Shown piece after piece: positions 1 to 64,000 of a stretch of DNA of 64,000 nucleotides. Where the stretch lies: positions 1 through 64,000 of the forward strand of contig NZ_ARQK01000045.1 in assembly GCF_000385215.1 (NCBI RefSeq), read 5' to 3'. Source of the DNA: Thioalkalivibrio thiocyanoxidans ARh2. Lineage in GTDB: Bacteria > Pseudomonadota > Gammaproteobacteria > Ectothiorhodospirales > Ectothiorhodospiraceae. The notes beneath the pieces are model-generated. The model did no database searches. It had not been told where the DNA came from and saw nothing but the letters and a program-made list of their open reading frames with translations. Position 1 is the stretch's first letter; every line of letters begins with the position of its first letter. The position numbers were made by a program, and so were the translations under genes.

Positions 1-21
1 CCTTCGAGCCGTGAACCCGGG

Positions 22-50
22 TTGGGTCGCTCCCCGCCCTGTGGGATACT
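22..50 (+). promoter_or_regulatory. candidate recA promoter, now 340 bp upstream
   Basis: TTGGGT at 22-27 and GATACT at 45-50 are separated by 17 bases, a passable sigma-70 arrangement. Between it and recA lies the 270-bp repeat at 70-339. Without that repeat the -10 would sit about 70 bases before the recA start, so this could be the native recA promoter pushed away by an insertion. I see no LexA-type CTGT-N8-ACAG box. Bases 1-69 also carry a short open frame ending at TAA 68-70, possibly the 3' end of an upstream gene. Confidence 0.35.
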
Positions 51-69
51 GCGGCCCCGTATCCGGCTA

Positions 70-339
70 AGGGAAACACTGATCAATGTACACGTTCGCG
101 CTCGAGTCGCTTTTGCGTGCGAACAAGGCGCGGTGACTGCCGTGCAGTCATTCTGCACAAGGGAGCCGCAACGCCGTTCCCGCGCAAAAGCGGCCGAGCC
201 CCTTCGGGGTTGGTACCCCAGGTTCCCCGATCCTGCGTTGCGCCGCTTGCGGGTAGAACCACTACCCGCTGCACGACGCGCCTTGTCTCGGAAAACCTGG
301 GGTGCCAACGTGAACGTGTACATTGATCAGTGTTTCCCT
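70..339 (+). repeat. 270-bp inverted-terminal repeat element, copy 1
   Basis: The element begins AGGGAAACACTGATCAATGT and ends with its reverse complement; the perfect terminal inverted repeat is 28 bp. Nested inside are a TGACTGC/GCAGTCA hairpin, a GCGGGTAG-AACCA-CTACCCGC hairpin (249-269) and an inverted repeat of CCCCAGGTT. Copies 2 (26943-27227) and 3 (57708-57977) lie in the opposite orientation. There is no transposase gene and no convincing target duplication, so it is MITE-like. A 69-codon frame inside it is not conserved in copy 2 and is not called. Confidence 0.9.
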
Positions 340-390
340 GGGTAGGGCAACGGGTCGGAAACCATCGCTGCAAGCATCGGGAGGCATACC

Positions 391-1411
<1,021 letters not shown>

Positions 1412-1437
<26 letters not shown>

Positions 1438-1900
1438 CCCGGCCGATCCCGAGGCCGCGCTGGAGGCGGGCCTGCGGTTGCTGGTCCGGCGCGAACACTC
1501 CGCGCTGGAACTGGCCCGCAAGCTGGCCGAGCGCGGCTTCGAGCGGGATGCGGTCGATACCGCGCTCGAGCGTGCGCGCGAGCTCGACTACCTGAGCGAC
1601 AGCCGCTACGCGGACTTCATCGCCCGCCACCGCACGGAGCAGGGCTACGGCGAGCAGCGCATCCGCGCCGAACTCGCCCACAACGGCATTGGCAGCGACA
1701 CCGTCAATGCCGCCCTCGACGCGCTGGAGGTCGACTGGACCGACCAGGCCCGCGGCCAGCTCGAACGCCACTTCCGCCACCCCCCCGATACCCGCGAGGA
1801 CGAGGCCCGCTACTTGCGTCACCTCGCCGGCCGCGGATTCCCCGGCGGCGTCGCCCACCAGGCCCTCGCCGCTTGGAAGGAATCATCATCCATGGACTGA
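1412..1900 (+). CDS. recX: regulatory protein RecX
   Basis: A 162-residue RecX, which caps and inhibits RecA filaments. It shows the three-helix repeats of the family ([10 protein letters not shown], the [15 protein letters not shown] segment, [11 protein letters not shown]). It starts with ATG inside recA and overlaps it by 26 bases, so it is almost certainly co-transcribed and translationally coupled. A REP inverted pair follows directly after the stop codon. Confidence 0.95.
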
Positions 1901-1901
1901 T

Positions 1902-1960
1902 GTGGGAGCGGGCTTGCCCGCGAATGCTCCTGCGTTTTTCGCGGGCAAGCCCGCTCCCAC
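1902..1960. repeat. REP family A, inverted pair
   Basis: Two GTGGGAGCGGGCTTGCCCGC units face each other across a short spacer, two bases after the recX stop. The unit has a GTGGGAGC head and a GCGGGC-TT-GCCCGC stem. It is the same family as the copies around the transposase gene at 58175-58627. It could form a large hairpin between recX and alaS and act as a terminator or mRNA stabiliser. Confidence 0.9.
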
Positions 1961-2051
1961 AAACATGGCCCGAAGGCGGGGGCGGCAATACGCGGGTTGG
2001 GGGCTTGCGTGATAGGATTCCGGTTTTGACCCCATATCCAACCGGAACCGC

Positions 2052-4661
<2,610 letters not shown>

Positions 4662-4669
4662 AGCGGATT

Positions 4670-4784
4670 CGTCATCGCAGGGCGCACAGTTCTGCCGCGT
4701 CCGGCTTGAGCGTCCCCGGCCCTGGCTTGGTATTGGGGGTGCGTCCGGGGATTGCCACGGCCCCTGCGGGGCCTCGCAATGACG
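4670..4784. repeat. palindromic intergenic block between alaS and lysC
   Basis: This 179-base gap has no gene. Its edges are an imperfect inverted pair (CGTCATCGC at 4670-4678, GCAATGACG at 4776-4784) and it contains a GGCCCC-TGC-GGGGCC hairpin at 4759-4773. It looks like a dispersed palindromic repeat, but no second copy is in the window. The hairpin lacks a T-tract, so intrinsic termination is doubtful. Confidence 0.5.
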
Positions 4785-4840
4785 ACCCGAATGATGTTTA
4801 ATGCGCCGCCTTTCCGGGTGGCGGTGAATGGAATCTGTCA

Positions 4841-6085
4841 ATGGCGTTGCTGGTACTGAAATTCGGGGGCACCTCGGTGGGCACCACCGAGCGCATCCAG
4901 GCGGTCGCGGAGCGGGCGCTGAAACTGCGCGAGCAGGGGCACCAACTGGTGATCGTCGTCTCCGCGATGAGCGGCGAGACGGATCGCCTGCTGGGGCTCG
5001 CCCATGCGCTGAATCCTCGGGCCGATGGCCGCGAGCTGGACGTGCTGCTGTCCACCGGCGAGCAGGTCACGATCGCCCTGCTGTCGATGGCGCTGGAGGC
5101 GCAGGGCTGCCCGTCGCGCTCCTATACCGGGGCCCAGGTCACGATTCGTACCGACAGCGCGCACAACAAGGCACGGATCCGCAGTATCGACGATGCCCGT
5201 GTGCGAGCGGACCTGGAGGCGGGTCGGGTGGTCGTCGTGGCCGGGTTCCAGGGTGTGGACGAGCACGGCGCAATCACCACGCTGGGTCGCGGCGGTTCGG
5301 ATACCACGGCGGTGGCGCTGGCCGCCGCGCTGAAGGCCGACGAGTGCCGGATCTACACGGATGTGGACGGCGTCTATACCACCGATCCGCGCCTGGTGCC
5401 GAATGCGCGACGCCTGCACAGTGTCACCTTCGAGGAGATGCTGGAGATGGCGAGCCTCGGTTCCAAGGTGCTGCAGATCCGCGCAGTGGAATTTGCTGGC
5501 AAGTACAACGTCCCTCTTAGAGTGCTGTCCTCGTTCGAGGAAGGACCGGGGACTCTGATTACCACGGAGGAGGATGCGCAGGTGGAACAGGCGCTGGTTG
5601 CGGGTATCGCGTTCAATCAGAACGAGGCCCAGCTGACGGTTCAGGGCGTCCCCGATCAACCGGGGGTCGCGCATCGCATCCTCGGCCCGATCGCGGAGGC
5701 CAATATCGAGGTGGACATGATCGTGCAGAACGTGGGCGCGGATCAGACCACCGATTTCACGTTCACGGTCCACCGCAACGACTATGACAAGGCGCTCGCG
5801 ATCCTGCAGGATGCCTGCAAGGCCCTGAACGCGCGCAAGGTCTCCGGGGATACCCACATCGTGAAGATCTCGGTGGTCGGGGTCGGGATGCGTTCGCATG
5901 CCGGGATTGCCAGCAAGATGTTCCAGGCACTCTCGCGCGAGACGATCAACATCCGGATGATTTCCACCTCCGAGATCAAGATCTCGGTGGTCGTGGATGA
6001 GAAGTACCTCGAACTTGCAGTACGCGCTCTGCATGATGCCTTTGAACTTGAGCATGAACCTGTCGGTCAACAGGAGGACGGTTAA
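4841..6085 (+). CDS. lysC: aspartate kinase
   Basis: Aspartokinase phosphorylates aspartate, the entry to lysine, threonine and methionine synthesis and to diaminopimelate for the wall. The 414-residue product has KFGGTS at residues 7-12, the [13 protein letters not shown] substrate/ATP segment and two C-terminal ACT domains (from about residue 265), as in monofunctional lysine/threonine-inhibited enzymes. The ATG start fits the family N-terminus [10 protein letters not shown]. csrA follows 68 bases later. Confidence 0.97.
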
Positions 6086-6153
6086 GGATGACAGACCGTA
6101 AAACGGTTACCGGACGACCGACTGCGTCCGACACAGGCACTGCGGAGAAGAGC

Positions 6154-6402
6154 ATGCTCATTTTGACTCGACGTGTGGGCGAGACCCTCATGATCGGCGA
6201 GGACGTTTCCGTCACCGTCCTGGGGGTCAAGGGCAATCAGGTTCGTATCGGGATCAACGCGCCTCAGGACGTCGCCGTCCACCGTGAGGAGATATTCCAG
6301 CGTATTCAGCGTGAATCCAACGTGGCGGACGATGATCAGGGCTCGTCTGGCGGTGGGTCCGCACCGGGAGGGAGCGTGGCGGCTTCCTCGCGCGACGACT
6401 GA
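6154..6402 (+). CDS. csrA: carbon storage regulator CsrA
   Basis: CsrA is a dimeric RNA-binding repressor of translation that recognises GGA motifs. The start at 6154 gives the canonical N-terminus [15 protein letters not shown] and 82 residues, including [10 protein letters not shown] and the HREEI segment, then a Ser/Gly-rich tail. A GGAGA site lies just before. An in-frame ATG at 6088, also behind a GGAGG, would add 22 residues; no known CsrA needs them because Met1-Leu2 form part of the first strand. A strong terminator follows. Confidence 0.95.
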
Positions 6403-6414
6403 CGAGGGTTGCCA

Positions 6415-6448
6415 GGCCCGGCGGTCCCAGCGACCGCCGGGCCTTTTC
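6415..6448 (+). terminator. rho-independent terminator of csrA
   Basis: A 12-bp perfect GC stem (GGCCCGGCGGTC at 6415-6426, partner at 6432-6443) is followed by TTTTCTTT. It ends the lysC-csrA transcript just before tRNA-Ser. Confidence 0.9.
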
Positions 6449-6486
6449 TTTATGGGCACAAGTCCGTATGCTGTGCCGCGCATTCC

Positions 6487-6577
6487 GGAGAGTTGGCCGA
6501 GTGGTCGAAGGCGCTCCCCTGCTAAGGGAGTATGGGTCAAAAGCCCATCGAGGGTTCGAATCCCTCACTCTCCGCCA
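6487..6577 (+). tRNA. tRNA-Ser(GCU)
   Basis: The 91-base class II tRNA has acceptor GGAGAGT/ACTCTCC, anticodon loop CTGCTAA (anticodon GCU), a long variable arm, GGTTCGAATCC T-arm and encoded CCA. Its last 14 bases are the attachment core used by the integrated element that follows and are duplicated at 16455-16468. Confidence 0.97.
6564..6577 (+). other. attL (tRNA-Ser 3' end core)
   Basis: The sequence CTCACTCTCCGCCA forms the tRNA-Ser acceptor end with CCA. It recurs exactly at 16455-16468 and 16637-16650. Integration regenerated the tRNA, so the gene stays functional. Confidence 0.85.
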
Positions 6578-6688
6578 CCTATTCAGTAAAATCAGTGGGT
6601 TATGGGCGTCCTGTCGGGGCGTCCCCCGCTGTATCCCCTAACGATCGGACTGGCTGCTTTCCCTGTTCCCAACCACAGGAGAAAGACC

Positions 6689-6904
6689 ATGACCGAAGAA
6701 ACACCCATGACCGATAACGACCTGGTGGACCAGGCCGACGATATGATGCGCCACCTTCAATCCATGCAGTCGATCTGTACCAAGATCATCTGCGAGTGCG
6801 AGCAGGACAACGCCGATATTCCGCTCTTTGACCTGTTCGGCGAGGCGTTCAAGGATGCCCGCGCGCTCGTTGAGCAGCTCCAGTCCGCCGTGGGCCGCAA
6901 GTAG
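6689..6904 (+). CDS. small protein of unknown function, satellite left end
   Basis: I do not recognise this 71-residue acidic protein. The ATG at 6689 follows a good AGGAGA site; upstream in-frame starts have none. It is helical in character (DLVDQADDMMRHLQ, EAFKDARALVEQLQ) and has a CKIICEC-like cysteine cluster (ICTKIICECEQD) that could bind metal. It lies just inside attL and is the only rightward gene of the element, convergent to the tape measure gene, so it is probably expressed independently of the operon, a typical place for accessory cargo. Confidence 0.7.
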   Translation: MTEETPMTDNDLVDQADDMMRHLQSMQSICTKIICECEQDNADIPLFDLFGEAFKDARALVEQLQSAVGRK

Positions 6905-6911
6905 CAGGCAC

Positions 6912-6959
6912 AAAAAAACCCCGCGGACGGAGGACTGGCAAGGTCTCGTCTGCGGGGTT
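6912..6959 (-). terminator. terminator of the leftward satellite operon
   Basis: AACCCCGC (6917-6924) pairs with GCGGGGTT (6952-6959), extended by GGACG/CGTCT. The run of seven A at 6912-6918 becomes a T-tract on the minus strand, so it ends leftward transcription 50 bases past the tape measure stop. It may also slow rightward transcription from the 71-residue gene. Confidence 0.8.
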
Positions 6960-7008
6960 CACCGGGATTGCGGAGCGCGGCTCCCGGCGGGCCGCGTTGG
7001 GGGCCTGG

Positions 7009-9642
7009 CTACGCGCCCGTTAACATCTCGAGGCCGTCTTCGTTCACCCGAACCTGAATGGCCCGCAGGATCTCCCACATGAACGCTTCGAGGTGCGGCT
7101 GCAGGCCGTCGCCCTCGATCTTGATGGCGGCATCGCCGCGTTGCATGGCGTCTGTCCGGGCCTGCAGGTTGCGGATATGCTCGTCGAGCATCTTCATCTG
7201 GCGCTGGTGCGCTTCCTCGCGGATCTGATTCTCTCGGTCGATCTGGCTCTTGATGTCCAGTCGATCCCAGGCGGACGAATCGCCCAACTGCCCGAACAGG
7301 CTGCCGAGCATTTCAGCGGTGCTGTCCATGGTGTTGTTGATGGAGTCGAAGGCCGCCTCGACCTGTGCGGTCTGCGCCTCGAGTTCGGCCACATTCATCT
7401 GTGCCTCGAACTCCATGTAACGGATGCGCTCGTTACTGGCGAGCTCCTCCAGGGCGATCTGGAGCTTGTCCGACTGCTTGGCAGCCTCCTCCGTTGAGGT
7501 CTTGGCGCGGTCCATCGACTCGCCAACCGCGGGGCCCACCTGCGTGAAGGTGCGCACCCCGTCTTCCATCGTTTCGACCCACCGCCGGTTGCTTTCCTCG
7601 GTGCCGTCGATGATTTCCTTGGTCTCGCCGATCTTTCCGGTGGTCGCGTCCCATTGCAGGCCCTGCGCCTCGAACTGCTCGGTCAGCAGCCGCTTTGACT
7701 CCCGGGCCATATCATCGGCCGCGGTCATCTCGTTAACGATGCGGTCGTAGTCGCGCCCGGTGTCCTCCAGGGACTCCTTGCTCTTGTCGAGGTCTTCCGA
7801 GGCCTTGAGGCTGGTGCGGCCCATGTTCTCGGTCGCGACCGTCAGATCCTCCATCGGGTGGATCAGGTCGTAGATCAAGCCGCCGAGGTTACCGGAGTCC
7901 GTGAAGCGGTCGATCAGGGCGTCGATGCCGTCGCCGATCATGTCGCCGACCATCCAGCCGCCAGCCCCAGCGGCACCCACTGCCCCGAGGCGCGACAGGG
8001 CGCCGGCCAGGCCGCTGGCACCCAGTGCCGTGGTCAGTTGGCGGGTGGAGTTGATCAGGCCCACACCCTGAGCCGCGACCATCACGAACAGCAGCTTTTC
8101 GAACAGCGGGAGGAGCATGTTCACCTGAGTGACAATGCCCGCCATGTTGCCGATGGTGCGGAACAGGCTGTCGTCGAGGGAGGCCGCCCCAGACCCGACG
8201 TCGACCAGCAGGTCGAATAGGAACCGGAACGACTCGATCACGCCCGCGGTGAACTGCGACAGGCCGGCGAAGGCGTCGGCAATGGTGGTCATGGCATCGG
8301 CGAGGCCCTCGGCGCTGCTCAGGTCCTGGTTCTGGAACAGGTTCTGTACACCCTCGCGCAGGGCCTCGATGCCCCGCTCGAAACCGGACAGGTCCGCCAG
8401 CTCCAGGGCCTCGCCCATGTTCTCGGCAATGGTTCGCAGCGTGGCCTCGGTGTCGGACATGATGCCCTCGACCACGCCCACCAGGCCGCCAAGCTGCCCC
8501 TGCTGGACGTTCTGCCCCACCGCGTTGAATACCGCCGCCAGCGCGCCGGTGACGCTGCCGTACTGGTCCAGCAGCGGGCCGCCGATCTCGATCGCCATGC
8601 CGCGCATGGCGTTGATCACGCGCTGGTTGTTTTGCTCGACCGTGCCAGCCATGTTCTCGAAGGCCTGGCCGGTGGCTCCGGTGTTGTCCTCCATCGCCCG
8701 CAGGGTGTCGCCGAACGCGCCCGCGCCCTCGCCGGTCAGCGTGAGGACCGCGCCCAGCGCCTGGACCGAGCCAAACAGCTGCGACATCTGCTCGGTGTTG
8801 CCGCCGGTGGCCTGCGCCACATCGTCGAGCACGCCTTCCAGCCCGCGGGACTCCAGCGCCGCCGCCCCGAACTCGATACCGAGATCGGCGGCCATGGTCC
8901 GGGCCTGCTGGGTCGGGTTGATGATGTTCGCGATGGCCTGGCGGACCTGCGTCACGGCCTGGCTGGTCGGGGTGCCCGCCGCCGTCAGCGCCGCAACGGC
9001 CGACAGCAGTTCCTCGAAGTCGACGCCGGCCGACGCGGCGAGGCCCGTCACCTGCGCCAGCGACGATCCCAGCTCCGGCAGCGTGGTCTGGCCCTGCCGC
9101 ACGGTGGTGAACAGCGCATCGCTGAACCGCTCGGCCTCGTCCATCTCCATGCCGTAGGCATTCAGGCTGGACACCAGCACCGTGAGGGTGTCGTTCAGAT
9201 CCGCCTTGCCGGCCACCGCCAGCTGCTCGGCCTGCGCGACCGCCTCGATGGCATCGGTGTAGTCCACACCCGCCGAGATCGCCGAGTAGATCGCGGTGGT
9301 GACCTGCTCGAGCGGCTGCGTGGATTCGTTGGCGTAGTCGAGAATGCCCTGGCGGAACTCGTCCAGGGCCCCGATCGGCTCGTCGATCAGCGTGGTGATC
9401 TCGCGAAAGGCGCTGTCGAAGTCGCCCGCCGCCTTGATGCTGAACGCGGTGATGGCCGCGCCCGCCGTCAGCAGCGCTGCCTCTACCTGGACCGCACGCT
9501 TGGTGAAGTCGGCAATCGGGGCCGTGGCGGACTGCAGGCTGTTGGTGAAGGACTGCGCGTTGCGGAGCGCGGCCTGCGTGGCCTCTCCGGTTCGATCGAT
9601 CCCCTGAAAGATGAGCTCTACCGTACTCGAGCGGTCAGCCAT
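7009..9642 (-). CDS. phage tail tape measure protein (TP901-type)
   Basis: The tape measure protein is the scaffold that sets tail length in siphophages and myophages and is ejected at infection. The 877-residue product has an N-terminal TP901 core (about residues 80-370: SAISAGVDYTDAIEAVAQAE, LTAAGTPTSQAV, QLFGSVQALGAVLTLTG, NQRVINAMRG), hydrophobic segments at about 510-590 and a C-terminal coiled coil rich in Glu/Gln. No stop or frameshift interrupts it. The ATG at 9642 overlaps the preceding terminase-like gene by 8 bases. No tail tube, chaperone or baseplate gene accompanies it, which is odd. Confidence 0.9.
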   Translation of the reverse strand: MADRSSTVELIFQGIDRTGEATQAALRNAQSFTNSLQSATAPIADFTKRAVQVEAALLTAGAAITAFSIKAAGDFDSAFREITTLIDEPIGALDEFRQGILDYANESTQPLEQVTTAIYSAISAGVDYTDAIEAVAQAEQLAVAGKADLNDTLTVLVSSLNAYGMEMDEAERFSDALFTTVRQGQTTLPELGSSLAQVTGLAASAGVDFEELLSAVAALTAAGTPTSQAVTQVRQAIANIINPTQQARTMAADLGIEFGAAALESRGLEGVLDDVAQATGGNTEQMSQLFGSVQALGAVLTLTGEGAGAFGDTLRAMEDNTGATGQAFENMAGTVEQNNQRVINAMRGMAIEIGGPLLDQYGSVTGALAAVFNAVGQNVQQGQLGGLVGVVEGIMSDTEATLRTIAENMGEALELADLSGFERGIEALREGVQNLFQNQDLSSAEGLADAMTTIADAFAGLSQFTAGVIESFRFLFDLLVDVGSGAASLDDSLFRTIGNMAGIVTQVNMLLPLFEKLLFVMVAAQGVGLINSTRQLTTALGASGLAGALSRLGAVGAAGAGGWMVGDMIGDGIDALIDRFTDSGNLGGLIYDLIHPMEDLTVATENMGRTSLKASEDLDKSKESLEDTGRDYDRIVNEMTAADDMARESKRLLTEQFEAQGLQWDATTGKIGETKEIIDGTEESNRRWVETMEDGVRTFTQVGPAVGESMDRAKTSTEEAAKQSDKLQIALEELASNERIRYMEFEAQMNVAELEAQTAQVEAAFDSINNTMDSTAEMLGSLFGQLGDSSAWDRLDIKSQIDRENQIREEAHQRQMKMLDEHIRNLQARTDAMQRGDAAIKIEGDGLQPHLEAFMWEILRAIQVRVNEDGLEMLTGA

Positions 9643-9997
9643 TGCATTTCTCCGGTGGGGCCAGGCGTTCAAGCTGGTCGGCCAGGCCGGCCATGGTTTC
9701 GTGAATGATCGTCTCGACCCCCTCGGCTTGCTCAGGTGTCACCAGGCCGCGGCGTTCAAGATCGTCGGGCAGACTGGCGAGGCGCTGGCGGATTCGACCA
9801 AAGGCGGTGGCGACCGCTTCCTCGACTTCTCCAGCCGGGATCAACCCACCGGCGCGCTGGTCGGCTTCCATCTGACGCAGCCGCGCAAGTGCCGCCTCTT
9901 TGTCCGCCCTGGCCTTGTTGAATCGCTCGCTGTGATCGCTCACGTTCGAGCCTTTGGGCCGCCCTGCGCCGGGTCGTTTACCGCCGTGTCCGTTCAT
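9635..9997 (-). CDS. small terminase subunit-like protein
   Basis: The 120-residue product begins with the GGKRPGAGRPKGS basic motif frequent at the N-terminus of phage small terminases, followed by a helical region and a C-terminal half (EVEEAVATAFGRIRQRLASLPDDL to LADQLERL) like Nu1/DUF1441 small terminases. These recognise pac or cos DNA and recruit the large terminase; satellites use their own version to redirect helper packaging. Here no large subunit is present. ATG at 9997 is chosen over TTG at 10012. It is coupled to the tape measure gene. Confidence 0.65.
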   Translation of the reverse strand: MNGHGGKRPGAGRPKGSNVSDHSERFNKARADKEAALARLRQMEADQRAGGLIPAGEVEEAVATAFGRIRQRLASLPDDLERRGLVTPEQAEGVETIIHETMAGLADQLERLAPPEKCNG

Positions 9998-10013
9998 ACG
10001 ATTGATTCTCAAT

Positions 10014-10046
10014 CAGGTTTTCGGGAGCGAATTTAGTCGAAACCTG
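10014..10046 (-). promoter_or_regulatory. dyad in the promoter region of terS-tape measure
   Basis: CAGGTTTTCG (10014-10023) and CGAAACCTG (10038-10046) form an inverted repeat with a 14-base spacer. On the minus strand the spacer contains TAAATT (10035-10030), a -10-like hexamer about 33 bases before the terminase-like start. This is the only real gap between the Mor-like gene and the two late-type genes, so it is the natural site for their control. Confidence 0.5.
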
Positions 10047-10089
10047 CGGTTTTCTGCGTACCCGCCTGCTGGGCCCTCACAGGGTCCCC

Positions 10090-10449
10090 CTACGCCGCAT
10101 CCCTCGGCAGCCGGCCCATCGCCTGCAGTTCTTTGCGCACGCCATGTACACGCCGCTCGCTGAGTCCCACCAGCAGGGACACCGTGCGCACCGGGATCTT
10201 GTTGCGCAGGGCAATTTCGATACGGTGCGTGGTCTGGTCCCGCAGGGGGGGGAGGCTCACGTTCCCGCCGCCGAATGCCTCGGCAAGCTTCTCGACCGCC
10301 TCGTCATCCATCACGGACCGCAGCCAGTGATGGGGGGGAGGGTTGGCCGGGACAAAGAACGTCATCCCGCCGCGGACAATCGCAAGCTGGTGGGCGGCCT
10401 GGAATCCGACCGCATCGGCGATCTGTTGGAGTACGTGCTGTGTGCTCAT
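10090..10449 (-). CDS. Mor-like transcription activator
   Basis: The 119-residue protein matches the Mor/C family of phage Mu: an N-terminal dimerisation part (VLQQIADAVGFQAAHQLAIVRGG, TFFVPANPPPHHWL, EKLAEAFGG) and a C-terminal helix-turn-helix (RNKIPVRTVSLLVGLSERRVHGVRKEL). Mor activates a phage promoter lacking a good -35. The ATG start overlaps the upstream gene by 4 bases (ATGA). It directly precedes the terminase/tape measure pair, which suggests it switches on these late-type genes. Confidence 0.75.
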   Translation of the reverse strand: MSTQHVLQQIADAVGFQAAHQLAIVRGGMTFFVPANPPPHHWLRSVMDDEAVEKLAEAFGGGNVSLPPLRDQTTHRIEIALRNKIPVRTVSLLVGLSERRVHGVRKELQAMGRLPRDAA

Positions 10450-11072
10450 GCTGCCACCCCCAGGCCCGCTGCCCGAGCTTCCCCTCGGAGCGCGTCGGCT
10501 TCTTCCTGGAGCTGCTGAATCTTCGCGTCGATCTCGGCCAGCTCGCCCTCGCGCACGTCGCCATCGGGGGCGTCTCCCAGGGAATCGGCAAACGCTTTCA
10601 CCCGGTCGAGGAGCATGTCGCCACAGGACCACGCCAGCAGTCCCGTGATGGTCTCCGGGTTGATCTTGTAGTTCTCGCCTGCGCCGCTGTCTGCCCCGAA
10701 CAGCACCGCGAACAGTTGAGCCGCATGGTTGCGGTTCGCTGATTCCCGCAACTGCATATTGGCGGCCCCCTGCAAGTGGTCGGTGCGCGGTGGGCGCAGC
10801 AGCTTGGCCGCAGTACTGCCGTTGAGCTTGCCGAGTCCGTTTTCGCGCTGCCGGCGCTCGAAGTCTTCCGCCTCAGCGCGGATCGATTTCTCCGCGACCT
10901 TGAGGATTTCGGCCTTCGTGGCGCGGCTCGAGTTGAGCTCCTGGCGCTTCTGTTGCAGGGCTGCGATCTCGTCGCGCTTGCCCGCCAATGCCTGCTCGAT
11001 CTGCTGTTGCAGTTGCGCACGGCTGCCCTGTAGATCGGCCAGGGCGGTGGAGAAGTTCTTTTTCGCTGGCAT
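10446..11072 (-). CDS. coiled-coil protein of unknown function
   Basis: I do not recognise a family. The 208 residues carry a long N-terminal coiled coil (residues about 5-80, rich in Gln, Lys and Glu), a central region (RDHLQGAANMQLRESANRN), and a C-terminal coiled coil ending in a small Ala/Gly tail. It is soluble, with no signal or membrane segment. It starts 4 bases after the previous gene and overlaps the Mor-like gene by 4 bases, so it belongs to the operon. Confidence 0.75.
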   Translation of the reverse strand: MPAKKNFSTALADLQGSRAQLQQQIEQALAGKRDEIAALQQKRQELNSSRATKAEILKVAEKSIRAEAEDFERRQRENGLGKLNGSTAAKLLRPPRTDHLQGAANMQLRESANRNHAAQLFAVLFGADSGAGENYKINPETITGLLAWSCGDMLLDRVKAFADSLGDAPDGDVREGELAEIDAKIQQLQEEADALRGEARAAGLGVAA

Positions 11073-11076
11073 GGGA

Positions 11077-11496
11077 TTACCTCGTCGCTTCGTCGATCAG
11101 GTGGAGGCACAGGTCATCGAGGCTGCAAAGCAGCTCGGTGTGGCCCTGGTCGTTTCGCCGCATCTCGAACTTCGGCGGTTCGCCCCGGGAATGCCGGGCG
11201 GCCACTTCCTGCGCGGATAGCCCCAGCACAGCCCCGACTTCCTCGAGGTTCAGCCAGGATTGCGCGGCGTCGACATCATCCGGCCGGAGGTTGTTGGGCG
11301 AGAGCTTGTTGAGAATCGAGCGCCGGACCACCTTGCGAGCTGACCTTGAAACCTTCACGCGCTCCAGCGTCTCCGCCTTGGGGCGTTCGCTCGGGCGGCC
11401 GCGATTCTTGGTCAGGTACTGGGCAGCCGGACCGGTCGGGGTCAGATCCCTCGGGTCCGGCTGCGGTTTGAACTGGCGGGTCTTGATCGGCATCAC
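11077..11496 (-). CDS. satellite protein with possible helix-turn-helix
   Basis: The 139-residue product has a basic, Pro-rich N-terminus (NRGRPSERPKAETLERVKVSRSA) and a C-terminal part (WLNLEEVGAVLGLSAQEVAARHSRGE) that reads like a MerR/excisionase-type helix-turn-helix, followed by LDDLCLHLI. DNA binding is inferred only from this. It overlaps the preceding coiled-coil gene by 4 bases (ATGA). Confidence 0.65.
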   Translation of the reverse strand: MMPIKTRQFKPQPDPRDLTPTGPAAQYLTKNRGRPSERPKAETLERVKVSRSARKVVRRSILNKLSPNNLRPDDVDAAQSWLNLEEVGAVLGLSAQEVAARHSRGEPPKFEMRRNDQGHTELLCSLDDLCLHLIDEATR

Positions 11497-12065
11497 TGGC
11501 CTCCAGAAGTTTGGGTGTAAGCCTCGAGCTCGGACAGCATCTTCTTCTCGGACTCGAGCTCGACTTGCATCTTTTGCGCCTGGAGCCGCTTGACCTGTTC
11601 ATCGCCGGTGAGCTTTTGGAATGCCGCCTGATAACTCCGATCGGCCTCCTCGGCCTTCGCTTCCAGCTTCGCCAGGTCGAATTCATGCCTGCGCAGCTTC
11701 TCGTTGTTTATCAAACACTCCGCATCCAGGAGGGCCTGCCGTCTTTTCAACTCAGCGAGGGGGTGTTCCTGCTTTTCCGCGTTCTGTTCGAGAACATCAT
11801 TGACCGCCTTGTCGATTCCTTCCCGGAGCGCCTTCACCCCCTCCTCGGACAGCTTGTGTTCGGTCGCCGTGATGGACTCCGCAAGACTGGAAAGATCGGC
11901 ACGTAAATCGTCGATCTCCGCGGCGACGCTGTTTTCAACATCAATCTTTTCCTCGGCGAGCGCGTGGATCGCTTTGTCGCCCAGGCCGCGCCGCAATCCA
12001 TCTGCCGTGATTTCATGGGTCTGGCGGATCAGGTCCACGCGGGAGAACAGAAATGGTCGTTTCAT
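11493..12065 (-). CDS. coiled-coil protein of unknown function
   Basis: The 190-residue protein is acidic and almost wholly helical (ENSVAAEIDDLRADLSSLAE, ELKRRQALLDAE, VKRLQAQKMQVELES). No catalytic motif is visible. Its ATG overlaps the stop of the 29-codon gene upstream (ATGA). It is the second coiled-coil protein of the operon; such proteins could be structural partners or scaffolds, but nothing in the sequence proves it. Confidence 0.75.
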   Translation of the reverse strand: MKRPFLFSRVDLIRQTHEITADGLRRGLGDKAIHALAEEKIDVENSVAAEIDDLRADLSSLAESITATEHKLSEEGVKALREGIDKAVNDVLEQNAEKQEHPLAELKRRQALLDAECLINNEKLRRHEFDLAKLEAKAEEADRSYQAAFQKLTGDEQVKRLQAQKMQVELESEKKMLSELEAYTQTSGGQ

Positions 12066-12151
12066 CGGGCCGCCTCCTGGTGACGGTTTCGCAGTGCGAT
12101 CGCATACGCGACGGCGAAGTCGATCTGTGCTTTCAGTTCGGGAATATTCAT
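12062..12151 (-). CDS. 29-residue microprotein
   Basis: This very short frame encodes MNIPELKAQIDFAVAYAIAL followed by nine residues rich in Arg. Its ATG overlaps the stop of the preceding gene by 4 bases (ATGA) and its TGA overlaps the ATG of the next gene in the same way, which strongly suggests it is translated. It could be an amphipathic helix (Ala/Ile/Leu face, basic end). Function unknown. Confidence 0.6.
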   Translation of the reverse strand: MNIPELKAQIDFAVAYAIALRNRHQEAAR

Positions 12152-12534
12152 GCGTTGCACCCCCGTTGCTTGAGCAGCTCCATCGCGACCCCGATCCCGC
12201 GCTTCAGATTCGAGACGCGCGGGTCGAGGATCGTCCAACGGCTGTCACCGGCGGCCTGGAGTGCTTTCAGGGAAAGGTTGAGGTTCAGCCCCTCGATCCA
12301 GGAGGCCAGGGCCTTGTCTCGGGTCGTGAGGCTGGGGTCGTGCGCGGCTTCGTTCAGCCGCTCGCTGAAGTATTTGACGATCTGGTCGTGCTGGCGGCGG
12401 TATTCGCTGAAGGATTTGATCGGTTCGATCTGCGGGGTCCTGCGCAGGTAGTACTTCTTGCCCGCTTCCTCGGAAGCGAACATCTCGGCAGTGTGCCGGT
12501 GAAGCATGCGCTCGGTCTGATTGGCGTGGTCCAT
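12148..12534 (-). CDS. satellite protein of unknown function
   Basis: The 128-residue product is not a family I recognise. It is helical and basic-amphipathic (MDHANQTERMLHRHTAEMFA, SFSEYRRQHDQIVKYFSERL). The ATG at 12534 follows AGAGGGGG; an in-frame ATG at 12558 has no site. It is the first gene of a sub-operon that begins after a 160-base gap holding a palindrome and iteron-like repeats, so it probably has its own promoter. Confidence 0.7.
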   Translation of the reverse strand: MDHANQTERMLHRHTAEMFASEEAGKKYYLRRTPQIEPIKSFSEYRRQHDQIVKYFSERLNEAAHDPSLTTRDKALASWIEGLNLNLSLKALQAAGDSRWTILDPRVSNLKRGIGVAMELLKQRGCNA

Positions 12535-12549
12535 AGAGCCCCCTCTATT

Positions 12550-12585
12550 GATAGTCATGGTCTATCAGATTGGCTGGTGTGTCAA
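12550..12585 (-). promoter_or_regulatory. palindromic operator and -35 element
   Basis: GATAG-TCATGGT-CTATC at 12550-12566 is an inverted repeat just upstream of the 128-residue gene. A consensus TTGACA lies on the minus strand at 12585-12580; a matching -10 at standard spacing is poor, so activation or a repressor-controlled promoter is possible. Confidence 0.4.
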
Positions 12586-12607
12586 GATTCAGACCATTGA
12601 TTCTGCT

Positions 12608-12730
12608 GGATTTTTGGTCCGGTTAAGGGTCCGGTTTAGGTCCGGTTAGGGTCCGCTTGTCCGGTTAAGGGAGTCCGGTCCGGTCCGGTTTCCTTTAGGA
12701 ACCGGACGGACCGGACTTCCGGACCCTCGG
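12608..12730. other. iteron-like repeats, candidate replication origin
   Basis: The motif GTCCGGTTAAGGG and close variants (GTCCGGTTTAGG, GTCCGGTTAGGG) occur four times in direct orientation between 12617 and 12671. A GTCCG cluster and a palindrome of AACCGGAC/GTCCGGTT follow across the helicase stop codon (12695). An AT-richer stretch (12560-12617) adjoins. Iterons next to a replicative helicase gene are the usual arrangement of satellite and plasmid origins; function is inferred. Confidence 0.5.
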
Positions 12731-13780
12731 ATAGGCAAACCCGTGGTCAATGAATACCAGGTCGGAATCGAGGCAGGCCCGGCGAACATCGGACCATCGT
12801 TGCTTCGGCATACCAGCGTCCCGGCATTGCTGTTGCCACTCGGATACCTCAACCCGTGCGGTGTCTGGATCGAAGCCCCCGCGCTCAAGGGTCGCCCGCC
12901 TGGACTCATACAGACGGGCCAGCTCGTCCAACGCCAGCTGCTTCCATTTGCCCTGGCGGCCTGAAGGTTTGGCGGGCGGCTCATACGTCGTGGATACCAA
13001 GGCCGCAGACGTGACCTCGCGCCCGTCGTGGTGCTCGATACCCAGGGGCACGCTGCGCAGCTCGAACGCCAGGGGCTGGGGAAAGGGTGCGTCCTTCATC
13101 TTGGAGGCCTCCACGCGAACCGTGCCGGCTTCGTCCTTGTCCGCTCTGTACTCGGCGTCCAGGGCACCCCGCAGGGCGGTAGCCCCTCGGGCACGCCCTT
13201 TGTCCGCGTGGCCGCTGTGGTGGACGAGGAGAACCGTGCAGGAGTACCGCGTGCGTATGCGATCGGCCGCCTGGACGAATACGCCCATGTCGCTGGTGCT
13301 GTTCTCGTCGCCGGGTCCAAAGTTGCGGGCCACGGTGTCGATCACGACCAGGGCGGGCGGCCCGTCAGTCGGCACCGCGTCGACCGCTGCCACGACCGCC
13401 TGCGCGGAATCGGGATCGCACAGGGCTGCGGCCGCGCTGGAGACGTAGAGCGGCGCGTCTGCGGTGCTGTGGCCCGTGTGGGTCTCCCATGCCACGAAAC
13501 GGCGCTTCAGGCCGTTGTGGCCCTCGCCAGCGACGTAGATCACCGGGCCCTGCGTGGTGGGATTGCCGTGAAAGTCCGCACCGGTGGCGATACAGCAGGC
13601 CAGGTCGACCGCGAGAAACGATTTCCCGCAGCCGGGGTCGCCGAATACCAGGGCCAGGGACTCGGCTTCCAGGTAGTCGCGCACCAGGAACCGGGGTGGC
13701 CTGAATTCGAGTTCCGACACGTGCAACAGCTTGAACCGCGGCTCCGTCCGCTCGACAGGAATCACCACGGTTTCAGGCAT
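12695..13780 (-). CDS. RepA-like AAA ATPase/replicative helicase
   Basis: The 361-residue protein is of the AAA_25/RepA class, RecA-fold hexameric helicases such as RSF1010 RepA. Walker A is GDPGCGKSF near residue 45, Walker B ALVVIDTVARN, followed by DENSTSDM and VLLVHHSGH sensor segments; the C-terminus (residues about 260-361) has a winged-helix-like part (SEWQQQCRDAGMPKQRWSDV). ATG 13780 has a GGAGGTG site. It overlaps the gene before it by 8 bases. In satellites such proteins drive autonomous replication after helper infection. Confidence 0.85.
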   Translation of the reverse strand: MPETVVIPVERTEPRFKLLHVSELEFRPPRFLVRDYLEAESLALVFGDPGCGKSFLAVDLACCIATGADFHGNPTTQGPVIYVAGEGHNGLKRRFVAWETHTGHSTADAPLYVSSAAAALCDPDSAQAVVAAVDAVPTDGPPALVVIDTVARNFGPGDENSTSDMGVFVQAADRIRTRYSCTVLLVHHSGHADKGRARGATALRGALDAEYRADKDEAGTVRVEASKMKDAPFPQPLAFELRSVPLGIEHHDGREVTSAALVSTTYEPPAKPSGRQGKWKQLALDELARLYESRRATLERGGFDPDTARVEVSEWQQQCRDAGMPKQRWSDVRRACLDSDLVFIDHGFAYPRVRKSGPSGS

Positions 13781-14102
13781 GGCGCACCTCCGGCACGAAC
13801 AGGGTTCCGGATTCGTCCAGCACGCGCTCGACACCATCCCGCAACAGGGCGGCGATCAGCCCGCGCACCTGCGCGCCTTCGGCTGGTCCCGTGCGAACCA
13901 CAAGCACTGGATCATGGCCTCGGCACGCGCGCCAATCCAACGCGGCGGGATCTTCCTCGGGTGGGGCGACCAGGACTACGTGGCTCGGTCGCTGACGGGC
14001 CCATTTCCACGCATGGGGGCCTGTGGCGACCCAAACGGTGCGCGGCGGACGGCTCAGGGCTTCGGCGTAGCGCTTGGCATACGGAGGCGCTTTCCGGGTC
14101 AT
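13773..14102 (-). CDS. satellite protein of unknown function
   Basis: The 109-residue product contains a beta-alpha pattern (RTVWVATGPHAWKWAR, HVVLVAPPEEDPAALDWRAC, HDPVLVVRTGP) and a C-terminal helix. It resembles small Toprim- or Rossmann-like folds but lacks motifs that would settle it. It overlaps its neighbours by 4 bases upstream and 8 downstream, directly before the helicase, so a replication role is possible. Confidence 0.65.
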   Translation of the reverse strand: MTRKAPPYAKRYAEALSRPPRTVWVATGPHAWKWARQRPSHVVLVAPPEEDPAALDWRACRGHDPVLVVRTGPAEGAQVRGLIAALLRDGVERVLDESGTLFVPEVRHA

Positions 14103-14329
14103 GGGCGCGCCTCCGTTGCCAGTGCAGCCTTTAGGGCTTGCAGGAATCGCAGGATGGCCCGCTTGCGCTCAGGCCCCTTGGGATGGAAGCCGATGATGTG
14201 GGCGCGGACCCAGGCGGTGCGAAAAGCGTCTTCGGTGCTATACTCGAAATCGAGCACTTGACCGTGTTGCTCGCCCCCCGCGCCCCGAGCCGTCCCACCG
14301 GCCGGGGCGCTTCCTTTTGCGGCATTCAT
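14099..14329 (-). CDS. small satellite protein of unknown function
   Basis: The 76 residues start with a Gly/Ala-rich stretch and continue into a helical, basic part (TEDAFRTAWVRAHIIGFHPKGPERKRAIL). No family recognised. The ATG overlaps the alpA stop by 4 bases and its stop overlaps the next gene by 4, consistent with operon translation. Confidence 0.6.
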   Translation of the reverse strand: MNAAKGSAPAGGTARGAGGEQHGQVLDFEYSTEDAFRTAWVRAHIIGFHPKGPERKRAILRFLQALKAALATEARP

Positions 14330-14526
14330 TCCGTACCCCCTGCGCGGCGCGCTTCCCAGGCCTGCAGGTCTTCGAGTCGCCAGCGCGTACAGCGCGGCCC
14401 CAGCCGGACCGGCTCGGGGAAGTCGCTGGACTTCAGCCAGTACCAGGGAGTTTTCGGGTGGACGCCATACCTGCGGGCAATGTCGCGCTCGGACAGGTAG
14501 ACGGGATCTTGTACGTTGTCGGGCAT
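14326..14526 (-). CDS. AlpA-family regulator/excisionase
   Basis: The 66-residue protein is a typical AlpA: LSERDIARRYGVHPKTPWYW helix-turn-helix, then FPEPVRLGPRCTRWRLEDLQAWEA. AlpA proteins act as excisionases or as activators of integrase and replication genes in P4-like elements and in phage-inducible islands, where they are the master switch. It follows a non-coding 79-base gap, so it likely has its own promoter. Confidence 0.9.
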   Translation of the reverse strand: MPDNVQDPVYLSERDIARRYGVHPKTPWYWLKSSDFPEPVRLGPRCTRWRLEDLQAWEARRAGGTE

Positions 14527-14605
14527 CTCTGTCTCCGTCGTCTTGGGTGGTGACGGGTACAGATTGGCGAGTGGGGGAGGGGCGCTCTATGCGGTATTAG
14601 GGCCC

Positions 14606-15121
14606 CTATTTCTGCATACGCTTCGCGATCCTGGCGGCCTTTTCTTCCGACTCCGTCAGCCAATCAATCGGCCGGGGCTCGGGGCCTTCTGGTTTGCCCG
14701 ATGCGATGATCGCGGCCGCGTCGGTCTTGTGCTTGTTGTGTGCCCGTACCCAGGTCGATGGATCGACCTCTACTTGGTTGTTGCGGTATTCATCATCGCT
14801 CAATGCTTCGGCGGCCTTGATCTGTGGCAGACCTGTCAGCCGCATTAGGAGCTCAAGGTCGATGGCGCGCTCGAGGTCCGGCGCGTCTTTCTTGCGGCCC
14901 CGCGCATGATGGCAACCGAACAGCTTGGCGGTGCTTTCGCGCTGCGTTTCGCGCATCTCGTCGAGCCCCCCGGCAATGAATTCCGCCAGCGGCGGGGGCA
15001 GGGCGCGGCCTTCCCGCAGTAGCCGGGCCGCGTGATACAGCAGCGCTTCCCAGCCCTTCCCGGTGGCCTTCACGCGCTCGACTGCCGCTTCCCAATTGTC
15101 GGTCGGTCGTGTTCCGGTCAT
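14606..15121 (-). CDS. satellite protein of unknown function, coupled to integrase
   Basis: The ATG at 15121 overlaps the integrase stop (ATGA) and gives 172 residues. The protein is helical with a Trp/Ala-rich N-terminus (NWEAAVERVKATGKGWEALLYHAARLLRE in part) and a C-terminus (LTGLPQIKAAEALSDDEYRN, PSTWVRAHNKHK) reminiscent of proteins that accompany integrases in ICEs and prophages. No defined domain. Confidence 0.7.
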   Translation of the reverse strand: MTGTRPTDNWEAAVERVKATGKGWEALLYHAARLLREGRALPPPLAEFIAGGLDEMRETQRESTAKLFGCHHARGRKKDAPDLERAIDLELLMRLTGLPQIKAAEALSDDEYRNNQVEVDPSTWVRAHNKHKTDAAAIIASGKPEGPEPRPIDWLTESEEKAARIAKRMQK

Positions 15122-16314
15122 TTGTCTGGCCTCGCTACGTAGGCGGCCCATTCGGCCATCAGCGCGCGGCGCTTCTCGAGCAGGTCGCCTCGGCGGTAGG
15201 CGCGTTCGACGGCATTGGGGATGGTGTGTGCCAGCGCCATCTCAGCCACCTCGTGAGGGTAGGCGGTGGTCTCGGAAACCCAGTCCCTGAACGTGCTGCG
15301 GAATCCGTGAACGGTCACGTCAGCACCCATGCGCTTGAGAACAGCCGACAGAGAGGCATCGCTGAGTTCGCCGCCGCGAGGGGCTGCGAACACGTAGGGG
15401 GACTCAGTGCGGGGCAGGGCGTCCAGGAGCGCCAGGGCATCATCCGGCAGTGGGACTACATGGTCGCGCTGTGCCTTCATGCGGGCCCCTGGAATGTTCC
15501 AGGTCCGGGCCTCCAGGTCGATTTCGTTCCAAGTCGCGCCGCGCACCTCACCGGATCGGCAGGCCGTCAGGATCAGGAACTCGAGCGCGCGGCCCGCGAT
15601 CCCTTCGCGCTGCCGTAGCTGCGCCATAAACTCCGGCAGGTCACGCCAGGGCATGGCCTTGTGATGCGTCACCTTCTTGAGCTTGGACGGGGCCGGCAAT
15701 ATCGCGTCCAGGTTGCCGCGCCAGCGGGCCGGGTTCTCGCCTTGCCGGAAGCCGCTCACGGTGGCGTAGTCGAGCACCTTCTCAATACGCCCACGCACTC
15801 GGGAAGCCGTCTCCGTGCGCGTGCGCCAGATCGGCTCAAGAACCTGCAGGATGTGAGCGAGCTCAATGGCCTGGACGGGGAGTTGCCCCATCACCGGAGA
15901 CGCATAGGTCTCAAGGCTCGAACGCCATTGCTTGGCGTGCTTGGGGTTTCGGAATTCCGACAGCTTGCCGGCCAGGTAGCGGTCGGTTGCATCATCGAAG
16001 GTCAGCGCGCTGGCCGTAGCGGCTGCCAGCGCGTTCCGTGCGGCCTCGCGTTCCGCCAGCGGGTCAATGCCGTCCCGGATCTTCATACGGGTATCAGCCG
16101 CGGCCTCGCGTGCCTTGGCCAGCGTTACTTCGGGATAGGGACCTATGCCTATCTCCCGGACGCGCCCGCCGATCGTCGCGCGCAGAAGCCAGTACTTGTG
16201 CCCGCTGTCGTAGACGCGGATGCGCAGGCCCGCCACGCCCCCAACGGTGTACTCTCCCGGCTGCTCAAGGCGTTTGACCGCCAGCGCCCCCATTTCCTCC
16301 GCCTTACGAGGCAT
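15118..16314 (-). CDS. P4-type tyrosine integrase
   Basis: The 398-residue recombinase inserts and excises the element at tRNA-Ser. It has the N-terminal arm-binding DUF4102 domain (LRIRVYDSGHKYWLLR), the SAM-like core-binding domain, and the catalytic domain with Arg in TACRSGEVRGATW, HGFRSTFRDW (HxxR) and the tyrosine in LAHTIPNAVERAYRR. The gene starts 140 bases inside attR and is transcribed away from it, so the rest of the element is downstream of int. Confidence 0.96.
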   Translation of the reverse strand: MPRKAEEMGALAVKRLEQPGEYTVGGVAGLRIRVYDSGHKYWLLRATIGGRVREIGIGPYPEVTLAKAREAAADTRMKIRDGIDPLAEREAARNALAAATASALTFDDATDRYLAGKLSEFRNPKHAKQWRSSLETYASPVMGQLPVQAIELAHILQVLEPIWRTRTETASRVRGRIEKVLDYATVSGFRQGENPARWRGNLDAILPAPSKLKKVTHHKAMPWRDLPEFMAQLRQREGIAGRALEFLILTACRSGEVRGATWNEIDLEARTWNIPGARMKAQRDHVVPLPDDALALLDALPRTESPYVFAAPRGGELSDASLSAVLKRMGADVTVHGFRSTFRDWVSETTAYPHEVAEMALAHTIPNAVERAYRRGDLLEKRRALMAEWAAYVARPDK

Positions 16315-16339
16315 TCCCTTTACCTATCCCCAAATAGAG

Positions 16340-16380
16340 CTTGTAACTATAGCCTACGCTGCGCTACTATCGACTACAAG
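16340..16380 (-). promoter_or_regulatory. dyad upstream of integrase
   Basis: CTTGTAACTATAG (16340-16352) and the near-complement CTATCGACTACAAG (16367-16380) form an imperfect dyad between the integrase start and attR. It could be an operator or an integrase/excisionase arm site. Confidence 0.4.
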
Positions 16381-16454
16381 GGAAAAGCAGAAAGGCCGAA
16401 CTATTAGGGGCTTACGGCGTAGATATGGGTAGTGTCCGGTCGAGCATCGGCAGA

Positions 16455-16746
16455 CTCACTCTCCGCCAGATCCAGCAAAGGGGCCCGAGTGGCCCCTTTC
16501 GCATGTCTGGCCCCCGAGGTATCGGGATTCGCACCCGAGATATGGAAAATGATGGTTCGACGGGTGACGCGCAGCGGCACCCGAACGTCGCCGCAGGTGA
16601 CGGCCCGAAGGGCGAGGCGCAAAGCGCCGAGTAATCCTCACTCTCCGCCAGATCCAGCAAAGGGGCCCGAGTGGCCCCTTTCGCATGTCTGGCCCCCCGA
16701 GGATTCGGGATTCGAACCCGAGATACAGAAAATGATGGTTCGACGG
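16455..16746. repeat. attR and a tandem duplicate of the tRNA-Ser end
   Basis: A unit of about 110 bases starts with CTCACTCTCCGCCA at 16455 and recurs at 16637-16746 with few changes. Each copy continues with an AAGGGGCC/GGCCCCTT hairpin and T-tract, probably the native tRNA-Ser terminator, and a GGGATTCGAACCC T-arm-like motif. The 73 bases between hold nothing recognised. Two tandem att ends suggest a second integration event at the same site that was later lost. Bases 16747-16821 have no gene. Confidence 0.75.
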
Positions 16747-16821
16747 GCGGTGCGCTGCAACGCCTTGGCCGGAGGCCGGCGGACCAGGGGGCGCTTGCGC
16801 GTCGGGGCCCGGGCAGCCCAG

Positions 16822-17418
16822 TCAGCCCCTTGTTGCTGGGGGTGGTACGGCAACACCGGCCGCGCGCAGCCAGTGGCACAGGCGGATCAGCGGCAGGCCC
16901 ACCAATGCAGTGGGGTCCGAGCCCTCCATGCGCTCGAACAGGCTCACCCCTAGCCCTTCGGACTTGAAACTGCCGGCGCAGTCCACCGGATCGTCCAGTG
17001 CGACATAGGCCCGGATCTCCGTGTCCGACAGCTGGCGGAAGGTGACGATGTATTCAACATCCTCCACCCGCGCCTGACCGCTGGCGGCATCCAGCAGACA
17101 CAAGCCGGTGTGAAAGGTGACGGTGCCGCCGGACAGCGAGGCCAGCTGTTCGCGGGCGCGCTCGGGATTGCCCGGCTTGCCGAGGATGTGGCCCTGATGG
17201 CTGGCGCTCTGGTCGGAACCAATGATCAATGCGCCCGGGTGGGTCCCAGCGACTGCTCGGGCCTTGGCCTCGGCGAGGCGCTGCACGAGGGCCGCCGCGT
17301 CTTCGTCCGGGAGCCGCGTCTCGTCGACCTGCGGGGCGGCCGTCGCGAACGGCAGATGCAGGCGCTGCAACAGCTGGGCGCGATAGGGCGAGGTCGAGGC
17401 GAGGACGATTTCACGCAT
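16822..17418 (-). CDS. Maf-family nucleotide pyrophosphatase (YceF type)
   Basis: The 198-residue protein has the Maf hallmarks: STSPYRAQLLQRL (S-R-R site), VDETRLPDEDA, ALIIGSDQSASHQG with catalytic Asp, KPGNPERAREQL and CAGSFKSEGLG. YceF-type Maf proteins hydrolyse 7-methyl-GTP, and yceF sits beside yceD-rpmF-plsX in gammaproteobacteria, as here in a divergent arrangement. It starts 5 bases after pycB, so the three leftward genes are likely one operon. Confidence 0.93.
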   Translation of the reverse strand: MREIVLASTSPYRAQLLQRLHLPFATAAPQVDETRLPDEDAAALVQRLAEAKARAVAGTHPGALIIGSDQSASHQGHILGKPGNPERAREQLASLSGGTVTFHTGLCLLDAASGQARVEDVEYIVTFRQLSDTEIRAYVALDDPVDCAGSFKSEGLGVSLFERMEGSDPTALVGLPLIRLCHWLRAAGVAVPPPATRG

Positions 17419-17423
17419 GGGGC

Positions 17424-19256
17424 TTACGCATCCGGGCTGTCGATCTCGATCAGGGCATCGTCCGGGTTGGCGGCCGCACCCTTGGCCACGTTTACCGCGC
17501 GCACGGTGCCGGCGATGGGCGCGGCGATCTCGGACTCCATCTTCATCGCCTCGAGCACCAGCACCGGCTGGCCGGCCTCCACGGTGTCGCCCTCGGCCAC
17601 CAGGACGTCGATGATCGTGCCCGGCATGGACGTGGTGACATCCCCCGGGCGGGTGGCGCGGCGGGATTTCTTGCCCGTGCGCGGCGACTCGGCGCCACCG
17701 CTACCGCCGCCGGCGGTGTCGATGGTGTCGAGCGTCTCGATCAGGACCTCTTCCGGCATGCCGTCGATGGTGACGTACATCGGCCGCGTGTCCTCGCGGT
17801 GGTGCCCGCTGCCGTTGACGCGGATGTGGTACGACTCTCCGTGGAAGGTGACGTTGAACTCCACTGGTGCCGGGCAGCCGGCCTGGGTGTTCTCCGGCAG
17901 GTGTAACGGTTCTGGTTCGAGCGTGCCGTCACGTCGTTGTTCGAGGAAGGACCGGCCGACCTCGGGGAACAGCGCGAAGGTCAGTACGTCCTCCGGCCCC
18001 TGGGCCAAATCGCCGATGTCGCGGGTCAGATGGTCCATCTCCGGCTTTAGCAGGTCCGCCGGGCGCACGTCGATGGCCTCGGCGTTGCCGATCGCCTTGC
18101 GCTGGATCACGCGGTTGATCGGCCCCGGCGCGCGGCCGTAGTGCCCGGTCAGGTACTGCTTCACCTCGTTGGTGATGGTCTTGTAGCGCTCCCCGGCGAG
18201 GACGTTCATCACCGCCTGGGTGCCGACGATCTGCGAGGTCGGCGTGACCAGGGGCGGGTAGCCGAGGTCCTCGCGTACGCGCGGGATCTCCTCCAGCACG
18301 GCATCAAAGCGATCCAGCGCGTTCTGGTCGCGCAGTTGATTGGCGAGGTTGGAGATCATCCCGCCCGGGACCTGGTTCACCTGCACCCGGGTGTCGACGC
18401 CGGTGTATTCGCTCTCGAAGCGCTGGTACTTCTTGCGCACCTCGTGGAAATACAGGCCGATCTTCTGCAGGGCCACGAGGTCCAGGCCGGTGTCGTGCCC
18501 GGTGCCGGACAACGCCGCAACCAGGCTCTCCGTGGGGGGGTGGCTCGTCCCCCCGGCGAAGGCGGAGATCGCGGTCTCGATGTGGCGGCAGCCCGCCTCG
18601 ATCGCCTGCCAGTGGCACAGCTCGGATAGACCCGAGGTCGCATGGGCATGCAGGTGGATCGGGACATCCAGTGCGTCGACCAGCTCGGTTACCAGTTCGC
18701 GGGTGGCCGTCGGGGTCAGCAGCCCGGCCATGTCCTTGATCGCGATGCTCTGTGCCCCCATGTCCACCAGCTCGCGGGCGAGGGTGACGAATTGGGTGGC
18801 GGAGTGTACCGGTCCGGTGGTGTAGCACAGCGTGCCCTGGGCATGGCCGCCGGCCTGGCGGGTGGCCTCGATCGCGGTGCGCAGGTTCCGAGCATCGTTC
18901 ATCGCGTCGAAGATGCGGATGATGTCGATGCCACCGGCCACGGACCGCTCGACGAAGGCGCGCACGACGTCATCGGCATAGTGGCGGTAGCCGAGCAGGT
19001 TCTGCCCGCGCAGCAGCATCTGCAGCGGGGTGTTGGGCAGCGCGGCCTTGAGCTGGTGCAGACGCTCCCACGGGTCTTCCTTCAGGAAGCGCACGCAGGC
19101 GTCGAACGTGGCCCCGCCCCAGGCCTCGAGGGAGTGAAAGCCGATCGCGTCCATCTGCTCGCAGATCGGCAGCATGTCCTCGGTGCGCATGCGCGTGGCG
19201 ATCAGGCTCTGGTGGCCGTCGCGCAGGGTGACATCCGTAATGTGAACTCGATCCAT
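17424..19256 (-). CDS. pyruvate carboxylase subunit B (OadA-like)
   Basis: The 610-residue carboxyltransferase plus biotin carrier has the HMGL-like N-terminus (VTLRDGHQSLIATRMRTED), metal ligands in HLHAHATSG and a biotinyl domain with EAMKMES (the modified Lys) near residue 570. It makes oxaloacetate from pyruvate with the PycA partner encoded just upstream. The same fold occurs in sodium-pumping oxaloacetate decarboxylase, but no oadB or oadG is nearby and a biotin carboxylase is, which favours pyruvate carboxylase. Confidence 0.88.
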   Translation of the reverse strand: MDRVHITDVTLRDGHQSLIATRMRTEDMLPICEQMDAIGFHSLEAWGGATFDACVRFLKEDPWERLHQLKAALPNTPLQMLLRGQNLLGYRHYADDVVRAFVERSVAGGIDIIRIFDAMNDARNLRTAIEATRQAGGHAQGTLCYTTGPVHSATQFVTLARELVDMGAQSIAIKDMAGLLTPTATRELVTELVDALDVPIHLHAHATSGLSELCHWQAIEAGCRHIETAISAFAGGTSHPPTESLVAALSGTGHDTGLDLVALQKIGLYFHEVRKKYQRFESEYTGVDTRVQVNQVPGGMISNLANQLRDQNALDRFDAVLEEIPRVREDLGYPPLVTPTSQIVGTQAVMNVLAGERYKTITNEVKQYLTGHYGRAPGPINRVIQRKAIGNAEAIDVRPADLLKPEMDHLTRDIGDLAQGPEDVLTFALFPEVGRSFLEQRRDGTLEPEPLHLPENTQAGCPAPVEFNVTFHGESYHIRVNGSGHHREDTRPMYVTIDGMPEEVLIETLDTIDTAGGGSGGAESPRTGKKSRRATRPGDVTTSMPGTIIDVLVAEGDTVEAGQPVLVLEAMKMESEIAAPIAGTVRAVNVAKGAAANPDDALIEIDSPDA

Positions 19257-19280
19257 GGTCAGTCCATTCGTCGGGCGGGG

Positions 19281-19292
19281 CAGTGTTTCCCT
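19281..19292. repeat. solo terminus of the 270-bp element
   Basis: CAGTGTTTCCCT matches the last 12 bases of the element found at 70-339, 26943-27227 and 57708-57977. The terminal AG on the minus strand forms part of the pycA TAG stop codon, exactly as the element does at the uvrC stop. Being only 12 bases, chance cannot be excluded. Confidence 0.4.
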
Positions 19293-20709
19293 AAAGCCCG
19301 TGGTGGGCGGCGATTGCGGCGGCGATCGCGACGGCCAGCTGGCGGTCGGAGCGCTTGGCCGGCAGCTCGGTCAGTTCGGGGTGATCGGCGATGAAGCCGG
19401 TATTGAAATCCGCGCGGCGAAAATCCGGGTGGTTCACGATCGCCAGGTGGTAGGGGATGGTGGTCTTGACCCCGAACACGCCCATGTCGCGCAGGGCACG
19501 GTTGCTGCGCGTCAGCAGGTCGTCCCATTCCAGCGCCCAGCAGATCAGCTTGGCGCACATCGAGTCGTAATGGGGCGGGATCTCGTAGCCGGTGTAGATC
19601 GCGCCGTCGGTGCGCACGCCCGGGCCACCGGGGGCGAAGTAGCGCGTGATGCGACCGAAGCTTGGCAGGAAGTCGTTGGTCGGGTCTTCCGCGTTGATCC
19701 GGAACTCCATGGCGAAGCCGCGCCGCGTGATCTGCGACTGGTCGTAACGCAGGCGGTCGCCACTGGCGATGCGCAACTGCTCCTGCACGATATCCACGCC
19801 GGTGATCATCTCGGTCACCGGATGCTCGACCTGAAGACGCGTGTTCATCTCCATGAAATAAAACGTGTCATCGCCGTCCATCAGGAACTCGACGGTCCCG
19901 GCGTTCTGGTAGCCAACGGCCTGGGCGGCGGTAACGGCCAGTGTGCCCAGACGTTCGCGCTGGGCCTCGCTCAACTGCGGCGAGGGGGCAATCTCGATCA
20001 GCTTCTGGTGGCGTCGCTGCACGGAGCAGTCGCGCTCGTACAGGTGCACGGCATTGCCATGGGTGTCCGCGAGGATCTGTACCTCGATATGGCGCGGGTT
20101 GACCACGGCCTTTTCCAGAAAGATCTCGGTGCTACCAAAGGCGCGGGTCGCCTCCGAACGCACCCGGTCGAAGTTGCGCCGCAGGGCATCCGGGTCTTCG
20201 CACAAGCGAATGCCACGCCCGCCGCCGCCACTGGTCGCCTTGAGCATCACCGGGTAGCCGATGGCCTCGGCGGCCTCCAGTGCGGCCTCCAGCGTCTCCA
20301 GGTTGCCCTCCGAACCCGGCGTGACTGGTACCCCGGCCTCGATCATCGCCTGTCGCGCGGCCACCTTGTCGCCCATGCGGCGGATGACGCCGGCGTCCGG
20401 GCCGACCCAGATGAACCCGCGTGCGGCGCAGGCCGCCGCGAAATCCGCGTTCTCCGAGAGAAAGCCGTACCCCGGATGCACGGCATCGCACCCGGCGGCG
20501 TGCGCCACACTGATCAGACGGTGGATACTCAGGTAGCCGCCCAGGCTGTCCGGACCGATCGCATAGGCCTCGTCGGCCTTTTTCACGTGCAGGGCGTGGC
20601 GGTCGGCGTCGGTATGCACGGCGACCGAGGTAATCCCCATCTCCGCGCAGGCCCGAATCAGGCGCACGGCGATCTCGCCCCGGTTGGCTATGAGCAGCTT
20701 GCGGATCAA
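19291..20709 (-). CDS. pyruvate carboxylase subunit A (biotin carboxylase)
   Basis: The 472-residue enzyme carboxylates biotin on PycB using ATP and bicarbonate. It has LLIANRGEIAVRLIRAC at the N-terminus, the ATP-grasp GGGGRGIRLC loop, ERDCSVQRRHQKLIEIAPSP, and MEMNTRLQVEHPVTEMITG with the catalytic residues. It is close to AccC, but pairing with an OadA-like subunit points to pyruvate carboxylase. The gene ends 34 bases before pycB. It is divergent from yceD. Confidence 0.9.
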   Translation of the reverse strand: MIRKLLIANRGEIAVRLIRACAEMGITSVAVHTDADRHALHVKKADEAYAIGPDSLGGYLSIHRLISVAHAAGCDAVHPGYGFLSENADFAAACAARGFIWVGPDAGVIRRMGDKVAARQAMIEAGVPVTPGSEGNLETLEAALEAAEAIGYPVMLKATSGGGGRGIRLCEDPDALRRNFDRVRSEATRAFGSTEIFLEKAVVNPRHIEVQILADTHGNAVHLYERDCSVQRRHQKLIEIAPSPQLSEAQRERLGTLAVTAAQAVGYQNAGTVEFLMDGDDTFYFMEMNTRLQVEHPVTEMITGVDIVQEQLRIASGDRLRYDQSQITRRGFAMEFRINAEDPTNDFLPSFGRITRYFAPGGPGVRTDGAIYTGYEIPPHYDSMCAKLICWALEWDDLLTRSNRALRDMGVFGVKTTIPYHLAIVNHPDFRRADFNTGFIADHPELTELPAKRSDRQLAVAIAAAIAAHHGL

Positions 20710-20785
20710 ACGGGAGGCCCCGGGCAGGTCAGTGAAAACCCGAGTATCGGCATGCAGTCGAAGGCCTGCAAGTTTCTGTTTCGCT

Positions 20786-20815
20786 TTGACAGAACAGCCC
20801 TCGCGCGCGTATATT
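20786..20815 (+). promoter_or_regulatory. sigma-70 promoter of yceD-rpmF-plsX-fabH
   Basis: TTGACA (20786-20791), 18-base spacer, TATATT (20810-20815), 25 bases before yceD. Both hexamers are near consensus. Confidence 0.8.
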
Positions 20816-20840
20816 CCGCGCCCTTGTATTTGAGTGTTCT

Positions 20841-21362
20841 ATGAGTCGTATTCCCGTATCTCTCGACCCGTGGCAGCCACGGGCCCGGCACCAGGAATTC
20901 GAAGGCGATTTGTCTGCGGAGGACCTGCCGCGCCTGCGGGACGAGGCGCTGGCCGAACACCCGCTGCGGGTCCATGTCCGCTTCGGGCTGGAGCGCGGCG
21001 CGCTGGACGAGATGCGGCTGACCGGTCTGATTACTGGCGAGCTGTGGCAGACCTGCCAGCGCTGCCTGCAGCCGATGGCCTGGGAATTTCGGCTGGAGAC
21101 CGATGCGGTGATCCTGCCGGCCGGCGGCTCCGTGGAAGGCCTCGGCGCGGACGAGGATACCCTCGAACTGGAAGACGACGGACGGCTGCACCCGGCGGTC
21201 TGGGCCGAGGACGAGGTGCTGCTGGCCTGGCCGCTGGTACCGCGCCACGCGGACTGCGAGCCCGCGGTGGAGCCCGAGTTTGTTCCCGGGCAGCGCGAGG
21301 ACAATCCGTTTGCAGTGCTTGAGCAGCTCAAGGGCCGCTCGAGCAACGGCGACGACCGATAG
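20841..21362 (+). CDS. yceD: YceD family protein (DUF177)
   Basis: The 173-residue protein contains the family motif around two paired cysteines (TCQRCLQPM) and an acidic C-terminus with DNPFAVLEQLK. In bacteria and plants DUF177 proteins are linked to 23S rRNA accumulation and their gene precedes rpmF, as here. It is the first gene after the strong promoter and probably forms one transcript with rpmF, plsX and fabH. Confidence 0.93.
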   Translation: MSRIPVSLDPWQPRARHQEFEGDLSAEDLPRLRDEALAEHPLRVHVRFGLERGALDEMRLTGLITGELWQTCQRCLQPMAWEFRLETDAVILPAGGSVEGLGADEDTLELEDDGRLHPAVWAEDEVLLAWPLVPRHADCEPAVEPEFVPGQREDNPFAVLEQLKGRSSNGDDR

Positions 21363-21467
21363 ATTGGTGGAGCGGGGCGCTGCCCGGCTCGAAACGCTAT
21401 ACTTGCGCCCGTTTTTGATTCGGGCTAACCCCGCAAAGGCGGGATTTGATTAATCTGGAGATTCATC

Positions 21468-21665
21468 ATGGCTGTGCAACAACGCCGCAAGACCCGTTCC
21501 AAGCGCGATATGCGCCGTTCCCACGACGGGCTGAAGGGCGCGACCCTGTCCACCGATCCGACCACCGGAGAGGTGCATCGCCGGCATCACGTGACCCCGG
21601 ACGGGTTCTACCGTGGTCGCCAGGTGATCCAGCAGGACGTCGAAGTCGAAGACGACGAAGACTAA
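21468..21665 (+). CDS. rpmF: 50S ribosomal protein L32
   Basis: The 65-residue basic protein begins [20 protein letters not shown], the L32 signature, and has [11 protein letters not shown]. It lacks zinc cysteines, as is normal in gammaproteobacteria. Start has a CTGGAG site. A TATACT at 21398-21403 upstream may be a secondary promoter, with no good -35. The plsX gene follows after 99 bases. Confidence 0.98.
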
Positions 21666-21764
21666 GTCAGGCGTGACGATCCTGCTGGGGCCACGGCTGC
21701 GGCTGCACCGTGGCCTTTCCGCGTTTGAATGGACCCGGCATCCGGGCACTGCGCGGGCGCGCTC

Positions 21765-22793
21765 ATGAGTCGCGAATTCAGCATTGCGCTGGACGTGATG
21801 GGAGGGGACCACGGGGCCTCCGTGGTGCTTCCGGCTGCCCGCCGTTCGCTGCAGGTCGCAGACGACTTCCGGCTGCTGCTGGTCGGGGACGAAGAGACCA
21901 TCGAGTCGGGGCTTGCAGCCTGGGCGTCTGCCGAGCGCGAGCGCGTGGAGGTCGTGCATGCCAGCCAGGTGGTCGGCATGGAGGAACTCCCGGCCGTGGC
22001 TCTTCGCACCAAGCGCGATTCCTCGATGCGGGTGGCGATCGACCAGGTCAAGAAGGGGGCTGCACAGGCCTGCGTCTCGGCCGGCAATACCGGTGGCCTG
22101 ATGGCCACCGCGCGCTATGTGCTGAAGACCCTGCCGGGGATCGATCGACCGGCCATCGCGACCGCACTGCCGTCGATGTACGGCCACACGCACATGCTGG
22201 ACCTGGGTGCCAATGTGGATGTCGAGGCGGCGCACCTGTACCAGTTCGCGGTGATGGGTTCGGTGCTGGCGAATGCGGTCGACGGGCTCGAGGCCCCCAA
22301 GGTGGGGCTTCTGAATATCGGGTCGGAGGCGATCAAGGGCAACGACCGGGTGCGCGAGGCCGGCCGCATGCTGGAGGAATCCAGCCTGAACTATGTCGGG
22401 TTCGTCGAGGGCAACGACGTCTACTGCAGCGACGTGGACGTGGTCGTCTGCGATGGTTTCGTCGGCAATGTCGCGCTGAAAACCAGCGAGGGCGTGGCCA
22501 AGATGATCTCCTCGAACATGAAGGCCGAATTCCGCGCCTCGCTGTATTCGCGTCTGGCCGGCCTGTTCGCGCTGCCCGTGCTGCGCCGATTGCGCCATCG
22601 TTTTGACCACCGCCGCTACAACGGTGCGTCGCTGCTGGGACTGCAGGGCGTGGTGATCAAGAGCCACGGCAGTGCCGATGCCCTGGCATTCGAGTACGCG
22701 ATCCGCATCGCCCGGGTCGAGGCCGAGGCGAATATCTCCAGCCGGATCGACAAGCAGCTGGGGCAGTTACTGGGGCAGGAGCACGCGCAGTGA
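21765..22793 (+). CDS. plsX: phosphate acyltransferase PlsX
   Basis: PlsX makes acyl-phosphate from acyl-ACP for phospholipid synthesis. The start at 21765 gives [17 protein letters not shown], the normal N-terminus; an upstream in-frame ATG at 21729 is less likely. The 342-residue product has [24 protein letters not shown] and [11 protein letters not shown]. Its TGA overlaps the fabH GTG by 4 bases. Confidence 0.97.
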
Positions 22794-23752
22794 AGCATGC
22801 ACGCATCAGCGGAACCGGGAGTTACCTGCCCGAGCGGATCCTGACCAATGCCGATCTCGAGGCGATGGTGGATACCTCGGACGCGTGGATCCAGGAGCGT
22901 ACCGGGATTCGCGAGCGCCACATCGTGGCCGAAAATCAGGTGACCTCCGACCTGGCGCTGAAGGCCGCCGAACGCGCGCTGGACGCCGCGGGCATCCGCC
23001 CCGCCGACCTGGACCTGATCATCGTCGCCACCACGACCCCGGACCAGATCTTCCCCAGTACCGCGTGCATCCTGCAGGCCAAGCTGGGGATCGGCGGCTG
23101 CCCGGCCTTCGACGTTCAGGCGGTGTGCTCCGGTTTTGTCTATGCCCTGGCCACGGCCGACCGCTTCATGCAGAGCGACGAGATCCGGCATGTGCTGGTC
23201 GTCGGGGCCGAGACGCTCTCGCGCATCACCGACTACACCGACCGCGGCAACTGCATCCTGTGGGGCGATGGCGCGGGCGCGGTGGTGCTGTCGCGCTCGC
23301 CGGACCCGGGCATCATCTCCACCCACCTGCACGCGGATGGCCACCACAAGGGCCTGCTTGAGGTCCCCGGCGGGGTCTCGCAGCCCGGCGACAACCCGGA
23401 CCTCGAATTTATCCGCATGGAGGGCCGCGCGGTCTTCCGTGTCGCGGTCAACACCCTGGACCAGATCGTCGACGAGACGCTGGAATACAACGGGATCGAC
23501 AAGGCCGAGCTGGACTGGCTGGTCCCGCACCAGGCCAACATCCGCATCATCCAGGCCACGGCCAAGAAGCTGAACATGTCCATGGATAACGTCGTGGTCA
23601 CGGTCGACCGGCACGGCAACACCTCTGCCGCGTCCATCCCGCTGGCGCTGGATACCGCCGTGCGTGACGGGCGTATCAAGAAGGGCGATCTGATCCTGAC
23701 CGAGGCCTTTGGCGGCGGCTTTACCTGGGGCTCCGCGCTGATCCGGATGTAG
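22790..23752 (+). CDS. fabH: beta-ketoacyl-ACP synthase III
   Basis: FabH starts fatty-acid synthesis by condensing acetyl-CoA with malonyl-ACP. The 320-residue protein has the catalytic triad: Cys in [11 protein letters not shown], His in [10 protein letters not shown] and Asn in [10 protein letters not shown], and ends with [11 protein letters not shown]. The GTG start overlaps plsX (GTGA). No fabD follows; a REP unit and an unrelated gene do. Confidence 0.98.
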
Positions 23753-23779
23753 CGCGCGCCGCTTCGCGATTTCATTCCT

Positions 23780-23811
23780 GTGGGAGGCTGCTTGCAGGCG
23801 AAGCCCCTGCC
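23780..23811 (+). repeat. REP family A, diverged single unit
   Basis: GTGGGAGGCTGCTTGCAGGC followed by GAAGCCCCTGCC. The stem is CTGC-TT-GCAG instead of GGGC-TT-GCCC, still self-complementary. Confidence 0.7.
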
Positions 23812-23856
23812 AAAGCCTGATACGAAGCGGTTCGCCGAAAGAAGGGAGTCGAGGAC

Positions 23857-24333
23857 ATGGGTCGCGAGATCGAACGCAAGTTTCTGCTGGCCAGCGAGGC
23901 CTGGCGCGATAGTGTGGTGCGCTCCCAGCACATGCGTCAGGGCTACCTGTGTGGTAACGACCGCGCCTCGATCCGCGTGCGTGTGGACGAGGAGGGCGCG
24001 AACCTGAACATCAAGAGCGCGACCCTCGGTGTCGAACGTGACGAATACCAGTACGCGATCCCTGTCGAGGAGGCCCACAACCTGCTCGACACGCTCGCGG
24101 GGCCGCAGGTCGAGAAGACACGCTACTGGGTGGATGTGGAGGGCTGGGAATACGAGATCGACGTGTTCGAGGGTGCCAACGCCGGTCTGATCGTGGCTGA
24201 ACTGGAACTGCCCGCGAGCGATGCCGAGTTCCCGCGGCCCGAGTGGCTGGGCGAGGAGGTCTCGCACGACCCGCGCTACTACAACACCGAGCTGGCCCGG
24301 AACCCCTACCGCGACTGGCCCGATGCAACCTGA
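23857..24333 (+). CDS. CYTH domain protein (inorganic triphosphatase-like)
   Basis: The 158-residue protein has the CYTH entry motif EIERKFL (ExExK), then RIRV, NLNIKS and YWVDVEGWEYEIDVFEGANAGL with the acidic metal ligands. Short CYTH enzymes of this type are tripolyphosphatases; some bind other organic triphosphates. Length is normal for the ygiF-independent short class. It starts behind AAGGGAG and overlaps the next gene by 11 bases. Confidence 0.9.
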   Translation: MGREIERKFLLASEAWRDSVVRSQHMRQGYLCGNDRASIRVRVDEEGANLNIKSATLGVERDEYQYAIPVEEAHNLLDTLAGPQVEKTRYWVDVEGWEYEIDVFEGANAGLIVAELELPASDAEFPRPEWLGEEVSHDPRYYNTELARNPYRDWPDAT

Positions 24334-24961
24334 GTCCTTCCCCGTCTTTGACCCGGATTGCCGGCGCTGTCCGCGCCTGGCCGGTTTTCTGGAAGACGTG
24401 CGGGCGAAGCACCCCGAGTACCACGCCGCACCCGTGCCATCGTTTGGGCCGCTGGACGCACGCCTGCTGATCGTCGGTCTCGCCCCCGGGATGCACGGGG
24501 CCAACGCCACGGGGCGCCCCTTTACCGGGGACTACGCCGGAGTGCTGCTCTACGAGACCCTGCACCAGTACGGTTTTGCGACCGGCCCCGAGAGCGTGCG
24601 CGCGGATGACGGGCTGCAGCTGCTGGACTGCCGCATCACGAATGCCGTCAAATGCCTGCCGCCGCAGAACAAGCCCACGACGGAGGAAATCCGCACCTGC
24701 AACGGTTTCCTGGCCGCGGAGATGGATGCGATGCAGCCGCGGGTGATCCTTGCGCTGGGCAAGATCGCCCATGACGCGGTGCTGCGCGCTCGAGGCCTGC
24801 CACTGTCCAGCCGGCGTTTTGCCCACGGCGCCGAGCATGCGCTGGACGGCATGCGGCTGATCGATTCCTACCACTGCTCGCGCTACAACACCCAGACCCG
24901 CCGCCTCACCCCGGCCATGTTCGGCGAACTCTTCGCCCGCATCCGCACCCATCTCGATTAG
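24323..24961 (+). CDS. uracil-DNA glycosylase, family 5-like
   Basis: Family 5 (UdgB) enzymes remove uracil and other deaminated bases. The 212-residue product has N-terminal cysteines (CRRCPRL), motif A GLAPGMHGANATGRPFTGD, NAVKCLPPQNKPTTEE and a C-terminal DSYHCSRYNTQTRRLT; paired cysteines are consistent with the 4Fe-4S cluster of families 4 and 5. ATG 24323 lies inside the CYTH gene. Base-excision repair next to uvrC makes a small repair neighbourhood. Confidence 0.88.
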   Translation: MQPESFPVFDPDCRRCPRLAGFLEDVRAKHPEYHAAPVPSFGPLDARLLIVGLAPGMHGANATGRPFTGDYAGVLLYETLHQYGFATGPESVRADDGLQLLDCRITNAVKCLPPQNKPTTEEIRTCNGFLAAEMDAMQPRVILALGKIAHDAVLRARGLPLSSRRFAHGAEHALDGMRLIDSYHCSRYNTQTRRLTPAMFGELFARIRTHLD

Positions 24962-25120
24962 AAAAGCCTGTGGGGGCCGGACGCCCGTGATGGCGTGGAG
25001 CCCGATGGAGTCGAGGTGCCAAAGTGCCAAGGGCGTGGACCGGCCACTGCCGCCGCCCACGCTCAATGGTCGTACCGTTTTGACCGGCTCCCTTGGCCGA
25101 TCCGGTATCCTGAAGCTGTC

Positions 25121-26944
25121 ATGAGTGCCTCCGACACCAGTTTCGATTCCAAGGCCTTCCTGAAGACGCTGACGCAGTCGCCCGGTGTCTATCAGATGCT
25201 GGATGCCAGCGGCGGCGTGCTGTATGTCGGCAAGGCACGCAATCTCAGGAGCCGTGTCGCCAGCTACTTTCGCGGTTCGGACGATCGCGGGCCGCGGATC
25301 CGGTCGATGGTGCGCCAGATCGCGGATATCCGCGTGGCGGTCACGCATACCGAGGCCGAGGCCTTGCTGCTCGAGGCCAATCTGATCAAGCGCCACCGGC
25401 CGCGCTACAACGTGCTGCTGCGCGACGACAAGAGCTACCCCTATATCTTCGTGTCCGGCCAGGAGTACCCGCGCCTGGGCTTCCACCGGGGAGCGAAAAA
25501 GAAGGGGGTGCGCTATTTCGGCCCGTATCCGTCCGCCGGGGCGGTGCGCGAGAGCCTCGCGCTGCTGCAGAAGCTGTTTCAGGTCCGCCAGTGCGAGGAC
25601 AGCGTGTTCGCACATCGGTCGCGGCCGTGCCTGCAGTATCAGATCGGGCGCTGTACCGCGCCCTGTGTGGGCTATATCACGCCCGAGGAGTACGCCCGCG
25701 ACGTGGAATCCTCCGTGCAGTTTCTGCAGGGCAAAAGCGAGGTGGTGATCGCCGACCTGATGCAGCGCATGGAGGCGGCCTCCGAACGTCTCGATTTCGA
25801 GCATGCAGCGCGGCTTCGGGACCAGATCGCGCGGCTGCGCCAGATCTCCGAGCAGCAGTTTGTCTCCGGTGGCGAGGGCGATGCCGACGTGATCGCCCTG
25901 GCCCGGGAGGCGGGCACGGTCGCGGTGGAGATCTTCTTCGTGCGCGGGGGGCAGAACCTGGGCAACCGCGAGCTGTTCCCGAACGTGCCGGAGGCCACCG
26001 ACGACGGCGAGATCATGGCGGCGGTACTGGCGCAGTACTACGCCGAACGCGAACCCCCGGCGCGCGTGCTGCTGTCACACGAGCCGGAAGGCGCGCAAGC
26101 ACTGGAGGCCTTCCTGTCGGAGCGGCGCGATGGCCGCAAGGTCCAGCTCGCCTGGTCGCTGCGCGGGGACCGCGCGCGCTGGCTGGACATGGCGCGGCGC
26201 AATGCCGAACTCGCGCTGAAGACGCGCATCGCCAGTCAGGCCGGGCAGACCGCGCGCCTGGACGCGCTCACCGCCGAGTTGAATCTGGAGAGCCCGCCCA
26301 AGCGCATGGAGTGCTTCGACATCTCGCACACCGCGGGCGAGCGCACGGTGGCATCCTGCGTGGTGTTCGGGCCCGAGGGGCCCATCAAGTCCGACTACCG
26401 GCGGTTCAACATCGACGGGATCGAACCCGGCGACGATTACGCCGCGATGCACCAGGCCCTGAGCCGTCGCTTTGCCCGCCTGAAGAAGGGGGAAGGGCAG
26501 GAACCGGACATCCTGTTCATCGATGGCGGCAAGGGGCAGGTCACCCAGGCACTCAATGTCCTGGCGGATCTGGGACTGGATCACATCCGGGTAATCGGCG
26601 TCGCCAAGGGCGAGGAGCGCCGGCCGGGCATGGAAACGCTGATATTGAGCGGGGTGGAGGCCCCCTCTATACTCCCGACGCATTCGGGTGCGTTGCACCT
26701 GATCCAGCAGATCCGCGACGAGGCGCATCGGTTCGCCATTACCGGCCATCGCGCTCGCCGGGCCAAGGCGCGCAAGGAATCGACCCTGGAGTCGATCCCG
26801 GGGCTCGGGCCCAAGCGCCGCAGCGCGTTGCTGCGCCATTTCGGCGGCCTGCGCGGTGTGGCCCGGGCCGGCGTAGACGAGCTGTCCAAGGTGCCGGGCA
26901 TCCACCGACGGCTGGCACAGGCGATCTACGACCAGTTTCACTAG
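25121..26944 (+). CDS. uvrC: excinuclease ABC subunit C
   Basis: UvrC makes both incisions in nucleotide excision repair. The 607-residue product from ATG 25121 has the GIY-YIG nuclease (SPGVYQML, VLYVGKARNLRSR), a UVR domain (RLDFEHAARLRDQI), the RNase H-like domain (FDISHTAGERTVA, LFIDGGKGQV) and two helix-hairpin-helix motifs (IPGLGPKRRSALL, VPGIHRRLAQAI). The upstream GTG at 24995 would add an unlikely 42 residues. The last two bases of its TAG stop belong to the 270-bp element that follows. Confidence 0.98.
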   Translation: MSASDTSFDSKAFLKTLTQSPGVYQMLDASGGVLYVGKARNLRSRVASYFRGSDDRGPRIRSMVRQIADIRVAVTHTEAEALLLEANLIKRHRPRYNVLLRDDKSYPYIFVSGQEYPRLGFHRGAKKKGVRYFGPYPSAGAVRESLALLQKLFQVRQCEDSVFAHRSRPCLQYQIGRCTAPCVGYITPEEYARDVESSVQFLQGKSEVVIADLMQRMEAASERLDFEHAARLRDQIARLRQISEQQFVSGGEGDADVIALAREAGTVAVEIFFVRGGQNLGNRELFPNVPEATDDGEIMAAVLAQYYAEREPPARVLLSHEPEGAQALEAFLSERRDGRKVQLAWSLRGDRARWLDMARRNAELALKTRIASQAGQTARLDALTAELNLESPPKRMECFDISHTAGERTVASCVVFGPEGPIKSDYRRFNIDGIEPGDDYAAMHQALSRRFARLKKGEGQEPDILFIDGGKGQVTQALNVLADLGLDHIRVIGVAKGEERRPGMETLILSGVEAPSILPTHSGALHLIQQIRDEAHRFAITGHRARRAKARKESTLESIPGLGPKRRSALLRHFGGLRGVARAGVDELSKVPGIHRRLAQAIYDQFH

Positions 26945-27227
26945 GGAAACACCGATTAATGTACACACTCGTGTTGGCACCCCAGGTTTTCCGAGACAAG
27001 GCGCGGTGTGCAGCCGGTAGTGGTTCTACCGGCCCGTTATTGACGGATGCGGGCCGCAGCGCAGGATCGGGAAACCTGGGGTGCCAACCCCGAAGGGGCT
27101 CGGCCGCTTTTGTGCGCGCACGGCGTTGCGGTTCCCTTGTGCAGAATGACTGCACGGCAGTCACCGCGCCTTGTTCGCACGCAAAAGCGAGTCGAGCACG
27201 AGCGTGTACATTAATCAGTGTTTCCCT
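26943..27227 (-). repeat. 270-bp inverted-terminal repeat element, copy 2 (285 bp)
   Basis: Terminal repeats match copy 1 with small changes (ACCGATTAATGT on the left). It is inverted relative to copy 1 and holds about 15 extra bases near 27034-27048. The inner hairpin is GCCGGTAG-TGGTT-CTACCGGC (27013-27033): relative to copy 1 one base pair is swapped, keeping the stem. It separates uvrC from pgsA, which are normally one operon, so it must be transcribed through or carry a promoter. Confidence 0.9.
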
Positions 27228-27242
27228 GGGGCTGACCAGCAG

Positions 27243-27794
27243 ATGATCCGTGAACTCCCCAACTGGCTGACCTGGTCGCGGATCGTGATGATCCCGCTCC
27301 TGATTGTCGTCTTTTATGCGTTGCCCATGCCCACAGCGGGCATCGTGGCCGCTATCGTCTTTGCGCTGGCCGCGATCACCGACTGGGCGGACGGCTACCT
27401 GGCCCGGCGCTGGCAGGTGACCAGTCGCTTCGGTGCCTTCCTCGATCCGGTGGCGGACAAGCTGATCGTGGCCGCTGCGTTGGTCCTGGTCGTGGATCAC
27501 AACCCCGGTGTGGGTCTGGCGCTGGCGGCAGTGGTGATCATCGGGCGCGAGATCGCGATCTCGGCCCTGCGCGAATGGATGGCCGAGGTCGGCGCCAGTG
27601 CGAAGGTCGCGGTCTCCTGGGTAGGCAAGTTCAAGACGACCGCCCAGATGGTGGCGATCTTCCTGTTGCTGTGGGCGGAGCCGGTCGCGGGACTGCCGAT
27701 TTTCGCGATCGGTGAATGGCTGCTGTACCTGGCGGCCATCCTGACGCTGGTCTCGATGGTCCAGTACATGCTGGCGGCCGCCCGCGGGCAATGA
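27243..27794 (+). CDS. pgsA: CDP-diacylglycerol--glycerol-3-phosphate 3-phosphatidyltransferase
   Basis: PgsA makes phosphatidylglycerol phosphate, the committed step to acidic phospholipids, in the inner membrane. The 183-residue protein has the CDP-alcohol phosphotransferase motif DWADGYLARRWQVTSRFGAF followed by LDPVADK, and about five membrane segments. Start ATG 27243 gives IRELPNWLTWSRI, the usual N-terminus, and lies 15 bases after repeat copy 2; the GTG upstream lies in the repeat. Confidence 0.97.
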   Translation: MIRELPNWLTWSRIVMIPLLIVVFYALPMPTAGIVAAIVFALAAITDWADGYLARRWQVTSRFGAFLDPVADKLIVAAALVLVVDHNPGVGLALAAVVIIGREIAISALREWMAEVGASAKVAVSWVGKFKTTAQMVAIFLLLWAEPVAGLPIFAIGEWLLYLAAILTLVSMVQYMLAAARGQ

Positions 27795-27821
27795 TGTGCG
27801 TTGGCAGGGGCGAGCGGGGTA

Positions 27822-27849
27822 TTGACGTCGGCCGCCGGTGCGGTAGAAT
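27822..27849 (+). promoter_or_regulatory. promoter of tRNA-Gly
   Basis: TTGACG (27822-27827), 16-base spacer, TAGAAT (27844-27849), 18 bases before the tRNA. It may also drive tRNA-Cys, although a terminator-like hairpin lies between. Confidence 0.75.
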
Positions 27850-27867
27850 ACGCGCCGATAAGGAAGA

Positions 27868-27943
27868 GCGGGAATAGCTCAGCTGGTAGAGCACAACCTT
27901 GCCAAGGTTGGGGTCGCGAGTTCGAATCTCGTTTCCCGCTCCA
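27868..27943 (+). tRNA. tRNA-Gly(GCC)
   Basis: Acceptor GCGGGAA/TTCCCGC, anticodon stem CAACC-TTGCCAA-GGTTG with GCC, T-arm GAGTTCGAATCTC and encoded CCA; 76 bases. Confidence 0.97.
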
Positions 27944-27954
27944 ACAGATTCCTG

Positions 27955-27980
27955 AAACCCCGGTTCGGCCGGGGTTTTCT
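27955..27980 (+). terminator. terminator after tRNA-Gly
   Basis: AAACCCCGG-TTCGG-CCGGGGTTT hairpin followed by TCTGTTT. Also nearly symmetrical, so it could work on both strands. Confidence 0.8.
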
Positions 27981-28030
27981 GTTTCGGCCTGCGCATGTCG
28001 CGCTGTGCGGGCCGGGACCCACCCGATACA

Positions 28031-28104
28031 GGCTGGGTGGCAGAGTGGTTATGCAGCGGACTGCAAATCCGTGTACGCCGGTTCGATTCCGACCCCAGCC
28101 TCCA
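28031..28104 (+). tRNA. tRNA-Cys(GCA)
   Basis: Acceptor GGCTGGG/CCCAGCC, anticodon loop CTGCAAA with GCA, T-arm CGGTTCGATTCCG and encoded CCA; 74 bases. Confidence 0.96.
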
Positions 28105-28114
28105 TCTTCGCATC

Positions 28115-28138
28115 AGGCCGCCTTCGGGCGGCCTTTTG
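28115..28138 (+). terminator. terminator after tRNA-Cys
   Basis: AGGCCGCC-TTCG-GGCGGCCT stem with a tetraloop, followed by TTTTG. Confidence 0.85.
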
Positions 28139-28258
28139 CGTTGTGGGGGCGAGCGCAACGGGTGATTCGAACCGACAAAGCATGAAATGATTCGTCCTGT
28201 TGGCGGACACAGGGTCTAGACTCCTGAGGCGACAACCCCAACCGGACGAGGGCGCGGG

Positions 28259-29620
28259 ATGCTGATCATTGGCCTGATTGTCGTCGTGGCTGCGCTGGTA
28301 TTCGCCACCGTGAAGCTGCGGGTCCACCCGTTCCTGGCGCTGTTGCTGGCGGCCTTCGTCATGGCACTGATCGGGGGCATCGCGCCCAAGGACGCGGTCA
28401 GTGTGATCAACGACGGCTTTGGCTCGACGCTGGGCTATATCGGGATCGTGATCGCGCTGGGCACGATCATCGGGGTGATCCTGGATCGCACCGGGGCGGC
28501 GATCGTGATGGCGGAGGCGATCATCCGCGCGTTGTCGGACCGGTTTCCCAACCTCACGGCCACGATCATCGGCTACATCGTGTCGATCCCGGTGTTCTGC
28601 GACTCGGGCTACGTAATCCTGAACTCCCTGAAGAATGCGCTGGCGAAGAAGGCCGGTGTGTCCCTGGTCGCAATGAGTGTGGCACTGGCGACAGGCCTGT
28701 TCGCCACGCACAACTTCGTGCCCCCGACCCCGGGCCCGATTGCCGCGGCCAGCAACATCGGCATTGCCGATGCGCTAGGCCTGGTGATCCTGTTCGGTCT
28801 CCTGGTGGCCGCGGTGGCGGCGGCGGTTGGCTGGCTCTGGGCCATTCGTTACACCCACGCCAACGACGATGAACTCCTGGAGCCGGACCCGATCGAGGAG
28901 GCCACCGGCCAGGAGGTGAAGAAGCCGGAGCCCGATCTGGCCCATCCACCTTCAACGCTGGGGGCCTTCCTGCCGATCCTGGCGCCGATCGTGCTGATCT
29001 CCGTCGGTTCGATCGCGTCGCTGGCCACCCGCGATGTCGACCCCGGGACGTTCGCGGCGGCGCTGATCTTCCTCGGTCAGCCGGTGGTCGCGCTGGCCAT
29101 TGGTGTGGTGTTTGCCCTGTTGCTGGTCAAGGGCGGCGACAAGCGCGGCCGTTTCCACCAGATGACCGTCGATGCGGTGCTGCTCGCGGCGCCGATCCTG
29201 CTGATCACCGGTGCTGGCGGGGCCTTCGGTTCCGTGTTGCAGGAGACGCCGATCGGGGATCAGCTGGGCGACATGCTGACCGGGCTCGGTCTGGGCCTGC
29301 TGGTACCGTTCCTGCTCGCGGCTGCGCTCAAGTCCGCCCAGGGGTCGTCGACGGTGGCACTGGTGGCCGCATCCAGTATGGTGGCGCCGCTGCTGCCCGC
29401 GCTGGGGCTGGATTCGGACCTGGGCATGGTGCTGGCGGTGATGGCGGTGGGTGCCGGGGCGATGACCGTCTCGCACGCCAATGACAGCTTCTTCTGGGTG
29501 GTCAGCCAGTTCAGTCGAATGAAGGTCTCGACCGCATACAAGGCCTACACGACCGCGACGCTGCTGCAGGGGATCAGTGCAATGATCGTGATCTACCTCC
29601 TGGGGATGGTCTTTGTCTGA
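28259..29620 (+). CDS. GntP family permease, probable glycerate transporter
   Basis: The 453-residue inner-membrane protein has about 12 membrane segments and GntP motifs (DGFGSTLGYIGIVIALG, SIPVFCDSGYVIL, THNFVPPTPGPIAAA, SHANDSFFWVVSQFS). GntP carriers import gluconate and related sugar acids by proton symport. The overlap of 8 bases with a glycerate kinase gene suggests glycerate as substrate. The start ATG follows GAGGGCGCGGG. Confidence 0.88.
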   Translation: MLIIGLIVVVAALVFATVKLRVHPFLALLLAAFVMALIGGIAPKDAVSVINDGFGSTLGYIGIVIALGTIIGVILDRTGAAIVMAEAIIRALSDRFPNLTATIIGYIVSIPVFCDSGYVILNSLKNALAKKAGVSLVAMSVALATGLFATHNFVPPTPGPIAAASNIGIADALGLVILFGLLVAAVAAAVGWLWAIRYTHANDDELLEPDPIEEATGQEVKKPEPDLAHPPSTLGAFLPILAPIVLISVGSIASLATRDVDPGTFAAALIFLGQPVVALAIGVVFALLLVKGGDKRGRFHQMTVDAVLLAAPILLITGAGGAFGSVLQETPIGDQLGDMLTGLGLGLLVPFLLAAALKSAQGSSTVALVAASSMVAPLLPALGLDSDLGMVLAVMAVGAGAMTVSHANDSFFWVVSQFSRMKVSTAYKAYTTATLLQGISAMIVIYLLGMVFV

Positions 29621-30764
29621 GCCAAGGCGGGTTGTGCTGTGTCCGGACAGCTTCAAGGGCAGTCTGGACGCGGCCGGTGTGGCCGAGGCGATGGCGCGCG
29701 GTGTGCGTGTTGCCAGTCCATCGACCCGCATCCAGGCCCTGCCGATGGCCGATGGCGGGGAAGGCACGGCCGAACTGGTCAGCCACACCCTGGGATGGAC
29801 CTGGCACCTGTCCGATGTCCGCGACCCTTGCGGTCGGTATGTCTCGGCCGGCTGGGGTTACGACGAGGTGAGCCGGCGGGCGGTGATTGACGTCGCTTCG
29901 GCCTGCGGGCTGGATCTGGTCCCCGAGGCCGAGCGTGACCCGTGGAAGCTCGATACCAGAGGGGTTGGCGACCTGATTCTGGCAGTGCTGGATGCGGGGG
30001 GTCGGCACGTGCTGATTGGTCTCGGGGGGAGTGGTACTGTGGATGGTGGCGCCGGCATGCTGCATTCGCTGGGCGTGCGTTTCCGGGATCGAGAGGGCCG
30101 GGAGCTGGAGCCGGTCCCGGAGCGGCTGGAGCATCTGGCGAGCGCCGACTTTTCGGGTCTTGAACCCCGCCTGGAGGAGCTGCGGATCACCGTCCTGAAC
30201 GATGTCGACAACCCCCTGACGGGTGCTCGTGGTGCAGCGGCGGTATTCGGCCCGCAAAAGGGCCTGGCCGCGTCCGAGATCCCGCGCATGGATGCCTGCA
30301 TGGAGCGGCTGGCACGGGCTGTGGACGCGGCGGGGGAGCTTCGCTGTCCGGGCAGCATGCCGGGCGCGGGGGCAGCGGGGGGCCTTGGTTTCGCGCTGGC
30401 CTGTGTCCTGCGCGGGCAGTCGCGCATGGGGGCGGGATATCTGGCCGATCTGATCGAGCTCGAGGCGGCGATCGCCGGGAGCGATCTGGTGGTGACGGGC
30501 GAGGGGCAGCTCGACGGACAGACCGCGCATGGCAAGGTGGTGGCCGAGGTGATCCGGCGGGCGCGGCGCTGCTCTGTGCCGGTGGCCGTCGTCGCTGGAT
30601 CCATCGATGCGACGGCGGAGGATCTCGATGCGATGGGCCTTGCCGATGCGCGCGCCCTTTGCGATGGAACGATCACGCTGGAGCAGGCCATGGAGGCCCC
30701 CGGACACTGGATCATGGAGCGCACGCGTGCAATCGTGGCGGCGCGAGTGACACGACCGGATTAA
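29613..30764 (+). CDS. glycerate 2-kinase (GarK/GlxK type)
   Basis: The 383-residue kinase phosphorylates glycerate. It has VVLCPDSFKGSLDAAGVAEA, QALPMADGGEGTAELV, LGGSGTVDGGAGMLHSLG, GAAAVFGPQKGL and VVTGEGQLDGQT, all of the family. The GTG-type start lies within the permease gene. Product 2-phosphoglycerate (or 3-phosphoglycerate) would enter lower glycolysis. Confidence 0.92.
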   Translation: MSEPRRVVLCPDSFKGSLDAAGVAEAMARGVRVASPSTRIQALPMADGGEGTAELVSHTLGWTWHLSDVRDPCGRYVSAGWGYDEVSRRAVIDVASACGLDLVPEAERDPWKLDTRGVGDLILAVLDAGGRHVLIGLGGSGTVDGGAGMLHSLGVRFRDREGRELEPVPERLEHLASADFSGLEPRLEELRITVLNDVDNPLTGARGAAAVFGPQKGLAASEIPRMDACMERLARAVDAAGELRCPGSMPGAGAAGGLGFALACVLRGQSRMGAGYLADLIELEAAIAGSDLVVTGEGQLDGQTAHGKVVAEVIRRARRCSVPVAVVAGSIDATAEDLDAMGLADARALCDGTITLEQAMEAPGHWIMERTRAIVAARVTRPD

Positions 30765-30868
30765 TCGGGCCGACTACAGGAGGTTCCCGTTGGTGCCGTT
30801 AATGGCACTATGCGGGAGCGAACGCACAGGGGTGTGCATTGCCTTACTTGAATACCATCACCAGGTGC

Positions 30869-33424
30869 ATGTGGGCATCATGGCGGGGACGAGCCATGAT
30901 CGTCCTGCTGGCGGTCACGCTGTGTCTGACGGCAGGGGCGGGCGCGGACACGACCGTGCGCGTAGGGCTCTACGAAAACGTGCCAAAGGTGGGTACGGGC
31001 GACGATGGTGCCGCCGGAGGGGTGTTCGTGGATCTGCTGGAGGCGATCGCACGGCGCGAGCACTGGCGGCTCGAGTATGTCGCGTGCGAGTGGTCGGCCT
31101 GCCTGGAGGCCCTGGAGGCCGGCGAGATCGATCTGATGCCGGATGTGGCGCTGACGCCGGAGCGGCGCGAGAGCCTTGCGCATCACTCGACTCCGGTGGC
31201 CCACGCCTGGAGCCAGGTGCTGGCGCCGGTCGGCGCGGGCCTGGACCGCATCGAAGCGCTGGATGGCCACCGCCTCGCGGTACTCGAGGGCTCGGTTCAG
31301 AGTGACTACCTGCAGGAGTACGCAAGGGACGAGGGCCTGGACTGGACCCTCGTGCCGCGTCCCGACATGGAATCCGTGCTCGCCTCCGTCGCGGCGGGCG
31401 AGGCCGACGTGGCGATCACCAACAACTTTTACGCGCGCCGTCACGCGCGCCAGCACGGGCTGGTAGAAACGCCCATCACGTTCGATCAGGTCGGGCTTTA
31501 CTATGCCGCCGCGCCCGGCAGACAGGAGGATCGACTGGCGGTGATCGACGCCTACCTCGAACTCTGGAAGGGCGAGGCCGGGTCGCCCTACGAGCGAGCC
31601 ATGTCACAGGCCCTGGAACCGCCGTCCGGGGAGGGTCCGATCCCGACGTGGGGCTGGGCGGGACTGGCGGCTGCGGGCGGGGTTGCGCTTGCCCTGGCCC
31701 TGATGACCGTATGGTTGCGGCGTACGGTGCGAGTGCGCACGCAGGCCCTGCGGGAGGCAAATCAGCGTCTCGAGCACTTGCTGGACAGCGGGCCGGTCGT
31801 CCTCTACCAACTCAATGCGCTGGATTTCACGCCCCTTTGGGTCAGCGGCAACCTCGAGCGGCTGTTCGGCTTTGATGCCGAAACCGCGCTGCGGCCCGGC
31901 TGGTGGGAACAGCAAATCCATCCGGAGGACCGGCCCACAGCCCTGCGCGAGAATCGGCGGCTGCTCGAGGAACGGCACATGGTGCGCGAGCTGCGCTTGT
32001 TCGACGGCTGGGGCAGGCTGCGTCATATCCGTGACGAGATGCGGGTCGTATCCGGTAACAACCAGGGGCAGCGCGGGCCCGAGGTGGTTGGCAGCTGGAC
32101 GGATATGACCGCGAGCATGGAGCAGAAAGAAGCGCTGCGGCAGATGGCGCACTATGACGCGCGTACGGGGCTGCCGAACCGGGTGCTGCTGCATGACCGC
32201 CTGGGCCACACGCTCGAGCGCGCGCTGGCCGATGGTCAGGCGCGCTGGGTCGTGCTGGTCGACCTGGATCGCTTTCGCAATGTGAACGAGACCCTGGGGA
32301 CGTCGGCGGGCGACCGGGTGCTGGAAGGTATCGCCGACCGCTTGGGGCGCTTGCTGGGGCCGCAGGATACGGTGTCGCGCGTGGGCGCGGACGAGTTCTG
32401 CCTGATTGTTGAAAAGCCGCCGCTGGACAGGGGCGCCGAGGCCTTTGTTGAGCGGTTGCTGGAAGCCTTGCGCGAGCCCTGTGCGGTCGGCGGTCGTGCG
32501 CTGGTGACCACGGCGAGCGTCGGGCTCGCGACGTTCCCGGAACACGGCACCACGCGTGACGAATTGCTGGCCGCGGCGGAACTGGCCATGGCCGCCTCGC
32601 GTGGCGTCGGCGGAGATACCTGGCATGTCTACGAGCCCGGCATGGGGGCGCAGACGGAACAGCGTTTGTTCCTGGAAAACGACTTGCGCAGCGCGATCGC
32701 CAATGACGAACTGCTGCTCTATTTTCAGCCACAACTGGAGATGGAATCGGAGCGGCTGGTCGGCGTGGAGGCCCTGGTACGCTGGCGTCACCCGCAGCGG
32801 GGGATGGTGTCTCCTGCGGAGTTCGTGCCGCTGGCGGAGGAGACGGGGATGATCCAGGCCATCGACCGCTGGGTGTTGGACGCGGCCTGTGCCCAGCTGG
32901 CGCGCTGGGACCAGGAAGGCCGGGATGTCCCCACGGTGGCGGTGAACCTCTCCGCCCGGGAGCTGCATGACGAGACACTCGTGGCGACGATTGCGGGCAT
33001 CCTGGAGCACCACGGCCTGGCGCCCGAGCGGCTGGAGCTGGAACTGACCGAGACCATGATGATGGAGCAGCCAGAACGGGCGCTGGCCGTGCTGCATCGC
33101 CTGGAGACTCTGGGTGTGACGCTCGCCATGGATGACTTCGGGGCCGGCTATTCCAACCTGGCGCACCTGCGCCGCTTGCCGTTGCGGCGGCTGAAGATCG
33201 ACCAGTCTCTGGTCCGGGATATCGGGCACTCTCGCAACAACGAATCGATTATCCGCGCCATCATTGCCCTGGCCGACGCATTGGGACTGGATCTGATCGC
33301 AGAGGGTGTGGAGGAGCCCGGTCAGCGGGCGTTCCTGCTGAACGAAGGGTGTCGGTTTGGGCAGGGTTATCTGCTGGGCCGTCCGGCGCCAGCGGATAAC
33401 GCCCTGGAAGATATTGGCGCGTAG
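30869..33424 (+). CDS. sensor GGDEF/EAL protein with periplasmic solute-binding domain
   Basis: The 851-residue protein has a signal peptide (MIVLLAVTLCLTAGAGA), an SBP_bac_3 sensory domain (about 29-250), a membrane helix (about 265-285), a PAS domain (about 300-410), GGDEF (about 425-585) and EAL (about 600-850). The GGDEF site reads VGADEF, one Gly lost, so cyclase activity is doubtful. The EAL site (VGVEALVRWRHPQRG, ELELTET, DDFGAGYSN, LKIDQSLV) is complete, so a c-di-GMP phosphodiesterase controlled by a periplasmic amino-acid-like ligand is likely. ATG 30869 is preferred to TTG 30839. Confidence 0.9.
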   Translation: MWASWRGRAMIVLLAVTLCLTAGAGADTTVRVGLYENVPKVGTGDDGAAGGVFVDLLEAIARREHWRLEYVACEWSACLEALEAGEIDLMPDVALTPERRESLAHHSTPVAHAWSQVLAPVGAGLDRIEALDGHRLAVLEGSVQSDYLQEYARDEGLDWTLVPRPDMESVLASVAAGEADVAITNNFYARRHARQHGLVETPITFDQVGLYYAAAPGRQEDRLAVIDAYLELWKGEAGSPYERAMSQALEPPSGEGPIPTWGWAGLAAAGGVALALALMTVWLRRTVRVRTQALREANQRLEHLLDSGPVVLYQLNALDFTPLWVSGNLERLFGFDAETALRPGWWEQQIHPEDRPTALRENRRLLEERHMVRELRLFDGWGRLRHIRDEMRVVSGNNQGQRGPEVVGSWTDMTASMEQKEALRQMAHYDARTGLPNRVLLHDRLGHTLERALADGQARWVVLVDLDRFRNVNETLGTSAGDRVLEGIADRLGRLLGPQDTVSRVGADEFCLIVEKPPLDRGAEAFVERLLEALREPCAVGGRALVTTASVGLATFPEHGTTRDELLAAAELAMAASRGVGGDTWHVYEPGMGAQTEQRLFLENDLRSAIANDELLLYFQPQLEMESERLVGVEALVRWRHPQRGMVSPAEFVPLAEETGMIQAIDRWVLDAACAQLARWDQEGRDVPTVAVNLSARELHDETLVATIAGILEHHGLAPERLELELTETMMMEQPERALAVLHRLETLGVTLAMDDFGAGYSNLAHLRRLPLRRLKIDQSLVRDIGHSRNNESIIRAIIALADALGLDLIAEGVEEPGQRAFLLNEGCRFGQGYLLGRPAPADNALEDIGA

Positions 33425-33453
33425 CGATGGTGATGGGGCAAGGCGAGCCCCGG

Positions 33454-35574
33454 TCAGGAACGGGCGACCTGACGTCCGAAAGCCGATTCCTGCTGGAGCA
33501 GCTCCGCGAGGGGCGCGGGGTGCCCGAACAGGAAGCCTTGCATCATCGGACAGCCGAGGCGGCGCAGATAGTCCTGCTGAGGCGGCGTCTCGACGCCCTC
33601 CGCGACAATGTTCATTTTCAGGCCGCGTGCCATCGAGATAATCGCGTTGACGATGCAGGCCTCGCCCTCGGTACAGAGGGTGTGGGTAAAGCTGCGATCG
33701 ATTTTCAGGGTGTGGACCGGCAGCTTCTGCAGATAGCTCAATGACGAATAGCCAGTACCGAAATCGTCCACTGCAATCTGTACCCCGGCATCGGACAGTC
33801 GATTGAGTTTGGCGACGGTGTCGTGGGCGTCGCTTATCAACAGGCTTTCGGTGATCTCGATCTCCAGTAACTCGGCGGGGAAACCGGTTTCCAGGAGCAG
33901 CCCGAGGACACCATCGACAAAGTCATCGCGTTCGATCAGCACCGGTGACAGGTTTACCGCGAGCCGCAGGTCCGGTGAGCATTGATGGGCCGCTCGGATG
34001 TCGCTGAGGGCACTGCGCAGGGTCGCGCGATCCAGGTCGACGATCAGGCGCGTGTCCTCGGCGACCGGGATGAATTCGGCTGGGCCAAGCACGCCGCGAT
34101 CGGGGTGATCCCAGCGAATCAATGCCTCGACCCCCAGGAGCTGTCCCGTTTCCCCGTCGACCTGCGGCTGGTAGAGGACATGAAACTCTTCGCGCTCCAG
34201 TGCCCTGCGCAGGTCCTGTTCCAGTTGCAGGCGGTGGGGCGTGTTGCCGTGCATCTCGGGGGCGAAGACCCGGATGCCGTTTTTCCCGGTGTTCTTTTCC
34301 CGGTACATCGCGATGTCGGCGTGGCGGATCAGGGCCTCGAGCGTGTCGCCCGCCTCGGGGTAGATGGCGATGCCGATGCTCGCGCCGACGTACAGCTCGT
34401 GGTCCCCGCCCAGGTGAAACGGCGTGTTCAGGCTCTCCAGGATCTTTTCGGCTACCTGTACGGCGGCGTGCTGGTCGCTGATGTCCGGCAGGAGCAGGGT
34501 GAATTCGTCTCCACCAAAACGCGAGAGCGTGTCTCCCTTGCGGATACAGCCGAGGAGGCGCTGGGCGACGGCCTGCAGCAGGCGGTCGCCGATGGTATGC
34601 CCCAGGGAATCATTGATCACCTTGAAGCGGTTGAGGTCGATAAACATCACCGCCAGCGCGTGCCCGTGGCGTTGCGCATGGGCGATGGCGACATCGACCC
34701 GGTCGCGGAACAGGGCCCGATTGGGCAGGCGGGTGAGCAGATCGTGGTAGGCCTGAAAGTTGATAAAGGCCTCGGACTCCTTGCGGTCGGTGATGTCGCG
34801 CGCGGTCCCGTAGATGAGCGCCTCGCCGCTGTCGTCGCTGGCGGCCGTCGGCCACACCGCAACTTCGAAATAGCGACGGGTTCGGGCCATCTCCCGCGGC
34901 TTCAGCGCCAGCTCGACAGAGCGGATATGGGCATGGCTGCGCCCGGCCTGTTCGAAGAAATACTCCGCCTTCTCTTGGTCGTCCGCCTCGACCACGTCGA
35001 GGACCCGGGTATCCAAGAGATCCTGGCGGGAGTAGCCGAGCAGTTCGTGCACGCGCGAGTTCACGAAGCGAAAGCGTCCCTTGCGGTCCAGGATGAACAC
35101 GATGTCCGGCGAGTTGTTGACGATCAGCCGGTGCAGGCGCTCGGAACGCTCCAGACGTGCCCGCATGTTGCGGTTGGCGTCTTCGAGCTCTTTCTTGTGC
35201 AGGGCGTTGCGGACGGTCGCGAGCAGCTCGTCGGGCTGGTAGGGCTTTTTCAGGTAGTCGGAGGCCCCGTCGCGCAGGGCCCCGGCGACATCGTCCACCG
35301 AGGTGTTGCCGCTGATGACCACGACGGGAACATTCAGCTCGGTGGCCTGCATGAAGCGCAGGACGTCCCGCCCGTCCAGGTCCGGCATGGACAAGTCGAG
35401 TAACAGCAGATCGGGGGGCGCACGCCGGAGAATCTCGATGGCGCTCCCGCCCCCCGGCGCGGTTTCTACTGTAAAGGACTGAAGCTCCAGTAGATTGCGC
35501 ACACTTTCCAGAAGGCGGGGGTCGTCGTCGACGACAAGGATGCGCGGTGTGTCTGCTTGGCCGGACTCAGTCAT
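33454..35574 (-). CDS. response regulator with PAS, GGDEF and EAL domains
   Basis: The 706-residue protein starts with a receiver domain (ILVVDDDPRLLES, phospho-acceptor Asp in LLLLDLSMPDLDG), then PAS (about 145-270), an intact GGDEF site (SRFGGDEFTLLL), and an intact EAL domain (LGVEALIRWDHPDRG, EIEITESLL, DDFGTGYSS). It can in principle make and degrade c-di-GMP. Start ATG 35574 gives MTESGQADTPRILVVDDD. It lies 40 bases after the HDOD-kinase gene on the same strand, so that kinase is a plausible phosphodonor. It converges on the previous GGDEF/EAL gene with 29 bases between. Confidence 0.93.
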   Translation of the reverse strand: MTESGQADTPRILVVDDDPRLLESVRNLLELQSFTVETAPGGGSAIEILRRAPPDLLLLDLSMPDLDGRDVLRFMQATELNVPVVVISGNTSVDDVAGALRDGASDYLKKPYQPDELLATVRNALHKKELEDANRNMRARLERSERLHRLIVNNSPDIVFILDRKGRFRFVNSRVHELLGYSRQDLLDTRVLDVVEADDQEKAEYFFEQAGRSHAHIRSVELALKPREMARTRRYFEVAVWPTAASDDSGEALIYGTARDITDRKESEAFINFQAYHDLLTRLPNRALFRDRVDVAIAHAQRHGHALAVMFIDLNRFKVINDSLGHTIGDRLLQAVAQRLLGCIRKGDTLSRFGGDEFTLLLPDISDQHAAVQVAEKILESLNTPFHLGGDHELYVGASIGIAIYPEAGDTLEALIRHADIAMYREKNTGKNGIRVFAPEMHGNTPHRLQLEQDLRRALEREEFHVLYQPQVDGETGQLLGVEALIRWDHPDRGVLGPAEFIPVAEDTRLIVDLDRATLRSALSDIRAAHQCSPDLRLAVNLSPVLIERDDFVDGVLGLLLETGFPAELLEIEITESLLISDAHDTVAKLNRLSDAGVQIAVDDFGTGYSSLSYLQKLPVHTLKIDRSFTHTLCTEGEACIVNAIISMARGLKMNIVAEGVETPPQQDYLRRLGCPMMQGFLFGHPAPLAELLQQESAFGRQVARS

Positions 35575-35614
35575 ATGCGGGCTCCCGCCGTTGTCTCGCA
35601 TCACGGTCTCTGGG

Positions 35615-37738
35615 CTATCCCTGCCTCGTCCGGATTTTCCCGATTTCGGCCTCGCGATGCGGGAGGCGAATCTCGAACCGCGTTCCGTCGCGGTCGCTGT
35701 CGCAATGGATCTGGGCTCCGATCTCGTCCGCCAGGCGGCGGACAATGCTCAGGCCCAGCCCGGCATGACCCTCGCCCTTCTTCGACTCGACCGGACGGTA
35801 GTGGGCCGCGCGAATCTCGGCGGGGAGCCCCGGGCCGTCATCCGCGACGACCAGAGTTACCGTTTGTTTCCCATCGACTACTTCGGGGCCCTGCGTCTGC
35901 AGGCGAATGCAGCCCCCGGGGGGCAGGGCCTCGGCGGCGTTCTTGAGGAGGTTTGTCAGTATCTGGCGTACATGATCGCCAGGAACGGACAGGGGGGGAT
36001 CGCCGGGTGCCAGATCGAGCTCCAGCTGGATGCCGCGCGTGCGGCACAGCGAACGATCCACGATATCGGTCACATCCTGGACCAGGCGATTCAGCGTGAC
36101 CACGGGGCCTGTGATCTCCTGCTCGGGGTCTTGCAGTCGCAGCAGTATGCGTCCGACGCGATCAATCTCTTCCTTGATCAGGGTCAGTTCGTGGTTCGCC
36201 TCGTGCTGTTCTCCAAGCTTTGCATTCAGCACGCCCAGATAGTTCTGAATGATACTGAGCGGATTGCCCGCCTCGTGCAGGGTCTCGCGGATTCGTTCCT
36301 GTGTCAGGTCGTCGGTGCGTGTTCCTTCGGGTGGCACGCTGTGCGCTGTGTCGGACACCAGCGAGCGCGCAATCTCGCGTGCCAGCGCCTGGATGAACTC
36401 CGAGCGGGCTTCCAGGGTCTGCGCCCGCTCCCGGTCCAGCCCGAGGACCAGTACGCCCGCGGGTGGGATTCCGGCTTCCGGCACAAGGGGAAAGGCCCAG
36501 ATCACTTCGGCGTCGCACAGCCGAAACAATTGCTGATCGATGACCGGCACGGAGGTCTCGCTCGTCAGTTCATGGCGACGAATCTCGCGTTCCAGCAACG
36601 TGTCGGTCACCAGGCTCCGGCCAGGCAGCAAGGGCAGTGTGAAGTCGGGGTCGTCTTCCTCGCCGAGCCAGGCGGAGACCGACGTGCCTTCCGCATCCGC
36701 AAGGAACATCAGGCTGTGTTCGATCCCCAGCGTCAGAAACAGGGTCCGCTGGGCGGCCCGGCTGCGCTCGCGCGGCCCCTCGGAGCGCTGCAATTCTCCA
36801 GTCAGCCGTTCCAGTTCGGTCAGATCGCGCACGCGCATCCCCAGTGCCTCGCGTGCGGCTTGATCGGGATCGGCCTCCGGGTCTTGTGTCGGGGTGGACC
36901 CCGTGTCCAGTTCGATGCCCAGGGAGCCTGCGACGCGGGTGACATCGTCTTCGATCCGGGTGCGCAGCTCTCGGGTCAAGCCTTCGTTCAGGCCGAACAG
37001 ATCATGGGCGGCGGCCAGGGCCTGGTCGCCGATGGTGTCGGGTGCCTCGCGGCCGAGGCGATGGGCGAGGTGAACGATCTTGACCAGATGGTGTGCGTCG
37101 CGGACCTGCTCGGTGGGTTCCAGGTGGAAGCGCACGGCGTCGGAAACAAAGCCATTCAGACCCCACTGAGTCAGATGTTCAGTGGCCAGTTCGGCATGGT
37201 GCTTGCCATAGGTTGCGCGTTCGCGGGCCACCAGCTCGCGGTCATCGGCACTGCCCGCGAGCAGCGGCCAGTAGCGTGCTTCGTCGGTCGCCAGTCGCAT
37301 CAGCTTGCCCAGATCGACCAGCAGGCCCGCCAGGTAGGCATCCTCGGGTCGCGCGTAACGCGTTAGCGAGGCGAGGACCTGGCCGAGCATGGCGGTGGTC
37401 AGGGCGCGGCGCCAGATGATGCGCAATGCGCCGGCATGCCGGGGTCGGTAGTTGCCAAAAAGCTGCTGGATGGCAGCCGTCAGCGCCAGGCTGCGCACGG
37501 TATCCAGCCCGAGGCTGAACAGTGCACGGTCGATGGTGCGACATGGGGAACCGCGGTAATAGAAGGGGGAGTTGGCGGCCGCGAGGAGGCGGCTGGTCAT
37601 GCCGGTGTCACGCAGGATGGCGCGGCTCAGGGCTTCGAAATCGGCCTCTGCTGAATGGCTGGCGTCGAGAACGGAAACCAGGGCCTGAGGCAGGCTGGGG
37701 ACTGTTTCCGTCGTCCTTGCCGTATGCGCCGTGGCCAT
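35615..37738 (-). CDS. HDOD domain-containing histidine kinase
   Basis: The 707-residue soluble protein has an N-terminal HDOD domain (LPQALVSVLDASHSAEADFE, LTAAIQQLFG, YLAGLLVDLGKLM), a GAF-like middle, a HisKA phosphoacceptor in LHEAGNPLSIIQNYLGVL and an ATPase domain (ILTNLLKNAAEALPPGG, VVADDGPGLPAE, GLGLSIVRRLADE). No membrane segment is seen. It probably phosphorylates the receiver-GGDEF-EAL protein encoded downstream. It is divergent from the MinD-like gene. Confidence 0.92.
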   Translation of the reverse strand: MATAHTARTTETVPSLPQALVSVLDASHSAEADFEALSRAILRDTGMTSRLLAAANSPFYYRGSPCRTIDRALFSLGLDTVRSLALTAAIQQLFGNYRPRHAGALRIIWRRALTTAMLGQVLASLTRYARPEDAYLAGLLVDLGKLMRLATDEARYWPLLAGSADDRELVARERATYGKHHAELATEHLTQWGLNGFVSDAVRFHLEPTEQVRDAHHLVKIVHLAHRLGREAPDTIGDQALAAAHDLFGLNEGLTRELRTRIEDDVTRVAGSLGIELDTGSTPTQDPEADPDQAAREALGMRVRDLTELERLTGELQRSEGPRERSRAAQRTLFLTLGIEHSLMFLADAEGTSVSAWLGEEDDPDFTLPLLPGRSLVTDTLLEREIRRHELTSETSVPVIDQQLFRLCDAEVIWAFPLVPEAGIPPAGVLVLGLDRERAQTLEARSEFIQALAREIARSLVSDTAHSVPPEGTRTDDLTQERIRETLHEAGNPLSIIQNYLGVLNAKLGEQHEANHELTLIKEEIDRVGRILLRLQDPEQEITGPVVTLNRLVQDVTDIVDRSLCRTRGIQLELDLAPGDPPLSVPGDHVRQILTNLLKNAAEALPPGGCIRLQTQGPEVVDGKQTVTLVVADDGPGLPAEIRAAHYRPVESKKGEGHAGLGLSIVRRLADEIGAQIHCDSDRDGTRFEIRLPHREAEIGKIRTRQG

Positions 37739-37909
37739 GCTCCTCCCCGGGGACCTGGTCGGTGCCCTTTGCCTTGCCCCGATCCGTGGCTGGTTCGCGG
37801 CGTTCGTCCGTTATTCCCGACTATACTGCTGGGGCTTGCCTTGTGCCAGTGATTTCGGTAGACCGGGTGTTAGGCGTCCGTGAAGCCGCCGTCGAGGCAG
37901 GGAGCTTTG

Positions 37910-39436
37910 ATGTCCGCGAATCACCCGGGGTCCGGCAGTAACCCCACCCAGACACCCCTACCCCGCGTGCTGGCGGTCACCAGTGGCAAGGGTGGGGTGG
38001 GCAAGTCCAGCATTGCGGTCAATCTGGGGATCACGCTGGCCCGGGCGGGGCGCAGGGTCTGTGTCCTGGACGCGGACACAGGGCTGGCGAACGTCAATAT
38101 CCTGCTGGGGCTGCACCCTGAACAGGGATTGCCCGAGGTGCTGGCCGGTGAATGTCCGATCGAGGATGTGCTGCTCGACGGGCCGTACGGGATGAAGGTC
38201 ATCCCGGGGGCGTCGGGTATTCGCGATTGCGTGGAGTTGTCGCCGGCGCGCCAGCGGCGCCTGGTGACCGAGCTGGCGCGAATCGAGCCGCAGTTCGATG
38301 ACCTGATCCTGGATACGGCAGCGGGGATTGGTGATACCACGCTGGATTTCGTCGCCGCTGGGCACCAGGTCCTGCTGGTCATTACGCCGGAACCGACCTC
38401 GCTGACCGACGCCTTCTCCTTGTTGAAGGTCGCGCTGCGCCGGCATCCGCTGAATTGCCAGGTGGTCGTAAACATGGTGGCGGATATCAGCGAGGCACGT
38501 GCCGTGTTTCAGCGCTTTGGCGGCGCGGTGGAGAAATACCTGGGCATCTCGGTGGGGTTTCTCGGATTCATCCAGCGTGACGAGAGCCTGCGGGCGGCGG
38601 TGACCTTGCAGCACCCCGTCGCGATGTTCTCGGAGCATGATCCATCGGTACGCCCGTTTCAGCGCCTTGCGCAGGCCCTGAACGATCTCTCCTGGGATTC
38701 CTCGAACAGCCACTCGTTCAGCCGGTTCTGGTTCCGGCAGTTACTGCGGGCCCCCGATCCGCATGAGGAGGCGGACAGTGGTTCGGGGTCGGAGGTGACA
38801 TTCCCCGAGCGGCCGCCTGCCGAGCAGGGGCCCGCCTCGCCTTCGGTCGCGCCGATGTCCGAGCCCGGCGATGACACGAAAGACCGTTTCGAGACCCTGC
38901 GTCAGGCCTTTCGGGCGTTGGCGCACGAGGTTGACGAACCCTGCGCACTGGCCGACTGGATTCAGACACTCGAGGCCGACTATCGCGATCGCTTTGGTAT
39001 TCCTGCGGTGGACCCCGAGAGCCTGATCGAATGGATGATCGAGCATCCGGGCACCTGCGAAGGGGTGCTCGCGCGTATCCGCGCGCTTCTGGAGCAGCCG
39101 CAGGTCGAAGAACAAGCCACGGAACCGGGGGCCGCTTCCGATAATGTGGTCACGCCCGATTTCGGCCGCTATGGCCCCTTGGCCAGTGACCGGAAAACGC
39201 CCATGCCGAAACCCGATGCGGTGCACCGGCTGGACGTGGCCCTGTTCGGGTCTCAGCAGGACCTGATGGAGTGGCTGCGCGATTCCCGTGACCAGGGCCA
39301 GCTGCTGATCGAGCAGTTGGAACGCCGCGGAAACGGAGAGGATTCCACCGACCCGTCCGGACTACCTGGGTCCGAGGAGCAGCCAGGCGATCAGCCCCGC
39401 TACCGGCAGGAACAGCAGGATCAGAATCCACAGTAG
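37910..39436 (+). CDS. MinD/ParA-family ATPase with long C-terminal extension
   Basis: The 508-residue protein has a deviant Walker A GKGGVGKSS near residue 31, LDADTGLANVNILLGL, and a DTAAGIGDTTLDF segment, close to FlhG/MinD ATPases; the last 240 residues are acidic, low-complexity and unlike FlhG, with PAVDPESLIEWMIEHPGTC and LMEWLRDSRDQG. No flhF, minC or par genes are nearby. It may position a polar complex or a chemosensory array, but this is inference. ATG 37910 follows GGGAG. The 3' end overlaps the antisense PLDc_N gene by 75 bases. Confidence 0.85.
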   Translation: MSANHPGSGSNPTQTPLPRVLAVTSGKGGVGKSSIAVNLGITLARAGRRVCVLDADTGLANVNILLGLHPEQGLPEVLAGECPIEDVLLDGPYGMKVIPGASGIRDCVELSPARQRRLVTELARIEPQFDDLILDTAAGIGDTTLDFVAAGHQVLLVITPEPTSLTDAFSLLKVALRRHPLNCQVVVNMVADISEARAVFQRFGGAVEKYLGISVGFLGFIQRDESLRAAVTLQHPVAMFSEHDPSVRPFQRLAQALNDLSWDSSNSHSFSRFWFRQLLRAPDPHEEADSGSGSEVTFPERPPAEQGPASPSVAPMSEPGDDTKDRFETLRQAFRALAHEVDEPCALADWIQTLEADYRDRFGIPAVDPESLIEWMIEHPGTCEGVLARIRALLEQPQVEEQATEPGAASDNVVTPDFGRYGPLASDRKTPMPKPDAVHRLDVALFGSQQDLMEWLRDSRDQGQLLIEQLERRGNGEDSTDPSGLPGSEEQPGDQPRYRQEQQDQNPQ

Positions 39437-39538
39437 CTTGACCACCGGCCCCGCTGGACTCTGGGCGGTGCGGACAATGGCCCAGATCACGATGAACAGC
39501 CAGATCAGGCCGAGAATTCCGGTGACTTCGATACCCAT
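39362..39538 (-). CDS. PLDc_N family small membrane protein
   Basis: A 58-residue protein on the minus strand with two membrane helices ([19 protein letters not shown] and [20 protein letters not shown]) joined by a QSPAGP turn, matching the phospholipase D N-terminal-like (PLDc_N) family. ATG at 39538; stop at 39362 lies inside the end of the MinD-like gene, 75 bases of convergent overlap. No role is known for stand-alone PLDc_N proteins. Confidence 0.8.
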
Positions 39539-39690
39539 GGGGGCTCCTTGTCGGCGCGCGTGCCGTGTCCATTGAGCGTATCACCATGGCAGGTGGCCGG
39601 GGGACGGCCAATCGAAAAGCAGTGCACCGTGTCGCGGTTCGCCGAACCGGCTATGCTGCGGCACTTTTCTCAAACGGGCGATCGGTGAGC

Positions 39691-40146
39691 ATGAAGATCT
39701 GGGTAGACGCGGACGCCTGTCCCGCGGTGATCAAGGAGATCCTTTTCCGGGCGGCCAACCGTACCCGGGTGCCGCTGACCCTGGTGGCCAATCAACCGCT
39801 GCGGACACCGCCCTCGAAATGGATCGACGCCATTCAGGTCGGTGCCGGCTTCGACGTGGCGGACAACGAGATCGTGCGGCGGCTGGAGCCGGGGGACCTG
39901 GTAATTACCGCCGATATCCCGCTGGCGGCCGAGGCGATCGCCAAGGGCGCCCAGGCCCTGAATCCGCGCGGCGAACTGTACACCGAGGGGACGATCCGCG
40001 AGCGCCTCAGCATGCGCGACTTCATGGACACGCTGCGCTCCAGCGGCGTGGATACGGGCGGCCCTGCCGCCTTCAGCCAGGCTGACCGCCAGGCCTTTGC
40101 CAATCAGCTCGACCGCCTGCTGACGCGCCAGGCGAAAACGCGCTAG
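39691..40146 (+). CDS. YaiI/YqxD family protein (DUF188)
   Basis: The 151-residue protein starts [19 protein letters not shown] and has [27 protein letters not shown] and a [14 protein letters not shown]-terminal part, all DUF188 hallmarks. The fold is PIN-like with conserved Asp residues, so a nuclease is possible, but no activity is established. The ATG at 39691 fits the family N-terminus. Confidence 0.92.
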
Positions 40147-40156
40147 GTGTGATCTC

Positions 40157-40705
40157 TCAGCGTTTGCCCAGTGGTGTGGTCAATCCATCGAGACTGACCG
40201 CGTTCTTTTCCGCCCAGTAGCGTTCCAGGCCCTCGGGGCCCTTGCGCTCGCTCCACTCGGTCAGGGTCGGGCGTGGCTGGAGTTCGCCCTCGGGTACGCC
40301 GAAGCCACAGGAGGTCTGAATGCGGTGGATCTCCACGTCGATCATCTGCCGCGTTCCGGCATGTTCAGGGAAAGCGCTGTACAGGGATTCCCAGTCCCCA
40401 TCGCCCGGGAGCAGGGTGCGCCCGCGGCCGTACAGTCGGAGAATCTTCGGCCTTCCGGAAAAGGCACAGAACATCAGAGTAATACGGCCGTTCTCGGCCA
40501 GATGGGCGGAGGTCTCGTTGCCGGAGCCGGTCAGGTCGAGGTAGGCCACTCGATGGGGGCCGAGAACGCGCAGGGTGTCCAGTCCCTTGGGAGACAGGTT
40601 CACGTGACCATCGGCCGCGAGCGGGGCGGATCCCACGAAATAAATCGGCTGTTCGAGGATGAAGGCGGTGAGTCGTTCGTCCAGGGCAGGGAAGGTCTTG
40701 GCCAT
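40157..40705 (-). CDS. pyridoxamine 5'-phosphate oxidase-family protein
   Basis: The 182-residue product has the split-barrel flavin-binding fold of this family (FVGSAPLAADGHVNLSPKG, VAYLDLTGSGNETSAHL, RITLMFCAFSGRPKILRLYG, TSCGFGVP). It is the short type annotated as PPOX-class FMN-binding protein; it is not PdxH itself. Substrate unknown. It converges on the DUF188 gene with 10 bases between. Confidence 0.85.
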   Translation of the reverse strand: MAKTFPALDERLTAFILEQPIYFVGSAPLAADGHVNLSPKGLDTLRVLGPHRVAYLDLTGSGNETSAHLAENGRITLMFCAFSGRPKILRLYGRGRTLLPGDGDWESLYSAFPEHAGTRQMIDVEIHRIQTSCGFGVPEGELQPRPTLTEWSERKGPEGLERYWAEKNAVSLDGLTTPLGKR

Positions 40706-40802
40706 TGCATTACCGGCTCGGATGGGGTGAATCGAGACGTGGAAGGCATGTTTCGGTACCCTCGTGAGCGTACTACAACGTTGCCTCTTTCCGGAGATTT
40801 AC

Positions 40803-41168
40803 ATGACTCATTTGCTGCGCCCGTTGATCGTGATCCCGTTCCTGGTGTTGGGCCTCGCCGCCTGCGGTGGTGGCGAGCGCGTCTCCGAGGTGACGCTGGC
40901 GCAGCTGGCGGGCGCGGCCGCGGACTTTGACGGCGAGATTGTGCAGACCGAGGGGGTCGTCAAGCGCTTCGACGAGGACCCTGACCGACTCCACTACTGG
41001 CTGGAGGACGAGGATGTGAATCGCGTGGCGGTCGAGCCGCACGAAGAGGTGTCCGACCAGCTCGGCGAGCACATCCGTGTGGTGGGGCGTTTCAGCTATC
41101 ACCCGGAAGAAGGGCGCCTGATCGAGATCGATCCCGCCGCAACGGCGGCGCTGAATGCCAACCCCTGA
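40803..41168 (+). CDS. predicted lipoprotein
   Basis: The 121-residue product has a lipoprotein signal (PLIVIPFLVLGLAAC, lipobox LAAC near residue 20) and then an OB-like region (FDGEIVQTEGVVKRFDEDPD, YWLEDEDVNRVAVEP, IRVVGRFSYHPEEGRLIEI), which resembles the tRNA_anti/OB nucleic-acid- or glycine-zipper-free BOF-type folds. Function unknown. ATG 40803 follows GGAGATTTAC. Confidence 0.75.
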   Translation: MTHLLRPLIVIPFLVLGLAACGGGERVSEVTLAQLAGAAADFDGEIVQTEGVVKRFDEDPDRLHYWLEDEDVNRVAVEPHEEVSDQLGEHIRVVGRFSYHPEEGRLIEIDPAATAALNANP

Positions 41169-41224
41169 TCAGGGCAACACTGGTACGGAATGACAACCCC
41201 GATTCGCAAGCCTTCGGAGGAGCG

Positions 41225-41548
41225 ATGAGCGACTGGATCGACGTGGCACCCGCCGACAGCATCGAGGATGGCGACCACCGCCTGGTCGAGACGGCCGGGA
41301 CCGAGGTCGCGGTCTTCAACCTGGATGGTGAGTTTTTCGCGGTCGAGAACCTCTGCACGCACGAGGAAGTGCCGATCGCCGATGGCGAGCTGGAGGACGA
41401 CTGCATCACCTGCCCGCTGCACGAGGCGCAGTTCTGCCTGCGCACCGGCGAGGTGATGGAGCCACCGGCGGAGGACCCGCTGACCCGCTTCCCCACGCGC
41501 GTGCACGAGGGCATGGTTCAGGTCGGCTCCGAACCGCTCGACGACTGA
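41225..41548 (+). CDS. Rieske [2Fe-2S] ferredoxin-like protein
   Basis: The 107-residue protein has a complete Rieske site: CTHEEVPI and CPLHEAQF (CxH...CxxH). It matches the small ferredoxin subunits of ring-hydroxylating oxygenases and the NirD-like class, without an oxygenase gene nearby. It is cytosolic, with no signal. The ATG follows GGAGGAG. Confidence 0.9.
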   Translation: MSDWIDVAPADSIEDGDHRLVETAGTEVAVFNLDGEFFAVENLCTHEEVPIADGELEDDCITCPLHEAQFCLRTGEVMEPPAEDPLTRFPTRVHEGMVQVGSEPLDD

Positions 41549-41684
41549 CCATCATCCTGCAGCGATTGCCCGCAGGTGGTGCAGAGCGGAATCTGGTAGC
41601 TGTTATACCGCTTCACGACCTGTACACTACCGAGCTAACACTGGGCTAACGGCCGTGCTGCGGCCGGTCGCGAAGGCGGGGCGC

Positions 41685-43799
41685 ATGGCGGGAACGGACT
41701 CCAGGGATCAGGGAAACTACCAGGACGACACGGCGATCTGGAGCGGCCTGTCGGGGCTGTCCGAGGCGCAGCGGTCGGAGCTGGCCGCAGGCATAGCCCC
41801 GCGTGTGGTCGATCACCTGGATCAGTGCCTTGATTGGGTCGCGACCGAATGGGGTGCCGGGCGCGCCTGGGGCGACCATGCCGGCGATGCGGTCGAATGG
41901 GCCAACCAGCTCCACGCCTACCAGTACGTGCTGCGACGCGAATTCGAAGAGGCGCTCGAGCACGATCTCCGCACCACCACCTATCCGCCCCACTATGACT
42001 TCTCGGGGACCCAATATGCCGGTGGCGATTCCGGCCTGCAGGTCCTCGACGACTACCAGTCCACCCGACGCTCCCTGCGGCACAAGCTCGAGGGCGTGAT
42101 CCGCGCGAACAACCGCTACTCCTATTACATGTTCCAGCAGGCGGCCAGCGAGGGGCACCGGTTCGAGCATGCCGGCTGGGCACCCTGGTCCCCGCTGCAC
42201 TGGTACGAGCGGCTGATCGAGACCGCCGAACGCCAGTTCGGCCGCACGGCGATGACCCTCGACCTGATGCGGGCCTACGTGCAGTGCATGGGTCGTACCG
42301 GCGCCCCGATGCTGGCCTTCGTGGTCGAGACGATCGACGAGTGCGGGCTGGTGACTGAACCGCCCCGTAGCCCGGAGGCCCAGGAATCGGAGAGCGTGCC
42401 CCAGCAGCGCGCGAGCTGGGCCCACTACACCGGCGCCAGCCCGTCGCGGTCAGCCCCCGAATCGACTGCCGACGGTGATCCGGCGGCGTTGGGGCTGGGT
42501 ACGGCGGGCTCCGCCGGGGCCCGAGAAATGCCGACGCCGGATGCGGATCCCGCTGCCTGGGCCCAGTGGGCACGTGCCCTGGTGCAGGCGCAGGGCATGC
42601 CCCGGAGTGCGCCGCATGCGGCGGGCGCGCCGGACGGGGGTGGCGCGGCAGGTGCCCCCGCTCCGCACACGGATGGCGAGCGCGCCGAGCCGGGATCCCC
42701 GGATTTCTCGCGCGAATCGCTGACCCCGTTCATCCTCGACCTGTTGCAGGGGATGTTCGACCACATCTTCCGCCAGGTCGGATTCAACTCGCGCGTGCGG
42801 GCGGCCATTGCGGACATGCAGTTCTCGCTGGCGCGGGTGGTGATCCGTGATCTCTCCTTCTTCCGCGATCGCTCGCACCCTCTGCGGTTGTGGATCGGCA
42901 GCCTGATCAACACTGGCGTGCGGGTCAGTCCGGACGACCAGGCCGAGGGCAACGACGCCATCGAGGCCTATGTGCGGCATATCCAGGAATCGGTGAATCG
43001 CCTCCGCCACGAGGCCGACAGCATGGACCGCGATGCCGCGCAGGCCCTGCTGGACGACTGGCTGTTTGCGATCGAGGAAGAGGACGCGCGCTGGCAGGAG
43101 CAGCAGGATCCCCATATCGATCCGCTGCGCCAGGAGGAACGCGCGGCGCGCGCCCGGCGCAGCCTGACGATCTGCGTGCTGGAGACGGGTGCCGAGCTCC
43201 CGGAACGCTCGGCCGAGGAGATTGCCGAGGCCTGGGAAGACCTGCTGGCGGCCGATGGTGATGCCGCCAAGCAGCTGGATCAGACGGTCAAGGACGTAGC
43301 CAAGGCGATCTGCAAGCGCGCGACCCCGCAGGAGGTCAACCCGATGGTGCAACGCATCGTGGCGACCGCGCGCGAGGGCGGTGTGTCCGAGGAGCGTGTG
43401 AAGGCCGTGGTGCAGCACCTGGGGCAGGCCCACCTGCAACGGATCCGGGCCTCCGGAGACGAGCCACGCTTCGACCCGCAGGAGCGCATCCGGGCGCGCC
43501 GTTCCGTCCGCTTTGAAGACGACGACCCGGACCTGCTGACGGACCAGGACGACCCCTATGTGTTCGAGGCCTCGCGCATCCAGGTCGGGGACTGGTTCGA
43601 ATTCATCGACAAGGCGTCCGGCGAGACCCAGCGCATGGCGCTGGTCTGGCGCGGCGAGGCCACGCGCCGCTTCCTGTTCCTGTCACTGGATGGCGTGACC
43701 AGCCGCCGCCACAGCCTGCAGGGCGTGGCCCACGAGATGCGCGAGGGCCGCATGCGCGCGCTACCCCGCGACAACCCCCTCGACGCGATGATCCGCTAG
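41685..43799 (+). CDS. DUF1631 family protein
   Basis: The product of about 704 residues is a DUF1631 protein, often mislabelled thymidine phosphorylase. Family segments include LLQGMFDHIFRQVGFNSRVR, DLSFFRDRSHPLRLWI, and a C-terminal PilZ-like part (IQVGDWFEFIDKASGETQRM, LVWRGEATRRFLFLSLDG). The mid-part (about 245-345) is Ala/Pro-rich and disordered. In Pseudomonas such proteins occur near motility and c-di-GMP genes; this window also has two c-di-GMP proteins. ATG 41685 is chosen; GTG 41655 is possible. Confidence 0.85.
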   Translation: MAGTDSRDQGNYQDDTAIWSGLSGLSEAQRSELAAGIAPRVVDHLDQCLDWVATEWGAGRAWGDHAGDAVEWANQLHAYQYVLRREFEEALEHDLRTTTYPPHYDFSGTQYAGGDSGLQVLDDYQSTRRSLRHKLEGVIRANNRYSYYMFQQAASEGHRFEHAGWAPWSPLHWYERLIETAERQFGRTAMTLDLMRAYVQCMGRTGAPMLAFVVETIDECGLVTEPPRSPEAQESESVPQQRASWAHYTGASPSRSAPESTADGDPAALGLGTAGSAGAREMPTPDADPAAWAQWARALVQAQGMPRSAPHAAGAPDGGGAAGAPAPHTDGERAEPGSPDFSRESLTPFILDLLQGMFDHIFRQVGFNSRVRAAIADMQFSLARVVIRDLSFFRDRSHPLRLWIGSLINTGVRVSPDDQAEGNDAIEAYVRHIQESVNRLRHEADSMDRDAAQALLDDWLFAIEEEDARWQEQQDPHIDPLRQEERAARARRSLTICVLETGAELPERSAEEIAEAWEDLLAADGDAAKQLDQTVKDVAKAICKRATPQEVNPMVQRIVATAREGGVSEERVKAVVQHLGQAHLQRIRASGDEPRFDPQERIRARRSVRFEDDDPDLLTDQDDPYVFEASRIQVGDWFEFIDKASGETQRMALVWRGEATRRFLFLSLDGVTSRRHSLQGVAHEMREGRMRALPRDNPLDAMIR

Positions 43800-43821
43800 C
43801 GCCGGCTCCCCCGGAGCGGTT

Positions 43822-43853
43822 GTGGGAGCGGGCTCGCCCGCGAAGCCCCTGCC
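43822..43853 (+). repeat. REP family A, single unit
   Basis: GTGGGAGCGGGCTCGCCCGC followed by GAAGCCCCTGCC, in the short gap between the two convergent genes. Confidence 0.85.
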
Positions 43854-43860
43854 CGCGCTC

Positions 43861-45810
43861 TCATTCAGCGCACTCCTCATCCCGCGGGCAGTAGCGCAAC
43901 GCCAGCACGGTAATGTCATCCGCCTGCGTGGCGCCATCCGCGAAACGCTCGACGGACTCCAGTACCGCATCGACCTGCCCTCGCGCCGGTCTCGAGGCGA
44001 TCTCCCCATACAGCTCGAACAGCCGATCCTCGTCGTACAGGCGTTGTTCCCCGTCCGCCGCCTCGGTAACCCCGTCGGTATAGAGCAGCAGGGCATCGCC
44101 CGGGCCCAGCTGGACGGTCTGCACCGGATACTCCATGTCTTCCATCGCCCCCAGGACCAGCCCCGGCGGCAGCTTCAGCCAGTCGTATGTGCCATCGGCG
44201 CGGCGGATCAGCGGCGGGTTGTGGCCCGCATTGGCAAGACGGACCTCGCCACTGCCCAGATCCAGTACCCCGCACAGGTAGGTCACGAACATCCCGTTGT
44301 CGTTGTTCAGGCACAGCTCGTTGTTGACCCGGGCCAGTATTTCGCCGGGGTCGCGCGGGTCCTGCTCGGCGATACCCTTGACCAGGGTCTTGGTCACGGC
44401 CATGAACAGCGCGGCCGGCACGCCCTTGTCGGAGACATCGCCGACCGCGAAGAACAGGGCGTTGTGCTCGCGCAGGGGGAAGAAGTCGTAGAGATCGCCG
44501 CCGACCTCCTTGGCCGGGATGAGGCGCGCCGCGAGGTCGATACCCACGTCCAGGTCGGCGAGGTCCAGCCGCTTGGGCAGGAAGCTCATCTGGATGTTGC
44601 GGGCGATCTTCAGCTCGCTCTCCATGCGCTCCTTGGCGGCGGTGGTCGCGGTCAGGTCGTTGATGTAGTCCTTCAGGGACAGGCGCATCTCGTCCAGCGA
44701 GTGGGCGAGCTGCCCCACCTCGTCGCCGGTGCGGATCGGCGGCAGGGGCCGGTCCAGGTTGCCGCGCGCGATTTCGCCGGCGCTGCTCGCCAGGCCCTTC
44801 AGCGGGCGGGTGATCCCGCGCGAGATGCCGGTGATGGTGCCCAGCAGAATGAAGAAGCCGAGGGCGGCGATGATCAGCACCCAGTGCATCACGCGCAGGA
44901 TGTCCCCGAACAGTTCGCGCTCCGGGATGATCACGCCCACTGCCCAGTTCGCCTCGGGCAGGCGTACGTGGTAGAGCCGCGCGGGCTCCTCCAGCAGCAC
45001 CTCCGGCACGCGCGAGAAGCCCTCGTCGGTGCGCTGAATGTGCCGCCCGAGTTCGCGCAGCTCCGGCTCGTCCAGGGTCTCGGCCAGGCTGAACAGGCTC
45101 TCGCGCATGATCCAGTCGCGCTGCGGGTAGGTGATAAAGCGCGTGCGCGGGCTGACCAGAAACGCGAAGCCGCTGTCGAAGATCTCCACTTCGTCGACCC
45201 GCTCGGTCAGGGCCGGCAGTTCGATATCCATGGTGACGATCCCGCGTAACGCCTCCGCGTCGTCAGGGTCGAAGAAGGGACGCGAATAGGTGGTGATCAG
45301 ACGGTCCGGATCGGCGGCGGAGGGGAACGGCTCGGTCCAGAAACCACTGCGCGTGAGCGCCGGGATCTGGTACCAGTCCCGCGTGAAGTAGTCGAAGTCG
45401 TCGCCGCCCAGGTTCATGCGTTCGATGCCATCCGGCGTCTCGTAGGAGAACGGGCCGAAGTAGCGCTCGTCGGGGTCGGCGGCATAGGGCTCGTAGGTCA
45501 CCGCCGTGCCCTGCACCGCATCGGACTGGAGGGTCACGTCGTCCAGCACGGGGAACAGGCCGTCGGGCCGGATCTGTCCCGAATTCAGGGCGCTGGCAAG
45601 GCCCTGTGCCGACCCGGCGACCTCGTTCAGCGACGAGCGAATGCGGTTGGCGGTCGCATGGGTCAGCTCGCGCGCCTGGTCCTCGGCGTGCTCCAGCATG
45701 ATGTCGCGCACCATGAAATACAGCGCGCCGGAGGAAATGAAAAAGATCGAGCCGGTCGTCAGCAGGGTGACCAGCGCCAGGCGGACCGCAAGGCTCTTGC
45801 GGCCGTTCAT
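43861..45810 (-). CDS. Cache-HAMP-SpoIIE (PP2C-type) serine phosphatase
   Basis: The 649-residue membrane protein has a first helix (about 10-32), a periplasmic dCache sensor (about 40-300; FTRDWYQIPALTRSGFW), a second helix (about 315-340), HAMP, and a SpoIIE phosphatase with metal sites in GGDLYDFFPL, GDVSDKGVPAALFMA, LYTDGVTEA and DDITVLAL. Such proteins dephosphorylate anti-anti-sigma factors; none is encoded nearby. ATG 45810 overlaps the upstream gene by 4 bases, so the binding protein is co-translated. Confidence 0.93.
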   Translation of the reverse strand: MNGRKSLAVRLALVTLLTTGSIFFISSGALYFMVRDIMLEHAEDQARELTHATANRIRSSLNEVAGSAQGLASALNSGQIRPDGLFPVLDDVTLQSDAVQGTAVTYEPYAADPDERYFGPFSYETPDGIERMNLGGDDFDYFTRDWYQIPALTRSGFWTEPFPSAADPDRLITTYSRPFFDPDDAEALRGIVTMDIELPALTERVDEVEIFDSGFAFLVSPRTRFITYPQRDWIMRESLFSLAETLDEPELRELGRHIQRTDEGFSRVPEVLLEEPARLYHVRLPEANWAVGVIIPERELFGDILRVMHWVLIIAALGFFILLGTITGISRGITRPLKGLASSAGEIARGNLDRPLPPIRTGDEVGQLAHSLDEMRLSLKDYINDLTATTAAKERMESELKIARNIQMSFLPKRLDLADLDVGIDLAARLIPAKEVGGDLYDFFPLREHNALFFAVGDVSDKGVPAALFMAVTKTLVKGIAEQDPRDPGEILARVNNELCLNNDNGMFVTYLCGVLDLGSGEVRLANAGHNPPLIRRADGTYDWLKLPPGLVLGAMEDMEYPVQTVQLGPGDALLLYTDGVTEAADGEQRLYDEDRLFELYGEIASRPARGQVDAVLESVERFADGATQADDITVLALRYCPRDEECAE

Positions 45811-46841
45811 TGCGCGAGGTCCCGGTGAAACTGTTCGTACGGCACCGGCTCCCATTCCAGATGCCCGAGGTTGCGCATCAGACTCACGGCCAGCTGGTAG
45901 TCCTGCCGGTCCAGTTCCGGACCACGGAGCTCGTCGTCTTCCAGGTAGAGCGGACGCAGTGCCTCCAGCATCAGGCGCTGGTGGGCGCGGTTGGTCGGCT
46001 CGCCGGCACGGATGACGCGATCCATCACCGCGTCCATCGCGGCGTCCGGATGGGCGAATGCGTATTCCCAGCCCCGAAGCGAGACCTCGACGAACGCGCG
46101 AATATCGTCGGGGCGTTCGCGCAGCGTCGATTCCAGGACATAGATGCCGTCCTCGGCCAGGCCCACGCCATGATCCTCCAGCGGCATCACCTCGATCTCG
46201 TCCGGATCCAGGCCGCCGAGATACAGCTCGACCAGCTCGTTGTAGCGAGTGGCGGTGGCGGCGGCGACCGCGCCGGTGCGCAATGCGGCCATCGTCGCCC
46301 CCTGGTCGACCGTCTCGGGCTGCACCCCGTAGGTGCGGAACAGGGCCTCCGGCTGCAGGCTGAAACTGGCCCAGCGCGAGACGCGCTCGCCGTACAGATC
46401 CTCCGGTACCAGGATCCCGGACTCCGCCAGAGATACCAGCACCAGCGAAGAGTCCTGGATCAGTTGTGCCACGTTGACCACGTCCACGCCCTGTTCGCGC
46501 AGTTCCAGCGCCTGCGTGAGATAGAGCAGAGCCACGTCGGCGTCTTCGTTGGCCAGCGTGGCGGGGGCGGGGTGTTCCGCGCCGTGCGGGAGGATTTCGA
46601 GCTCCAGCCCGGCGTCCTGATACCACCCCCTGTCCTTGGCAAGGTAAAAGCCGGCGAACTGCGCCTGGGGTACCCAGTGCGGCTGAAAGCGCAGGGTCTG
46701 GGGCTCGGCCGCTACGCTACCCGCGCTCAGCAGCAGAGCAGCCAGCACGGCAAGGGAGAGCCACACAGCGCCATCGGGGCGGCTCGTGGCCAGGCTCAGG
46801 GGTTGGGCGTATGCGGCATCCATGCGGTCGGGGCTCGCCAT
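45807..46841 (-). CDS. NMT1/THI5-like periplasmic binding protein
   Basis: The product of about 344 residues has a signal peptide (LAVLAALLLSAGSVAA) and the NMT1-like fold (LRFQPHWVPQAQFAGFYLAK, GWYQDAGLELEILPHG, DVALLYLTQALELREQG, VVNVAQLIQDSSLVLV). Relatives bind hydroxymethylpyrimidine or sulfonates for ABC import, but no permease or ATPase genes are near. It is coupled by ATGA to the Cache-SpoIIE phosphatase, so it probably delivers ligand to that sensor. The start is uncertain: ATG 46841, 46865 and 46823 are all possible. Confidence 0.85.
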   Translation of the reverse strand: MASPDRMDAAYAQPLSLATSRPDGAVWLSLAVLAALLLSAGSVAAEPQTLRFQPHWVPQAQFAGFYLAKDRGWYQDAGLELEILPHGAEHPAPATLANEDADVALLYLTQALELREQGVDVVNVAQLIQDSSLVLVSLAESGILVPEDLYGERVSRWASFSLQPEALFRTYGVQPETVDQGATMAALRTGAVAAATATRYNELVELYLGGLDPDEIEVMPLEDHGVGLAEDGIYVLESTLRERPDDIRAFVEVSLRGWEYAFAHPDAAMDAVMDRVIRAGEPTNRAHQRLMLEALRPLYLEDDELRGPELDRQDYQLAVSLMRNLGHLEWEPVPYEQFHRDLAQ

Positions 46842-46991
46842 GGCCTGTTGCGACCGCGCCAGCATAACGAGGCTCGGCGAAGGGCGCACCCGGACTGGGT
46901 GCGCGTGCCGCTTGCTGCAGTGCGTTGCGTCCGAGGTCGGACGGTGCGGGTCAATCGCGATCATCTCGCGCAGGCGGCGCCCGCAGCCCCG

Positions 46992-47657
46992 TCACAAGGG
47001 GGCCGTCAACTGGCGGGTGCGCAGATGTGTGGCGCCAATGACTGCGGCCGGTACCAGCAACAGATTCACCAGCGGGACCATGGCCAGCAACGTCGTGCCG
47101 GCCCCAAAAGAAAGGGTTTGTAGTCGGCGCCCCCGTAGCCGCTGACGTACCGCCGCGAATTCAAGGCCGTCGTTGGCCAGCGGGACCTCCATGAACTCCA
47201 CTGCCAGGACCCAGCTGCCGTACAGGAACCAGGCTGCGGGTGCGAGCAGGTTGAGCCCCGGAACGAAGGTGATGATCAGCACCGGGATCAGCAGCAGGGC
47301 GTAATACCCGAGCTTGCGCGCAGCGGTGGCCAGCGCGTGCAGGAACTCCGCGGTCAGCGAGCGGGGCGCGGCCAGGGGTGGGTGGCCCAGCCCTTCGGCC
47401 GTGCGGTAGGCCAGCGGCCCGGAGAAGGGGCTGGCCACGATCGCGGCCAGGGCCACGGCGGAAATCCCGATTACCAGCAGCAGGAACAGCGCGAACAGCG
47501 GCCACAGCAGCCATGCCAGCCAGTCCCAGGCCTGCGGCAGCCAGGCGGCCAGAAAGGCGTCAAAACCCACGGCCGCCGCGGCGACGAGGGCCACCACCAG
47601 CAGGATATTGATGATCAGCGGAACGATCACGAGCCCGCGCAGCGCGGGCTCGTGCAC
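46992..47657 (-). CDS. EI24/CysZ-like membrane protein
   Basis: The 221-residue membrane protein has four to six hydrophobic segments (LVIVPLIINILLVVALVAA, LLWPLFALFLLLVIGISAV, KLGYYALLLIPVLIITFVPG) and the FEAPLANDGL-like EFMEVPLANDGLEF turn typical of the EI24/CysZ family (sulfate uptake in E. coli). Only GTG 47657 is a canonical start, but in-frame sequence above it (PLYAFLAPFRGLTR) matches the family's N-terminal helix, so the true start may be a CTG overlapping the upstream stop. Confidence 0.8.
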   Translation of the reverse strand: MHEPALRGLVIVPLIINILLVVALVAAAAVGFDAFLAAWLPQAWDWLAWLLWPLFALFLLLVIGISAVALAAIVASPFSGPLAYRTAEGLGHPPLAAPRSLTAEFLHALATAARKLGYYALLLIPVLIITFVPGLNLLAPAAWFLYGSWVLAVEFMEVPLANDGLEFAAVRQRLRGRRLQTLSFGAGTTLLAMVPLVNLLLVPAAVIGATHLRTRQLTAPL

Positions 47658-47722
47658 GCGTGTCAGGCCCCGGAACGGGGCGAGAAACGCGTAAAGCGGC
47701 GAGAGGGGCGCTGCCCGCTCGC

Positions 47723-47932
47723 TCAGCGGCGGGCCCCGAACACCGTCAGGACCAGCCCGACAACGGCCATGATCCCGCCGCCAATGAAGTACATGCGGGT
47801 CTCGTCGGTGTAGCGGCCGGTGAGGGTCTCGTGCAGCTCCTCGCCCAGGCCTTCGGTGGCGTTATAGCCCATCACCAGCAGGATGACGCCACCCACCAGC
47901 AGGGCGATTCCCAGAATTCGGCTCCAGTGCAT
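47723..47932 (-). CDS. DUF3185 family small membrane protein
   Basis: The 69-residue protein has two membrane helices (ILGIALLVGGVILLVMGYNA and FIGGGIMAVVGLVLTVFGAR) around a polar LGEELHETLTGRYTDETR loop, typical of DUF3185. ATG 47932 is chosen over upstream starts that lie in REP DNA. No function known. It precedes the CysZ-like gene. Confidence 0.85.
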   Translation of the reverse strand: MHWSRILGIALLVGGVILLVMGYNATEGLGEELHETLTGRYTDETRMYFIGGGIMAVVGLVLTVFGARR

Positions 47933-48033
47933 GTGTGCGTCCTTTTGTTGCTGTGGTCCTGTGCCTGAATGTAGCACCGATCTCCGGCACCGGCGGTGAC
48001 GCAACCAGAGAAACGCGCATATCCCTGGTTGCG

Positions 48034-48205
48034 CAGGAGGCCAGCCCTCTGGCCGATGGGGCTTGTCCGGCATCGCATCGCGCAGGGGGTGTCTTGCGTA
48101 GGAGGCCAGCCCTCTGGCCGATGGGGCCTGTCCAGCATCGTATCGCGCAGGGGGCTGCGCTCCTACAGGGGGTGTCTTGCGTAGGAGGCCAGCCCTCTGG
48201 CCGAT
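48034..48205. repeat. REP family B cluster, four units
   Basis: Units at 48034-48057, 48098-48122, 48142-48166 (inverted) and 48181-48205. Three carry the GGCCAG-CCCT-CTGGCC stem, the inverted one GCGCAG-CCCC-CTGCGC; all have head GTAGGAG (CAGGAG in the first) and tail CGAT. Closest relatives are at 62-63.7 kb. Confidence 0.9.
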
Positions 48206-48217
48206 TGCCGTTGGCCC

Positions 48218-49516
48218 TCAGCGAGAAGGCGAGAAAGCCTCCAGGCCCATGCCGATGCGCGCCAGGCGCGCGGCGCCGTGTGCCGCATCGTCGTTGTCCG
48301 CGGTCATAACCGGGATCCCCAGGATGCGCTTGCGGATGCGCGTCCAGGTGGGGTTCGCGGCACCACCACCCAGGGTGATCACGCGCTCCACGCGCGGGGC
48401 CCCGAGCTCGGTCAGGCGCTGGTAGCCGTCACGCTCGATGCGGGCGATGCCCTCGAATAGCCCCTGAAGAAAGCGTGCGTCATCGTCAGGGCGCGGGGTC
48501 AGCCGCGGCTCCAGTTCCGGATCACTGACCGGAAAGCGCTCGCCCCGTCGAGGCAGGGGCAGGTAGTCAAGGCCGGTATCCGTGTCCGGGTCCAACTGAG
48601 TGCTCAGGTGTTCCAGCGTGGCGTCGTCAAAGTACTGGCGCAGTACCGCCCCACCGCTGTTGGAGGCACCGCCGACCAGCCACTGGCCGAACAGGTGATG
48701 GCTGTAGATGCCCAGCTCGGGGGCATAGACGGGCTCCGGCGAGAGCTGCTTGATCACCATGGTCGAGCCCAGACTGGTCACGCCGGTCCGGTCGTCCTCC
48801 ACACCGGAGGCGAGAAAGCCGGCGATGCTGTCGGTGGTCCCGGCGATCACCCGCGAGGCGGGGTTCAGGCCCAGGTGCTGTGCCATCTCCGGAGAGATCG
48901 GCCCCAGGTTCGTACCCGGCGATACAACTTCCGGCAGCAGGTTGGCATCCGTTGTCAGGATGTCCTCCAGCCAGTCCGGCCAGCCCTGCCAGAGGGCGTC
49001 GTAGCCAAGCTTCAGCGCGTTGTTCTCGTCCATCAGGTCAAAGCGCCCGCGCAGGCGCCCGGCGATCCAGTCGGCCTGGTGCAGCACGCGACGCACCCCG
49101 GAGAGGCTCTCGTGGCGGCGCACCCACAGCAGCTTTGCTGCAGAGGAGCTGGGGCTGTGCACCGCCGACCCGCTGGGCGCGACCCCGGCGAGGATCGCGG
49201 TCATGTCGGTGGCGCGGGCGTCGTTGTACATCATGGCCGGCCGTACCGGCCGGCCATCGGCATCCAGGAACAACAGCGTGGCGGAGGTGCCGTCCACCGC
49301 GATCGCGACGGGTTCGCCCTTCAGGTGCTCGGCGGCCTCACGCAGCAGTTCGCGTACCAGGGTCCACCACTGGGCGGGATCCTGTTCCGCGATGCCGTCT
49401 CCGTCCGTCTCCGACTCCGGCAGATCCCGCGCGGCCGAGTACACCCGCTCGCCGTCCGGATCCACCAGTGCCAGGCGGATGCCGGAGGTGCCCAGGTCAA
49501 GGCCGATCGCGTGCAT
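48218..49516 (-). CDS. FGGY-family carbohydrate kinase
   Basis: The 432-residue kinase has GLDLGTSGIRLALVD, DGTSATLLFLDADGRP, MYNDARA, AGTTDSIAGFLASG and ITLGGGAANPTWTRIR. It is shorter than E. coli xylulokinase (about 485) and matches the length of the cyanobacterial/plant D-ribulose kinase group, so D-ribulokinase is a fair guess and xylulokinase a second. No sugar transporter or isomerase is beside it. The gene ends against the REP cluster. Confidence 0.88.
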   Translation of the reverse strand: MHAIGLDLGTSGIRLALVDPDGERVYSAARDLPESETDGDGIAEQDPAQWWTLVRELLREAAEHLKGEPVAIAVDGTSATLLFLDADGRPVRPAMMYNDARATDMTAILAGVAPSGSAVHSPSSSAAKLLWVRRHESLSGVRRVLHQADWIAGRLRGRFDLMDENNALKLGYDALWQGWPDWLEDILTTDANLLPEVVSPGTNLGPISPEMAQHLGLNPASRVIAGTTDSIAGFLASGVEDDRTGVTSLGSTMVIKQLSPEPVYAPELGIYSHHLFGQWLVGGASNSGGAVLRQYFDDATLEHLSTQLDPDTDTGLDYLPLPRRGERFPVSDPELEPRLTPRPDDDARFLQGLFEGIARIERDGYQRLTELGAPRVERVITLGGGAANPTWTRIRKRILGIPVMTADNDDAAHGAARLARIGMGLEAFSPSR

Positions 49517-49525
49517 TGGAGTCGG

Positions 49526-49948
49526 CTACAGGCCCGAATGCAGCGGGCTGCGCCCCGGCGGCGGGAGCGTGACCCGCTCCGGTGGTGTCCAGCCGGGCTG
49601 GCGGTGTTCGGCCACCACCGAGGTGTAGATGCCGCCACGCACGTTGAAGTACGAGGTCAGGCGCATGAAACGCGGCTCCGTCGCCGCGACCAGATCCGCC
49701 AGGATCTGGTTGGTCACCGCCTCGTGAAAGGCCCCCTCGTCGCGAAACGACCACATGTAGTTCTTCAGCGACTTCAGCTCCACGCATTTCTGGTCGGCCA
49801 CGTACTCCAGGTGCAGCTCGGCGAAGTCGGGCTGGCCGGTGGCCGGGCACAGGCAGGTGAACTCCGGGATGCGGATATAGATCGCGAAGTCGTTCTCCGG
49901 CGCCGGGTTGTCGAAGGTCTCCAGGGTCTTGCTCGGCTGGCTGGGCAT
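49526..49948 (-). CDS. queF: NADPH-dependent preQ0 reductase (QueF)
   Basis: QueF reduces 7-cyano-7-deazaguanine to preQ1 in queuosine synthesis. The 140-residue, type I (short) product has the catalytic Cys in [14 protein letters not shown], the [25 protein letters not shown] motif and [15 protein letters not shown] 49948 is chosen; ATG 49972 would add eight residues. It ends 9 bases before the FGGY kinase start, so both may be one operon. Confidence 0.97.
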
Positions 49949-49976
49949 GTCGGTTTCTCGTTGCGGGTCCATTCAT

Positions 49977-50000
49977 GTGGGAGCGTGCTTGCACGCGAAC
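49977..50000 (+). repeat. REP family A, variant unit
   Basis: GTGGGAGCGTGCTTGCACGC: relative to the family norm the stem is GCGTGC-TT-GCACGC, a compensated base-pair change. It sits between divergent queF and smc. Confidence 0.75.
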
Positions 50001-50062
50001 GTTACCGGCACAAGCGTGTACCATTCTACCCCCGAGTGTCCTGACCGCGGATTACGCCGAAC

Positions 50063-53000
50063 GTGCGACTCGCCCGAATCAAGCTGGCCGGCTTCAAGTC
50101 CTTCGTCGACCCGACGACGCTGGTGCTGCCCGGAAACCGGGTGGGCATCGTCGGGCCGAACGGCTGTGGCAAGTCGAACACCATCGACGCCGTGCGCTGG
50201 GTGATGGGCGAGTCCTCGGCCAAGCACCTGCGTGGCGACTCCAGCGAGGACGTGATCTTCAACGGCTCCTCCAGCCGCAAGCCGGTCGGGCAGGCGTCGA
50301 TCGAGCTGATCTTCGACAACTCCGACGGGCGCCTGGGCGGCGAGTACAGCGCCTATGGCGAGATCGCCGTGCGCCGTGCGCTGACGCGCGATGGCCAGTC
50401 CAAGTACTTCCTCAATGGCCAGCGCGCGCGCAAACGCGACGTGGTGGACCTGTTCCTGGGCACCGGACTCGGCCCGCGCAGCTACGCGATCATCGAGCAG
50501 GGCATGATCGCGCGCCTGATCGACGCCCGCCCCGAGGAACTGCGCGTCTATCTCGAGGAGGCCGCCGGCATCTCCAAGTACAAGGAGCGCCGGCGCGAAA
50601 CCGAGAACCGCGTGCGCCACACCCGCGAGAACCTGGAGCGCCTGGACGACGTGCGCGACGAGGTCGCCAAGCAGGCCGAGCGCCTCAATCGCCAGGCGGC
50701 GACTGCCGAGAAGTACCAGACCCTCGCCGCCGAGCGCCGGCAGAAACGCGCCGAGGCGATCCTGCTGCGCCTGCGCGCGCAGGAACAGGAACTGGAGGCG
50801 AGCCGGCGTCGACTGCAGGCGGCCGAGACCGAGTTGGCCGGCACCCAGGCCGAGGCGCAAAAGATACGCACCGAGACCGAACATCAGCGTCAGACGCGCG
50901 TGGACCTGGAGGCGGCCACCACCGAGGCGCAGTCCGCCTACTACGATCGCGCCGCCGAGGTCTCGCGCCTGGAGCAGTCGATCCGCCATGCGGAGGACGA
51001 ACTCGCCCGCGAGCGCGCCGAACTGCAGCAGCTGGAGCAGCGCCTTCAGACGGCCGGAGAGGCCTTCGCCGCGCTGGAGCAGCGCCTTACCCAGGCCGAA
51101 CGCGAGCGCGACCAGCGCCAGCAGGAGGCGAACGCCGCGGAGGCCGAGCGCGAACGCCTGGAGGCCGCGGCAGAACAGGCGGAAACCGAGTTTCAGGCGG
51201 CGCGCGAGGCGCAGTCCGAGTGGGAACGCGCCCTGGCCGAGCCGCGCCAGAATGCGCAGCTCGCGCGTTCGCGCATGGATCACGCCGAGCACCAGCTCGC
51301 GCGCCTGGAGCAGCGCCGCGAACGACTCGACGCCGAGCGCGCGGCCCTGCCGCAGACCCACCCGGGCGAGGAGGCCGAACGGCTGCAGGGCGAACGCGAT
51401 GCCCTGGCCGAGCGCCTGGAGCAGCTGCGCCAGCAGCGCGAGCAGCAGCAGGAACAACTGAACCAGCTCACCGAGGCCCGCCGCGAGGCCCGCGACGCCC
51501 TGCACCAGGCCGAGCGCGAGGCGCGCGAGGTCGCGGGGCGTCTGGCGGGGCTGGAGCACTTCGCCGGCGAGGACGACCCGGCGCAGACGCGCGAGCGCCG
51601 CGAGGCCTGGGCACGCGAACAGGGGCTGGACCTCTCGCGGCCCCTGGTGCAGCAGCTGCAGGTCGATGACGGCTGGGACACGGCCGTGGAGCTGGTGCTG
51701 GGGGCCTGGCTGGAGGCCGCCGTGCTGGACGCGCCCGAGGCCACGCAGGACTGGCCGGATGCCGCGCTGCGCCTGGTGAGTACGCAGCCGGATGCCGACG
51801 CGGCGACTTCGGACGACTCGCTCGCCGCCCGCGTGCGCGGCTCCGCGGCCGTGACGCAGTGGCTGTCACACATTCACTGCGCGCAGGATCTGGACGAGGC
51901 CCGGCGCCGCCTCGCGAGCCTCGCAGCAGACCAGAGCGTGATTACGCCCGACGGCACCTGGATGGGGCCGGGGTGGGTCGCGCATCGCACGCTGGAAGGC
52001 GGTGCCTCCGGCGCGGTCGCGCGGGTGCGGCTCGCGCGCGAGCTGCGCGAGCAGGAACAGCAGCTGCAGGCGCAGATCGACCAGCACCAGGCGACCCTGG
52101 CGGAACGGGGCGAGGCCATCGATGCCGCGCAGGCCGAGCGCGACGGGCTGGATGCCCAGCTGCGCGAACAGCAGGGCGAGATCGACGAACGCGACCGGCG
52201 CATCCAGCGCCTGCGCGATCAGGCCCGGCAGCTGGAGCAGCAGCAGGCGCGGATCGACCGCGAGGCGGGCGAGCTGGAAGAAGAAACGGCTCGCGCCCGG
52301 GAGCAGTTCGAGACCGCGCAGCAGGAACGCAACCAGGCCCTCGCCACGCTGGAAACACTGGAGGCCGACCGCGGCACACTGGAGAGTCGCCTGGAGGCCG
52401 CGCGTGACGCCCACAGTCAAGCCCGCGATGCGGTCCGCGAGGCGCGCGATGTTGCCGGGCGTTCACGCATGGCGGAGCAGGAGGCGCGCCACCGGCTGGA
52501 GCGCGAGCAAAGCGAACGCGAGCGCCTGGAACGCCAGCGCGCGGAGGATCGCGAGCGCCTGGAAAAGCTGCAGCAGGGCCTGGCCGGGCGCGAGGGGCCG
52601 CTGGAACAGTGGCGCGGAGACCTGCAGGCTGCCGCGGAGCAGCGCCAGCAGGCAGAAGGCCGGCTGACCCGCGCACGCGCGGATCTCGAGGCCTGCGATG
52701 CGCGGCTGCGCGAGCTCGCCACGCAGACCAGCGAGCTGGACAGTCGCGTCGAGGTGCAGCGTTCCACCTGCGAGGAGCTGCGCCTGGATCAGCGCGAACG
52801 CTCGGTGCAGATCGAACAGCTGAAGAGCCAGTTCCAGGAGTCGGGCTTCGAGGCCGGGCCGCTGGCCGAGGGGCTCGCGGAGGATGCGACCGTCCCGGCC
52901 TGGGAGCAGGCGATTGCGGAGCTCGACCGCAAGATCGAGCGGCTGGGTCCGATCAACCTGGCGGCGATCGACGAGGCGCGCAGCCTGGAGGAGCGTTCAC

Positions 53001-53557
53001 GCTATCTCGAGGAGCAGCATGCCGATCTGATCGAGGCGCTGGAGACGCTGGAGGCGGCGATGCACCGCATCGACCGCGAGACGCGCCAGCTGTTCAAGCA
53101 GACCTTCGATCAGGTGAACGCCGGGCTGGGGCAGAAGTTCCAGCGCCTGTTCGGCGGCGGCGAGGCGCGCCTGGAGATGACCGGCGACGACCTGCTGGAT
53201 ACCGGCGTGACGATCATGGCGCGCCCGCCGGGCAAACGGCTCTCCACCATCCATCTAATGTCTGGAGGCGAGAAGGCGCTCACAGCATCGGCGCTAGTGT
53301 TCGCTATCTTTGAATTGAATCCGGCACCCTTCTGCATGCTGGACGAGGTGGATGCGCCGCTCGACGAGGCCAACGTCGGGCGTTTCTGCGAGCTGCTGGA
53401 GGACATGTCCGAGCAGATCCAGTTTATTTTTATCACCCATAACAAGGCCACGATGGCGATGGCGGAACAGCTGATCGGCGTTACCATGCACGAACCGGGC
53501 GTCTCGCGCCTGGTAAGCGTGGACATCGACGAGGCCGTCGAACTGGCCGAGGCCTGA
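50063..53557 (+). CDS. smc: chromosome segregation protein SMC
   Basis: The 1164-residue condensin ATPase has Walker A GPNGCGKS at residues 31-38, long coiled coils (about 165-500 and 670-1000), a hinge (about 510-660, with AVELVLGAWLEAAVL) and the C-terminal LMSGGEKALTASALVFAIF signature with Walker B FCMLDEVDAPLD. The GTG start gives MRLARIKLAGFKSF, the normal N-terminus. Gammaproteobacteria with smc instead of mukB often have this smc-zipA-ligA order. ScpA/B are not in the window. Confidence 0.97.
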   Translation: MRLARIKLAGFKSFVDPTTLVLPGNRVGIVGPNGCGKSNTIDAVRWVMGESSAKHLRGDSSEDVIFNGSSSRKPVGQASIELIFDNSDGRLGGEYSAYGEIAVRRALTRDGQSKYFLNGQRARKRDVVDLFLGTGLGPRSYAIIEQGMIARLIDARPEELRVYLEEAAGISKYKERRRETENRVRHTRENLERLDDVRDEVAKQAERLNRQAATAEKYQTLAAERRQKRAEAILLRLRAQEQELEASRRRLQAAETELAGTQAEAQKIRTETEHQRQTRVDLEAATTEAQSAYYDRAAEVSRLEQSIRHAEDELARERAELQQLEQRLQTAGEAFAALEQRLTQAERERDQRQQEANAAEAERERLEAAAEQAETEFQAAREAQSEWERALAEPRQNAQLARSRMDHAEHQLARLEQRRERLDAERAALPQTHPGEEAERLQGERDALAERLEQLRQQREQQQEQLNQLTEARREARDALHQAEREAREVAGRLAGLEHFAGEDDPAQTRERREAWAREQGLDLSRPLVQQLQVDDGWDTAVELVLGAWLEAAVLDAPEATQDWPDAALRLVSTQPDADAATSDDSLAARVRGSAAVTQWLSHIHCAQDLDEARRRLASLAADQSVITPDGTWMGPGWVAHRTLEGGASGAVARVRLARELREQEQQLQAQIDQHQATLAERGEAIDAAQAERDGLDAQLREQQGEIDERDRRIQRLRDQARQLEQQQARIDREAGELEEETARAREQFETAQQERNQALATLETLEADRGTLESRLEAARDAHSQARDAVREARDVAGRSRMAEQEARHRLEREQSERERLERQRAEDRERLEKLQQGLAGREGPLEQWRGDLQAAAEQRQQAEGRLTRARADLEACDARLRELATQTSELDSRVEVQRSTCEELRLDQRERSVQIEQLKSQFQESGFEAGPLAEGLAEDATVPAWEQAIAELDRKIERLGPINLAAIDEARSLEERSRYLEEQHADLIEALETLEAAMHRIDRETRQLFKQTFDQVNAGLGQKFQRLFGGGEARLEMTGDDLLDTGVTIMARPPGKRLSTIHLMSGGEKALTASALVFAIFELNPAPFCMLDEVDAPLDEANVGRFCELLEDMSEQIQFIFITHNKATMAMAEQLIGVTMHEPGVSRLVSVDIDEAVELAEA

Positions 53558-53614
53558 TCCCTGCGATCCCACGGGTTGGGGCGCGGTCGTACAACCGGAA
53601 AGACGAGGTATTGA

Positions 53615-56907
<3,293 letters not shown>

Positions 56908-56990
56908 TCAGCCCTCCTGTGGGATTGGGTTGGAGGAAGTGGTCTGATGGGGCTGGGTTTGTAGGGTTGGTTTTTGTGGGAGGTGGGTCT

Positions 56991-57067
56991 GTGGGAGCGG
57001 GTTTGCCCGCGAAGCCCCTGCCAGAATCCGCCCGGGGCAGGCGCTTCGCGGGCAAGCCCGCTCCCAC
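56991..57067. repeat. REP family A, inverted pair
   Basis: GTGGGAGCGGGTTTGCCCGC and its inverse at the other end, each with GAAGCCCCTGCC-type tails, enclose a short GGGGCAGG core. It fills most of the 280-base gap between ligA and the nucleotidyltransferase gene. Confidence 0.9.
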
Positions 57068-57187
57068 AGATTAGATCCCACAGAGCTGCTCTGACAAAAC
57101 TGCCCCCACAAGGCTCATCCCGGTAGCGCCGAGGATAAGCGACCGCGCGTTTGCTACTCTGACGAAACGACTTGGCCCATCCGGATC

Positions 57188-57562
57188 GTGATTCGCATGC
57201 TTCAGCCGGAACAGATCAGCCGCATCAATGAACTCGCCGCCCGACACCGCTGGCGACTGGTGATCCTGTTCGGGTCCGTAGCCCGGGAAGGGCACGGGCG
57301 GGATGTGGATCTGGCCGTCGAACCGCAGGCGATGCCGGACCTGATGACGCAGGGACGGTGGCAACGGGAACTGGAAGAAATCTTCGAACCCGTCCCGGTC
57401 GATCTTCTGCTCCTTTCGGACCGTACGTCGCCGGTCACCCGCTTCGAGGTTTTCCGCGATGGTGAATGCCTGTTCGAGGAGCGAGAGGGACGATTCCACG
57501 CGGAGCAGGACCGCGCGTTTTTTTCCTGCACGCGGATTCCGTCCTGTTTCAGCGCCACATAA
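57188..57562 (+). pseudogene. MNT-type nucleotidyltransferase, C-terminus frameshifted
   Basis: The fragment has the minimal nucleotidyltransferase motif LFGSVAREGHGRDVDLAV and VPVDLLLLSDR, as in MntA antitoxins that AMPylate HepT. After FHAEQDRAF the frame enters 57518-57524 (seven T) and ends in CTRIPSCFSAT. Shifting frame within this run gives LHADSVLFQRHITEDSDVA and a stop that overlaps the next ATG by 8 bases, the arrangement expected for mntA-hepT. A sequencing error or a real slippage mutation are both possible. Confidence 0.6.
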
Positions 57563-57574
57563 CAGAGGATTCGG

Positions 57575-57707
57575 ATGTCGCCTGATACTTCCGAGGTGAT
57601 GCAGCGCAAGTTGTCGATGCTGCGCCAGTTCCTGTCGGATCTTGAGCACTATGGCGCGATGGATCCACGCGAGCAGCGCCGCGATGGCTATCGCCTCGCC
57701 GCGACCC
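57575..57707 (+). pseudogene. HepT-like ribonuclease gene, interrupted by the 270-bp element
   Basis: The first 44 codons (MSPDTSEVMQRKLSMLRQFL, SDLEHYGAMDPREQRRDGYR) match the N-terminal helix of HepT-like (DUF86/HEPN) toxins. Repeat copy 3 begins at 57708. The HEPN catalytic R-x4-6-H motif, expected after about residue 95, is absent. A short frame after the repeat (57980-58030, RDVFEALRDRLDLGE) could be the gene's C-terminal end, so the middle may have been deleted. Confidence 0.55.
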
Positions 57708-57977
57708 AGGGAAACACTGATCAATGTACACACTCGCGTTGGCACCCCAGGTTTTCCGAGACTAGGCGCGGTGCACGGCCGGTAGTGGTTCTACCGGCAA
57801 GGGCCGCAACGCAGGATCGGGGAACCTGGGGTGCCAACCCCGGAGGGGCTCGGCCTCTTTTGCGCGGGAACGGCGTTGCGGTTCCCTTGTGCAGAATGAC
57901 TGCACGGCAGTCACCACGCCTTGTTCTCACGCAAAAGCGACTCGAGCGCGAGCGTGTACATTGATCAGTGTTTCCCT
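57708..57977 (-). repeat. 270-bp inverted-terminal repeat element, copy 3
   Basis: Full-length copy with the same termini as copy 1, in reverse orientation; 270 bases like copy 1. Inner hairpin GCCGGTAG-TGGTT-CTACCGGC at 57778-57798. Its insertion truncates the HepT-like gene, showing that the element has moved. Confidence 0.93.
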
Positions 57978-58043
57978 AGCGCGACGTTTTCGAGGCCCTT
58001 CGTGATCGACTCGATCTTGGCGAGACGGTTTGTGAGTGTGCAT

Positions 58044-58120
58044 TGTGGGAGCGGGCTTGCCCGCGAAGCCCCTGCCAGAGCCGGCCCGGGGCAGGGGCTT
58101 CGCGGGCAAGCCCGCTCCCA
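58044..58120. repeat. REP family A, inverted pair upstream of its transposase
   Basis: Two units in inverted orientation with a GGGGCAGGGG core, ending 54 bases before the transposase start. Nearly identical to 56991-57067. Confidence 0.92.
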
Positions 58121-58174
58121 CACAAGTGTGGGGCAGTGGAAAGGTTATAGCGGTAACAATTACGGGAGGTTCGA

Positions 58175-58627
58175 ATGCCACGGAAGGCACGATCCCACCG
58201 GCTGCGGTTCGGGCGCGTCAGCGAGCACGGGAGGGTTTACCTGGTCACGGCGGTTTGCGCCGACCGGCAGGCCTGGTTTTCGCGGTTTGAGCATGGGCGC
58301 TGTTGTGTCCATGCGATACGTGAGCTGGAAGGCGAGGCGAATACGCTTTGCTTCGTGGTTATGCCGGATCACATGCACTGGCTGATGCAATTGGAAGCTG
58401 GAGACCTCTCCCGCGTTGTGCAGAAGGTGAAGGGTTCCACGACTCGGCGAATCGGGCAGTTGCGTGGCCGACCGTGTAAGGTTTGGCAGCCGGGTTTTCA
58501 CGACCGTGCTTTGCGCCGGGAGGAGGACCTCCAGGCCGTGGCTCGGTATGTGGTGGCCAACCCTCTGCGGGCTGGGCTGGTGAGCAACCTGCGCCACTAT
58601 CCGCTGTGGGATGCGATCTGGTTGTAG
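58175..58627 (+). CDS. REP-associated tyrosine transposase (RAYT), family A
   Basis: The 150-residue Y1/HUH-type protein (TnpA_REP) has RVYLVTAVCADRQAWFSRF, the metal-binding HxH in VVMPDHMHWLMQLE, WQPGFHDRAL and the helix with the catalytic Tyr in ARYVVANPLRAGLV. RAYTs cut and join REP DNA of their own family. ATG 58175 follows GGGAGGT. It is flanked on both sides by family A REPs (58044-58120, 58640-58729), the expected cognate arrangement. Confidence 0.93.
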   Translation: MPRKARSHRLRFGRVSEHGRVYLVTAVCADRQAWFSRFEHGRCCVHAIRELEGEANTLCFVVMPDHMHWLMQLEAGDLSRVVQKVKGSTTRRIGQLRGRPCKVWQPGFHDRALRREEDLQAVARYVVANPLRAGLVSNLRHYPLWDAIWL

Positions 58628-58639
58628 GGTTTCGATAAG

Positions 58640-58729
58640 GGCTTCGCGGGCAAGCCCGCTCCCACAGCCAGGTCAATCCTGGGCGGCTTGAGTGGGTGTG
58701 GGAGCGGGCTTGCCCGCGAAGCCCCTGCC
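58640..58729. repeat. REP family A, inverted pair downstream of its transposase
   Basis: Units at 58640-58665 (inverted) and 58698-58729, starting 13 bases after the transposase stop. Bases 58730-58931 hold no recognised gene. Confidence 0.92.
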
Positions 58730-58931
58730 AGCGCGAACAATGGCAACACCCAGCTCCACGAGCCCAGCCCATCACCAGGAGTGCATTTTCATCAGGGGTT
58801 GCTTATGCTTCGTCCGCCGCCATGGGGTGCGGCGGGCGCCAGGGACCGGCACTTGATGTAGTGTGGTCGGGCAGGGTTTTGTCTACAGGGTTTTGGGCCA
58901 GGATCAGGATGCCGGACGGGCACAACACACC

Positions 58932-60824
58932 ATGCTGAACCGTGGGCTGGAACGTCTGCTGAGGCTGTCGCGCGGCAAGAAGCGTTGGCTGATGGTTGCC
59001 GCGGACGCGGTGATGCTGCCGTTGGCGCTGTGGTCGGGCTTCATGATTCGGCTGGCCGAGCCGGTCCCCGAGATCATGCAGGAGACCTGGTGGCTGTTCC
59101 CGCTGGTCGTGCTGGTCGGGATCCCGGTCTTTGTCCGCCTTGGGCTTTATCGCGCGGTTGTGCGTTTCATGGGGACGCGTGCGATCTGGGCGGTCGGTAC
59201 CGGCGTCGTGCTCTTGGCGCTGGTGCTGTGGGCAGCCGTAGCGCTGGCACAGGTCGATAATTTCCCGCGCTCGGTGCCGATCAATTTCGCGATCGTCGCG
59301 TTCATCTATGTGGGCGGCAGCCGGTTCCTCGTACGCGCGCTCTATCATTCGATGCTGGCCACCGATCCGGGTGTTGAACCCGTCGTGATCTATGGTGCGG
59401 GCGAGGCGGGCGTCCAGCTGCTGTCGGGCTTGAAATCGGGTGGGCGCTTTCGCGTGGTCGCATTCGTCGACGACGACCGGACGCTTCAAGGCAGCTCCAT
59501 CGACGGCATTCGGGTGCGCGATCCGTCCGCGCTAAAAGGCCTGATCAAACGCTACGGTCTGCGCCGACTGCTGTTGGCAATCCCCTCCGCCAGTCGGGCG
59601 GATCGACGCGCCATCCTGGAACGGCTGGAAGGCTATCCGCTGTATATTCAGACCGTACCGTCCATGGATGCGGTCGTATCCGGCCAGGCGCGGCTCGACG
59701 AACTGGAAGACATCGATATCGCCGACCTGCTCGGACGCGATCCGGTTTCCCCGGGTCGCGAGCTTCTCAAGCGCAGCATTGAAGACCGAGTCGTGATGGT
59801 TACCGGTGCGGGCGGGTCGATTGGTGCGGAGCTTTGTCGCCGGATTCTGCGCCTGAAGCCGCGCCTGCTCGTGCTCTACGAGCGCAACGAGTTCTCGCTG
59901 TATCGCATCGAGCGCGACCTGGAGGTGCTGGCGGACCAGAAGGGGCTGGAGGTGCCCGTGGTGGCCCTGCTGGGTTCAGTTGCGAACCCGCGCCGCGTGA
60001 GGAGTGTGCTCAAGGAATACGGCGTACAGACGCTTTACCACGCGGCGGCGTACAAACACGTCCCGATCGTGGAGGCCAACCTGATCGAGGGCGTTCGCAA
60101 CAACGTCTTCGGTACCGCGATCCTCGCGGACGCTGCGATGGAGGCCGGTGTCGAACGCTTCATCCTGATCAGCACGGACAAGGCCGTACGCCCGACCAAT
60201 GTCATGGGCGCCACCAAACGCCTGGCGGAGATGCTCCTGCAGGACCGCGCGCGCCAGAACCCGCCGACCATCTTCAGTATGGTGCGCTTCGGTAATGTGC
60301 TGGGCTCGTCCGGCTCCGTGGTCCCGCTGTTCCACCAGCAGATCCGCGACGGCGGGCCCGTCACCGTGACGCATCCGGAGATCACCCGCTATTTCATGTC
60401 CATCCCGGAGGCTGCAGAACTCGTCATCCAGGCGGGGGCGATGGCCGAGGGGGGAGAGGTATTCGTGCTGGACATGGGCGAGCCGATTCGGATTGTCGAC
60501 CTGGCCCACCGGATGATTCGCCTGCATGGCCGCCAGGTGAAAGAAGATGGAGAACCCGAGGACGGGATCGAGGTTGCCTTTACCGGCTTGCGTCCGGGCG
60601 AGAAGCTCTTCGAAGAACTGCTCATTGGCGACAACGTCGTCGGCACATCGCATCCCAAGATCATGCGGGCACACGAATCGTGTGTGGACTCCGGCGAAGT
60701 CCGGTACGCGCTGGACACCCTTGATCAAGCCGAGCGTGACATGAATACCGAAATCGCCTGCCAGGTACTCAAGCGTGTGGTTGTGGAGTACCAGCCCATT
60801 CCCGCAGGGCACGAACCGCAGTAG
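58932..60824 (+). CDS. CapD-like nucleotide-sugar epimerase/dehydratase
   Basis: The 630-residue membrane protein has four N-terminal helices (about 18-120), a first Rossmann segment (VVIYGAGEAGVQLLSGLKSG), and a cytosolic SDR domain (VMVTGAGGSIGAELCRRIL, AAAYKHVPIVEANLIEG, FILISTDKAVRPTNVMGATKR). It belongs with WbpM/PglF/CapD 4,6-dehydratases that make UDP-sugars for O-antigen or capsule. In this subgroup the SDR Tyr is replaced by Met (the VMGATK motif), as here. ATG 58932 is chosen. Ugd is encoded downstream. Confidence 0.92.
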   Translation: MLNRGLERLLRLSRGKKRWLMVAADAVMLPLALWSGFMIRLAEPVPEIMQETWWLFPLVVLVGIPVFVRLGLYRAVVRFMGTRAIWAVGTGVVLLALVLWAAVALAQVDNFPRSVPINFAIVAFIYVGGSRFLVRALYHSMLATDPGVEPVVIYGAGEAGVQLLSGLKSGGRFRVVAFVDDDRTLQGSSIDGIRVRDPSALKGLIKRYGLRRLLLAIPSASRADRRAILERLEGYPLYIQTVPSMDAVVSGQARLDELEDIDIADLLGRDPVSPGRELLKRSIEDRVVMVTGAGGSIGAELCRRILRLKPRLLVLYERNEFSLYRIERDLEVLADQKGLEVPVVALLGSVANPRRVRSVLKEYGVQTLYHAAAYKHVPIVEANLIEGVRNNVFGTAILADAAMEAGVERFILISTDKAVRPTNVMGATKRLAEMLLQDRARQNPPTIFSMVRFGNVLGSSGSVVPLFHQQIRDGGPVTVTHPEITRYFMSIPEAAELVIQAGAMAEGGEVFVLDMGEPIRIVDLAHRMIRLHGRQVKEDGEPEDGIEVAFTGLRPGEKLFEELLIGDNVVGTSHPKIMRAHESCVDSGEVRYALDTLDQAERDMNTEIACQVLKRVVVEYQPIPAGHEPQ

Positions 60825-60963
60825 GCGTGCAATTCTGATGTGAATTGGCGGAAATGTGCGCGGGGTTCGCCGATAAGGCGAGCCACCGCGAATCCTGAGC
60901 ACCCGTTCCTCACGAGCGGACCCGCGCTTGTGTATTCTTCGCCCCAACGTCATAACACCCCCT

Positions 60964-61030
60964 GTAGGAGCCGCCTTGGTGGCGGAAAAGCGCCTGCCAG
61001 AGGCTGGCGCGGGCAGGGGCTTCGCCTGCC
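60964..61030. repeat. hybrid REP-like repeats between capD-like gene and ugd
   Basis: GTAGGAGCCGCCTTGGTGGCG (family B head on a new stem CGCC-TTGG-TGGCG) is followed by GGCAGGGGCTTCGCCTGCC, which resembles the family A tail. The 264-base gap holds no gene; the mixture suggests recombination or a third family. Confidence 0.6.
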
Positions 61031-61088
61031 AGTAAGCGCCTGCGGGCGTTGGGGTACACATCAACACTGAACAACCGAGGGCCCAGGG

Positions 61089-62255
61089 ATGAAAATCGCA
61101 GTCGCCGGAACCGGATATGTCGGGCTTTCCAATGCCGTCCTGCTTGCGCAGAACCACGAGGTCGTTGCGCTCGACGTGGTGCCGGAAAAGGTCGAGCAGA
61201 TCAACCGTCGGCAGTCCCCGATCATCGACGCGGAGATTCAGGATTTCCTCGAGAACCGCGAGTTGAACCTCAAGGCCACGCTGGACAAGCAGGAGGCCTA
61301 CGAAGGTGCGGATTTCGTGGTGATCGCGACACCCACGGACTATGACCCGCAGACCAACTATTTCAACACCAGCACGGTGGAGTCGGTCATCCGCGACGTA
61401 ACCGAGATCAATCCGCAAGCGGTGATGGTGATCAAGTCCACCGTTCCGGTCGGTTACACGCGCGATATCAAGGCGCAGATGGAGACCGACAACATTCTGT
61501 TCTCGCCGGAGTTCCTGCGTGAGGGGCGTGCGTTGTACGACAACCTGCACCCGTCGCGCATCATCGTGGGCGAGCAATCCGAGCGTGCCGAGACCTTCGC
61601 CAGACTTCTGGCCGAGGGCGCCATGGCCAGGGATGTCCCGATCCTGTTTACCAGCCCTACCGAGGCCGAGGCGATCAAGCTGTTCGCCAACACCTATCTG
61701 GCCATGCGGGTGGCGTATTTCAACGAGCTGGACACCTACGCCGAGACCCATGGCCTGGATACCCGCCAGATCATCGACGGCGTATGCCTGGACCCGCGCA
61801 TCGGCAGCCACTACAACAACCCGTCCTTCGGCTACGGCGGCTACTGCCTGCCGAAGGACACCAAGCAGCTCTTGGCCAACTACGACGAAGTCCCCAACAA
61901 CATCATCGCCGCCATTGTGGACGCCAACCGTACCCGCAAGGACTTCGTGGCCGACGCGATCATCCGTCGTAACCCCAAGATCGTCGGTGTCTACCGCCTG
62001 GTGATGAAGAGCGGCTCCGACAACTTCCGCGCCTCCGCCATCCAGGGCGTGATGAAGCGCGTCAAGGCCAAGGGCATCGAGGTCGTCGTCTACGAGCCGG
62101 AGCTCCCGGACGAGGAGTTCTACCGCTCCCGCGTCATCCGCGACCTCGAAGAGTTCAAGCGCATCAGTGACGTAATCGTCGCCAACCGCATCACCGACGA
62201 CATCCGCGACCAGGCCGACAAGATCTACACCCGCGACCTCTTCAACAACGACTGA
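61089..62255 (+). CDS. ugd: UDP-glucose 6-dehydrogenase
   Basis: Ugd oxidises UDP-glucose twice to UDP-glucuronate for polysaccharides. The 388-residue enzyme has the NAD fold ([20 protein letters not shown]), [45 protein letters not shown] and the catalytic Cys in [15 protein letters not shown]. The short length is typical of bacterial Ugd. It lies with the CapD-like gene in a small cell-surface polysaccharide set. Confidence 0.97.
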
Positions 62256-62278
62256 CCCATCGCTAGGCCGCAACCCGT

Positions 62279-62414
62279 GTAGGAGGCCAGCCCCCTGGCC
62301 GATCGGATGTTGGACAGGCCCCATCGGCCAGAGGGCTGCCTCCTACAGGAGCGCAGCCCCCTGCGCGATGCGGCGCTGGCTATGCCTCAATCGGCCAGGG
62401 GGCTGGCCTCCTAC
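62279..62414. repeat. REP family B cluster
   Basis: Units at 62279-62303, 62323-62346 (inverted), 62346-62369 (GCGCAG stem) and 62389-62414 (inverted). Alternating GGCCAG and GCGCAG stems follow the same order as elsewhere in the family. Confidence 0.92.
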
Positions 62415-62439
62415 GGAAGATTTGACGGAAGGCAATGGA

Positions 62440-62694
62440 ATGCATTCCCAGAGATTTGAACGACGGGTGACCGTAACTCGCCACGCGCAAGAACGAATGA
62501 AGCAGCGCGGTATCTCCGAAGTCGACCTTATTGAATTGCTCGAAGGCGGCGACTTGCGTTACAAGGACGAGATACGGCTTTGGGTGGCGAAACACTTCGA
62601 GGGGCGGTCCGATAATCTCATCTGTGCAGCCGTGATCCTTGAGAAGCATTTGGTGGTCAAAACCGTTATGCACCACTTTGACTGGGGAGGGTGA
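62440..62694 (+). CDS. DUF4258 protein, probable toxin
   Basis: The 84-residue protein has the DUF4258 pattern: VTRHAQERMKQRGISEVDLI, KHFEGRSDNLICAAVILEKH and a C-terminal VVKTVMHHF. The fold is RelE-like and members are putative toxins. ATG 62440 follows AAGG; the next gene starts 2 bases after its stop and encodes a DUF2283 protein, a pairing seen in predicted type II modules. Small basic protein, no signal. Confidence 0.75.
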   Translation: MHSQRFERRVTVTRHAQERMKQRGISEVDLIELLEGGDLRYKDEIRLWVAKHFEGRSDNLICAAVILEKHLVVKTVMHHFDWGG

Positions 62695-62696
62695 CG

Positions 62697-62888
62697 ATGC
62701 GCACCACATATGACGAAGCGGATGACGTTCTCGTGCTCCACCTCTCGGACAAGCCGATCACGCGTGAATGCTCGCAGGACTGGAATACCCATGTGAGCTA
62801 CGCAGAAGACGGAACGATCGTCGAAGTCGTGATCCTGGAAGCATCCAAACAGGGTGCATGGCCGCTCCTGCGATCCAGAGCCGCTTGA
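62697..62888 (+). CDS. DUF2283 protein, probable antitoxin
   Basis: The 63-residue protein reads TTYDEADDVLVLHLSDKPIT and DGTIVEVVILEASK, the DUF2283 fingerprint (YDxxxDxLYI-like strand then GxIxxIEI). ATG 62697 lies six bases after GGGAGG; the GTG at 62691 overlaps the previous stop but its site is too close. It forms a two-gene unit with the DUF4258 gene. Confidence 0.75.
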   Translation: MRTTYDEADDVLVLHLSDKPITRECSQDWNTHVSYAEDGTIVEVVILEASKQGAWPLLRSRAA

Positions 62889-62919
62889 TTCCCGTAACCC
62901 AGAGGGGCCAACCTCACCT

Positions 62920-63033
62920 GTAGGAGGCCAGCCCTCTGGCCGATTGGGGCCTGTCCAACATCCGATCGGCCAGAGGGCTGGCCTCCTACGATGGGTCCCG
63001 GGCATCCTGTAGGAGCGCAGCCCCCTGCGCGAT
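62920..63033. repeat. REP family B cluster upstream of its transposase
   Basis: Units at 62920-62944, 62965-62989 (inverted) and 63009-63033 (GCGCAG stem), 115 bases before the second transposase start. Confidence 0.92.
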
Positions 63034-63148
63034 AGGAAGCCAGACAAATCCCCAACGGCTTCAATCTGGCTTACCGCCAGCCGAAGACTACCAGGCCTCG
63101 CCGCCGCCCCTTGGGGAACAAAACAACCAGCACAACGGGAGCGATGCC

Positions 63149-63592
63149 ATGGACGGCAAACCTCACGCTCAGGCCCTGCGCCGTGGCCGCTATTCCGAGC
63201 CAGGGCGTATCTACCTCATCACCACTGTCACGCGGGATCGCACACCGGTGTTCCGCGACTTTGTCGCCGCTCGCGCGCTGGTCGCCACGCTGCGCCACGC
63301 GCAATCGCTCGGGCATTCGGACACGCTGGCCTATGTGGTCATGCCGGATCATCTGCACTGGCTGATGACGCTTGGAAACAGTATGTCCCTGTCTACCGTC
63401 GTGCGGTCGGTCAAGGCGGTCACCGCCCGCAGGCTCGGGCGGGCCCTCTGGCAGCCCGGCTTCCACGATCACGCGGTACGCCGCGAAGAAGACCTGGCGT
63501 CGCTGGCACGTTACATCGCCGCCAATCCCCTGCGTGCCGGTCTGGTGCGCAAGCTGGGTGATTATCCGCACTGGGATGCGATCTGGCTTTGA
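63149..63592 (+). CDS. REP-associated tyrosine transposase (RAYT), family B
   Basis: The 147-residue TnpA_REP has GRIYLITTVTRDRTPVF, HxH in VVMPDHLHWLMTLG, LWQPGFHDHAVRREEDL and the tyrosine helix LARYIAANPLRAGLV. It is clearly diverged from the 58175-58627 protein outside these motifs. REP family B units lie on both sides (62920-63033 and 63615-63730), so it is the likely cognate enzyme of that family. Confidence 0.93.
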   Translation: MDGKPHAQALRRGRYSEPGRIYLITTVTRDRTPVFRDFVAARALVATLRHAQSLGHSDTLAYVVMPDHLHWLMTLGNSMSLSTVVRSVKAVTARRLGRALWQPGFHDHAVRREEDLASLARYIAANPLRAGLVRKLGDYPHWDAIWL

Positions 63593-63614
63593 TCGGGGGT
63601 TGAGCAGAACGCCC

Positions 63615-63730
63615 ATCGGCCAGAGGGCTGGCCTCCTACATGATCTTGGGGCATTTCCTTCTGTAGGAGCGCAGCCCTCTGCGCGATGGGGTGTTGGTGA
63701 TGCCCCAATCGGCCAGGGGGCTGGCCTCCT
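63615..63730. repeat. REP family B cluster downstream of its transposase
   Basis: Units at 63615-63639 (inverted), 63663-63687 (GCGCAG stem) and 63708-63730 (inverted, diverged head). The remaining 160 bases before the last gene show no feature other than its ribosome site. Confidence 0.9.
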
Positions 63731-63893
63731 GCGCGGGTTGCGGCGCCTAACCACGTCTTTGCCCCCCGTTCGCGGCGAAGCGAAGAGCCGGGCTCTTTGG
63801 GGAAAGAGCAAGCGGTCGAGTTCGTCCTGGATGTAAATGAACCCGTGCCGTACAATTCCATTGAACTTGCCATACACGCCGGGAGGTGATCGC

Positions 63894-64000
63894 GTGGAAC
63901 ACGAAACCACCAAGGTGACCGTGCGCCTGCCCAAGCAGGATGTGGAGTTCGCGAAGGCCTATGCCAAGGCGCACGGTATGAGTATGACCGAGGTGATTGA
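63894..64000 (+). CDS. ribbon-helix-helix antitoxin-like protein, partial
   Basis: The frame starts with GTG at 63894 behind an excellent GGGAGGTGAT site and runs off the window after 35 codons. It reads KVTVRLPKQDVEFAKAYAKA then HGMSMTEVI, a ribbon-helix-helix DNA-binding start typical of antitoxins paired with PIN or RelE toxins. The partner would lie beyond 64000. Confidence 0.75.
   Translation, partial: MEHETTKVTVRLPKQDVEFAKAYAKAHGMSMTEVI

Follow-up and report, generated by a model that had tools for sequence, protein, structure and literature searches.

Satellite-encoded tape measure proteins (TMPs) were described in 2026 for the PLEs of Vibrio cholerae, in which the rest of the tail is largely that of the helper. 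According to the available sections of that report, deletion of tmp lowers PLE transduction by 96-99.9%, the PLE TMP is found in PLE virions, and all PLE variants carry a tail assembly chaperone, some also a baseplate hub. PLEs depend on the lytic phage ICP1, a helper with contractile tails, and the TMP of PLE11 is 20% identical to that of its helper (PMC12987554). The same sections include a putative tmp in an integrated satellite among the cf-PICIs, which form their own capsid (Extended Data Fig. 10, PMC12987554). Gram-negative PICIs such as EcCICFT073 and PmCI172 are compact, have their own att site, and carry int, alpA, a replication module and sometimes terS; some have lone capsid or decoration genes, and no TMP is described in the part of the source considered here (PMC6092414). 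Deleting such lone capsid and decoration genes from EcCICFT073 left its transfer unaffected, so a structural gene borne by a satellite need not be needed (PMC6092414, same part). Finally, with SaPIbov5 Ccm a satellite supplies a single homologue of one of the helper's virion proteins, and this enters the helper particle; it is a capsid protein that changes size and shape, and its host is Gram-positive (PMC8569155, in the portion available).

Here we describe an element of 9,891 bp in Thioalkalivibrio thiocyanoxidans ARh2 (host genome G000). The window, i.e., the whole stretch analysed, comprises positions 1-64,000 of contig NZ_ARQK01000045.1. The element is intact, compact and integrated, and is almost certainly a phage satellite of PICI-like type. 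A search of the open-licence PMC literature, preprints not being separately covered, returned no report of Thioalkalivibrio satellites, nor of PICI-like satellites that combine a TMP with the present gene set. The initial annotation had called it an unfamiliar type; this needs revision, as PLEs are a precedent for satellite TMPs and cf-PICIs a putative one (PMC12987554, available sections).

Structure of the element and its attachment site

Features are listed in Table 1. The relatives used for comparison are elements A (L022) and B (L023) of another Thioalkalivibrio, ALJ16, and an element of a third species (L061, genome G004).

Table 1. Features of the satellite and its flanks (window coordinates; aa identities refer to the window protein)
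Feature	Position	Strand	Evidence or remark
tRNA-Ser(GCT), attachment gene	6487..6577	+	ARAGORN
att copy, tRNA end, CTCACTCTCCGCCA	6564..6577	+	exact repeat
Small ORF, 71 aa, tRNA end	6689..6904	+	gene call
Tape measure protein, 877 aa	7009..9642	-	PF10145 5.8e-34, phrog_991 2.9e-56; 69% identical in L022
Terminase small subunit, TerS	9635..9997	-	PF07278 (DUF1441) 1.1e-12, phrog_141 1.7e-14; 72% identical in L023
Conserved non-coding block GGGACCCTGTGAGGNCCNAGCAGGCGGG, between mor and structural genes	10061..10088	-	alignment; motif search
Mor-like late transcriptional activator, 119 aa	10090..10449	-	phrog_836 4.4e-14; Pfam Mor 0.005, under cut-off
Coiled-coil-like protein cc208, 208 aa	10446..11072	-	adjoins mor in L022 and L023 too
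138-aa protein	11077..11493	-	homologues in L022 and L023
Coiled-coil-like protein, 190 aa	11493..12065	-	homologue not found in L022
128-aa protein	12148..12534	-	52% identical in L022
Iteron cluster (GTCCGG), probable origin, overlapping rep 3' end	12614..12725	.	repeat count
RepA-like AAA_25 replication protein	12695..13780	-	PF13481 4.7e-42; phrog_906 5e-49; 97% identical in L022
109-aa protein before rep	13773..14102	-	91% identical in L022
76-aa protein	14099..14329	-	58% identical in L022
AlpA-like excisionase/regulator, 66 aa	14326..14526	-	phrog_66 9.1e-10; PF05930 8e-4, below cut-off
171-aa protein after int	14606..15121	-	78% identical in L022
Tyrosine integrase, arm DNA-binding domain	15118..16314	-	PF22022 1.1e-30, PF13356 4.5e-18, PF00589 4.1e-14
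att copy, integrase end, CTCACTCTCCGCCA	16455..16468	+	exact 14-bp repeat
Tandem chromosomal unit, ~182 bp spacing	16455..16758	+	outside element except att copy; present at empty sites

The boundaries first proposed (window 6564-16468) and the att duplication at tRNA-Ser are exact to the base, 14-bp copies of the 3' end of tRNA-Ser(GCT) standing at both ends. Beyond the tRNA-end copy, the junction sequence CCTATTCARTAAAATCAGTG is almost identical in L022 and L061. Allowing one mismatch, the 14-mer occurs three times in the window, the third copy lying at 16637. A second insertion there was ruled out because the ~182-bp unit holding this copy also follows tRNA-Ser in element-free sister species, and because the two flanks in the window, when joined, match the empty site of G025.

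Family searches bore out the labels of the integrase (three Pfam families), the RepA-like protein, the TMP and the small terminase-like protein. The AlpA label is borne by PHROGs and weak in Pfam, and the Mor-like activator is the weakest of the gene labels. As described, no capsid or large terminase was recognised: in 16 ORFs of the window scanned with Pfam and PHROGs, families for TerL, portal, capsid and lysis had no match at E <= 0.001, and above this value only chance-level matches appeared, e.g., Herpes_UL6 (0.083) and holin (0.48). Genes had been said to overlap uniformly by 4-8 bp on one strand. Overlaps are indeed found at nine junctions, ranging from 1 to 13 bp, but the other four junctions are spaced by 4, 79, 92 and 160 bp; nearly every gene lies on one strand, except the small ORF near the tRNA. 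The longer frame of this ORF (6602-6904) has no Pfam match and no significant PHROG match. Small opposite-strand genes are likewise present in L022, L023 and L061, and to judge from gene calls the tRNA end of these elements is an accessory slot. The coiled-coil assignments in Table 1 combine weak Pfam matches with inspection by eye.

The iteron-like repeats noted earlier amount to 10 copies of GTCCGG in 12575-12725, whereas no other 150-bp stretch of the element, and none in 300 Markov simulations, has more than three; 10 copies are found around and past the end of rep in L022, and five in L061. Between species, rep has a dN/dS of 0.04.

As in Gram-negative PICIs, the locus combines an integrase, an AlpA-like regulator (weak in Pfam) and a replication gene, here AAA_25 with iterons, running in one direction. 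It differs from them by a TMP in place of capsid genes and by a Mor-like activator, and it is smaller than the ~12-15 kb given for PICIs (PMC6092414, part considered). Six of the elements compared here measure 8.4-12 kb, L126 10.5 kb and two others 15 kb. The published definition also bears on TMP and lytic genes; as worded it does not accommodate the present element, which has a TMP and no recognised lytic gene. Published PICIs themselves carry capsid or decoration genes, hence a loose application of that criterion (PMC6092414, same part). Compared with cf-PICIs, which form their own capsid, the window element has no recognised capsid, portal or TerL, i.e., no capsid-forming and packaging set of its own at E <= 0.001 in the 16 ORFs scanned.

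Related elements and origin of the locus

A search for the same gene order at tRNA-Ser recovered the common backbone in three of 15 readable tRNA-Ser(GCT) loci (L078, L084, L087), all satellites. The other 12 run directly into chromosomal sequence, and 11 more scanned loci, unmatched by the probe, count in neither group. Three occupied loci among these 15 are too small a sample to judge the PICI trait of an att site never occupied by a prophage.

In ALJ16, element A shares backbone and tRNA with the window element, mor being followed directly by the TMP gene without terS, and element B ends after mor-terS with no TMP; TMP and TerS are therefore not essential to the backbone. L061 has int and rep as in the window, at tRNA-Ser, and a lone capsid gene. 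Elsewhere, L126 carries a protease-capsid fusion and a TMP, and G031 carries TerS, TerL and a TMP; in gene content both appear intermediate between the window type and cf-PICIs.

Could the locus be a prophage from which the head and tail module between terS and tmp was lost? Its genes descend from phages, decay is suggested by the C-terminal piece of a TMP that lies next to tRNA-Asn in G044, and G001 and G135 contain full prophages with mor-like genes. These prophages, which also carry alpA- or int-like genes, are distant from the element (mor 29-31% identical, the G001 TMP 24%, different integrases) and resemble possible helpers more than its parent. Moreover, the main frames are open, selection is seen, the att ends match, the element has its own replication module, and the arrangement without head and tail recurs in relatives at 69% TMP identity and in at least three TMP lineages. 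In the close relatives L022, L023 and L061, too, a head-tail module is missing from the mor/terS-TMP region, and none of the loci looked at in the search of 144 genomes joins int-alpA-rep-mor of a close relative to a full morphogenesis module. The initial case against random decay is supported, and a deletion origin is highly improbable.

Queries in these 144 genomes were TMP, mor, terS and rep, part of the resulting loci being looked at. From 18 loci, L074 was left out of all counts, as were L062, L066, L067, L069 and L071 (no readable satellite by gene calls); L060, L064, L065, L070, L072, L075, L076 and L077 received an overview only or had one or two proteins scanned. Family scans covered part of the ORFs in L029, L031, L034, L061, L126 and G031. 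Gene calls in other genomes came mostly from a custom codon model trained on seven window genes, so that small genes may be missed there. Searching for TMP satellites via the integrase led to 21 loci in viral sequences, and the available stretches of these contain neither TMP nor terS nor mor.

The Mor-like activator and TerS

An AlphaFold model of the Mor-like protein, built from two sequences, has a C-terminal HTH. Only this HTH was matched in structure comparisons, with no whole-fold match, and neither program listed the Mor family; PDB sequence searches with profiles of Mor and of TerS yielded no useful match, and a Mor search in viral contigs found none. In P4, delta is the satellite activator of late genes, to which the Mor-like protein would correspond. 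P4 is not known to encode a tail protein, and the gene content of the P2/P4 system is unlike that of the window element.

Directly after mor lies the conserved block of Table 1, a candidate late promoter/activator site or cos. With up to three mismatches it has three matches in the 144 genomes, each directly after mor in these satellites. Identifying the helper by a common DNA motif was dropped, since the block occurs nowhere else in these genomes. The exact 14-mer was found in 31 stretches of viral contigs, in which tblastn gave no mor, terS or TMP relative and one integrase only.

Purifying selection acts on TMP and TerS. By the Nei-Gojobori method, which is rough where dS is near 1, dN/dS is 0.26 for the TMP (window vs. 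ALJ16) and 0.26 for TerS (window vs. L023), whose gene overlaps that of the TMP by 8 bp; mor and cc208 are under little constraint (0.66 and 0.71). Two phage TMP pairs, with large dS, have values of 0.10-0.12, below that of the satellite pair.

The tape measure protein and its possible uses

Repeats of a tRNA end flank five elements with a TMP: those of the window (9,891 bp), L022 (9,076 bp), L034 (15,303 bp), L126 (10,486 bp) and G031 (15,218 bp). In the TMP tree, window, L022 and L034 form a clade (support 97/97) and L126 joins the phage TMP L129 (100/100); the G031 protein (719 aa) belongs to another Pfam family (PF06791, 1e-7; phrog_27166, 1e-39). On this basis, satellite TMPs represent at least three lineages. 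By comparison, the TMP gene of 25 of 27 viral-contig loci adjoins a tail-tube gene or another usual neighbour from the tail module, a set that includes near-duplicates, the exceptions being L126 and L133. A TMP profile matched seven of 369 genomes of the class, including G000 and G022; in G263, the one examined of the five others, tail genes adjoin the TMP in phage-like fashion.

The satellite protein is full-sized. Its length is 875-919 aa in four satellites vs. 872-923 aa in related phages, the latter being matched ranges or called frames, with six loci with a partial frame or stop left out. The last 27 residues of the window TMP are 85% identical to both L022 and L034, and for phages L032 and L109 the identity is 74-81%. 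Among PS3-type phages, by comparison, this final block is not especially conserved (46-62%). A hypervariable centre was dropped as a satellite trait, the dip at residues ~500-700 being present in phage pairs as well. The TMP might redirect tail length, making different, shorter tails suited to small satellite particles. TMPs set length, PLE11 tails are ~10 nm shorter (PMC12987554, available sections), and the short G031 protein, of the other family, would fit. However, satellite TMPs of the window family are as long as those of related phages, no shortened form was seen in this PF10145-type family, and we regard such redirection as quite improbable.

No tail assembly chaperone family was matched in the window ORFs (Pfam, PHROGs), and the neighbours of the TMP gene are TerS and the opposite-strand ORF. 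Similarly, tblastn with the PS3 genes beside TMP had no match in the elements of the window and L022; as those PS3 genes have no chaperone match themselves, this could overlook a divergent chaperone. With no chaperone recognised in the element, the TMP would have to fit that of the helper. Such a protein could also act as a weapon, occupying the chaperone and tip of the helper and poisoning its tail assembly, since a TMP without its own chaperone would compete for that of the helper. Tab and Tai are reportedly among the satellite or prophage defences that target tail assembly. Rta is a documented example, yet PLE TMPs are built into virions (PMC12987554, available sections). A poison, furthermore, need not keep its whole length, which is kept in two lineages of the TMP family, with both ends well conserved; a role as a weapon is therefore rather unlikely. 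The reading we favour, by analogy and with some reserve, is that the satellite TMP is probably swapped into helper tails, giving chimeric tails.

In contrast to PLEs, no structural gene other than TerS accompanies the window TMP; the length and ends of this TMP are close to those of siphophage-type TMPs, and it sits in an int/alpA/AAA_25 rep/Mor-like backbone at tRNA-Ser, the PLE gene set being taken from its description.

Helpers and a proposed life cycle

In G000, probes for GpA-type TerL, L109-type TerL, L032-type tail tube and PF04860 portal found no resident helper of these types; the TerL of the G001 prophage, for one, falls outside the GpA-type list. No second TMP was found, and phrog_2 gave a single marginal match (4e-4). 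The satellite might thus be stranded, once functional but deprived of a living helper, with TMP and TerS inherited and now unused, and the weak constraint on mor and cc208 would agree with this. Against it stand the open main frames, the near-identity of rep between species under strong constraint, and the occurrence of TMP-related phages in IMG/VR contigs, and we hold stranding to be very unlikely.

For an active satellite with a swapped TMP, the following cycle can be proposed. Infection by a tailed helper phage would lead to excision by AlpA and Int, and the AAA_25 protein would replicate the element from the iterons. The Mor-like activator would then act at the 92-bp gap that follows mor to start expression of the satellite's late genes, and TerS would mark satellite DNA for packaging by the large terminase of the helper. 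During tail assembly the satellite TMP would take the place of the helper TMP, and in the resulting particles the helper would provide the head, tube and tip, and the satellite the protein inside that serves as ruler and in injection.

More tentatively, these elements may form a PICI-like class whose backbone (int, AlpA, rep, often Mor-like) has an exchangeable slot for one or two siphophage-type virion-determining genes. The slot would hold TMP, TerS and TMP, TerS, capsid, TerS and capsid, or TerS and a decoration protein. In its TMP form, the satellite would rebuild helper tails by exchanging one part only, no chaperone having been recognised among its own genes. Local exchange and fresh capture would change the slot, re-specifying the helper head or tail one part at a time.

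Conclusion

The 2026 work on PLEs left open how general satellite tape measures are and what use they have in helper tails (PMC12987554, available sections). The element described here is, on our best reading of the sequences, a PICI-like satellite that would bring its own TMP without a recognised tail chaperone of PLE type. TMP and TerS are the only morphogenesis genes recognised in the window element, TMPs recur in several satellites by what appears to be separate capture, and at one chromosomal site the TMP alternates with a lone capsid gene. Why a satellite should carry a tail ruler thereby becomes a clean question, involving one gene and one swapped part, for which the ALJ16 genome, with a TMP-bearing and a TMP-less satellite, offers natural controls in soda-lake bacteria.

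Integration site and gene content

The element spans 9,891 bp of the 2.77-Mb ARh2 genome (61 contigs), with a 14-bp repeat of the tRNA-Ser 3′ terminus at either side. On its left lie tRNA-Ser(GCT) and genes that we presume to be alaS-, lysC- and csrA-like. The empty site of another genome (G025) aligns with the joined flanks. A third att copy at 16637 does not point to a second insertion, as it belongs to a tandem unit also present 3′ of tRNA-Ser at element-free sites. In several Thioalkalivibrio species this unit, which includes a terminator-like hairpin besides the 3′ end of tRNA-Ser, is repeated 3′ of tRNA-Ser(GCT), with several possible att sites (see the table).

On the minus strand, the integrase gene (int) is followed by genes for a 171-aa and an AlpA-like protein, for two small proteins and for an AAA_25 replication protein (rep). 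Beyond iterons come a gene for a 128-aa protein and a very small ORF; two coiled-coil-like proteins are encoded next, on either side of a 138-aa protein, and the Mor-like activator, TerS and the tape measure protein (TMP) complete the series. No large terminase (TerL), portal, capsid, tail tube or lysis gene was recognised at E ≤ 0.001 (Pfam and PHROG, 16 window ORFs). Small opposite-strand genes occur at the end away from int in the window, both ALJ16 elements and the G004 locus, alike in the two ALJ16 elements and different in the others. This accessory slot is worth screening as a candidate place for anti-phage functions.

A csrA plus tRNA-Ser probe matched in 30/30 genus genomes, partly via other tRNA-Ser genes. 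When 26 loci were scanned with a 21-base tRNA-end probe, 15 matched and 11 did not; among the former, three are occupied by an element (window, ALJ16, G004), and in the other 12 terminator-like chromosomal sequence directly follows the tRNA end.

Coordinates of features in the window and in compared loci
Feature	Coordinates	Description
Tandem unit	window 16455-16758; L079-L082	~182 bp
Opposite-strand small genes	window 6689-6904; L022:14464-14790 (ALJ16 A); L023:8573-8899 (ALJ16 B); L061:5369-5812 (G004)	
Shared coiled-coil and mor stretch, ALJ16 A and B	L022:10643-11634; L023:9756-10747	
Complete element, IMG/VR contig	L126:114-10613	tRNA-Ser(TGA), 14-bp repeat, 10,486 bp
G031 element	G031:C1 (L181:11704 to L182:7050)	tRNA-Asn, 30-bp repeat, 15,218 bp
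Satellite-like element with rep and int	L063:3930-6416 (G012:C1)	828-aa protein, lytic transglycosylase domain, weak tape-measure similarity
Lone TMP C-terminal fragment	L024:11029-11217 (G044:C1)	52% over 63 aa, beside tRNA-Asn
G001 prophage	G001:C1:939617-977836	38 kb, between two tRNA-Ser 3′ ends

Related elements and module exchange

Element A (9,076 bp, same tRNA) of a same-genus relative that we take to be Thioalkalivibrio sp. ALJ16 shares with the window the genes from int to rep (identities: int 77%, 171-aa protein 78%, AlpA-like 69%, 109-aa protein 91%, rep 97%) and, beyond rep, the 128-aa (52%) and 138-aa (56%) proteins, coiled coil (29%), mor (48%) and TMP (69%); it lacks terS. At the same site in G004, att copies lie 8,854 bp apart, with int and rep 69% and 46% identical to the window, a 216-aa gene weakly matching TerS (phrog_57 2e-4) and one 351-aa capsid protein (PF25209 4e-30; phrog_4523 2e-41), beside which no further head gene was recognised.

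Related elements occupy other tRNA genes. ALJ16 element B (tRNA-Val, 49-bp repeat, 8,390 bp) carries int, an AlpA-like gene, rep (26%), a 138-aa-like protein (33%), coiled coil (31%), mor (52%) and terS (72%), and no TMP. Over 1,046 bp around coiled coil and mor the DNA of elements A and B is 90% identical, and over 334 bp at the accessory gene 81%, while most of the rest differs; modules, including this regulatory one, have thus been exchanged between satellites within one genome. The G042 element (tRNA-Met, 11,674 bp) combines terS (54%) with a gene for a decoration protein resembling lambda gpD (PF02924 1e-25). That of G041 (tRNA-Gln, 11,926 bp), which by eye contains an IS-like insertion, encodes terS (46%), one capsid protein (PF25209 2e-24) and a Mor-like HTH (2.8e-5, slightly below the Pfam cut-off). 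In G038, a head protease and a capsid protein lie between int and tRNA-Leu.

Origins and constraint of satellite TMPs

Three further elements carry a TMP. A Halothiobacillus MAG (L034; tRNA-Ser, 15-bp repeat, 15,303 bp) has, among the ORFs scanned, int (48%), a primase-like protein, an AlpA-like match and TMP (51%). L126 encodes int (50%), an AlpA-like protein (52%), a protease-capsid fusion and TMP, with no other virion gene recognised among the ORFs scanned. The G031 element encodes int, an AlpA-like protein (by eye), primase-like genes, Nu1-type TerS, TerL, a Mor-like HTH, a 194-aa protein and a 719-aa TMP of another family than that of the window; no capsid or portal was recognised among its scanned ORFs. 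The lone fragment in L024 is likely what remains of a TMP-bearing element after decay.

In a 24-row tree, the TMPs of the window, ALJ16 A and L034 form one clade (97/97), and that of L126 pairs with a phage TMP (L129; 100/100) among phage TMPs; given the starred branches, the state must have changed twice or more. Branches are long for L108 and L034, and window, ALJ16 A, L034 and L108 have an odd residue composition. An N-terminal tree (27 rows) joins window and ALJ16 A (100/99) and leaves the position of L034 unsupported. Satellite TMPs thus represent at least three lineages, the third distinguished by family (G031) and not by tree. Tail-tube or tail-neighbour genes lie beside the TMP in 25/27 viral-contig loci with the window-type family.

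The four satellite TMPs of this family measure 877, 875, 889 and 919 aa. Related phage TMPs, measured as called frames or as matched ranges, have 872-923 aa (phage PS3, 911 aa) once six loci whose frame is partial or holds a stop are left out. Well-conserved regions of the window TMP include its N-terminal third and its last 27 residues, the latter 85% identical to ALJ16 A and L034 and 74-81% to phages L032 and L109; within pairs of PS3-type phages, conservation of this last block is lower (46-62%). The C-terminal end of a TMP docks on tail-tip proteins, and we read that of the satellite TMP as the part docking on those of the helper.

Nei-Gojobori dN/dS between window and ALJ16 A was 0.04 for rep, 0.20 for int, 0.26 for TMP, 0.31 for AlpA, 0.66 for mor and 0.71 for coiled coil; TerS gave 0.26 (against ALJ16 B), the host genes lysC and csrA 0.07 and 0.13, and two phage TMP pairs 0.10 and 0.12. 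The satellite TMP is under constraint, looser than in these phage pairs.

Relation to known satellites and proposed mechanism

TMP-bearing satellites have been known since 2026, namely PLEs and, putatively, cf-PICIs (PMC12987554). The literature searched yielded no PICI-like element with a TMP as sole structural gene beside TerS, a Mor-like activator and a capsid-bearing sibling at the same site. Since the element departs from the written PICI definition in its structural gene and in size, we describe it as PICI-like rather than class it among the PICIs.

Probing ARh2 for a resident helper by means of two TerL queries, a tube query, one portal family and the TMP profile detected none, a search that other TerL types would escape; phrog_2 gave one marginal match. 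Any helper would probably be of external origin. In the best-supported account, the satellite would excise and replicate with its own genes, switch on late genes through its own activator, label its DNA with its TerS and substitute its TMP for that of helper tails. This last step is modelled on PLE11, whose TMP is present in virions and whose transfer falls by about 99.9% upon TMP loss (PMC12987554). Unlike PLEs, the window element has no recognised chaperone gene, so its TMP should fit the chaperone of the helper, in keeping with a length and ends that resemble those of phage TMPs. L034 encodes a homologue (36.5% over 104 aa, 5e-10) of the gene that directly precedes TMP in PS3, which may be a TMP partner of the chaperone kind.

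The gene after mor varies (terS in the window and ALJ16 B, TMP in ALJ16 A), whereas the sequence behind mor is nearly invariant in all three; a 28-mer in it occurs at these sites only among 144 genomes. This block is a candidate activator-dependent late promoter, for which it is the natural place, or a cos site. A G135 prophage has a mor-like gene (phrog_836 7e-16) immediately ahead of terS and TerL. The G001 prophage combines a mor-like gene (phrog_836 4e-28) with TerL, portal, capsid, a tail chaperone match and a 915-aa TMP (24% to that of the window). Both were dismissed as parents of the element, being too distant; that of G001 may represent a helper type of the genus. Mor-like late activators thus occur in phages that such satellites could parasitise.
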